Of a stretch of 36,571 nucleotides of DNA, positions 1 to 36,571 are shown one piece after another. This stretch comes from Oscillospiraceae bacterium (GTDB lineage Bacteria > Bacillota > Clostridia > Saccharofermentanales > Saccharofermentanaceae), in assembly GCA_902794115.1 (NCBI GenBank), contig CADBGD010000047.1, positions 1-36,571 on the forward strand, written 5' to 3'. The notes under the pieces were generated by a model. That model was not told the DNA's origin and ran no database searches. It saw nothing but the letters and a program-made list of their open reading frames with translations. A program made the translations under genes and the position numbers. The stretch's first letter is position 1, and the number at the start of each line of letters is the position of its first letter.

Positions 1-1
1 G

Positions 2-2170
2 ATCAACAACGGAACTGAGACCACCGGTAATTCTGCCGCTGCTTCTGTAGGAAAGAACGGAACCACAGTTGTGGACTTCGAGGATGACTACACCAGTAAG
101 CCTGTAAAGGTAAATCTGGCTGCAACAAAGACACTTGAAGACGAGAACGGAAATGCGCTGACACTTAACGCTGACGAATTCTCCTTCGAACTGAAGAAGG
201 ACGGCGAAACCTCAGCACTTCAGACCAAGAAAAATGCGGCTGATGGTTCCGTGACCTTCGACGCCCTGAGCTTCACCGCGGCAGGTACGTATACCTATAC
301 CGTATCTGAAGTGGCAGGAAGTGAATCCGGTGTAACCTACGACAGTACAGTTTATACAGTTACCGTTACGGTTACTTCGACGAAGGGCAAGCTGACAGCT
401 GACACAGTAATCGCGAAGAACGGTACTGCAGTTCCCGGTATGACCTTCGAAAATACGAAGAAGGTAACAACTACTACCGGAAGTCTGAAGATCGAGAAGA
501 CGATCGACGGTGAAGGCCTGACACAGGATGAGTTCGAGAAAAAACTGACCTTCCAGGTGAAGGCAACGATCGTTGAAAACGGTCAGACAGTGACGAAGTA
601 TGTAGCAGCAGATGGTAGCCTGACAGATACGGCTACTTCCTTCACCATGAAGCAGGCAGGCTTTACTCAGGAAGGCACAAGCAGCATCTACAGCAAGACA
701 TTCTCGAGCCTGCCGCTTGGTACCTATGAAGTAACCGAAACGAACAGTGCAGTTCCTGGTTACACATTGAATGCCAGTGCTTCTGTCACATCTGCTCCTT
801 CTGTTACTCTGAGTGCAAACAACCTGAATGATAAGGCTGAACTGAAGGATGTATACACCAAGAATCCGGCACCGGCTCAGACGGGTACATTGAAGGTCAC
901 AAAGAGCTTCGATGGAGAGAATATAACGAAGAATGAGGCCGACGGTGCATTGTACTTTACCGTTGAGACGGAGGGCGGAAAGTGGCTGGATGCCAATGGA
1001 AATGTCAGCGACAGCGAAGTGAAGCTGACTCTGAGCGACGGCTTCGTATACGATGATACGAACAAGACATACACGAAGACCTTTGATAATGTTCCGGTAG
1101 GTAACTATACCATCACTGAGACAGATACAGAGATCCCGGGCTATGTATTCAAGGGAGTAACATACAACGGCAGCGATACCACATCTGCGGTTTCTGTCAC
1201 CAACGGCGCGACCACTGAAATGACGATCGTGGATAAGTACGAGAAGTCACAGGTTGTGACGGATAAAGGATCGATCAAGCTGACTAAGACGATCACAGGT
1301 CCGGTAACCGAAAATGACCTTACGAACCTGACCTTTACGGTGAAGGATTCGACAGGCAAGTCTGTATGGACCGGAACTCTGGGCGATACAGGTAAGTTCC
1401 AGAAGGTGGCTGAAATGACCTACGAGGCCGTGATCACGAACCTTGTTGCCGGTGAAGACTATACTGTTACAGAGTCTCTCTGCGACATCGATGGAACGAC
1501 TGTTACCGTGACTTACGAAGTATCCGGTACTCCGGGTGAAGGCAAGACCACACCTGGCATCACGATCGTGAAGGATGTGGAGACGGAAGTTGTCTTCCAC
1601 GATGTATATGTCGAGAGCACTGAGCCGACTACATCTTCTTCGGAGTCTTCCGAGTCCTCCGAGAGCTCTGAGTCTTCTTCGGAAGAAACCGCAGCTCCGA
1701 CAAAGAAGCCGACGAAGCAGACGGAAGAAACGACCGAGACAACACTGCCGCCTTCTGAAAACACAACTGAACCGACCACTTCGGAGACAGAAGCCCCGAC
1801 AACGGAATCTTCCAAGATCCCGACTCCGGCAAGTCCGAAGGAAATCGAATCGGTAGTCGTAGACGGCAAGTCGGTACCGAAGGGCCAGTATAAGGTCAAT
1901 CCGGACGGCACAGTTGAGCTGTCATCCGAGTACGTAGATTCTCTCACACTCGGTGTACACCGCGTAAGAGTAACCTACACAGACGGTTCTTCTGTAACGG
2001 TAGAATTCGAAGTTGTTGACTCGACAACCAGACCGGGCGGACACGTAGTCAAGACCGGTGATAAGGCTGACATGAGAGTCACCTGGACAGCACTGGCACT
2101 GATCATTGCAGGTCTGGGCGTTGTGGTTACACTGGTTCTGAAGCGTAAAAAGGAACATCACGAATCCTAA
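2..2170 (+). CDS. Cell-wall-anchored surface protein with pilin-type isopeptide domains (5' end missing)
   Basis: The frame is open to the left edge, so the N-terminus lies outside the window; the GTG at 71 is an internal valine. Residues are counted from that codon. Residues 10-131 match a streptococcal FctA/Spy0128-type pilin domain: a likely Lys20-Asn128 isopeptide bond with Glu80 as helper (YTVSE and FENTK). Two or three Cna-B/SpaA-like beta modules follow, with VTE or ITET boxes (about 138-265, 270-390, 395-515). Next come a Ser/Thr/Glu/Pro stalk (about 515-595), an X2-like Ig module (about 596-655), a sorting signal VVKTGD (about 658-663), a hydrophobic segment and a KRKKEHHES tail. This is an extracellular stalk-type adhesin or pilin subunit, probably attached by a sortase, although the motif is not canonical LPXTG. 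No sortase gene is visible here. The ligand is unknown. Confidence 0.85.
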   Translation: MNNGTETTGNSAAASVGKNGTTVVDFEDDYTSKPVKVNLAATKTLEDENGNALTLNADEFSFELKKDGETSALQTKKNAADGSVTFDALSFTAAGTYTYTVSEVAGSESGVTYDSTVYTVTVTVTSTKGKLTADTVIAKNGTAVPGMTFENTKKVTTTTGSLKIEKTIDGEGLTQDEFEKKLTFQVKATIVENGQTVTKYVAADGSLTDTATSFTMKQAGFTQEGTSSIYSKTFSSLPLGTYEVTETNSAVPGYTLNASASVTSAPSVTLSANNLNDKAELKDVYTKNPAPAQTGTLKVTKSFDGENITKNEADGALYFTVETEGGKWLDANGNVSDSEVKLTLSDGFVYDDTNKTYTKTFDNVPVGNYTITETDTEIPGYVFKGVTYNGSDTTSAVSVTNGATTEMTIVDKYEKSQVVTDKGSIKLTKTITGPVTENDLTNLTFTVKDSTGKSVWTGTLGDTGKFQKVAEMTYEAVITNLVAGEDYTVTESLCDIDGTTVTVTYEVSGTPGEGKTTPGITIVKDVETEVVFHDVYVESTEPTTSSSESSESSESSESSSEETAAPTKKPTKQTEETTETTLPPSENTTEPTTSETEAPTTESSKIPTPASPKEIESVVVDGKSVPKGQYKVNPDGTVELSSEYVDSLTLGVHRVRVTYTDGSSVTVEFEVVDSTTRPGGHVVKTGDKADMRVTWTALALIIAGLGVVVTLVLKRKKEHHES

Positions 2171-2206
2171 ACGGCGCTGACTGAAAGGTCAATTTAGAAG
2201 TCAAAC

Positions 2207-2241
2207 AAGAAGAGGGGAAGCAAGTTGCTTCCCCTCTTCTT
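2207..2241. terminator. Bidirectional intrinsic terminator
   Basis: A perfect palindrome pairs 17 bases on either side of position 2224; the innermost pairs form the loop. The right arm runs into TCTTCTTCTATC and the left is A-rich on the other strand. It lies between a plus-strand gene ending at 2170 and a minus-strand gene ending at 2292, so it probably ends both transcripts. Confidence 0.85.
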
Positions 2242-2291
2242 CTATCTGCGATCAACTCGTGAAGTGTGTGGTGTACAGAGTGTTTCTAAGA

Positions 2292-3602
2292 TCAGCGGTA
2301 AAGCTTATTTCTCTTAAACTGGATCACTTCCTGATGAAAATCCTCTTCCCATGTGCCGCGGGCAATTTGTGTCCACCAGTCATGACTTAAGCGGTCCAGT
2401 TCATCCATACGGGAAAAGACCGGATCTTTTCCGTGGTGAAATGCATCTGAAGCACGGGACAGGATCGGAAGGGTGGAGGCGGAACGCATTTCTTTTAATA
2501 CGCCACGGCCCCTTTCGGAAAAACCTAGAAGACGAAGATAGCAGGGATCAGAAAGCTTCATGAGATCTTCTTCTTTCTGGCCGATGACAAGGGAGGAGAT
2601 AGCACGCATGATCCTTGTGTAGGAAAAGCACCGTGTAGCGATCTCTTTTCGGAAAAGAGAGGGCAGATCCGTATTCGGATCAAAGTGGAGTCTGTTGACC
2701 GAATTCTTTAAATAGCCGGCCAGACCATTTCCCATATAGGCATATGAGGAAAGATCATCTGAAGACATGCTTCGAATGATCGGAAGCGCAGAGGAGAGAA
2801 GAGCGTCTTCCCCCATAGGACGGGTGGAACCGTGCCAGAGATGGAGCATCTCAGAAAGCATTTCATCCGGAAGATACGGACGAAGCTCGTCCAAGTGAGA
2901 CAGAAGCTTCGATTTTCCGCCTGAAATCAGATGCGAGCGGATGCATTCACGAACTGCGGTAGCGCTGGGGAAAGAACCTTCTTGGAGATTCGGGTCGGAA
3001 TATGCTCCCTCCCGCAAGATCAGGTGGGGAGTGATATTGCTTTCCGAAGAAAAAAGCTCGCGAAGATAGGCGATGGCCAGAAGATTATTCGGCTTTCCGA
3101 CAATAGAAGAAAAGACTTCCGGCGACAGTGCATTTTCCGAAGAAGAAAGCACAGAAAGGGCAGCGCCTTCCCAGGCGGCCGCGTAGGGAAGCCCCTCTTT
3201 TAAAAGTTCATCGCGCTTTATCTGAAAAGATTCTTCTTTTTCAAAGTCGATCCGTGCAATCTCTGAAAGATCAGAAAGAGAATCGTGCTCGGCACCGAAA
3301 TACAGATCTGTGATGCCGTTACTTTCCAGAAGGGAACGGATGGCGCCGTGGGCAAAGCGGTCGGCAGAGCCGCAGGCAAAAGTGAATGGAAGTTCAAATA
3401 CCAGATCCGCGCCGCAGGAAAGGACGGCACAGGTGCGGGAGGTGCGGTCGATCAAGGCCGGCTCGCCACGCTGGACGAACGCGCCGCTCATGATGATGAC
3501 CACCGGTGTCGTATCTCCCAGTTCCTCCCGGATCTTCCGGATCAGATGGAGATGACCATCGTGAAAAGGATTGTATTCAGCAACGATTCCGGCTACGTGC
3601 AT
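2292..3602 (-). CDS. tmcAL: tRNA(Met) cytidine acetate ligase (TmcAL, YlbM family)
   Basis: TmcAL uses ATP and acetate to make N4-acetylcytidine at the wobble position of elongator tRNA-Met. The 436-residue protein begins MHVAGIVAEYNPFHDGH, with the family's nucleotidyltransferase HxGH signature at His14-Gly16-His17. It continues with SGAFVQRGEPA, typical of the family's adenylate-binding half. The C-terminal half is helical, as expected for tRNA binding. The frame is open further upstream to 3779, but the ATG at 3602 is preferred because GGGAGGAA sits 7 bases upstream and the conserved domain starts there. The start is only 70 bases from the divergent gene at 3673, so the two share a promoter region. 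Length fits the family (about 400 residues). Confidence 0.9.
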   Translation of the reverse strand: MHVAGIVAEYNPFHDGHLHLIRKIREELGDTTPVVIIMSGAFVQRGEPALIDRTSRTCAVLSCGADLVFELPFTFACGSADRFAHGAIRSLLESNGITDLYFGAEHDSLSDLSEIARIDFEKEESFQIKRDELLKEGLPYAAAWEGAALSVLSSSENALSPEVFSSIVGKPNNLLAIAYLRELFSSESNITPHLILREGAYSDPNLQEGSFPSATAVRECIRSHLISGGKSKLLSHLDELRPYLPDEMLSEMLHLWHGSTRPMGEDALLSSALPIIRSMSSDDLSSYAYMGNGLAGYLKNSVNRLHFDPNTDLPSLFRKEIATRCFSYTRIMRAISSLVIGQKEEDLMKLSDPCYLRLLGFSERGRGVLKEMRSASTLPILSRASDAFHHGKDPVFSRMDELDRLSHDWWTQIARGTWEEDFHQEVIQFKRNKLYR

Positions 3603-3620
3603 CTTGTTCCTCCCGATAAG

Positions 3621-3629
3621 TGATACAAT
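3621..3629 (+). promoter_or_regulatory. Extended -10 promoter for the gene at 3673
   Basis: TGATACAAT reads as an extended -10 element (TG, one base, then TACAAT). The TTGTTC at 3604-3609 is only 14 bases away, too close for a normal -35, so the extended -10 probably carries recognition. It lies in the 70-base divergent gap between tmcAL and the downstream gene. Confidence 0.5.
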
Positions 3630-3672
3630 AACTATAGCGTATTTCGCGTTTTTCGAAAAGGAGAAAAGTCTT

Positions 3673-5037
3673 ATGCCGGCGTTGACTTCGGTAAAGTACA
3701 GTAATAACAAACTCAAGAAGATACTGACCATCAGCGGGATCGCGGCGGGAGCGGTGGCCGTGATCGTTACAGGCGTCATTCTGGTTCAAAGAAGCGGTAT
3801 CCTCGGAAAGAAAAAAGATACAGACCGGAAAGATTTTAAGATGACATCGGAAATGTCACAGGTGACTTTGGAGAGCGATATTCATACCGGCTATATGTTT
3901 TCGAGAATGACCAAGGTCCTGATGGAGGACCGGGGCACAGATCCGTGGGTGCTGTCCTGGTATATTATTCCCGGCACCACGAGAAGCGTTCCGCAGATGC
4001 AGTCCCAGTATGTGGATTCGATGGATCAGGTCCTTCTTCTGGAATCCTATGTAGAGGAAGGAAAAAGAAGCCAGGCGGAGACCTTGATGAAGGCTATCGA
4101 TCAGGATCTTGTGATGGATAACGGACTTCTCTGTGCGTATATAGTGAAAGAAAATCCTAATGAAAGCGAAGAAGTGAAGGCGGAGCGTCTCGCTTACGAA
4201 GATCCGGTCAAACTTCTGCAGGAAAAAGCACCGGTTTCCATGACGGCCTCTTACCGTTATCTCCGGGCGCTGCTGAATTACTACGATAAGTGGGGAAATA
4301 CAGCACTTCTGGATCGGATCGAGGATCTGACATCGAAGCTTTACGCCTCTGAGTTTCAGACTGCTTATAAGGCCGCGGATCAGATGGCACGTCCGACTCC
4401 GATTCCGGTGACGGAAAAGTCAATGGTGACACCGATACCTGAAGAGGAAGATGAGCCCACAGGCGTGGTGTCGCTGGAGGGGATCGAGCTTTCGTCCCTG
4501 GACCTGGAAGCACTCCGCCGCGCCACAGTGCTTTTCCCGGAGCAAAAGGACAAATTCGACGAGCTGGTGAAGATCGTAAAAGGCGGGAAGATCTCCGACA
4601 CGCTTCCGCTTTATGCGTGGATGTATATGCGGAACGGCGAGTATGCCTACTATACCGGAAGTGAAATGAATGTAGAGCTGGTGCCGTCACTTTATGTGAT
4701 GGTGTATCTGGCGGAGATCGGAGAACTGGATTCTTCCGGATATGCCTGGATCGCGGAGAAGATCTATAATGACGGTTTCCTCAATACGTCCTACAACATT
4801 ATATCCGGGGAAGCTTCTTCGGAAGAGGAAGCCTCGGAAGCCTATCCGCTGGTGCTGTATCTTTCGATCATAAAAGAAGACGATGCGCTTTTTGAAGCGA
4901 CCTATTCGGCCATGATGCGCCATTACGCCACCCTCGACAGCAGTCAGGCACTCTACACGTTCTTCCGGGATGTGGAGAATTCCCGTGTGGCGGTCTTTGC
5001 CCGGGAAAACCTTCTGATGAAGCTGATCCTGCGGTAA
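3673..5037 (+). CDS. Membrane-anchored protein of unknown function, helical-repeat-like
   Basis: This 454-residue protein has a single N-terminal membrane segment (about residues 16-38) with a basic cytoplasmic end, so most of it should lie outside the cell. The outer part is helix-rich. A proline-rich, acidic linker at about 235-265 (PTPIPVTEK, then PIPEEEDEP) splits it into two halves. Phrases such as DPWVLSWYI, LRALLNYYDKWG and VPSLYVMVYLAEIGELD resemble the inner helices of (alpha/alpha)6-barrel glycoside hydrolases, but I cannot identify a catalytic pair, so no enzyme is claimed. The ATG at 3673 has AAAGGAG about 9 bases upstream. The next gene follows after 11 bases, so the two are probably co-transcribed. 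Confidence 0.75.
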   Translation: MPALTSVKYSNNKLKKILTISGIAAGAVAVIVTGVILVQRSGILGKKKDTDRKDFKMTSEMSQVTLESDIHTGYMFSRMTKVLMEDRGTDPWVLSWYIIPGTTRSVPQMQSQYVDSMDQVLLLESYVEEGKRSQAETLMKAIDQDLVMDNGLLCAYIVKENPNESEEVKAERLAYEDPVKLLQEKAPVSMTASYRYLRALLNYYDKWGNTALLDRIEDLTSKLYASEFQTAYKAADQMARPTPIPVTEKSMVTPIPEEEDEPTGVVSLEGIELSSLDLEALRRATVLFPEQKDKFDELVKIVKGGKISDTLPLYAWMYMRNGEYAYYTGSEMNVELVPSLYVMVYLAEIGELDSSGYAWIAEKIYNDGFLNTSYNIISGEASSEEEASEAYPLVLYLSIIKEDDALFEATYSAMMRHYATLDSSQALYTFFRDVENSRVAVFARENLLMKLILR

Positions 5038-5048
5038 GGAGGGATTTC

Positions 5049-5789
5049 ATGTCATTTATTCTGATACTGGCATTTCTGTTTTTTATGGGCAGCCTGACCG
5101 GATGGGTCATCGAGCTGTTTTACCGGAGATTTGTGTCCCAGAAAAAATGGGTCAACCCCGGATTTCTATCCGGACCGTATTTGCCGGTCTACGGGGTAGG
5201 ACTGATGTGCTTATACATGATCGCTTCCCAGGAAAAGAGGTTTGATTTCGGAAACCCTGTCCTGGAAAAACTGATACTTTTTCTTTTCATGATGGTCGTG
5301 ATGACTGTGGTGGAATATATCGGCGGCTGGTTCCTTCTGAAGTACTTCCGTTTACGGCTTTGGGACTATACCGACCAGTGGGGGAATATCCAGGGCTTGA
5401 TCTGTCCTTTGTATTCCTTTATGTGGTCCGCTCTTGGCGCGATCTATTATTTCCTGATCCATCCGCACATCCTGGCGGCGCTGGAATGGCTGTCCAACAA
5501 TCTGGCGTTTTCCTTCTTCATCGGTTTCTTCTATGGCGTCTTTGTGCTGGACCTGGCCCATACCACCAAGTTCGCTTTTGCGGTAAAGAAGTTTGCAAAA
5601 CAAAAACAGCTTGTCATGCACTATGAAGAGATCAAGGAGCGGATCGGTCAGTATAAAGAAAGCCAGCTGATCCGTGCCGGATTCATTTTCCGTATGTGGA
5701 TGGATAAACCGGTGCTTCGTTTCCTGAAAGAAACTTATGAAACGACAAAAGATAAGATCAGTGATCTGGCAGAGGAGATCAAGAAGTAA
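5049..5789 (+). CDS. CmpB-like multi-pass membrane protein (putative ABC-transporter type IV family)
   Basis: This 246-residue protein has about five hydrophobic segments, at roughly residues 3-20, 45-60, 75-100, 115-135 and 148-170. A charged cytoplasmic C-terminal helix follows, ending in LAEEIKK. The opening pattern (GSLTGWVIELFYRR, then NPGFLSGPYLPVYG) is characteristic of the family called putative ABC-transporter type IV (CmpB-like), common in Firmicutes and without an established function. Transport is suggested by the family name only; no ATPase partner is encoded nearby. A good AAGGAGG site lies 5 to 6 bases before the ATG. It probably shares a transcript with the gene ending at 5037. 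Confidence 0.8.
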   Translation: MSFILILAFLFFMGSLTGWVIELFYRRFVSQKKWVNPGFLSGPYLPVYGVGLMCLYMIASQEKRFDFGNPVLEKLILFLFMMVVMTVVEYIGGWFLLKYFRLRLWDYTDQWGNIQGLICPLYSFMWSALGAIYYFLIHPHILAALEWLSNNLAFSFFIGFFYGVFVLDLAHTTKFAFAVKKFAKQKQLVMHYEEIKERIGQYKESQLIRAGFIFRMWMDKPVLRFLKETYETTKDKISDLAEEIKK

Positions 5790-5816
5790 GATTTCGTTTT
5801 CGAAAAGAAAGCATAC

Positions 5817-5845
5817 AAAAAGACCGCCCGGAATGGACGGCCTTT
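5817..5845. terminator. Bidirectional intrinsic terminator
   Basis: AAAAAGACCGCCC pairs with GGACGGCCTTTTT with two mismatches around a GGAAT loop. The right arm ends in TTTTTCTTT for the plus strand, and the A-run on the left gives a T-run on the minus strand. It lies between convergent genes ending at 5789 and 5872. Confidence 0.85.
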
Positions 5846-5871
5846 TTCTTTGGTAAATGCACTGTGGGATC

Positions 5872-8568
5872 TTACTTTTCTTCTGCGCGGTCTTTCTTCT
5901 GCAGGAAAAGGATGACTGCGAAGGAAAGGATGGTCAGACCGGCACCGGCGATGGCCAGAAAACTGATGGCTTCACCGGTCTTGATGATTCTTCCGGAAGC
6001 CTTCACTGCGGCAGTGGTCTCGGAAGTGCCATCCTGTGTCAGTCTGTCTCTGTCGTCGCCCTGTACATCCGATGTGGTCTCGGAAGGAGCAGCGGTACTT
6101 TCCGAAGGAGCCTGTGTGGTTTCGGAAGAAACGGTGGCGCTGCTTTCTGTCGAAGTGGCGACAGAAGATTCCGAAGACGGAGTGGTCGCAGTACTTGCTT
6201 CGGAAACATTACTTGGCTCGGAAGGCGTGCTCGGTGTAGACGGAGTCGTCACATTTCCGTTTGCCGGAGGTGTCGGAGTTGTGCTCTCCGGAGCATTGGA
6301 AACGTACTGGTCATAAGAAGAACGGTTAAAGTCGATCACCAGTACCTGATAATCCTTTTCACCATAGGTCACTGTGGACGGATAGGTGGAAGTCGAAGTC
6401 TCGGCGAAGACAACGAAGAACGGTGTGTCATCCAGTTCATAGCCGGCCGGGGCAGCGGTCTCGGTGAAGAAATAGAATGTGCCACGGGTAAGAGAATCAA
6501 AAGAGACTTTTCCGTTGGTTCCGGTGGTCTGGCTGTCGATCGAGGTGGTACGGCTGACTTTTCCATTACTCACTTCCGCGGAAGACACCTCAAAGGTAGC
6601 GCCGGAAAGCAGCTGGGTCGCAGATGCTTCATCATGCTTAATGATGCTGAAGGAAGCATATCCGATATTCGAGGACGAGCTTGCGGCCATGTTATACACT
6701 TTCGAATGGATCTCGGCGGAATTATCGGAGCCATTGGTGATGACGCCTACCAGCTCACAGGTGTTTGTGGAATTCGCCGCATTCAGCGTATCCGGATCAT
6801 CGTTCGGTGCCAGATTCACGCGGGCGTTGTACTTGATGACATAACGTGTCGAATCCTGAAGTTTCAACGTGAAAGTGCGGGATGTCGGAATAAAGTTTAC
6901 TAAAGTCCGCGGTGCAGGCTGACCGTTTATGGTAATAGAATCCACATCCAGATCCAGCGCATCCCCCATGGTATCGGAAAGGAGCAGCTCATCGCTGTTC
7001 GGATCCAGGTCCATAGCCATCGGGTTAACGACGATGGTGTACTGGGCATAAGGTGCGCGGCCGGCATCGTAAAGAACGGTCTTTTGCAGTTCATCCGGTC
7101 TGTTCAGAGTCAGGGCATCTTCACGTGTTTCCGGTGCTAAGCCGTTATAGTAAAGTGTAGCTGTGTTCTTATATTCGAATTGCTGTGCCGTCTGCATATC
7201 AACATGGGTGCGGTATTCGATATAAAGACCTTCTGTGCGGGTCTTTAACTCTGTGATCAGCTCCGGTTTGAAATCAAAACGGACGGTGCCGGCTGTCGTA
7301 TCCACTGTGTAGGTTACGTAGTCGGAAAAATTCAGTTCGTTCCAGTAGGGATCATGAAATGAGATGCTGGACTCGTCGAAAGACGAATTCGCCGGAAGCG
7401 TATCCATAATATATCCCTGTGTGATCGCATTATTGGAGATCGGATTAATAAAGAGCAGCCAGCGGATGTAGCCCAGCTCCAGTTCATCGACACCGGTAGA
7501 CTGGTCAATGAGAGGAGAGGAACGCCACTTTCTCAGGTTATAACCGGATCCATAGATCTCGGAAAGCTTGGTAGCGCCGGCCGGGTACTGGTCACTTTTT
7601 ACGTTAACACGGTTGGAAATGGTTCCTTCGTATCCGTTCGGATAATAGGACTGTACGTCCGCATTTTGTGAATCGATCCATGCCTGTGCCTGCTGAGTAT
7701 CGTACATTTCATCTCTGACTTTTACTTCATAGTAGAGATATACAGTCTGACCGTCACGGAGGGAATTGATCGTTCCGGTAAAGGTGCGGTGGTCACGGCC
7801 ACCGTCATCTTTGAATTCAGTACAGTTGGTATAGGGTGTTCTAAGGCTGGAATCAGCATACACCTTTGGTGCATCACCGTAGATATCCATACCCGGCCAC
7901 ATGGTATCGGTTACCACGAGATTGGTCTGGTTTCCGGTGGCGGTAATCGGGATCAGGCAGGAGTAGATGTGATTGGTATTATCGATCAGGTGGAAGATCT
8001 TATCCACATCGAGTTTGGCAGTAACCGGAGCGTGTGACAGATTCAGTGTCAGATCTGCTCTTCCTTTGAAAGAGATCACGATCGGGTCCGGATCCTGGTT
8101 CGGATTCGGATCGGCTTCGATAGAACCGTAAAAGGAAAGATTTCCTTTACGGTTGTTCTGTGCACAGAAGTCCGGGTCCGTATAAGTGATCGTGATCGTA
8201 TGGCCGCTGATGGTAAATGTGCCGACAGCTTTTGTCTTGTCGTAAATGGTATCCGATTTGGTTTCGAAATCCATGTTGGACGGCAGGTCATAGGTAAGGG
8301 AATCACCGGGTTCCAGTTCGAAGACCGGTTTGTCGGGCAGTACCCAGGAAAGCGAGCAGACGATCGTGTCTCCATAATGGATGTCCGAGCCGTTGGTCAA
8401 CGCTCTGCCATTGCACTCCAGTGTCACATTGAGACTATCGGCGGAGTATTTCATCGCGGTCTCGTACAGATCCGAAGTACTGGCGCCTCGAACCATACTT
8501 CCGAAAAACGGAATGGCTGAAGCGACAAGGATGATCGACGTAAAAAGGGAAAGCAATTTACGATACAT
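5872..8568 (-). CDS. Secreted cell-wall adhesin with SpaA-like domain and Ser/Thr stalk
   Basis: The 898-residue protein starts with a signal peptide (MYRKLLSLFTSIILVASA, cleavage likely near residue 28). About 600 residues of beta-rich, adhesin-like modules follow, resembling the isopeptide-forming fimbrial or DUF11-type domains of Gram-positive surface proteins. A SpaA/Cna-B prealbumin-like domain lies at about 640-735 with the E-box ETAAPAGYELDD. A Ser/Thr/Pro/Glu stalk (about 755-850), a sorting signal IIKTGE (about 860), a membrane segment and a KKDRAEEK tail complete it. The start at 8568 is chosen because GGAGGA lies 9 bases upstream and the signal peptide begins there; the frame is open further upstream without a start that makes sense. 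It shares its sorting-signal style with the adhesin at the left edge. The ligand is unknown. Confidence 0.87.
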   Translation of the reverse strand: MYRKLLSLFTSIILVASAIPFFGSMVRGASTSDLYETAMKYSADSLNVTLECNGRALTNGSDIHYGDTIVCSLSWVLPDKPVFELEPGDSLTYDLPSNMDFETKSDTIYDKTKAVGTFTISGHTITITYTDPDFCAQNNRKGNLSFYGSIEADPNPNQDPDPIVISFKGRADLTLNLSHAPVTAKLDVDKIFHLIDNTNHIYSCLIPITATGNQTNLVVTDTMWPGMDIYGDAPKVYADSSLRTPYTNCTEFKDDGGRDHRTFTGTINSLRDGQTVYLYYEVKVRDEMYDTQQAQAWIDSQNADVQSYYPNGYEGTISNRVNVKSDQYPAGATKLSEIYGSGYNLRKWRSSPLIDQSTGVDELELGYIRWLLFINPISNNAITQGYIMDTLPANSSFDESSISFHDPYWNELNFSDYVTYTVDTTAGTVRFDFKPELITELKTRTEGLYIEYRTHVDMQTAQQFEYKNTATLYYNGLAPETREDALTLNRPDELQKTVLYDAGRAPYAQYTIVVNPMAMDLDPNSDELLLSDTMGDALDLDVDSITINGQPAPRTLVNFIPTSRTFTLKLQDSTRYVIKYNARVNLAPNDDPDTLNAANSTNTCELVGVITNGSDNSAEIHSKVYNMAASSSSNIGYASFSIIKHDEASATQLLSGATFEVSSAEVSNGKVSRTTSIDSQTTGTNGKVSFDSLTRGTFYFFTETAAPAGYELDDTPFFVVFAETSTSTYPSTVTYGEKDYQVLVIDFNRSSYDQYVSNAPESTTPTPPANGNVTTPSTPSTPSEPSNVSEASTATTPSSESSVATSTESSATVSSETTQAPSESTAAPSETTSDVQGDDRDRLTQDGTSETTAAVKASGRIIKTGEAISFLAIAGAGLTILSFAVILFLQKKDRAEEK

Positions 8569-8657
8569 AAAGTCAGTTCCTCCGTTGCATTCAAAGTTGT
8601 CCAAAAAATTTTTGTCTATATTTTTGTCTGCATATAAATATATATTATTACTGCAAC

Positions 8658-8686
8658 ACAATAACAGAAATCCCGGATAATGTAAA
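8658..8686 (-). promoter_or_regulatory. Sigma-A promoter for the adhesin gene
   Basis: On the minus strand TTTACA (8686-8681) and TATTGT (8663-8658) are separated by exactly 17 bases. The start codon is at 8568, which gives a leader of about 80 bases. Downstream in the leader, AGACAAAAAT occurs twice (about 8608-8629). Confidence 0.6.
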
Positions 8687-8716
8687 CCAAATGATAAAAT
8701 AATTGAATATTTGAAC

Positions 8717-8737
8717 AAAATATCGGAAAAATATCGG
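8717..8737. repeat. Two AAAATATCGG direct repeats spaced one helical turn apart
   Basis: The ten-base sequence occurs at 8717-8726 and 8728-8737, an 11-base period. It sits about 30-50 bases upstream of the adhesin promoter -35 and in the shared divergent region with pcrA, as expected for a tandem activator site. No regulator is identified. Confidence 0.4.
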
Positions 8738-8778
8738 ATTTCGGGGATGCCGGGGCCTTATGCTGTCCTAGAAATGGG

Positions 8779-8797
8779 ACTCCAGTTGGAGTATAAT
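8779..8797 (+). promoter_or_regulatory. pcrA -10 box overlapped by a perfect dyad (possible operator)
   Basis: TATAAT at 8792-8797 lies 40 bases before the pcrA start. A perfect inverted repeat, ACTCCA-GT-TGGAGT (8779-8792), occupies the spacer and touches the -10. The expected -35 position (about 8769-8774) has no good match. The dyad does not fit the Firmicutes LexA box (GAAC-N4-GTTC). Confidence 0.5.
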
Positions 8798-8837
8798 GCA
8801 GACCTACACAGTAACTACATCCGCGCGGGAGGAACCA

Positions 8838-11240
8838 ATGGAAGATCTGCTTGCACAATTGAATGAAGAACAGAAGAAGGCGGTACTGCATGATGAGGGA
8901 CCGCTTCTGATCCTGGCAGGTGCAGGTTCGGGCAAGACCCGCGTGATCACCTACCGTATCGCATATCTGATTCAGGCCAGAGGCATCTTTCCGTCCAATA
9001 TTCTGGCGATTACTTTTACCAACAAGGCTGCCAATGAGATGCGTGAACGTCTTTCCGGTCTGATCGGTGATGTGGGCCGGAATATGTGGGTCGGAACATT
9101 CCACTCCATGTTTGCCCGGATCTTACGAAGACATGCAGAGGTGCTGGGGTATACTCAGGCCTACACGATCCTGGATACCGATGACCAGCTGAAGGTGGTC
9201 AAGGAGTGCATTAAGGAGATGGAACTGAACGATAAGCTCTTTGCGCCCCGTATGATCCAGGGCGTGATCAGCAAAGCCAAGAATGACATGATGTCGGTGG
9301 AGGATTTTGAAAAGGAAGCCGGCGGGGATTTCCGCCGCCAGAAGATCGCCATGATCTTCCGCCGCTATAACGATAAGCTCAAGGCCAATGATGCCATGGA
9401 CTTTGACGATATCCTCTATTATTCGGTCAAGCTTTTCCAGGAGAATCCGGATATCCTGACCATGTATCAGGATAAGTTCCGTTATATCCTGGTGGACGAG
9501 TATCAGGATACGAACCACTGCCAGTACCTGATGATCCAGCTTCTGGCCAAGCGCTATAGAAATCTCTGCGTCGTCGGTGACGATGACCAGTCTATCTACT
9601 CGTTCCGTGGCGCTGATCTTCGGAATATCCTCGATTTTGAAAAGGATTTCAAGGATGCCGAGGTCATTAAGCTGGAGGAGAATTACCGTTCCACCGAGAC
9701 CATTCTGAATGCAGCCAATGCCGTCATCGCCAATAACAAGAAAAGAAAGAACAAGCAGCTTCGCACCAACGGGGAAGCCGGAGAAAAGATCACCTTCCTC
9801 TGGGCAGACCATCATGGCGTCGAGTCCTATTACTGTGCCGAAAGGATCAGACGGGAAGCGGAATCCGGAGAAGTACCTTATAACGAAGTGGCGATTCTTT
9901 ACCGTATGAACTCTTTATCCCGTACCATTGAGTCGGCGCTTCGGGAAAAAGGGATTCCGTACCGTGTCTATGGCGGTATGCGGTTCTATGACCGAAAAGA
10001 GATCAAGGATGTACTTGCCTATCTTCGCCTGATCTACTCGGATGCGGATAACTATGCATTTGAGAGAATCATTAATGTGCCGAAGCGTGGTATTGGTGAT
10101 GCCAGTGTGGAAAGGATCCTGGCCATCGCGGAGAGTGAGCAGATCTCGGCTCTGGAAGTATGCCGGAAGGCGACGATGTATCCTGAACTTTCCCGGGCGG
10201 CCGGAAAACTTTACGATTTTTCCATGCTGATCGATGATCTTCGGAAAGTCTTGAGTGAAGATCAGGCATCCTTCTCGGAATATATCGAATATGTGCAGGA
10301 TAAGACCGGCATCGTCGGAGAGATCATCGAGCAGAGAGAGAAAAAGGGCGAGATGGTAGACCGCGTGGAGAACCTGAAAGAACTTCTTTCTGAAGCCGTG
10401 GAATTTGAGACCCGGAGAAAAGCCGAGATCGAGCAGTCCATGAATCTGCCGGAAAGCGATCCGGCGGAAGCGGCTCTTTTGGCAGAGGAGCCCAGTTTCG
10501 GAGCGGACCTGACCGGTATTCTGGGTGCGTATCTGCAGAATGCGGCATTGTATTCGGAAGGAGATAATGCGGATGATTCCGAAGAGTTTGTCCGCCTGAT
10601 GACCATTCACAGCGCCAAGGGTCTGGAGTTTACTTCCGTATATCTGGTCGGTGCCGATGAGACGATCTTTCCCAGCGCCCGTGCTCTGGACGAAGAGGGC
10701 GGCATCGAAGAAGAACGCCGTCTGATGTATGTTGCGATCACCCGTGCGAAGAAGAAACTGACGATCGTGTCTGCCCGAAGCCGTATGCTTTTTGGAAAGA
10801 CAACGAATCTGATGCCGTCGAGATTTCTCAAAGAGATCCCGAGAGAATACCTCAATCCCATTGCCAGCAAGCGCCAGGAAGTACCGAAGGAGACAGTCAA
10901 TCCCAGGTACGGCAGAGAATACGGAAGTGCCGGAGGAAGAGATTTCGGCGGATATGGGGCCGGCCGGGTCAGCGTCAGTGCGATTCCGGAAGGATCCGGA
11001 AACAGTACGGCCAAGCCCTATGTTCCGGTATTCCAGAAGAAGCCGGCAGCGGCATCTTCCACATCGGATTTCACACCCGAAACCATCGGCAAGGGTATGC
11101 ACGTGAATCATCCCCGTTTTGGCGAGGGTATCGTGGTATCCTGCGAGAAGGTGGCCGGAGATGCGCTGGTCTGCGTGGATTTTGACGGCATGAAGAAGAA
11201 TATGCTCCTCAATAAATCCGGCCTGAAAAAGTGCGATTAA
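8838..11240 (+). CDS. pcrA: ATP-dependent 3'-5' DNA helicase PcrA (UvrD family)
   Basis: PcrA is a superfamily 1A helicase that unwinds DNA in nucleotide excision repair and rolling-circle replication, and strips proteins such as RecA from DNA. All helicase motifs are readable in order: Walker A LAGAGSGKTRVIT (about 26-38), TFTNKAANEM, Walker B DEYQDTNHCQY, GDDDQSIYSFRGA, EENYRST, TIHSAKGLEF and VAITRAKKKL. A low-complexity Gly/Pro linker follows, then the small C-terminal PcrA-type domain (IGKGMHVNHPRFGEGIV) that contacts RNA polymerase in Bacillus. The 800-residue length is slightly above the usual 730-750. The ATG at 8838 has GGGAGGAACC directly upstream; the frame is open back to 8796 but that ATG overlaps the -10 box. 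It heads a plus-strand block with two nucleotide phosphohydrolases. Confidence 0.96.
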   Translation: MEDLLAQLNEEQKKAVLHDEGPLLILAGAGSGKTRVITYRIAYLIQARGIFPSNILAITFTNKAANEMRERLSGLIGDVGRNMWVGTFHSMFARILRRHAEVLGYTQAYTILDTDDQLKVVKECIKEMELNDKLFAPRMIQGVISKAKNDMMSVEDFEKEAGGDFRRQKIAMIFRRYNDKLKANDAMDFDDILYYSVKLFQENPDILTMYQDKFRYILVDEYQDTNHCQYLMIQLLAKRYRNLCVVGDDDQSIYSFRGADLRNILDFEKDFKDAEVIKLEENYRSTETILNAANAVIANNKKRKNKQLRTNGEAGEKITFLWADHHGVESYYCAERIRREAESGEVPYNEVAILYRMNSLSRTIESALREKGIPYRVYGGMRFYDRKEIKDVLAYLRLIYSDADNYAFERIINVPKRGIGDASVERILAIAESEQISALEVCRKATMYPELSRAAGKLYDFSMLIDDLRKVLSEDQASFSEYIEYVQDKTGIVGEIIEQREKKGEMVDRVENLKELLSEAVEFETRRKAEIEQSMNLPESDPAEAALLAEEPSFGADLTGILGAYLQNAALYSEGDNADDSEEFVRLMTIHSAKGLEFTSVYLVGADETIFPSARALDEEGGIEEERRLMYVAITRAKKKLTIVSARSRMLFGKTTNLMPSRFLKEIPREYLNPIASKRQEVPKETVNPRYGREYGSAGGRDFGGYGAGRVSVSAIPEGSGNSTAKPYVPVFQKKPAAASSTSDFTPETIGKGMHVNHPRFGEGIVVSCEKVAGDALVCVDFDGMKKNMLLNKSGLKKCD

Positions 11241-11249
11241 GGAGAATCG

Positions 11250-11258
11250 TGCTATACT
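11250..11258 (+). promoter_or_regulatory. Extended -10 promoter upstream of the dGTPase-like gene
   Basis: TGCTATACT fits an extended -10 (TG, one base, TATACT) in the 48-base gap after pcrA. No good -35 is seen. It could add expression to read-through from pcrA. Confidence 0.4.
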
Positions 11259-11288
11259 AAAAGATGCAAGTGAAAGGAGGCGACGACC

Positions 11289-12518
11289 ATGGACCATCAG
11301 GAACCATCGCTGTTTGAAGAATTTCCCGCTGCATTTTCGCATATTTCGGAGAAGACGCCGGCATTCGAGAATCCTCGGGATAAAGAGCTGCTGACGATCC
11401 TTCGTGATGAACGGGAAAAGTATCTGTCGCCTTATGCTTTCAAAACGAAGAACAGCCGCGGACGGATGAGGGAGGAAGAGCCCTGCCCGGTACGATCTCC
11501 ATTTGAACGGGATACCGGACGTATTATCTACTCGCAGGCATTCCGTCGTCTCCGCCATAAGACACAGGTCTTCTTTAATGCGAAAAATGACCACATCTGC
11601 TCCCGCCTGGAGCACGTGATCTACGTCAAATATATCGCCACCACCATTGCCAGAGCGCTGAATCTGAATCTGGATCTGGTGGAAGCGATTGCACTGGGAC
11701 ACGATCTGGGGCATGCGCCTTTCGGTCATACCGGTGAAAAAGTACTGGAAAACTGTGCAAAAAAATACGATCCCGACATGATTTTCCGGCATGAGTTTCA
11801 GAGCCTGCGGGTCGTGGATCTTCTGGCTGAGAGGTCGAACGGAAGACCGGAAGGGATCAATCTGAGTTTCGAAGTGCGGGACGGTATCGTTTCCCACTGC
11901 GGCGAGACCTATAGCGAGTACATCATCTCGCCTTTCAGAGAGAAACCGACGGAACTGATTCTGGATCCGAAGAAAGCCTTAACTTCCAAGCCCAGCACAC
12001 TGGAAGGATGCGTGGTCCGGATCTCCGATAAGATCGCCTATATCGGAAGAGATATCGAGGATGCGGTAATGGCCGGCATTATGGAAATGGAAGACATTCC
12101 GCATGCCATCACCTCCACGCTGGGAAGCACCAACTCCCAGATCATCAATACGCTGGTCCGCAACCTGATCCACAACAGTCTGGATAAGGATGAGATCCGG
12201 CTTTCCGATGAAGCCGGACAGGCTATGAAGGAGCTTTTGGAAGAGAACGTGGCGCAGATCTACCGTTCCGAAAAGATCCGACGCTATGAAAATACCATTA
12301 AGAATGCCCTGGAAGGTCTTTTTGAAGGCCTGATGGGCGCTATGCAGGACAAGGAAAAAGCAGAGCGCTCCAATAACACGGTATTCCGGGATATTGCCAA
12401 ATATACCCGCGATTACCCCATCAAGGGCGCCAATGACGTACAGATCGTCGTGGATTATATTTCCGGCATGACCGATTCTTATGCCACGGCCTGCTACGAA
12501 AAGATCTACTGGATCTGA
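11289..12518 (+). CDS. dgt: Deoxyguanosinetriphosphate triphosphohydrolase-like HD protein
   Basis: Members of this family split dNTPs into deoxynucleoside and triphosphate, limiting dNTP pools. The HD metal-binding set is visible: His109 in SRLEHV, His138-Asp139 in ALGHDLGHAPFGHTG, and a later Asp in VVRISDKIAYIGRDIEDA. The sequence before it, GRIIYSQAFRRLRHKTQVF, is the standard dGTPase opening. At 409 residues it is of normal size for the shorter bacterial branch; an approximately 70-residue extension precedes the HD core. The AAAGGAGG site is about 9 bases before the ATG. It lies 48 bases after pcrA and 20 bases before a second HD-domain nucleotidase. Substrate preference cannot be read from sequence, since the dgt-like branch often acts on several dNTPs. 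Confidence 0.9.
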   Translation: MDHQEPSLFEEFPAAFSHISEKTPAFENPRDKELLTILRDEREKYLSPYAFKTKNSRGRMREEEPCPVRSPFERDTGRIIYSQAFRRLRHKTQVFFNAKNDHICSRLEHVIYVKYIATTIARALNLNLDLVEAIALGHDLGHAPFGHTGEKVLENCAKKYDPDMIFRHEFQSLRVVDLLAERSNGRPEGINLSFEVRDGIVSHCGETYSEYIISPFREKPTELILDPKKALTSKPSTLEGCVVRISDKIAYIGRDIEDAVMAGIMEMEDIPHAITSTLGSTNSQIINTLVRNLIHNSLDKDEIRLSDEAGQAMKELLEENVAQIYRSEKIRRYENTIKNALEGLFEGLMGAMQDKEKAERSNNTVFRDIAKYTRDYPIKGANDVQIVVDYISGMTDSYATACYEKIYWI

Positions 12519-12538
12519 TAAGAAAAGGAAAAAGAATA

Positions 12539-13150
12539 ATGGAGAACAAGGAAGAACAATACAATTTCTATGCCATGCTGGACAGAATGCAGTATATCCA
12601 GCGTTGGGGCCTGATGCGCAATACCCGCACAGAGAACCTGAAAGAACATAGCTTTGACGTGGCCGTGATCGCCCATTCTCTCGCTTTGATCCATAACCGG
12701 ATCTTAAAGCTCGATCCCGTCGATCCGTTTCTGACCATGGGAGAAGCACTGTATCACGATGTTTCCGAGATCATTACCGGCGATATGCCGACACCGATCA
12801 AGTACAAGAACAAGGAACTGAAGACTGCGTATAAAGAGGTGGAAGCCCAGGCTGCGGAGAATCTTCTGGCCCTGCTTCCGGACGAACTGAAGGCGGATTA
12901 CAGTGATATGCTGCTTCCGGATCTGGCCGATGAAAAGAGAAAAGAGATACACCGTCTGGTGAAGGCGGCGGACCGCCTTTCTGCTTTTATCAAGTGCCTA
13001 ATGGAAGAAAAGGCCTATAACGACGAGTTCCGATCTGCGAAAGAGAGTATCGAGGAATCGATCCATCAGCTGAACTGCGAAGAAGCAGAGTATTATTTGG
13101 CACATTTTGTGCCGCCCTATGGCATGACATTGGACGAGATCAGTAAATAA
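12539..13150 (+). CDS. yfbR: YfbR-like 5'-deoxynucleotidase (HD domain)
   Basis: YfbR-type enzymes remove the 5' phosphate from deoxyribonucleoside monophosphates. The 203-residue protein matches in length and has MQYIQRWGLMRNTRTENLKEHS at the start. Its metal ligands are His37, the His73-Asp74 pair in ALYHDVSEIITGD, and probably Asp127 in PDLADEKRKE. MPTPIKYKN after the HD motif is a family hallmark. It sits 20 bases after the dGTPase-like gene and 8 bases before the next gene, which indicates one operon. A polyanion-type HD phosphohydrolase with another substrate is the main alternative, since the family is functionally broad. Confidence 0.87.
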   Translation: MENKEEQYNFYAMLDRMQYIQRWGLMRNTRTENLKEHSFDVAVIAHSLALIHNRILKLDPVDPFLTMGEALYHDVSEIITGDMPTPIKYKNKELKTAYKEVEAQAAENLLALLPDELKADYSDMLLPDLADEKRKEIHRLVKAADRLSAFIKCLMEEKAYNDEFRSAKESIEESIHQLNCEEAEYYLAHFVPPYGMTLDEISK

Positions 13151-13158
13151 GGAGCCAC

Positions 13159-15708
13159 ATGGGAGACCGATTCCGAAAACTTTATATTGTGCTGGCGATC
13201 ACCGTCGGCGTGGTGGGTCTGATCTTTTTAGGCGTGATCAGCAGTGCGCTGATCAGCCTGGATAAAGAAAAAGCACTGTCGGCGGATGCTAGAGATGCCA
13301 TGTATCGTACCGCCGTGCTGACAAAGACCGAATCTGCACTTCCTTATTGGGAAAGAGAAGTGCAGATGGGGCATTTCAGCGTCAGTGATTTTGTAGAAAA
13401 CCAGTTTACATCCCACGATTATCTTCTGGCGGAAAAATCCGACGCGGATTTCGCGGCGGATCTGGCCTGCGTGGCGTACAACGATGCATTTTCCACAGAA
13501 AAGATCGAACCGCTTTTGGAGAACGGCTCCCGCCGGTATGCGGTGGAAAAGATCTTAAGTGATGTGGACCCGGCCTATGCGCCGCTTTCCGGTTTTTCCG
13601 ACAAAAAGGGAACTTCCTGCGGGGGAGTGCAGATCTTAAGTCCGCTTCAGAACGAGGAAGGCTATGCTTTCGGTATCCGGCGGATCGATGGCACCATGAG
13701 CGTGGACGGAAAAGAGATGCGGGCGGATTTCTTTGTGGACCGGTCCCTTCGTCCGGGCGAGATCCACGTGCCCTCGGTATCCGGACAGGTCAAGTTCACC
13801 ATGGAATGGGATACCTTTGGAGAGATCCCCGGCGAACACGATATCGTGATCCTGCTTCGCACTTCGGATGGACGGGGACAGGTACTGACCGGAGGAAGAG
13901 TCAAGATCCCTGCATTTACGGAACTGGAAAATGACAGCGTAGTCCCTTCCCGGATCGAGGCAGGTACACAGGAATCCTGGTACAGACTGGATGCCAAGGA
14001 GAGAAATGCCTACGTCAATCTTTTAGAAGCAACATCAGATGTTTCCGCGTCTCTCTACGACCGTTACGGCAACCTGATCGGCACGAATGATCTGCATAAT
14101 GTGGACTATGAGGTGCTTCGGGCACTTCGGCAGGACGATGAGGTCCTGATGCCGGAAGAAGGGGCGGAAACGGCTCCCAATGCATTTTTTGTACGGATCA
14201 AAAGAAGCGAGACCTCAGCTCCCTCTGTGGCGGAAATCGACTATACTCTGGTGCAGAGTAAAGAAGTGGCGCTGACAGACGAGACAGGTTATTTGGCGGT
14301 GTTAAGTGATGTCGGTCCGGTACCGACGCCCCGTCCGTCTGCTTCGGTCACAGATGAAGAAAAAGATACGCCGGTGACTTGCCGCAACGAAGCCGGAAAA
14401 GATATGGAATTTACGAAAGCCAGCCTGACTTTCCTCCCTCTGAACGGCTATCTGACAGAGCTTGCATTTACCGGGCAGGACGGAAAAGATCTTGCCATCT
14501 ATCCGGAATTCGACATGAAGACCTTTGACTACGGAATCGTCGGTGACAGTTTGTCTGAGGTGGGCATCCGCTATACCTCCATCGAGGGATACAGCGCGAA
14601 GGTGCAGATCTCAAACAGCGGGGCGCTGATGCCGAATTTTGACGGCGAAAAAGTGGAGATCCAGGAAGGAGAAAACGATCTGGAGGTGACTGTCACCTCG
14701 GCAGATGGCGCGGCACGGACATACCGCCTGTATCTTCTGAAGGGGCAGGACAGCGAAGGTTTCCGGAAAAACACATTGTCGCAGTTCCCGGAATCATACG
14801 CGGACGGATTGTGGCTCCTTCACAGTCTTCATCCGAAATACCAGTTTGAAGCGTTCCGGACCAATATGGATTTTACGGAGGTGCTGGATAACGAGGATAA
14901 AGGCAGCAGAAGCCTTGCCAGTTCCACCTATAACCCGGACTGGGTCAAGCCGGGAAGCCCTGTATACGATGGAAAGTCCTGGAAAGCGGCAAGACGGGAA
15001 GTGGTCGCCTATTTCATGGATCCGAGAAACTTCCTGACACCGACAGGTGTATTTCAATTCGAAAAACTCTCTTTCGATGAACGCGTCCACACATTAGAGG
15101 GAATTGCTGCCGTGACAAAGAATTCTTTCCTGGATTCAGATGATCCGGACTATAACGAGATCCTTCTGGAGGCCGGAAAGACAGCAAATGTGTCTCCCTA
15201 TTTCCTTACGAGCCGGATCATCCAGGAAATGGGAAGAGATGGTGAGTCCAAACTTGCGCACGGCACACTTCCGGGATATGAAGGTTATTTCAATTTCTAC
15301 AACATCGGCTCCACTCCGGATCCGTCGGTGAAGGACGGCGCCCTGATCAATGGTGCCAAGTATGCCAAATACGGTTCCAAGCCGGAGGAGAAGAAGATCA
15401 CAAAGGAAGAGGAAGCGCTCCTGCTTCCCTGGGACAGCCCGGAAAAGGCCATTTGCGGCGGTGCGATGTGGATCGCCAAGAGTTATATCGAGATCGGACA
15501 GGACACGCTGTATTTCCAGAAGTTTGACCTGATCGACAACAAGGACGGCCTTTACGAGCACCAGTATGCCCAGAACATTTCGATGGCTTCCAATGAGTCC
15601 ATCCGTTACTATACCGCTTATGCTTCCCAGGACATGCTGGAAAGTTCTTTTGTCTTTGTGATCCCGGTTTATGAATCCATGCCGGAAGAATACGGAAAAG
15701 CCCCGTAA
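13159..15708 (+). CDS. Membrane-anchored N-acetylglucosaminidase with cadherin-like domain
   Basis: This 849-residue protein has one N-terminal membrane segment (about 8-34) and a large extracellular part. Residues about 40-390 are beta-rich and unassigned. A Thr/Pro linker (about 385-410, GPVPTPRPSASVT) leads to a cadherin-like beta-sandwich module (about 450-530, ending in TYRLYLLKGQ). Residues about 535-800 form a LytD/Acd-type glucosaminidase domain: FPESYADGLWLLHSLHPKYQF, YFMDPRNFLTP and SRIIQEMGRDG, where Glu690 is the likely acid catalyst, then YFNFYNIGS. It should cut the glycan strands of peptidoglycan at the cell surface. The start has AAGGAG about 4 bases before the ATG. Its placement behind DNA-metabolism genes is probably operon convenience, not function. 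Confidence 0.87.
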   Translation: MGDRFRKLYIVLAITVGVVGLIFLGVISSALISLDKEKALSADARDAMYRTAVLTKTESALPYWEREVQMGHFSVSDFVENQFTSHDYLLAEKSDADFAADLACVAYNDAFSTEKIEPLLENGSRRYAVEKILSDVDPAYAPLSGFSDKKGTSCGGVQILSPLQNEEGYAFGIRRIDGTMSVDGKEMRADFFVDRSLRPGEIHVPSVSGQVKFTMEWDTFGEIPGEHDIVILLRTSDGRGQVLTGGRVKIPAFTELENDSVVPSRIEAGTQESWYRLDAKERNAYVNLLEATSDVSASLYDRYGNLIGTNDLHNVDYEVLRALRQDDEVLMPEEGAETAPNAFFVRIKRSETSAPSVAEIDYTLVQSKEVALTDETGYLAVLSDVGPVPTPRPSASVTDEEKDTPVTCRNEAGKDMEFTKASLTFLPLNGYLTELAFTGQDGKDLAIYPEFDMKTFDYGIVGDSLSEVGIRYTSIEGYSAKVQISNSGALMPNFDGEKVEIQEGENDLEVTVTSADGAARTYRLYLLKGQDSEGFRKNTLSQFPESYADGLWLLHSLHPKYQFEAFRTNMDFTEVLDNEDKGSRSLASSTYNPDWVKPGSPVYDGKSWKAARREVVAYFMDPRNFLTPTGVFQFEKLSFDERVHTLEGIAAVTKNSFLDSDDPDYNEILLEAGKTANVSPYFLTSRIIQEMGRDGESKLAHGTLPGYEGYFNFYNIGSTPDPSVKDGALINGAKYAKYGSKPEEKKITKEEEALLLPWDSPEKAICGGAMWIAKSYIEIGQDTLYFQKFDLIDNKDGLYEHQYAQNISMASNESIRYYTAYASQDMLESSFVFVIPVYESMPEEYGKAP

Positions 15709-15713
15709 AATGT

Positions 15714-15743
15714 TTGCCAAGAGACGGGTTTATCCTTTATAAT
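15714..15743 (+). promoter_or_regulatory. Possible sigma-A promoter before the cohesin-like gene
   Basis: TTGCCA (15714-15719) and TATAAT (15738-15743) are 18 bases apart. The following bases, GCAG, also follow the TATAAT in front of pcrA. The same bases overlap what looks like a broken signal-peptide coding start (ATG at 15710), so the promoter may be real or may be a by-product of coding decay. Confidence 0.5.
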
Positions 15744-15763
15744 GCAGGCAGATAATAGTATAG

Positions 15764-17155
15764 CGCGCGGCCGGAGGAGTTACGGTAAACCTTGCTTTCC
15801 GTGAGGCATCGGCAAGAGAGGGCGAATTCGTGACTCTCGATGTATCCTTCAGTTCGTTCCCGTCCATTACCCGTTTCGGCCCGATCGAAGTCGGCTATGA
15901 TGCGGCAGCTCTTGAGTTTTCCGATATGCAGATCGGAAGAGATATTCCGGATTTTGACCTGACTTATGAAATGGGTGAAAGCGGAAATGCGGTGAAGTTC
16001 TCTGCGATCAACAGTGTCGTGGAAGATGCGATCCTGCAGAATTCGACCGGTGACAATGACGATCCCGCAGCCAGATCCAGCGCCCGCGAAGCTGCTTTTT
16101 CCAGCGATAGCGAAGTTGTCGTCGCCACGATCCGTTTTAAGGTCCTTCCCGGTGCCAGAGGTGAGATCAAAGCCTGGCTCGGAAGCATTTCCGGTCTTCG
16201 TGACAGCGTGCTGGAGAGTGTCGTCGCCGGCGCCGGTACCGGGGGTTCTTTTATCGTGCAGGCCATGGTTTCTTCCGATGCCACCCTTTCTTCACTGGGT
16301 ATGGGATCCTTGAAACTGGAACCGGCATTCGATCCAGGTATTTTCCATTACCGCACCACTGTTTCCAAGAATATTACTGACGTAGCGATCAACGCCGTTC
16401 CCTATAACCTGAATTCATCCGTAACCGTAGAAGGCGAATCCAATCTGGTCATTGGAAGTAATACGGCCAAGGTCACGGTACAGGCTGAGGACGGGCAGGC
16501 GGTTCAGGTATATACCATCGAGATCTACCGGAGCGATTCCCTGATCATCGAAGACGTACATTTGGCGGATAAAGACGGGGTCAATTATGACTTCGTTCCG
16601 CTTCCGGATTCCCTGGTGATCCCGGCGAATTTCTATCAGTCCACCTGTATCGTGGATGGCAACGAAGTCCCGTGTTTCCGAAAAGACGGTATCCTTAGCG
16701 TCCTGCTGTTTGCCAGAACCGCAGGATCGGAGCCGGCATTATACATCTACAATCAGGAAACAGACACCATGCGCCGGTATGAACCAGGGAGAATGGTGTT
16801 GCGTTCTTCTTTGATCCTGACCGTAGTGGAAAAACCGGTGGGGGTTCTGGTGCCGGATGGTTTTTCGTCGACAAAGATCACCTACGGAAGCAGTGAGATC
16901 GACGGATACATTTCCGACGATCACGACACACGCATCGCCTATCTGCAGTCGGAAGACGGTTCCGCCCGCTTTTATGTGGTGGATCCCTCCGGGGATGTCT
17001 ATCCGTACCGGGCATCCAATTCAAGAAACAGCCTCTTTTTGTATTTGTTCATCGTTTGTGCTAGTATAGCGGTGGTTGAAGCGCTGATCATCGGCATTCT
17101 GTTCTATAGAAAGAAAAATGCCTTCCGCAGAAAGGCAAAGCCAAGGAGAGTCTAA
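15764..17155 (+). CDS. Cohesin-like and cadherin-like membrane protein, 5' end apparently broken
   Basis: The frame is open from 15764, just after an in-frame TAG (15761). The first residues, RAAGGVTVNLAFREAS, read as the first strand of a cohesin-like fold, continuing through YDAAALEFSDM and VATIRFKVLPGARGE. The only in-frame start, GTG at 15830, would remove about 22 of these residues and leaves no signal peptide. A second module (about 160-260, SSDATLSSLGMGSL to QVYTIEIYRS) is a cadherin-like beta-sandwich. The protein ends in a membrane segment (LFLYLFIVCASIAVVEALI) and a strongly basic tail, so it should be anchored with its domains outside. It follows another cadherin-like protein and abuts gtrA without a gap. 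Cohesin similarity is fold-level; no dockerin protein is seen. Confidence 0.75.
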   Translation, partial: RAAGGVTVNLAFREASAREGEFVTLDVSFSSFPSITRFGPIEVGYDAAALEFSDMQIGRDIPDFDLTYEMGESGNAVKFSAINSVVEDAILQNSTGDNDDPAARSSAREAAFSSDSEVVVATIRFKVLPGARGEIKAWLGSISGLRDSVLESVVAGAGTGGSFIVQAMVSSDATLSSLGMGSLKLEPAFDPGIFHYRTTVSKNITDVAINAVPYNLNSSVTVEGESNLVIGSNTAKVTVQAEDGQAVQVYTIEIYRSDSLIIEDVHLADKDGVNYDFVPLPDSLVIPANFYQSTCIVDGNEVPCFRKDGILSVLLFARTAGSEPALYIYNQETDTMRRYEPGRMVLRSSLILTVVEKPVGVLVPDGFSSTKITYGSSEIDGYISDDHDTRIAYLQSEDGSARFYVVDPSGDVYPYRASNSRNSLFLYLFIVCASIAVVEALIIGILFYRKKNAFRRKAKPRRV

Positions 17156-17740
17156 ATGAGCGAGAATAAGGAAGTTTCCGGTCTGAAGAAACTGATGAAG
17201 AATAAGAAATTCCAGGAGCTGTTCTGGTATTTCGTTTTCGGTGTCCTGACCACTTTGGTGAACCTTGTTACCTTCGCACTTTTAGACAAACTCATTAACG
17301 CCAAATGGCCGGTAAAAGTATTTAAATGGGACTTCGACCTTTTCGACCTGTTTATCAATGTCATCGCCTGGGTCGTGGCGATCGTATTTGCTTATGTGAC
17401 AAATAAACTGTTCGTGTTCCACACCAAAGGAAATGTCCTTAAAGAATTTATCAGCTTTGTCGTGGCACGCCTGTTTACGTTCTTTGCGTTTGAACTGGGA
17501 CTTTTCTCTCTGAGCATTATGGTGATGGAAAATGCACTGAATATGCCGAAGGATGACCTGTTCCTTTCCTTCCTGAGCTTTGATGTGACCAATAAATACC
17601 TTGTGAAGCTTTTCATCGCGGTATTTGTCGTAGTCGCCAACTATATCTTCAGCAAGCTTTTCATCTTTAAAAAAGAAAAGCCTGACGGGAAGGAAACTTC
17701 CGCCGAGTCTGAAGAAACAGCGGAAAAGAAAGAGGCGTGA
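17156..17740 (+). CDS. GtrA-family membrane protein
   Basis: This 194-residue protein has four hydrophobic segments (about 22-45, 60-80, 95-120 and 145-170). It opens with the GtrA-family signature: FWYFVFGVLTTLVNLVTFALL and later AYVTNKLFVFHTKG. GtrA-like proteins are thought to move lipid-linked sugars, such as undecaprenyl-phosphate glucose, across the membrane for surface glycan synthesis. No glycosyltransferase lies next to it, so the substrate is unknown. The ATG immediately follows the TAA of the cohesin-like gene, with AAGGAG 7 bases upstream, indicating translational coupling. The C-terminal 25 residues are a charged Glu/Lys tail. Confidence 0.88.
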   Translation: MSENKEVSGLKKLMKNKKFQELFWYFVFGVLTTLVNLVTFALLDKLINAKWPVKVFKWDFDLFDLFINVIAWVVAIVFAYVTNKLFVFHTKGNVLKEFISFVVARLFTFFAFELGLFSLSIMVMENALNMPKDDLFLSFLSFDVTNKYLVKLFIAVFVVVANYIFSKLFIFKKEKPDGKETSAESEETAEKKEA

Positions 17741-17746
17741 TCTTTC

Positions 17747-19162
17747 ATGATCGATAATTCGGCTCCGGCCTTTTTACAGACGGCAAACAAGTTCGGGATC
17801 AAGCTGGGACTTTCCCGCATGAATGCCCTTTTAGACAAGCTTTCTCATCCTGAAAAGCACTTCCGTGCATTTCATATTGCCGGTACCAACGGAAAAGGAT
17901 CCGTAAGTGCCTACTGTGCCTCGATGCTGGCATGGGACGGACAGAGAGTCGGTCTTTATACCTCTCCGTTCCTGGAGCGCTTTTCGGAGCGGATCCGTAT
18001 CATTGAGGGACGGGAAGGTCTTCTTTTATGGGAGAAAAACGACGCCGAGGGTGAGATCGACGGACAGAGCCTTTCCCGCTTAAGTAATCTGGTAGAAGAA
18101 AAAGTGAAAGAAATTCTGGAAGAGGGCGAAGAGCACCCGACGGAATTTGAACTGGTCACCGCGGTGGCGTTCCTGTATTTTGCGGAAAAGCACTGCGATG
18201 TGGTCGTGCTGGAGACGGGCCTGGGCGGAAGACTGGATTCCACCAATGTGATCAGAAAGCCGGAAGCCTCTCTGATCACGGCTTTAGGATACGACCATAT
18301 GGACCGGCTGGGAGATACCCTGGGAAAGATCGCCGCGGAAAAAGGCGGCATCATCAAGGATGGATGCCCGGTTTTTGCATTAGATACCCATCAGTCCGCC
18401 GTGTCGGAGGAAGAAGCCGATGAGGCAGGAAAAGTGCTTTTGCAGATCGCAGAAGAAAAGCATGCGCCCCTGACCTGGGTTTCCCCGAAGGCGGCCAAAT
18501 GCATCGATCAGGACCTGCATGGACAGGATTTCCTTTTTGAAGGGGAGACCTACCATATCCGCATGCACGGCGGATATCAATTGGAAAATGCCGCGCTGGC
18601 GCTGACGGCGATGAAACACTTTGTTACCCCGGAAGCCCGGAAAGAGGGCCTGGCACATACTATGTGGAAAGGCCGCCTGGAAGCCGTGTCGGAAGATCCG
18701 CCGGTCATTCTGGACGGAGCACATAACCCCCAGGGCATTACTTCCTTTGTGGAGTTTACCCGGGAACTTCCTTCTTTGAAACGGATGCCGCCCTGTGAAG
18801 TGATCATGGGCGTCATGGCCGATAAGGACGTCAGCGGGATGCTGTCGATCCTGATCGAGAACTGGAGTCTTCCGATCGGGCGGATCACGCTGGTGACACC
18901 GAACCAGAAACGGGCCATGCCGGCCGAGGAATTGAAGGCGTCCTGGGAGCAGGCATTGCGTGCTTCGAAAGCGTTTTACAATTCGGAATCGTGTATGTAT
19001 AATGCTAAAGAAAAACTGGATGCGACAGCAGATCCGGAACTGGCGGCGAGAAGCGCCATCGACCGGGCAAAGCGCATTCACTCGCCGGTATACGTGATCG
19101 GCTCTCTCTATTTGCTGGGAGAAATCCGGGGCGCGATACTTGCGGAACTGGAAAAAGAATAG
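17747..19162 (+). CDS. folC: Folylpolyglutamate synthase / dihydrofolate synthase
   Basis: FolC adds L-glutamate to dihydropteroate and to reduced folates, using ATP. The P-loop is AGTNGKGSVSAY (about 45-56). The folate-binding loop is YTSPFLERFSERIRI. ETGLGGRLDSTNV and the C-terminal domain motif ILDGAHNPQGI confirm the Mur-ligase-like family. Length (471) is a little above the usual 420-440; extra residues lie between the folate loop and the helix EKVKEILEEGE. The ATG is 6 bases after the gtrA stop. A near-consensus promoter lies inside its 3' end (18975-19003). Confidence 0.94.
   Translation: MIDNSAPAFLQTANKFGIKLGLSRMNALLDKLSHPEKHFRAFHIAGTNGKGSVSAYCASMLAWDGQRVGLYTSPFLERFSERIRIIEGREGLLLWEKNDAEGEIDGQSLSRLSNLVEEKVKEILEEGEEHPTEFELVTAVAFLYFAEKHCDVVVLETGLGGRLDSTNVIRKPEASLITALGYDHMDRLGDTLGKIAAEKGGIIKDGCPVFALDTHQSAVSEEEADEAGKVLLQIAEEKHAPLTWVSPKAAKCIDQDLHGQDFLFEGETYHIRMHGGYQLENAALALTAMKHFVTPEARKEGLAHTMWKGRLEAVSEDPPVILDGAHNPQGITSFVEFTRELPSLKRMPPCEVIMGVMADKDVSGMLSILIENWSLPIGRITLVTPNQKRAMPAEELKASWEQALRASKAFYNSESCMYNAKEKLDATADPELAARSAIDRAKRIHSPVYVIGSLYLLGEIRGAILAELEKE
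18975..19003 (+). promoter_or_regulatory. Near-consensus sigma-A promoter inside folC
   Basis: TTTACA (18975-18980) and TATAAT (18998-19003) are separated by exactly 17 bases, one base from full consensus. It lies within the codons for KAFYNSESCMYNAK of FolC, about 180 bases before the next start codon (19181), and could drive the TPR protein and thrC independently. Confidence 0.5.
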
Positions 19163-19180
19163 AAACGAAAAGGAAAGCCT

Positions 19181-20257
19181 ATGGATTGGAAAACAGCAGG
19201 ACAGACTATACCGGAGATCACCACCCGTGACCTGGTGGTATTCCGCCTTCCCCCGGAAGAAGCGGACCAGTTGGTGCGTCAGTACAACCGGGCTCTTTTC
19301 AATATGAATAACGATGGCGCGGATGTGGCCATCATCTCCTTAAAGAAGATCATTACAGAGCATCCGGACTGGGGAGAAGCCTCTCTGGTATTCGGTATCT
19401 GTGTCGCCCAGTGTGGCGAATATCACCGCTCTCTTTCCTGCTTTGAGCATGCACTGACCTGCGGACTTCATTCCCAGGCCATGACGGAACTGGCCCAGTA
19501 CTGCCTGGCTCAGGCGAAAGAGGATTCGGATAAGGCGCAGGCCGAGGCAGAGCAGCAGGCCGCCGAGGAATCTCCGTTAAAAGCACTGTCGACGGCGATC
19601 ACCCGTCAGGAATCCCCGATGGTGGCGGAAAGTGAGCACAGAGAGCGCATTCACGTGCAGGCTCCGATCCTCATTAAGGCACCGAAAAAGCCGAGAAAGA
19701 GAAGGATCGCCACCGAAAAAGAGATCCGGGATGCCCTGGCCCAATCCACCTCTTCCAACGGAGAGATTCCGGACGAAGCCATTAACGTGGAGTTTCCCAA
19801 GACTCCGGCGGAGAAGATGAGGCAGGCACTTATGATACTCCTGGTGATCGTGGTCCTTGCGGGAATCTTCCTTCTGGTCCGGTTTGTGATCGTGCCGATT
19901 GCGACCCGCTCTTCCGGAGATCCGGTCAGCAGCGAGAAAGTGGAATACCTCCTGCGTGAACTGAAAAACAGAGAAAGTGATCCGGAGTGTTCGGAGATCC
20001 TTTCGGGCTTTGAAAAGAAGTTCGAGGAAAAACAGGAAGGGGAGACGGCCACGGAGTCAATGACCCAAGAGACCACCCCGGCAGCAGGTTCTTCCGAAGA
20101 GACTGCCCCGGAAGCAACGACCACACCGGAAACTACGACAGAACCGGAAACCACCACTACACCGGAAGAGACAGCTGAAGACACAGCAGAAGATACCGGT
20201 GAAGGGGAGACGGAAGGCGAGACCGGCGAAGAAACCCAGGAAGACCAGGGAGAATAA
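19181..20257 (+). CDS. TPR-like single-pass membrane protein with acidic Thr/Glu tail
   Basis: I do not recognise a named family. The 358-residue protein has a soluble N-terminal part with two TPR-like helical repeats (about 35-110, for example ALFNMNNDGADVAIISLKKI and YHRSLSCFEHAL). An Ala/Glu-rich helix and a very basic stretch (APKKPRKRRIATEKE, about 167-181) follow. One membrane segment spans about 216-241. The C-terminal tail is a low-complexity Thr/Glu/Pro run (about 285-358). There is no signal peptide, so the TPR part should be cytoplasmic and the acidic tail outside. It could be a scaffold or sensor at the membrane. RBS AAGGAAAG precedes the ATG; thrC starts 48 bases after it. Confidence 0.75.
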   Translation: MDWKTAGQTIPEITTRDLVVFRLPPEEADQLVRQYNRALFNMNNDGADVAIISLKKIITEHPDWGEASLVFGICVAQCGEYHRSLSCFEHALTCGLHSQAMTELAQYCLAQAKEDSDKAQAEAEQQAAEESPLKALSTAITRQESPMVAESEHRERIHVQAPILIKAPKKPRKRRIATEKEIRDALAQSTSSNGEIPDEAINVEFPKTPAEKMRQALMILLVIVVLAGIFLLVRFVIVPIATRSSGDPVSSEKVEYLLRELKNRESDPECSEILSGFEKKFEEKQEGETATESMTQETTPAAGSSEETAPEATTTPETTTEPETTTTPEETAEDTAEDTGEGETEGETGEETQEDQGE

Positions 20258-20305
20258 GACGACAGATCGAGAAGAAATAGAAGCCAGCTAAGGAGAGAAA
20301 AACGT

Positions 20306-21880
20306 ATGATGTACATCAGCACAAGAGGATACGATAAGAAATATACTTCCGCGGAAGCCATCAAGCAGGGTATTGCCCCGGATGGCGGACTGTTTGTTCC
20401 GGAGACCATTCCGCAGCTCAGCAAAGCGGAGATCATGGGTATGACCGAGATGAGTTTTCCGCAGATCTCGGCAACCGTATTAAGTAAATTCCTGACAGAC
20501 TTTACCTACGAAGAGCTTCTGGACTTTGCCGAGCAGGCTTATAGCGAAGAGAAATTCGGTGAGAATCCGGTGCCGCTGGTACAGCTCAATAAATACAATC
20601 CCAGAGAGTATATTCTGGAACTGTGGCATGGCCCGACAGCGGCGTTTAAGGATGTCGCCCTTCAGATGCTGCCGCACCTGATGACCGCTTCTGCCAAGAA
20701 AACAGGCGAGAACAGAAAGATCTGCATTCTGACCGCTACATCCGGTGATACCGGAAAAGCGGCCCTGGAAGGCTTTAAGGATCTTCCGGGTACGGAAGTC
20801 ATCGTATTCTATCCGTCTGAAGGTGTATCGGATGCCCAGAAGCAGCAGATGATCACCACCGAAGGCAATAATGTGCATGTAGTTGCCGTTAACGGCTGCT
20901 TTGACGATGCCCAGTCCGGTGTCAAAGCCATCTTCGGTGATGAATCCGTGGCAAAAGAACTGGATGCGTCCGGCTGTGTGCTTTCTTCTGCCAACTCCAT
21001 TAACTGGGGCCGTCTGGTTCCGCAGATCGCCTACTATGTTGCTTCCTATGTGGAGCTTCTGAAGTACGAAGAGTTCAACTTCGGTGAGAAGATGAATGTG
21101 GTGGTTCCGACAGGTAACTTTGGTAATATCCTGGCTGCCTGGTTTGCCAAGAAGATGGGTATCCCGATGAAGAAGCTCATCTGCGCTTCCAACAAGAATA
21201 AGGTACTGTCCGATTTCTTCAGAAGCGGTACCTATGACAGAAACCGTGAATTCTATAAGACCAATTCTCCGTCTATGGATATCCTGATCTCCAGTAACCT
21301 GGAGCGTCTGCTCTTTGAGGTAACAGATATGAATGCGGAAAAGACCGCGAAGTGGATGGAAGAACTGAAGACCAAGGGCGTGTATACCGTTGATCCGGAT
21401 ACCTTGAAGGCGCTGCAGATGAGCTTTGTCGGCGGCTTTGCCGATGAGGCCGGCATTTCCAAGACGATCCGCGAGGTCTATGACCGCTGCGATCACGTGG
21501 TGGATACCCACACCGCTGTCGGCTTTAACATCTATAACCGCTACTATCAGCGCTCCGGTGATGAGACCAAGACTGTCTTCGTTTCCACCGCCAGCCCGTT
21601 TAAGTTCGCCCCGTCCGTTATGGATGCTTTGAACGGCGCAGGATACAGCAACGGCCGATCAAATGAAGTCATCACCAACGAACTGTCCGAAGAAAGCGGA
21701 CTTCCGATCCCGGCAGGCCTCAAGGACATCAACAAAAAGCCGGTACTGCATAACCTTCTGATCGAAAAAGAGGACATGCGCCAGACAGTCGCTTTTTTGT
21801 GTAAAGAAATCTGCGGATGGAGGATAAAAGAAAAGCCTGCGGAGCGATTCCGCAGGCAAAGCCGGGGACCAGCGTCGTAG
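20306..21880 (+). CDS. thrC: Threonine synthase
   Basis: This PLP enzyme converts O-phospho-L-homoserine to L-threonine. The PLP lysine is Lys115 in HGPTAAFKDVALQ, and the phosphate-binding loop is TATSGDTGKAALEG (about 143-156). The opening MYISTRGYDKKYTSAEAI is typical of the long (class I) bacterial and yeast type. At 524 residues it is about 25 longer than relatives. The last 20 or so residues (from KEKPAERFRR onward) look like non-family sequence, because the DNA there forms a hairpin that serves as the terminator of the opposing prfC gene. AAGGAGAG lies 8 bases before the first ATG. No other threonine genes are present. Confidence 0.95.
   Translation: MMYISTRGYDKKYTSAEAIKQGIAPDGGLFVPETIPQLSKAEIMGMTEMSFPQISATVLSKFLTDFTYEELLDFAEQAYSEEKFGENPVPLVQLNKYNPREYILELWHGPTAAFKDVALQMLPHLMTASAKKTGENRKICILTATSGDTGKAALEGFKDLPGTEVIVFYPSEGVSDAQKQQMITTEGNNVHVVAVNGCFDDAQSGVKAIFGDESVAKELDASGCVLSSANSINWGRLVPQIAYYVASYVELLKYEEFNFGEKMNVVVPTGNFGNILAAWFAKKMGIPMKKLICASNKNKVLSDFFRSGTYDRNREFYKTNSPSMDILISSNLERLLFEVTDMNAEKTAKWMEELKTKGVYTVDPDTLKALQMSFVGGFADEAGISKTIREVYDRCDHVVDTHTAVGFNIYNRYYQRSGDETKTVFVSTASPFKFAPSVMDALNGAGYSNGRSNEVITNELSEESGLPIPAGLKDINKKPVLHNLLIEKEDMRQTVAFLCKEICGWRIKEKPAERFRRQSRGPAS
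21835..21857 (-). terminator. Terminator of prfC, embedded in the thrC 3' end
   Basis: GCCTGCGGA and TCCGCAGGC form a perfect 9-bp stem with a GCGAT loop. On the minus strand it is followed by TTTTCTTTTATCC, a good U-tract. On the plus strand no T-run follows. It lies about 33 bases past the prfC stop and inside thrC codons. Confidence 0.8.
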
Positions 21881-21889
21881 GCTTATTTA

Positions 21890-23503
21890 TTATCTTTCGT
21901 GAATATCGTCCAGCCGCAGTCCTTCGTTATGCTCCAGCGCCCAGGAGATCGCCCATTCGGATTCGAACAGCACGACCGGCATTTCGTCTCTGTCAAGGAC
22001 GAGCATGGAAGTGGAAGTTAAAGTAAGTTTGCTGAAATCGATATCGACATCTTCGTCCTGCTTGGCGCACCATCTGGCAAAGCGGTAATTCAGGTTGCTG
22101 CGCAGGATGTCCACGCCATATTCCGTCTTCAGACGATGTTCCAGAACTTCAAACTGCAGGACACCGACCACACCCATGATGTAGGTCTCGGTGCCGATGC
22201 CGGGCTGCTTGTAAAGCTGTACGGCGCCTTCCTCGGACAGCTGCTCGATGCCCTTGAGGAACTGTTTTCTCTTCATGGAATCCTTCGGCTGTACCCGTGC
22301 GAAATGCTCCGGCGGGAAGACCGGGATGTTGGCGAAGTTGAAGTTCTTCGAGGAAGTGGTGACGGTATCGCCGATACGGAAGATACCCGGATCGAAAAGA
22401 CCGATGATGTCACCGGCATATGCATCTTCCACGATCGTACGGTCCTGGGCCATAAACTGCTGAGGCTGGGCCAGGGTGATCTTCTTTCCGGAACGCATAT
22501 GCTTGACGGACATGCCCTTTTCGAATTTGCCGGAGCAGATACGCATAAAGGACATTCTGTCTCTGTGGTTCGGGTCCATGTTGGCCTGGATCTTAAAGAC
22601 GAAGCCGGAGAAGAAATCCTCGTCCGGAGCGATGGTGCCCTCGGAAGTCTCGTGGGACTGCGGGCCCGGAGCGATCTCCAGGAACTTTTTCAGGAAAGGC
22701 TCCACACCGAAGTTGGTGATGGCGGATCCGAAGAATACCGGAGTCAGTTCGCCGGCAAGGATCTTATCCAGATCAAAGGGGTCGCCGGCCATATCCAGAA
22801 GCTCGATATCGTTCTTTAAGGTCTCGTAGTGGTGGTCGCTTAAGATGCTCTTGAGCGCGGCTTCGTCGTTGATGCCGGCACTGATGGACTTAACCATGGA
22901 AGCACCGTGGTCTTTGGTCTCGTTATCGAAAAGGAGCACTTCCTCGGATTCACGGACGTATACACCGGCAAAGTCACCATCGGTACCGATCGGCCAGTTG
23001 ACCGGCGTGCTTCGGATACCCAGGACCTTTTCCAGTTCGTCGATCAGGTCGAAGGGATTCTTGGCGGCACGGTCCATCTTGTTGATGAAAGTAAAGATCG
23101 GAATTCCACGCTTTCTACAAACGGTAAAGAGCTTGATGGTCTGTGCCTCGACACCTTTTGCGCCGTCCAGGAGCATGACCGCGGCATCGGCTGCGCAGAG
23201 GGTACGGTAGGTATCCTCGGAGAAGTCCTGGTGGCCGGGGGTATCCAGAATATTGATGCAGTATCCGTCGTAGTTGAACTGCATGACGGACGAAGTAACG
23301 GAGATACCACGCTGCTTTTCGATCTCCATCCAGTCGGAGGTAGCGTGATGCGCGGCTTTTCTGGCCTTAACAGAACCGGCCATGTGAATGGCGCCTCCGT
23401 AAAGAAGAAGCTTCTCGGTCATGGTCGTCTTACCGGCGTCAGGGTGCGAAATGATCGCAAACGTACGGCGGCGGGAAATCTCATTTTTTGTCTTTTCGTC
23501 CAT
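21890..23503 (-). CDS. prfC: Peptide chain release factor 3 (RF3)
   Basis: RF3 is a translational GTPase that speeds recycling of RF1 and RF2 from the ribosome after peptide release. G-motifs are clear: SHPDAGKTTMTE (G1), RGISVTSS (G2), DTPGHQDFSEDT (G3) and NKMDRAAKNP (G4). Further RF3-type motifs are VFFGSAITNFGVEPFL and GVVGVLQFEVLEHRL. The length of 537 residues from the ATG at 23503 fits the family (about 530). That start is chosen because AAGGTGA lies 7 bases upstream; an earlier possible start at 23521 overlaps that site. The gene is convergent with thrC, with 9 bases between the stops. Confidence 0.96.
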   Translation of the reverse strand: MDEKTKNEISRRRTFAIISHPDAGKTTMTEKLLLYGGAIHMAGSVKARKAAHHATSDWMEIEKQRGISVTSSVMQFNYDGYCINILDTPGHQDFSEDTYRTLCAADAAVMLLDGAKGVEAQTIKLFTVCRKRGIPIFTFINKMDRAAKNPFDLIDELEKVLGIRSTPVNWPIGTDGDFAGVYVRESEEVLLFDNETKDHGASMVKSISAGINDEAALKSILSDHHYETLKNDIELLDMAGDPFDLDKILAGELTPVFFGSAITNFGVEPFLKKFLEIAPGPQSHETSEGTIAPDEDFFSGFVFKIQANMDPNHRDRMSFMRICSGKFEKGMSVKHMRSGKKITLAQPQQFMAQDRTIVEDAYAGDIIGLFDPGIFRIGDTVTTSSKNFNFANIPVFPPEHFARVQPKDSMKRKQFLKGIEQLSEEGAVQLYKQPGIGTETYIMGVVGVLQFEVLEHRLKTEYGVDILRSNLNYRFARWCAKQDEDVDIDFSKLTLTSTSMLVLDRDEMPVVLFESEWAISWALEHNEGLRLDDIHER

Positions 23504-23526
23504 ATAGGTCACCTTTTGCAAAATAC

Positions 23527-23555
23527 GTTATAATAGAAGAGGTATTTCTTTTCAA
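23527..23555 (-). promoter_or_regulatory. Sigma-A promoter for prfC
   Basis: On the minus strand TTGAAA (23555-23550) and TATAAC (23532-23527) are 17 bases apart, placing the transcript start about 17 bases before the prfC ATG. It overlaps a plus-strand TATAAT (23529-23534) that could serve the divergent NYN gene. Confidence 0.6.
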
Positions 23556-23660
23556 AGGGGGGAATGCGAAGTACCTTTCCGGTCGGATAACCGAGGGGGC
23601 GCCATCCTTCTTTGAAATAAGCCACAATATTATATCAGCCTTGCTCATCAGGAGCAAGGA
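23550..23660 (+). promoter_or_regulatory. Candidate structured leader RNA of the NYN-LOTUS gene
   Basis: The divergent gap between prfC and the NYN gene is 169 bases, long for this window. TTTCAAAG (23550-23557) pairs perfectly with CTTTGAAA (23610-23617). Inside it GGAATG pairs with CATCC (one bulge), and CCTTTCCGGT pairs with ACCGAGGGGG around CGGATA (with G-U pairs and one mismatch). A second perfect hairpin, CCTTGCTC/GAGCAAGG (23639-23659), sits just before the ribosome binding site. I do not recognise a known riboswitch class. The layout fits a regulatory leader. Confidence 0.4.
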
Positions 23661-23672
23661 AAAGAGGTGAGT

Positions 23673-24515
23673 ATGGCCGGAAAAAGCGAGAACGATGTAC
23701 GATTGGCAGTGCTGATCGATGCGGATAACATTTCCGCCACCTACATAAAGCCCATGATGCTGGAGCTGGCACGATACGGCAACCCCACTATCAAGCGTAT
23801 TTACGGAGACTGGACGAAGCCTCAGCTGGGCCCCTGGAAGCAGGTCCTTCTGGATCATGCCATTTCCCCGGTGCAGCAGTTCGGCTACACCAGCGGCAAG
23901 AATGCCACGGATTCATCCCTGATCATCGACGCGATGGATATTCTTTACACGGAGCAGGTGGACGGATTCTGCCTGGTCAGTTCCGACAGTGATTTTACAA
24001 GGCTGGCGACCCGGCTTCGCGAAGCGGGCAAGATCGTCTACGGGATCGGCGAAAAGAAGACACCGACGGCATTTCAGGCGGCCTGCGACAGGTTTATCTT
24101 TCTGGAGAATTTAGCTCCGAAGGAGAAGAAGAATAAGAAGACGGCGAAGGGAGCAAAGACTTCCGGAGAGGTTTCTTCGGAGGGAAAAGCACTTGCTGAT
24201 GCGGCCAATGCATCTTCGGACGCAAAGGATGCGATCCCGGAGCGTACCATCCAGGAGATGGATGAGGTGACATGTGAATTGATCTCCAGTTCCATTTCGG
24301 ATCTGGCAGATGAAGACGGCTGGGCTTTCCTGGGAGATCTGGGTAATCTCATCAACAAGAAAAGTCCGTCATTTGACTCCCGAAGCTACGGGTACTCCAA
24401 GATGAGTAAGCTCATGCAGTCCCTGGATTTCGTGGAGTATGAACTGCGGGTCAACGAGAAGAATCCGCAGGTGAAACTGATCTATGTCAGAAATAAGGAG
24501 GAGAACGGGAATTGA
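23673..24515 (+). CDS. NYN-domain ribonuclease-like protein with C-terminal LOTUS (OST-HTH) domain
   Basis: The N-terminal part (about residues 8-150) is a NYN/DUF88 PIN-like domain: LAVLIDADNIS with acidic Asp16 and Asp18, ATDSSLIIDAMDIL, and LVSSDSDFTRLATRLREAGK. These acidic residues suit metal-dependent RNA cleavage. A Lys/Ala/Ser-rich linker (about 150-200) follows, then a LOTUS/OST-HTH winged helix (about 205-275: ISDLADEDGWAFLGDLGNLI, FDSRSYGYSKMSKLMQSL), a fold that binds RNA, especially G-rich RNA. The protein is 280 residues from the ATG at 23673; a GTG at 23667 lies inside the ribosome binding site and is less likely. Its stop overlaps the malQ start. Confidence 0.87.
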   Translation: MAGKSENDVRLAVLIDADNISATYIKPMMLELARYGNPTIKRIYGDWTKPQLGPWKQVLLDHAISPVQQFGYTSGKNATDSSLIIDAMDILYTEQVDGFCLVSSDSDFTRLATRLREAGKIVYGIGEKKTPTAFQAACDRFIFLENLAPKEKKNKKTAKGAKTSGEVSSEGKALADAANASSDAKDAIPERTIQEMDEVTCELISSSISDLADEDGWAFLGDLGNLINKKSPSFDSRSYGYSKMSKLMQSLDFVEYELRVNEKNPQVKLIYVRNKEENGN

Positions 24516-26017
24516 GAAGAAGCGCAGGTATACTGTTACATATTACGTCGCTGCCGGGTGAGTTCGGCATCGGCGGATTCGGAAAAGAGGCCGTGGAGTT
24601 TGCCAAGAAACTGAAAGAAGCCGGCATGTCTTACTGGCAGGTGCTGCCGTTTACCAATCCGGGTTCCGGTGATTCCCCGTACCAGAGTGACTCGGCTTTC
24701 GCGGGAAGTCCGCTGATCATCGATCCGGTGGATCTTCACGAGAGAAAACTGCTGACGGATGCGGAGCTTTCCGACTGCAAATATCCGGATTCCTGCTACA
24801 GCGTGGACTATGCCTGGGTCCGGAAGAACCGCATGGAAATGCTGAAGCGTGCCTACAGTAAGGTCACACCGGAGATCCGAAAAGAAATGGCGGCTTTCCA
24901 AAAGGAAAACGACTGGGTCAAAGATGTGGCTGTTTTCCAGGCCATCAAGGAGACCCAGGAGCAGAAAGCCTGGTGGGACTGGGACGATAAGGCACTGCAG
25001 AAATATGATAAGAAAGCTGTGGCGGCCTTCTGCGAGGCCAATAAGGACCTTTGTGATTTCTATCTTTTCATCCAGTTTATTTTCTACGATCAGTGGGCGA
25101 AACTGAAAAAGAAGATCAATGAGATCGGCATCTCCGTCATCGGTGACATTCCGATCTATGTCAGCGGCGACAGCTGTGATGTCTGGGCGAACCGCTCTCT
25201 GTTCCAGACCAATAAGGACGGCTCCTTTAAGAGCGTGGCCGGAGTTCCGCCGGATTATTTCTGCGAGGACGGCCAGCTGTGGGGAAATCCGGTCTATGAC
25301 TGGGATGCGCACGAGAAGCAGGACTACGCCTGGTGGCTTTCCAGACTTCACCAGAACTTCCGTCTGTATGACGTGATCCGTATCGACCATTTCCGCGGCT
25401 TCTCCCGCTTCTATGCCTGCCCGGCAGATGCGGAGAATGCCAGAAACGGCAAGTGGTATCCGGGTCCGGGCATGAAGCTGTGGAATAAGATCTTCGATGA
25501 GTTCGGACGTCATCCGGCGATCTTTGCCGAGGATCTGGGCGAGACCGATGATGAATTGATCGCTTTCCTTGAGGAGACCGGACTTCCGACTATGCGGGTA
25601 CTGCAGTTCGGTATGGTCCCCCATGACGACAGCAAACACATGCCTCATAACTATCCGGAGAACTGTATTGCCTATACCGGCACCCACGATAACAACACCC
25701 TTCTCGGATGGCTGTGGGAAGCCTCTGAGCAGGACCGTCAGTTTGCACTGGACTACTGCCGTTTCCATGGCAGCAACTGGGGCGACGGCGGCGTGCACGC
25801 ACCGGCCTGCCGGGCGATGCTGACTACGGTATGGTCTTCGGCTGCCAAACTTGCCATCGCACCGCTTCAGGATGTGATGGGCTTTGGCTCGGATACGCGT
25901 ATGAATGCACCGGGAACTCCTACCGGCCAGTGGAGGATCCGCTTCGGTGCCGATTCCATCAACCAGATGGACACCAAATGGCTAAGTAAATTGAACTGGG
26001 TCTATAAGCGTTTCTAA
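24512..26017 (+). CDS. malQ: 4-alpha-glucanotransferase (amylomaltase)
   Basis: MalQ transfers alpha-1,4-glucan segments between maltodextrins and releases glucose (family GH77). It starts at TTG (24512), read as MRRSAGILLHITSLPG. This is the normal family opening, and AAGGAGG lies upstream. Catalytic residues are visible: nucleophile Asp292 in VIRIDHFRGF, acid/base Glu340 in FAEDLGETDD, and Asp393 in GTHDNNTLLGW. The length of 501 fits. The TTG start shares bases with the TGA stop of the NYN gene, so translation is probably coupled. Glycerol kinase follows 74 bases later. Confidence 0.96.
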   Translation: MRRSAGILLHITSLPGEFGIGGFGKEAVEFAKKLKEAGMSYWQVLPFTNPGSGDSPYQSDSAFAGSPLIIDPVDLHERKLLTDAELSDCKYPDSCYSVDYAWVRKNRMEMLKRAYSKVTPEIRKEMAAFQKENDWVKDVAVFQAIKETQEQKAWWDWDDKALQKYDKKAVAAFCEANKDLCDFYLFIQFIFYDQWAKLKKKINEIGISVIGDIPIYVSGDSCDVWANRSLFQTNKDGSFKSVAGVPPDYFCEDGQLWGNPVYDWDAHEKQDYAWWLSRLHQNFRLYDVIRIDHFRGFSRFYACPADAENARNGKWYPGPGMKLWNKIFDEFGRHPAIFAEDLGETDDELIAFLEETGLPTMRVLQFGMVPHDDSKHMPHNYPENCIAYTGTHDNNTLLGWLWEASEQDRQFALDYCRFHGSNWGDGGVHAPACRAMLTTVWSSAAKLAIAPLQDVMGFGSDTRMNAPGTPTGQWRIRFGADSINQMDTKWLSKLNWVYKRF

Positions 26018-26044
26018 AAGGAAACGGCATGGCCAACACCCGTA

Positions 26045-26063
26045 CCGGAAAAGCACTTTCCGG
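26045..26063 (+). promoter_or_regulatory. Hairpin in the malQ-glpK gap
   Basis: CCGGAAA-AGCAC-TTTCCGG is a perfect 7-bp stem with no following T-run, 17 bases before the glpK ribosome binding site. It could stabilise or separate the two messages. It is not a typical terminator. Confidence 0.35.
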
Positions 26064-26091
26064 ACCGCCAGAAGCAGGCAAGGAGAATACT

Positions 26092-27609
26092 ATGGAAAAG
26101 TACATGCTTTCGATCGACCAGGGCACTACAAGCTCCCGCGCTATGATCTTCGGAAAAGACGGCACATGTGTGGCGTCGGCACAGGAATCCATTGAGCAGC
26201 ATTATCCGCAGCTCGGCTGGGTCGAACATGATCCGGAGCTTTTGTGGCAGACTGTTTACAACTGTATCCGTCAGGTTCTGGCTAAGGCCAACATACAGAA
26301 AGGACAGATCGCCGGTATCGGTATCACAAACCAGAGAGAGACGACGATCCTCTGGGAAAAGAATACCGGCCGTCCGGTCTATAACGCCATCGTGTGGCAG
26401 TGCAGAAGAACGGCACCTCTCGTAGAAAAACTGAAAAAGGAAGATCCGGATTTTGTGGAGACCGTAAGACAGAAGACGGGACTGGTTCCGGATGCGTATT
26501 TTTCCGCCACCAAGATCCAGTGGATCCTGGAGCAGGTACCGGGATTAAAGGCCCGTGCCGGCCAGGGAGAGATCCTTTTCGGTACCGTGGACACCTGGAT
26601 CCTGTACCGTCTGACCGGAGGCCGCTCCCACCGCACGGACTATTCCAACGCCTCCCGCACCATGCTTTTTAATATCCGGGAACTTTCCTGGGACAAAGAA
26701 CTGTGCCAGTATTTCCATATTCCGGAAAGCATGCTTCCGGAGGCCCTGCCGGGTGCTTCGGAATTCGGCTTTGTCGCCTCGGATATTCCGGGACTGGAAG
26801 CCATTTCCGGCGTGGCCGTCTGCGGCATCCTCGGTGATCAGCCGGCAGCGCTTTTCGGACAGACTTGTTTCTCAAAAGGTGATATCAAAAACACATACGG
26901 CACCGGCTGCTTTACCTTGATGAATGTCGGTGAAGAACCGATTTTCAGTAAGCAGGGCCTTCTGACCTCGGCCGCCTGGTCCATCGACGGAAAGACCACC
27001 TACGCGCTGGAGGGCAGTGTATTTAACGCAGGCTCCACCATTCAGTGGCTCCGTGATGAACTGAAACTGATCGACCATGTGTCCGACTGTGACGTACTGG
27101 CCGAGACGGTACCGGATAACGGAGGTGTTGTACTGGTTCCGGCGTTCTCGGGCCTTGGCGCTCCCTACTGGGATATGTATGCCCGTGGCGCCATCGTCGG
27201 ATTGACCCGCGGTACCAATAAAGCGCATATTGCCCGGGCCGCGCTGGAAAGCATTGCTTATCAGGTCTACGATCTTGTCATGCTGATGCAGCAGGAGGCG
27301 GATTGCCCGATCCAGCTTCTGAAAGCAGATGGCGGCGCCAGCGTCAGCCGTTTCATGATGCAGTTCCAGGCCGATATCCTGCAGTGCCAGGTTGACCGTG
27401 CAAGAGAAAGAGAGACCACCTCGCAGGGCGTGGCCTACCTGGGCGGATTGTTCTGCGGATACTGGAAAGATCTGGAAGAACTGTCGGAACTTCGCCACAG
27501 CGATGCCGTGTTCTCTCCGTCCATGCCGGACGAGAAGCGGACCAAACTTCTCATCAACTGGAATAAAGCGGTATCCCGTGCCTCGGATTGGGAGGACAAG
27601 AGCGAGTGA
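26092..27609 (+). CDS. glpK: Glycerol kinase
   Basis: GlpK phosphorylates glycerol to sn-glycerol 3-phosphate with ATP. Family markers: SIDQGTTSSRAMIF (ATP phosphate loop, near the N-terminus), GITNQRETTILWEK, VWQCRRT, TDYSNASRTMLFNI (containing the catalytic aspartate), GDQPAALFGQ, NTYGTGCFTLMN and VPAFSGLGAPYWD. The length of 505 fits. The ATG at 26092 has AAGGAG 6 to 7 bases upstream; the frame is open to 26029 but the family begins at MEKYMLSIDQG. No glpF or glpD is nearby. Its stop overlaps the next start. Confidence 0.96.
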   Translation: MEKYMLSIDQGTTSSRAMIFGKDGTCVASAQESIEQHYPQLGWVEHDPELLWQTVYNCIRQVLAKANIQKGQIAGIGITNQRETTILWEKNTGRPVYNAIVWQCRRTAPLVEKLKKEDPDFVETVRQKTGLVPDAYFSATKIQWILEQVPGLKARAGQGEILFGTVDTWILYRLTGGRSHRTDYSNASRTMLFNIRELSWDKELCQYFHIPESMLPEALPGASEFGFVASDIPGLEAISGVAVCGILGDQPAALFGQTCFSKGDIKNTYGTGCFTLMNVGEEPIFSKQGLLTSAAWSIDGKTTYALEGSVFNAGSTIQWLRDELKLIDHVSDCDVLAETVPDNGGVVLVPAFSGLGAPYWDMYARGAIVGLTRGTNKAHIARAALESIAYQVYDLVMLMQQEADCPIQLLKADGGASVSRFMMQFQADILQCQVDRARERETTSQGVAYLGGLFCGYWKDLEELSELRHSDAVFSPSMPDEKRTKLLINWNKAVSRASDWEDKSE

Positions 27610-28535
27610 GCGTTCTGTATCTTGTTTTCATCAAGATCGTTGTGGCTGTCGCTCTGGGATTCATTCTCAGAAAGAACCGCATAATCGACGAACGTATGCA
27701 GAAAGGCCTTTCAGACATGCTTCTGAAGGCCATTTTGCCATTTTCGATATTGGCGTCCGCCAACTATGAAAAATCCTCGGAAGTGGCCCGCGGCATGCTG
27801 GCTACATTGATTGCGGCCATCTTGTACTATGCGGTGACGCTGGTGGTCATGACGGCCATCAGTAAAAAACTGAATTTCCAGGATAAGGAAAAGCGGGTCT
27901 TCGTGACCATGACCACCTTTGCCAATACCGGCTTTGTGGGCTTCCCTATCATGTCCGCGCTCTATGGAGATCACGGACTTCTTCTGGCTGTCGTCTTCAA
28001 CATGGCCTACAACCTTTTCATGTATACTTACGGCATCCATCTTTTGAGCGGGAAGAAGGGAGACCTGAAAGAACTTCTGTTTCAGCCTGTGAATCTGGCA
28101 TCCATTGCGGCGATCGCCATTTTTATCTCCCCTATTACCTTTACAAAGTATGTGTCGGAACCGGTGGACCTGATCGCTGCTGTGACCGTGCCGCTTTCCA
28201 TGATCATCATCGGATCGAATCTGGCGGCAATGCCTCTCTCCCGTGTTCTTTCCGACCTAAAGTCCTATCTCGTCTCGCTGATGCGGCTTCTGGTGATCCC
28301 ATGCACCTGCCTTCTGGCTATGTTCCTGATTGGTCGCGTGATAGAAATACAGCCGACCACGGCTTCTGTGATCGTACTGATGTGTGCCCTGCCTTGCGGC
28401 TCCATGAACGTGATATTGTCTGAAAAATACAACTGTTCTCCGGATTTTGCTGCAAGAGCGACGGTGCAGAGCATGATCCTTTCGACCATCTCCATTCCCA
28501 TGATGGTCTTTTTCTGTATGAAATTATTCGTATGA
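27606..28535 (+). CDS. AEC-family (auxin efflux carrier-like) transporter
   Basis: This 309-residue protein has about ten membrane segments and the AEC/membrane-transport-protein pattern: FIKIVVAVALGFILRKNRIID at the start, then FANTGFVGFPIMSALYG and CALPCGSMNVILSEKY. Bacterial members export or import small organic acids such as malate, but the substrate cannot be read here. The start is GTG at 27606, overlapping the TGA of glpK (27607-27609), with GGGAGG about 10 bases upstream. Placement after glpK might hint at a glycerol-fermentation product or organic acid. The end of the gene is duplicated (28525-28558). Confidence 0.88.
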   Translation: MSVLYLVFIKIVVAVALGFILRKNRIIDERMQKGLSDMLLKAILPFSILASANYEKSSEVARGMLATLIAAILYYAVTLVVMTAISKKLNFQDKEKRVFVTMTTFANTGFVGFPIMSALYGDHGLLLAVVFNMAYNLFMYTYGIHLLSGKKGDLKELLFQPVNLASIAAIAIFISPITFTKYVSEPVDLIAAVTVPLSMIIIGSNLAAMPLSRVLSDLKSYLVSLMRLLVIPCTCLLAMFLIGRVIEIQPTTASVIVLMCALPCGSMNVILSEKYNCSPDFAARATVQSMILSTISIPMMVFFCMKLFV

Positions 28536-28558
28536 GTTTTTTACTATTCGTATGAGTT
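28525..28558. repeat. 20-base tandem duplication at the AEC gene stop
   Basis: TATTCGTATGAGTT occurs at 28525-28538 and again at 28545-28558. The first copy contains the last codons and TGA stop of the transporter; the second lies just after it. The 20-base period is not a multiple of three, so the repeat is non-coding in this frame. Confidence 0.7.
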
Positions 28559-28573
28559 CTTGGAAAAAGAAAA

Positions 28574-28600
28574 CGGCGCCCTTTCCGGTGCCGGCTTTTT
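28574..28600. terminator. Bidirectional intrinsic terminator
   Basis: CGGCGCC and GGTGCCG (one G-U pair) form a stem around CTTTCC. GCTTTTTC follows on the plus strand and GTTTTCTTTTTCC on the minus. It lies between the AEC gene and the convergent acetyltransferase gene, whose stop is at 28600. Confidence 0.85.
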
Positions 28601-29691
28601 CAGGAAACGTTTCCGGCCTTACCGGGCTCGGAAGTGGCATCCGGTGTGGTGCGGATCCAGTAGTTTTCGTTATAGATGTTGTCCAGTTCACTGAAGTAGG
28701 TCTGCTCGTAGACACCGCCATCCGCCAGGATCGTACGGCGGGAAGGCTCGTTATCGGTATGGCAGACGACCAGGACCTTGGTGTGTCCCAGGAGCTTGGC
28801 AAAGGGAAGGACCATGGCCAGCATTCTTTTTCCATACCCGCGGCGGCGCTCGGAAGGACGCACGGAATAGGAGATATGCCCGCCATGCTTGGACATATAG
28901 TCATTCAGCTCATGCTTGACCTCGATCATGCCAACCGGAATACCATCAGACATACGGAAAGCCACAAACACGGTGGAAGGCATGTAATAGGTGGGCGCGG
29001 TCTTTTTCGAACGCAGAGATTCGACAAACGCGAACCACTCGGCAATATCGTCAAAGGAATTAAGAAGCGCCGAACCGAAGATGTTCTCTTCGCCCCAGGA
29101 AGCATATTCGTCCCGGAAATCTTCCAGTTCATCTACGAAATCCAGAGAGGGCGCCGTCAGGATGATGGCATCTTCCGGTACATAAGCGATACATGTCATC
29201 GGCTCGGAAAAGTCGAATTCGTAGACTTCAAAAGGGGCTCCCGGCATCTGGCCGACAACAAAGAGAGTATTTCTCTCCGGGTAGTATTCGGCACCGCACC
29301 AGATGAAATCCACGCCGTTTTCGAAAGCCTCGTCGGAATAGAAACGGTGCTCTGTCAGAGAATTCAGGTTGAAAACGGAAAAACCGAAACGGTCACGGCG
29401 GAAAAGATAATAAAGATTTCCGTCTCTGTGGGAGATCATCTCACTTAAGGGATGGGCACAGTCAAGACAATCATAACTTAAAATCAGATCGTGATTGGGG
29501 GCAAAGAGGGAATAATGGGCGGCAAGACGCTCTTCGCCATTTACTTCTCCCTCGTAATACTCGCATAACAGGGAATAGCCGTTGGCAAAATAGCCTTCCT
29601 CCTTGGAACGACGGTTGGCGTCTTGGAAGAGGCTCTCGGATTGCTGTTTATACTGTTCCGCATATTCAAATGAAAATGCGACATTTCTCAT
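28600..29691 (-). CDS. GNAT acetyltransferase fused to an uncharacterised N-terminal domain
   Basis: The 363-residue protein has a C-terminal GNAT fold (about 230-345). It is marked by GHISYSVRPSERRRGYGKRML, with the acetyl-CoA loop RRRGYGKR, and by VCHTDNEPSRRTILADGG. The first 200 or so residues are unrelated and beta-rich, with SYDCLDCAHPLSEMI and APFEVYEFDFSEPM, reminiscent of uncharacterised bacterial proteins that display repeated beta sheets. The acceptor is unknown. The start at 29691 is chosen because the upstream codons overlap the -10 box of its own promoter; the RBS is weak. It diverges from the zinc-ribbon gene at 29809. Confidence 0.8.
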   Translation of the reverse strand: MRNVAFSFEYAEQYKQQSESLFQDANRRSKEEGYFANGYSLLCEYYEGEVNGEERLAAHYSLFAPNHDLILSYDCLDCAHPLSEMISHRDGNLYYLFRRDRFGFSVFNLNSLTEHRFYSDEAFENGVDFIWCGAEYYPERNTLFVVGQMPGAPFEVYEFDFSEPMTCIAYVPEDAIILTAPSLDFVDELEDFRDEYASWGEENIFGSALLNSFDDIAEWFAFVESLRSKKTAPTYYMPSTVFVAFRMSDGIPVGMIEVKHELNDYMSKHGGHISYSVRPSERRRGYGKRMLAMVLPFAKLLGHTKVLVVCHTDNEPSRRTILADGGVYEQTYFSELDNIYNENYWIRTTPDATSEPGKAGNVS

Positions 29692-29737
29692 AAGCGTACC
29701 TACTGCACCCCGTTTTTTCGAATAGGTTAAGTGTAGC

Positions 29738-29766
29738 ATACTAAGAGATAATTGACAATCTGACAA
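29738..29766 (-). promoter_or_regulatory. Sigma-A promoter for the GNAT gene
   Basis: On the minus strand TTGTCA (29766-29761) and TAGTAT (29743-29738) are 17 bases apart. It overlaps the opposite-strand promoter of the zinc-ribbon genes by 15 bases. Confidence 0.65.
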
Positions 29767-29780
29767 ACAAATTTTATATT
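29752..29780 (+). promoter_or_regulatory. Near-consensus sigma-A promoter for the zinc-ribbon genes
   Basis: A perfect TTGACA (29752-29757) lies 17 bases before TATATT (29775-29780), with the ATG at 29809 behind AGGAGG. It is one of the best-matching promoters in the window. The -35 overlaps that of the divergent GNAT gene, with a TGACAA direct repeat (29753-29758 and 29761-29766). Confidence 0.75.
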
Positions 29781-29808
29781 ATAGAGTGAAATAGGAGGGC
29801 GCGTTCTT

Positions 29809-32800
29809 ATGGAAATAGCATTTCACTGTCCGAATTGTCTGGCAGACCTGATATATGACGAATCCAAGAAATACACTTGCTGCTTCTGCCATACGGTTTT
29901 AGGACCCCGTGATGAAGTACGTGAGCTGGAAGGCGGTTACTATGTTGGTGACGCCTGGAATGAAAAAGTGTATCACAGTTTCCATTGTGAGACGTGCGGC
30001 AGTGACTTTATCGCCAAAGCTACCGGTAAACATGAGTGCCCGCTTTGCGCCGATACCAATGTGAAGGATAACGGCGAGATGATCGGTGCCATGCCGAGAA
30101 GAGCCATCCCCTTTACCCATACAAAAGCCCAGGTGGAAGAGATCTTCCTGGATTATATCCGCAATAATTCCGCTGTCGGCCGTACACTGGCAACAGAAGA
30201 GAACAGTGCGCTTTTGCATAAGGTATACGTACCGATCTGGTCTTTTACCTATGAAGTACTGGCTTATGCCCGCCTGACTGCAATGCTGCGGAATAAGGCC
30301 AACGATAATCACACGGTGATCATGGGAATTGACGTATCCGAGAGCCTTGCTCCGATCCGTTCTTCGCTCTCCCGTTTCCGTCAGAACTTCAAAGGAAGTT
30401 CTGCCAAAGAGCCGCAGGAACAGCCATCCGAACATACCACCGGTGGTGTGCTGTCCTGGCAGGGCATTCCTTTCGATGCATCGGGACTTCTTAAAGATAC
30501 CACTATAAATGCACTGCAGCCTTACGACCAGTCGAAGATGACGAAGCTGAACGATAAGATGCTTCAGGATGCGGCTGTTCTTGCGATCACCAAGGATCCG
30601 ATCACATCCATGCAGGAATTCATGGAGCGCATCAAGAAGTGGACCCGTCAGATGATCATGGACGCCCATTCCGATTCTTACGATATCGCCTATTTCCAGG
30701 ACCGTACCGATTATCCTCTGGGTATCGGCGAACTGGTGCTGTACCCGATCTGGTACATGAAGGGCGAATATATGGGCCGTGAGTTCTATTTTGCCATGAA
30801 CGGACAAAATGGCGAGATCGAGGCGAATATCCCGATGGCCAAGCAGACCGCGAAGAAGAATACGATCACGTATCAGCAGTACTGGGATAAGGAACGCTGC
30901 ACGGCGATGCAGGATACTCACTTTGAGTTCAACATTAAAGATCCGAATATTGAGATCCTCGATTATTCCTTCTTTGAAAAACCGAAGAATTCCCGCGTAA
31001 GCGCGGATGGCAGCAAACTTCCGGAAAAAGAAGACAGTGGTCTGGAACCGCTTCCTCCTCTTCCGGACGGAAACAAGGACATCTTCTCCGCCCGCCCGAG
31101 TCTGGATCCTGCTGTGGAAGCACTTCGTAAGCGTGATCCAAATAAGAAACTGACTAAAGAAGAAGAGCAGCAGCGTGCACGTGAAATGACAGCACGTCTC
31201 CGCGTGGCTGCCAAAGAGGCTCCGAAGGGAGATATGTCGGCTGCCGCGGAAGCACCCAGCTGGGCCCGTGCCGTGACACCGCCGCCGTCTGCCGCAACCG
31301 GCGCACGTCAGCCTGCCAGAACGAAGAAGCCTGCTCTGGATCGTCCGAGCGTTGCCTCTTCCGGAAATAAACCCCTGTGGGAAAGAACAGAGGAAGACGA
31401 GCAGATCACGCAGCCGAAGTCGATGGCAGAGAGAATCGCCATGGGCAATCAGGAGATCCCGGCTCAGAATGCACCGGATCAGCTGCCTCCAATGGGAATG
31501 GCCCCTATGGGCATGTCTCCGCTGGGCGGCACGAACCGCTCTTCCGAGGCAGAACCGGAGGTTGCTCTTCCTGATCTGAATACCAGAAATGATGTTATGG
31601 TCAACCAGGCCGGCATGGATCTGAATTCCGCGTTTGAGGCCATGATCCGCCGCACTTCGAGAGAAGAACCGAAAGAAGCGGAAGCATACGAAGTTCAGGT
31701 CAAGGATCCGGATTCCCTGGATTCTCTGGATGCTTACGAAGTTCCGATGCCGAAGTTTGAGCCGACCATGCCGCCTATCCCGCAGTATGACGATTTCGAA
31801 CCGCAGCCGGATCCGGTAGATGATTTCGAACTGCCGGAAGGTGAAGAAGTGGAGATCTTCAAGAAAGCTTCTTCCGAACCGGTAGTGGAAGAAACTGCAA
31901 AGCCGGAAGTGGAAAAGGAACCGCAGGTCGAGGAAGCAGAAATTCCGGAGGTCAAGGAGGCAGAAATTCCGGAGGTCAAGGAGCCTTCTGAGGGAGAAGA
32001 TGAGGAGATGATGGCGAACATCACATTCTCTTTTGCCAAGAAGAAGAAGCCTGCTTTCAGCGGCGAACCGACTATGTCCGGCACACCGATCCCGCGCCGT
32101 CCGGAAAAAGCACCGGAAGCAGAACGTGGCATGGCCATTATGAATTCGGAATACGATTCCGGTGTTCTGCCGGGAAGTGTCCTGAACCAAGAAGAAACTG
32201 ATGGCGAAGCCCGTGAGGTTGTTCCGAAGGTCAATGCGTCCGAGAATTATTTCGGCAGTGATAAGAATGACCGTCCGCTTGCTTTCCGTCCGGCCGCTCC
32301 GCTGGCACAGAAGCGTGGAGATGTGTACGTGGAAGAAGTGGAACACCATCCGGAACTGGATGAGAATAACCGCCCGGTAGCGACCCGTCCGCTGTCCCCG
32401 CTGGCCAGAGGAACTGAGTCTATGCCGAATCTGGAATATCTGGCTGAGAATCATCTGGATGACGATATTCATCAGATGCCGTCACTGGCTAAACAGCACA
32501 AGTGGGGAGAGATGCCGGAAGCGTCCGAGACACCGTCCTGGGCGAAGCCTGCCGGTGGAAGTGCTTCCCGTGGCGGAAGCCCGTTCCGTGCAAATAATTC
32601 CGACTCTCCGCGTGACCGCGTAAGAAGACCTTCCCGTGAAGAACTGATGGAGCAGGATCGGGAAAGAAATGATGAAGCTGCCGCCAGAACAGGCATTTCC
32701 CGTCCTTCTACATCCAGACCGGGATCGTCTCGTCCGGCGATTGCAGGAAGAGCACCGGAAGAAGAGCCGGCAAACCGTCCGGCATACCGTTCTGCGATCC

Positions 32801-33873
32801 AGCAGCCTCAGGGCCTGGCCTCCCGTCAGGAAGAGCCGGAAGAGGAAGTACGTCCGATCAATTCCGCATTCCGTCCGGCTAGACGTCCGGTGGAAGACGA
32901 TGAACCGAGAAGCGGCCGTCCGGGATCCCGCACCGCTTCCGAACGTCCGGCTGCTTCTTCTATGAAGAAAAAAGCAAATGAGAATGTCCCGATCTGGGAG
33001 CGTCAGCCGGAGAACGATGGACCGCTGACTCCGTGGGGCACACCTATGACAGCCTACCAGGATGAGCGGCCGAGAGGCTCACTCATGAAACCGGAAGGTC
33101 AGGTCATCGATGTAGAAAAGCCGAGAGAGAAACCGTCTCTTTGGAGACCTGACGGAAGCGCCAAGGAAGTTCTTCCGAGCGGACACGCTCAGGAAAGAGA
33201 AGTTTCTACTCCGAGAAGAGAACCTCCGCGTTCTATTCGTGAAGAAGGTGGCGCGGCTCCGAGAAGAGAACCTCCTCGTTCAATCCGTGAAGAGGGTGGT
33301 GCAGCTCCGAGAAGAGAGCCTCCGCGTTCGGTACGCTCGATCCGTGAGGAAGAAGCCAGCCGCCGTCATTCCGGCGTAGAAGTAGAAGTGGGTGCACCAA
33401 GAAGACCTGCTTCCCAGCCTGCTGCATCGCAGGAAGCACCGAGACGTTCCGCTTTCGATGCGGCTCCTGCGCGCGAAGAACCGGCACGTCCGCGTACTTA
33501 TGCACAGCGCCTTCAGATGGAAGAAGAAGAAAGAAGACGTGAGATCCAGAGTCCGTTTGTTCCTGCTGATAGACCGGCAAGCCGTCCGGGTTCACCGTTC
33601 GCTGCCCGCCCGGCAGAGGAAGAACCGGTAAGAAGATCTTACGATCCGGCAGAGTTCGAGGATAAGCCGGCTGTCGTATCCACATTGGATCAGCTTCCGG
33701 AACCTCTTGACGATGCAAGCGTTCATCGCCTGGCGAAAGATGACAGCGTTCCGCCGCTGGCTTTCGGTATCAACCCGATCCGTGAAGAACTGGCAGAGGG
33801 TGAGCGCCGGGCACAAAGAGCCATTCGTGATCTTCCGGATTACGACCCGGATGGACCGAGCCCGTTTAAATAA
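29809..33873 (+). CDS. Giant double zinc-ribbon protein with long disordered charged extension
   Basis: This 1354-residue protein has no signal peptide or membrane segment. Two Cys4 ribbons lie at the N-terminus: Cys7/Cys10 with Cys24/Cys27, and Cys60/Cys63 with Cys77/Cys80. A folded core follows (about 100-390) with YVPIWSFTYEV, SWQGIPFDAS, INALQPYD and YPIWYM, then YFAMNGQNGE. This core resembles the small Firmicutes proteins annotated as TFIIB-type zinc ribbon-containing. From about 395 on it is low complexity and rich in Pro, Glu, Arg and Ala, with scattered Trp motifs (PLWERTEED, PIWERQPEN, PSWAKPAGG) and two exact tandem repeats. It ends in DLPDYDPDGPSPFK, shared with the next gene. AGGAGG is about 10 bases before the ATG. 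Function unknown; a cytoplasmic scaffold is likely. Confidence 0.85.
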   Translation: MEIAFHCPNCLADLIYDESKKYTCCFCHTVLGPRDEVRELEGGYYVGDAWNEKVYHSFHCETCGSDFIAKATGKHECPLCADTNVKDNGEMIGAMPRRAIPFTHTKAQVEEIFLDYIRNNSAVGRTLATEENSALLHKVYVPIWSFTYEVLAYARLTAMLRNKANDNHTVIMGIDVSESLAPIRSSLSRFRQNFKGSSAKEPQEQPSEHTTGGVLSWQGIPFDASGLLKDTTINALQPYDQSKMTKLNDKMLQDAAVLAITKDPITSMQEFMERIKKWTRQMIMDAHSDSYDIAYFQDRTDYPLGIGELVLYPIWYMKGEYMGREFYFAMNGQNGEIEANIPMAKQTAKKNTITYQQYWDKERCTAMQDTHFEFNIKDPNIEILDYSFFEKPKNSRVSADGSKLPEKEDSGLEPLPPLPDGNKDIFSARPSLDPAVEALRKRDPNKKLTKEEEQQRAREMTARLRVAAKEAPKGDMSAAAEAPSWARAVTPPPSAATGARQPARTKKPALDRPSVASSGNKPLWERTEEDEQITQPKSMAERIAMGNQEIPAQNAPDQLPPMGMAPMGMSPLGGTNRSSEAEPEVALPDLNTRNDVMVNQAGMDLNSAFEAMIRRTSREEPKEAEAYEVQVKDPDSLDSLDAYEVPMPKFEPTMPPIPQYDDFEPQPDPVDDFELPEGEEVEIFKKASSEPVVEETAKPEVEKEPQVEEAEIPEVKEAEIPEVKEPSEGEDEEMMANITFSFAKKKKPAFSGEPTMSGTPIPRRPEKAPEAERGMAIMNSEYDSGVLPGSVLNQEETDGEAREVVPKVNASENYFGSDKNDRPLAFRPAAPLAQKRGDVYVEEVEHHPELDENNRPVATRPLSPLARGTESMPNLEYLAENHLDDDIHQMPSLAKQHKWGEMPEASETPSWAKPAGGSASRGGSPFRANNSDSPRDRVRRPSREELMEQDRERNDEAAARTGISRPSTSRPGSSRPAIAGRAPEEEPANRPAYRSAIQQPQGLASRQEEPEEEVRPINSAFRPARRPVEDDEPRSGRPGSRTASERPAASSMKKKANENVPIWERQPENDGPLTPWGTPMTAYQDERPRGSLMKPEGQVIDVEKPREKPSLWRPDGSAKEVLPSGHAQEREVSTPRREPPRSIREEGGAAPRREPPRSIREEGGAAPRREPPRSVRSIREEEASRRHSGVEVEVGAPRRPASQPAASQEAPRRSAFDAAPAREEPARPRTYAQRLQMEEEERRREIQSPFVPADRPASRPGSPFAARPAEEEPVRRSYDPAEFEDKPAVVSTLDQLPEPLDDASVHRLAKDDSVPPLAFGINPIREELAEGERRAQRAIRDLPDYDPDGPSPFK
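31936..31983 (+). repeat. 24-base perfect tandem duplication in the giant gene
   Basis: Two identical 24-base units (31936-31959 and 31960-31983) encode AEIPEVKE twice. They keep frame, so they lengthen the disordered region without breaking it. Confidence 0.9.
33211..33354 (+). repeat. 48-base tandem repeat, about three copies, in the giant gene
   Basis: Units begin at 33211, 33259 and 33307, each with CCGAGAAGAG. They encode PRREPPRSIREEGGAA twice and then a diverged copy (PRREPPRSVRSIREEE). The units differ by synonymous bases, so the array is older than the 24-base one. Confidence 0.9.
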
Positions 33874-33890
33874 TCTGGTTCTGTAGAAAT

Positions 33891-35450
33891 ATGGAGCGCG
33901 CCTATTTATGTCCAAAATGCAAGGCAGAAGTGATCCTCGATGAGGGATCTTCTTCTGCCTGCTGTTTTTGCGGGACTTCTTTTTCGGAAAACGATATTCT
34001 CCTTCGTCCCGATGCCGGCTTTTATATCCACGATCTAAAGCGCGAGAGAAAAGAAGTCATACGATGCCTGGAATGCGGAAAGGATATGGTAAAGGGAAGC
34101 CTCTCCTCAAATAAGATCTCCCACTGTCTTTATTGCGGAAGTGAGGAACTTATTTCAGACACTGGAGATGTGGCGGTGCCGGAAGAGGGTACCTGCATTC
34201 CGTTTTCCTGTAGCAGAAAAGAGGCGGAAACCGAGTACCTTTCCGCGATAAAGCGTGGTAAATTCCGGCTTCCGGGTTCCCATGCCAAAGCTTATGTGGA
34301 GGATATCACGCCGGCCTATGTTCCGTGCCTGTTTTATGACTATCACGTCTATGCCAGCGCGATCTTAAGTGTGGTTCCCTACGTCAAGTCTCCCCGGAAT
34401 ATCGGAGAGAAGATGCTGGGCGTTTTTCTTCTGAATGATTTTTCTCTGGAAAAGACCGATAATTCCACGACACCCTATGCGAAAAATGTGGGCGGGGAAA
34501 TGGCCTGGAAAGGCATTCCTCTTTGCGGAAGTACTGCGATTACCCGAGAGCGTTTCCTGCAGATATCGCCTATAAAGGTTTCGGCAAATGCATCGGAGAA
34601 AGAAACCACATCGGGTATGGAAAAGGAAGCGGTGATCCTGGGCCTTGACCGTCCGGCGTCTGAACTTTCGGATTATTTTGGAAGATTGATCCGCGACTAT
34701 GTAAAGGAATGCCTGATCACCACGAATCTGGATAACTTTGCGATCAGTTCGTTTGTGGATAGTACAGAGTATCAGCCGGCGATGAGTCAGCTGATCTACA
34801 TACCTGTCTGGATGGTAAAGATCAGAAAGAAAGACCACTTTATCAGCTGGTATATGAATGCAATCTCCGGCCAGAGTTGTGTTCTGGAGACGGAAAGTGT
34901 CACGGAAGCCCCTCTTCCGCAGCAGGATCAGTCCCTGAAGAGCATGAGTAAAAAGAAGATCAAGAAGTTTACGATCGATGATTTCGGCGGAGAGGACCGG
35001 CTGGTAAATTACCGGACATACATGAACGATAACATGGCCTCGGCCATCACTGCAGAGATGACCCTGAATGAGATGTCTGCGGATAAGAGCCTTCTGCATC
35101 TGGAAAAAGTGACGAGAAGAAGTGCCGTGATCGCGGTGCCGGAAATTAAGGAAGCGTTTCAGGTGGAGGCGGAAAAAGCACTGGAGGAGAGTAAGCTGAC
35201 TCCGATCCCCAGCGCACCGGTACCCCTTCCCGCAGAGCATTCCCCGCTTTATAACATGAAAGCGGAAGCGATGGAAAGATCTTTGGGAAGAGGTCAGAGA
35301 CTTCCTCAGAGACCGGTAAACCGCCGGGTCGGAAACGAAGAGCAGTTCGACCACAGTGACGACACTCATGAAAGTCTGGCGGTCGAAATCGGATTGTCGG
35401 ATCTTCCGGAATTCGATCCAAACGGACCGAATCCGTTCCGGAAAAACTGA
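33891..35450 (+). CDS. Double zinc-ribbon paralogue of the preceding giant protein
   Basis: The 519-residue protein repeats the architecture of its neighbour. The first ribbon is at the same positions (Cys7/Cys10 with Cys24/Cys27, in CPKC and CCFC) and the second at Cys59/Cys62 with Cys79/Cys82. The core shows MAWKGIPLCG, YIPVWMVK and YMNAISGQS, matching WQGIP, YPIWYM and AMNGQNG of the larger protein. It lacks the long disordered extension but ends in the same tail, DLPEFDPNGPNPFRKN. No membrane segment is seen. It starts 17 bases after the previous stop with no clear Shine-Dalgarno (CTGTAGAAAT before ATG), so translation may depend on coupling. Function unknown. Confidence 0.85.
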   Translation: MERAYLCPKCKAEVILDEGSSSACCFCGTSFSENDILLRPDAGFYIHDLKRERKEVIRCLECGKDMVKGSLSSNKISHCLYCGSEELISDTGDVAVPEEGTCIPFSCSRKEAETEYLSAIKRGKFRLPGSHAKAYVEDITPAYVPCLFYDYHVYASAILSVVPYVKSPRNIGEKMLGVFLLNDFSLEKTDNSTTPYAKNVGGEMAWKGIPLCGSTAITRERFLQISPIKVSANASEKETTSGMEKEAVILGLDRPASELSDYFGRLIRDYVKECLITTNLDNFAISSFVDSTEYQPAMSQLIYIPVWMVKIRKKDHFISWYMNAISGQSCVLETESVTEAPLPQQDQSLKSMSKKKIKKFTIDDFGGEDRLVNYRTYMNDNMASAITAEMTLNEMSADKSLLHLEKVTRRSAVIAVPEIKEAFQVEAEKALEESKLTPIPSAPVPLPAEHSPLYNMKAEAMERSLGRGQRLPQRPVNRRVGNEEQFDHSDDTHESLAVEIGLSDLPEFDPNGPNPFRKN

Positions 35451-35506
35451 GTGGAATGATCCGAAGAACGAAGACAAATCAGTAAAGAGGAACGAAGAAT
35501 AGAATG

Positions 35507-35549
35507 AACAAAGTGCGATGCAGTTTTCACTGCACCGCACTTTGTTTTT
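35507..35549. terminator. Strong intrinsic terminator after the zinc-ribbon genes
   Basis: AACAAAGTGCG-A-TGCAG and CTGCA-C-CGCACTTTGTT form an 11+5 bp stem with one mismatch and a TTTTCA loop, ending in TTTTTC. It is clearly a terminator for the plus-strand genes. On the minus strand the T-run is weaker but it could also serve the beta-glucosidase gene. Confidence 0.85.
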
Positions 35550-35585
35550 CTCTCCCGGAAATCCTGTTTCCGTTTACACCCTTTC

Positions 35586-36571
35586 TTAATTCCAGATGGA
35601 TTCTCCGTTACTTGCGATCACATCGCGGTACCAGTAAGCCGAATCTTTCAGCGTGCGCTTCTGGGTCTGGTAGTTCACATGAACCAGGCCGAAACGGGCG
35701 TCATAACCAATGCCCCACTCGAAGTTATCCATGAAGGACCAGTAGATATATCCGGCCAGCGGGATACCGTCTTCGCCGGCCTTTAAGAAGGCACGAAGAT
35801 AACGTGTGGTAAAATCGATCCGCTGCGGATCATGAACCTTGCCGTCAAGATGGACATAGTCCACATTGGCACAGCCGTTTTCCGTGATCATGACCGGTAC
35901 CTTATAACGCTCATAGAAGAAGCGTGCAGACCAGTAAAGCACATCCGGGGTGATCGCCCAGTTGATGGCCGTGATCGGCTCGCCGACCAGACCGTCCTTG
36001 GCATCGGAAGCAGCCAGTTCTTTCATATCACGCATAGCGGTATAGATATTGCATCCGTAAAAATCCAGCGGAGAAGAAATCAGTTCCCATTCTTCCTTCG
36101 TAAACTCCGGCAGATCGTCACCGAAGAATTCTTTGGCGCCTTCCGGGAATCTTCCCAGGAAGATCGGATCCGACCACCAGGAATTGGAGAAGAGATATCC
36201 GTCGCCATCGAAGGCAAAGGACTTGGCTCTTGCTTTTTCGATCGCTTCCTCTGAATCGTTATCCGGAATAAACGTCGGACCTGTAGGTGCATAAGCAATC
36301 TTCGGTTCCTTCTTTGCATTTTCCCGGATCACTTTTACAGCTGTACCATGGGAAAGAAGAACATGCTTGGTCATGACAAGCAGATCCCGGTCACACATCT
36401 TCAGGAAAGGCGCATGGGCGCCGGTATAGTATCCCAGACCCAGGAAGATCTGCGGTTCATTAATGGTGAACCAGTACTTGACCCGGTCGGAAAGTGCATC
36501 CACGATGATCTTCGTATAGCGTTCAAACCAGGAAACGATATCCGGATTCATCCAGCCGCCACGGTCAAAGA
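35586..36571 (-). CDS. Family 1 glycoside hydrolase, beta-glucosidase-like (5' part beyond the window)
   Basis: The frame is open to the right edge (FDRGGWMNPD at the cut), so only the last 328 or so residues are present; the family is about 450-480 long. GH1 markers are both visible: the acid/base Glu in YWFTINEPQIF and the nucleophile Glu in PVMITENGC. The C-terminal GYIYWSFMDNFEWGIGYDARFGLVHV is typical of the family, with FEW contacting the sugar. It should hydrolyse beta-glucosides or 6-phospho-beta-glucosides; there is no visible evidence to choose between them. It is convergent with the zinc-ribbon genes and shares their terminator region. Confidence 0.93.
   Translation of the reverse strand, partial: FDRGGWMNPDIVSWFERYTKIIVDALSDRVKYWFTINEPQIFLGLGYYTGAHAPFLKMCDRDLLVMTKHVLLSHGTAVKVIRENAKKEPKIAYAPTGPTFIPDNDSEEAIEKARAKSFAFDGDGYLFSNSWWSDPIFLGRFPEGAKEFFGDDLPEFTKEEWELISSPLDFYGCNIYTAMRDMKELAASDAKDGLVGEPITAINWAITPDVLYWSARFFYERYKVPVMITENGCANVDYVHLDGKVHDPQRIDFTTRYLRAFLKAGEDGIPLAGYIYWSFMDNFEWGIGYDARFGLVHVNYQTQKRTLKDSAYWYRDVIASNGESIWN

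Follow-up and report, generated by a model that had tools for sequence, protein, structure and literature searches.

Here, we characterized two adjacent genes on the plus strand of the window (the whole 36,571-nt stretch of DNA analysed) and found that they originated by a tandem duplication, specific to their genus, of a gene for a YdjG-like zinc-ribbon protein; their long and short products share a C-terminal tail, DLPxxDPxGPxPF, that probably arose once, before the duplication. We hold this account of the family and history of the pair with high confidence. The whole reading, in which the duplicated YdjG-like proteins would be a soluble adaptor and a soluble scaffold that dock through the tail in an SPFH/TPM membrane-maintenance setting, has about an even chance of being correct. 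A preliminary description of this DNA had put the pair forward as an undescribed system; on the basis of current results this is reduced, and the pair adds an undescribed variant to a known, little-studied kind of protein and is not a new system.

The long paralogue (1354 aa; 29809-33873, plus strand) and the short paralogue (519 aa; 33891-35450, plus strand) are separated by 17 nt in the window, as two adjacent open reading frames of the lengths first reported. Both were kept in each of the 23 genomes sampled from the genus, in a few of which the pair is split over contigs, and in every complete locus they are adjacent and co-oriented, with gaps of 13-115 nt among the complete loci compared. 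Upstream lies a sigma-70-like promoter match for the two genes (TTGACA-17-TATATT, 11/12; 29752-29780, plus strand), 29 nt before the start codon of the long paralogue; it is the best-scoring site of the region and a consensus match only, the region having 6 such sites as compared with 4.9 expected from shuffles. A ribosome-binding site, AGGAGGG (29793-29799, plus strand), can be read 9 nt upstream of the ATG, and a strong terminator-like hairpin of 18 pairs (35507-35546, strand unassigned) separates the pair from the converging GH1 gene. Judged by these signals, the long and short genes look like a predicted two-gene operon.

The surroundings of the pair are constant. A GNAT gene and a GH1 glycosidase gene flanked it, with the same gene order, in 18 of 18 loci examined. 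The preliminary description had advised looking for a conserved third partner in the neighbourhood, but no partner gene beside the pair was conserved in these 18 loci, and the flanks contain no operon of pspA, TPM (ydjH) or SPFH (ydjI) genes around the pair, merely the GNAT and GH1 genes. Records matching the pair were metagenome-assembled genomes (MAGs) of rumen and gut Clostridia, one of them placed in Saccharofermentanaceae. Such constancy of chromosomal position across the 18 loci, together with presence in all sampled species of the genus, is the behaviour of a core genome and argues against an anti-phage defence or mobile-element pair. That idea could draw on a weak PADLOC candidate match (PDC-S64, E 4e-4) to the ribbons of the short protein and a faint one in a single short phage record; however, neither match extends past the ribbons or the N-terminal part, relatives of the long core were absent from viral contigs, and searches of PHROGs and PADLOC gave nothing beyond weak ribbon-level or marginal matches for the pair. 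We therefore consider a defence or mobile-element role highly improbable.

The two proteins are homologous in their N-terminal regions, which comprise two zinc ribbons and a conserved core domain in residues 1-345 of the long protein (29809-30843, plus strand) and residues 1-335 of the short protein (33891-34895, plus strand). All eight zinc cysteines are invariant in the long and in the short paralogue alike. The first ribbon has identical spacing in both, C7-x2-C10-x13-C24-x2-C27 (29827-29889 in the long and 33909-33971 in the short gene, both plus strand), and that of the second differs slightly: C60/C63/C77/C80 in the long (29986-30048, plus strand) versus C59/C62/C79/C82 in the short protein (34065-34136, plus strand). 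BLASTP aligned the two proteins with E=1e-25 and 23% identity across residues 1-347, with the tail as a separate match, and comparison of the core profiles by hhalign gave 100% (E 4e-43, 321 columns). Two further motifs are present in both, W[QK]GIP (residues 217-221 in the long and 206-210 in the short protein) and [YI]PxW (residues 312-315 and 304-307, respectively). Paralogy, the double Cys4 module and these motifs thus agree with the preliminary description; its third motif, MN-x-x-x-GQ, exists as an aligned MN motif, but in another register, the aligned forms being MNGQNGE and MNAISGQ, which are the counterpart of a generic MNGQTGK loop of the wider family.

Structure prediction by AlphaFold2 gave a mean pLDDT of 79 for residues 1-395 of the long protein and 73 for the whole short protein, and in both the core was predicted to be alpha/beta with long strands. 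The order of strands and helices is equal in the two models (long/short): strands 137-160/140-163 and 207-223/196-212, a helix at 264-287/256-279, and strands 291-298/283-290, 306-321/298-313 and 324-331/316-323. It should be noted that the models were compared by this order and are only partly independent, because the alignment behind each of them contained both paralogues. The cores are thus homologous with the same predicted order of secondary structure, and not unrelated folds. Neither model had a significant match in the PDB by Foldseek and VIA-align, which does not show a new fold, and no usable family for either protein was found in Pfam or NCBIfam.

A likeness to TFIIB-type zinc-ribbon proteins had also been suggested. 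If the pair were transcription-related factors, RNA polymerase or a nucleic acid would be bound through TFIIB-like ribbons, with the tail recruiting a transcription component. Both proteins are indeed predicted to be soluble, and their ribbons weakly match RNA polymerase subunit P and TFIIB. However, these matches span one ribbon only; Zn_Ribbon_TF reached 9.6 bits in the short protein, below the curated cut-off of 29, and did not match the long one, and neither protein had a Pfam match to the cyclin-like repeats that follow the TFIIB ribbon or to any DNA-binding domain. In addition, the nearest relatives are membrane-anchored proteins encoded beside SPFH and TPM genes. Thus, the likeness holds at the level of weak ribbon matches, but the core is YdjG-like and more than a TFIIB ribbon, and a role in transcription appears improbable.

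On sequence grounds, the core is a divergent member of the widespread YdjG-like kind, which normally has membrane helices. The long profile matched generic zinc-ribbon proteins of 360-430 aa of the genus (hhalign 99.9%), and the short profile matched zinc-ribbon proteins encoded in operons of the type SPFH - zinc ribbon - TPM, which are found in other families of the order (hhalign 99.7%). These operons (loci L217-L220, with SPFH and TPM domains confirmed in L218) have the arrangement ydjI-ydjG-ydjH without pspA. Proteins of this kind abound in these Clostridia: with two queries, 7 and 12 YdjG-like matches were identified in the window genome, and our search found almost no literature on YdjG-like proteins outside B. 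subtilis. In that organism, YdjG is described as a protein in which a pair of zinc ribbons is accompanied by an NTF2-like domain related to YpeB and by a membrane segment (PMC11237479); it is membrane-integral, is encoded in an operon with pspA, ydjH and ydjI, and, like YdjH, is required for YdjI and PspA to reach the membrane (PMC8581546).

Both proteins end in DLPxxDPxGPxPF, the long one with DLPDYDPDGPSPFK (residues 1341-1354; 33829-33870, plus strand) and the short one with DLPEFDPNGPNPF (35400-35438, plus strand) within DLPEFDPNGPNPFRKN (residues 504-519), and one to ten residues may come after the motif. The tail is constrained at the protein level: pN/pS was 0.17 in the long and 0.12 in the short protein, as compared with 0.50 and 0.48, respectively, just upstream. 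Orthologues keep it, and a DNA pattern for DPxGPxPF had two genic matches per genome of the genus; a third match in G015 was a contig duplicate, and stray matches in G000 and G021 were C-terminal in no open reading frame. A stricter search with a degenerate DNA pattern for P-x-[FY]-D-P-x-G-P-x-P-F found matches in 27 of 188 genomes of the order and its reversed control in none of the 188, so the tail is shared by more than chance. All matches within the order fell in the tail-bearing subfamily or its remnants, and beyond the window genome none was found in a class sample of 391 genomes or a phylum sample of 199 genomes. Outside the genus, the tail ends a protein of 529-538 aa in G025 and G029, the latter also having a broken second copy of the gene. 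In G026 it lies on a two-helix open reading frame of 183 aa that overlaps a zinc-ribbon open reading frame, and in G030 on a core-deleted remnant. As the remnants in G029 and G030 show, sister genera can lose genes that bear the tail. Comparison of the tail with the SSB tip or NPF/DPF motifs was set aside, since this is no more than a resemblance and the motif does not stand at the very last residue.

A short, C-terminal and strongly constrained tail might also mark the protein for degradation or sorting instead of docking a functional partner. If the signal were a general one, other proteins should bear it as well, but the tail is restricted to one protein subfamily; moreover, the one to ten residues that may follow it are unlike end-reading degrons, of which ssrA is an example. 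We regard such a signal as very improbable.

The history of the tail could be read from a tree of 37 cores, in which the long and short proteins formed one clade (support 100/99) and all tail-bearing proteins fell on one side of a 99/99 branch. Because of this grouping and the presence of the tail in membrane-anchored relatives of two sister genera, the tail is older than the duplication and probably of single origin; the shared tail, earlier called unusual, is thus no coincidence but inheritance from one ancestor by tandem duplication. In these relatives, core and tail are separated by membrane helices, and the same stretch is a gap in the pair. The top 19-residue hydropathy was 0.93 in the long and 1.26 in the short protein versus 2.15-2.53 in these relatives, and by this measure no C-terminal transmembrane segment was found in either protein or in their genus orthologues. 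The ancestor of the pair was probably membrane-anchored, and both copies have since come to be without helices.

The distribution of the tail, which occurs solely on proteins with a YdjG-like core (in G026, beside an open reading frame with such a core), could alternatively suggest that it is a clasp, within one protein or in trans, on the core of its own protein or of the twin. The two proteins, whose genes stand side by side in one orientation wherever the locus is complete, would then form a long-short hetero-complex with no need for a third partner. The long core is slow-evolving (78% mean pairwise identity); however, the short core evolves fast, with 45% identity as compared with 84% in its tail, so a site for the tail on the short core would need to be a small conserved patch. 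Furthermore, the model of the short protein gives the tail no confident place (mean pLDDT about 50, its position on or off the core not being fixed), and the single-copy relatives of G025 carry the tail without a twin. A clasp is therefore rather unlikely, and docking is the natural reading of a conserved and constrained tail. The earlier proposal that the tail docks a common partner stands to this extent, but no partner gene lies beside the pair.

The long copy alone has gained about 930 low-complexity residues between core and tail. This disordered linker (residues 400-1335; 31006-33813, plus strand) contains 13% Pro and 34% charged residues and is mostly unconserved, with conserved islands. 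In the window protein (all plus strand), PSWARAV (31249-31275) and KPLWERTE (31369-31392) are PxW motifs kept in all orthologues, the box ANITFSFAKKKKP (32011-32049) contains a nearly invariant TFSFAKK, and two further conserved PxW motifs are WGEMPEASETPSWAKP (32500-32550; pN/pS 0.12) and VPIWERQPENDGPLTPWG (32986-33039). Across orthologues, the islands read PSWAKAV, KPLWER, TFSFAKK, WGEMPE..ETPSWAKP and VPIWER..PWG, with pN/pS of 0.12-0.31 versus 0.51 for the whole linker. PxW was enriched over composition-preserving shuffles in 7 of 7 orthologues tested (p 0.006 for the window protein and ≤0.0002 for the others), and some species have extra copies.

Parts of the linker recall other zinc-ribbon genes of the genus, whose small membrane partners can end in RPLWEN..DDFSDF. 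In-frame sites like P[LI]WE[RN] numbered five: the long paralogue has two of them, a zinc-ribbon partner has one, and the remaining two belong to other open reading frames. So few cases make it no more than possible that the motif is common to the long paralogue and the membrane partners. All seven matches to FxFxKKRQ in the window genome were C-terminal in zinc-ribbon proteins, and FxFxKK with other endings was no commoner than in the reversed control. The box of the long paralogue is internal and reads FSFAKKKK, and as a link to the other zinc-ribbon proteins it is suggestive only.

Taken together, we propose that DLPxxDPxGPxPF serves docking and came to both copies by a single inheritance from their shared ancestor, in which case the long and short proteins would probably dock the same putative partner through it. 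The short copy would be a simple soluble adaptor; the long copy, in view of the several conserved PxW motifs in its linker, would be a soluble multivalent scaffold. The tail thus probably binds a partner and the linker may act as a scaffold; we give this adaptor and scaffold mechanism as a whole slightly less than an even chance. Its likeliest setting would be PspA-free SPFH/TPM (YdjI/YdjH-like) membrane-maintenance modules, as with relatives elsewhere in the order. A YdjI-type SPFH protein was present in 22 of 22 genus genomes searched, and a zinc-ribbon gene is paired with a TPM gene in the window genome. A search for PspA, which had B. subtilis and others among its positive controls, found it in none of the 22, and the published PspA pathway therefore cannot be transferred whole. 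No direct link of the pair to SPFH or TPM genes was found, and this setting, which derives from the family, is doubtful. It is less probable still that tail and PxW motifs form a docking code with which the soluble scaffold and its short twin would gather several zinc-ribbon/membrane-partner modules and SPFH proteins into a PspA-free membrane-maintenance assembly, with a dedicated putative receptor for the tail. With the tail peptide and the repeated linker motifs available as bait, the connections of these zinc-ribbon proteins become directly testable.

Compared by its published description (PMC11237479), YdjG of B. subtilis has the same two N-terminal zinc ribbons and one conserved domain as the pair. 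In contrast with the membrane-integral YdjG, the pair has no membrane helix and no operon of the pspA-ydjGHI type, its tail has not been seen elsewhere, and the long copy has a long disordered linker. The zinc-ribbon proteins of the SPFH-ZnR-TPM operons (G039, G040, G044 and G047), whose composition is the same as that of the ydjGHI genes, are homologous to the pair over both ribbons and core, but they are 354-384 aa long, have a membrane helix soon after the core and lack DLPxxDPxGPxPF. The zinc-ribbon proteins of the genus that have a C-terminal FxFxKKRQ and a small one-helix partner also have a core homologous to that of the pair, and the disordered tail of the partner can carry RPLWEN, comparable with KPLWER and PIWER of the long paralogue; this system differs in having two membrane-anchored proteins, with FxFxKKRQ and not DLPxxDPxGPxPF at the C-terminus. 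The single-copy relatives of G025 and G029, which adjoin alaS, have the same core and tail as the pair, whereas they are encoded by one gene, comprise 529-538 aa and have membrane helices between core and tail. The pair appears to show how a membrane protein family can yield soluble proteins in which the tail is kept.

The pair of double zinc-ribbon paralogues adjoined a gene for a GNAT-domain protein in all 18 loci examined. In the window, this gene lies at 28600-29766 on the reverse strand, in divergent orientation relative to the pair, and no Pfam family matched the N-terminal region (first ~230 residues) of its product.

Tail-bearing genes of the sister genera appeared to be undergoing decay: core and tail were encoded in overlapping frames in genome G026 (locus L088, 5380-7417), the tail was retained and the core deleted in G030 (L132, 640-1620), and a second copy of the gene was broken in G029 (L128, 1-520). 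Within the genus of the pair, the long paralogue gene of G012 (L158, 7435-10884) contains a run of unknown residues (an assembly gap) and breaks off; thus, its tail could be read only downstream of the gap.

When the AlphaFold2 model of the long core (m791b8bef66f9) was compared by Foldseek with predicted structures of viral proteins, two matches had E <0.001. Both were proteins of giant viruses (Yasminevirus and Edafosvirus) annotated as DnaJ-like subfamily C member 3, with a TM-score of ~0.37 on the long-core model. It is possible that giant viruses have a related core.

A second zinc-ribbon subfamily, with seven members in the window genome, was numerous in the genus of the pair (L098, 956-3234; L096, 7980-9632; L097, 52-1763; L178-L196); its proteins have FxFxKKRQ at the C-terminus. 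Almost without exception in the loci examined, the zinc-ribbon gene was directly followed by one whose small membrane-protein product has a single helix and, C-terminal to it, an SN..GDS-like motif; some of these partners carried a disordered tail ending in RPLWEN..DDFSDF. The two genes look like an undescribed module.

Other families of the order had SPFH - zinc ribbon - TPM operons without pspA (L217, 5001-8284; L218, 4650-7980; L219, 2029-5156; L220, 5509-9052), in which the gene order was ydjI-ydjG-ydjH.
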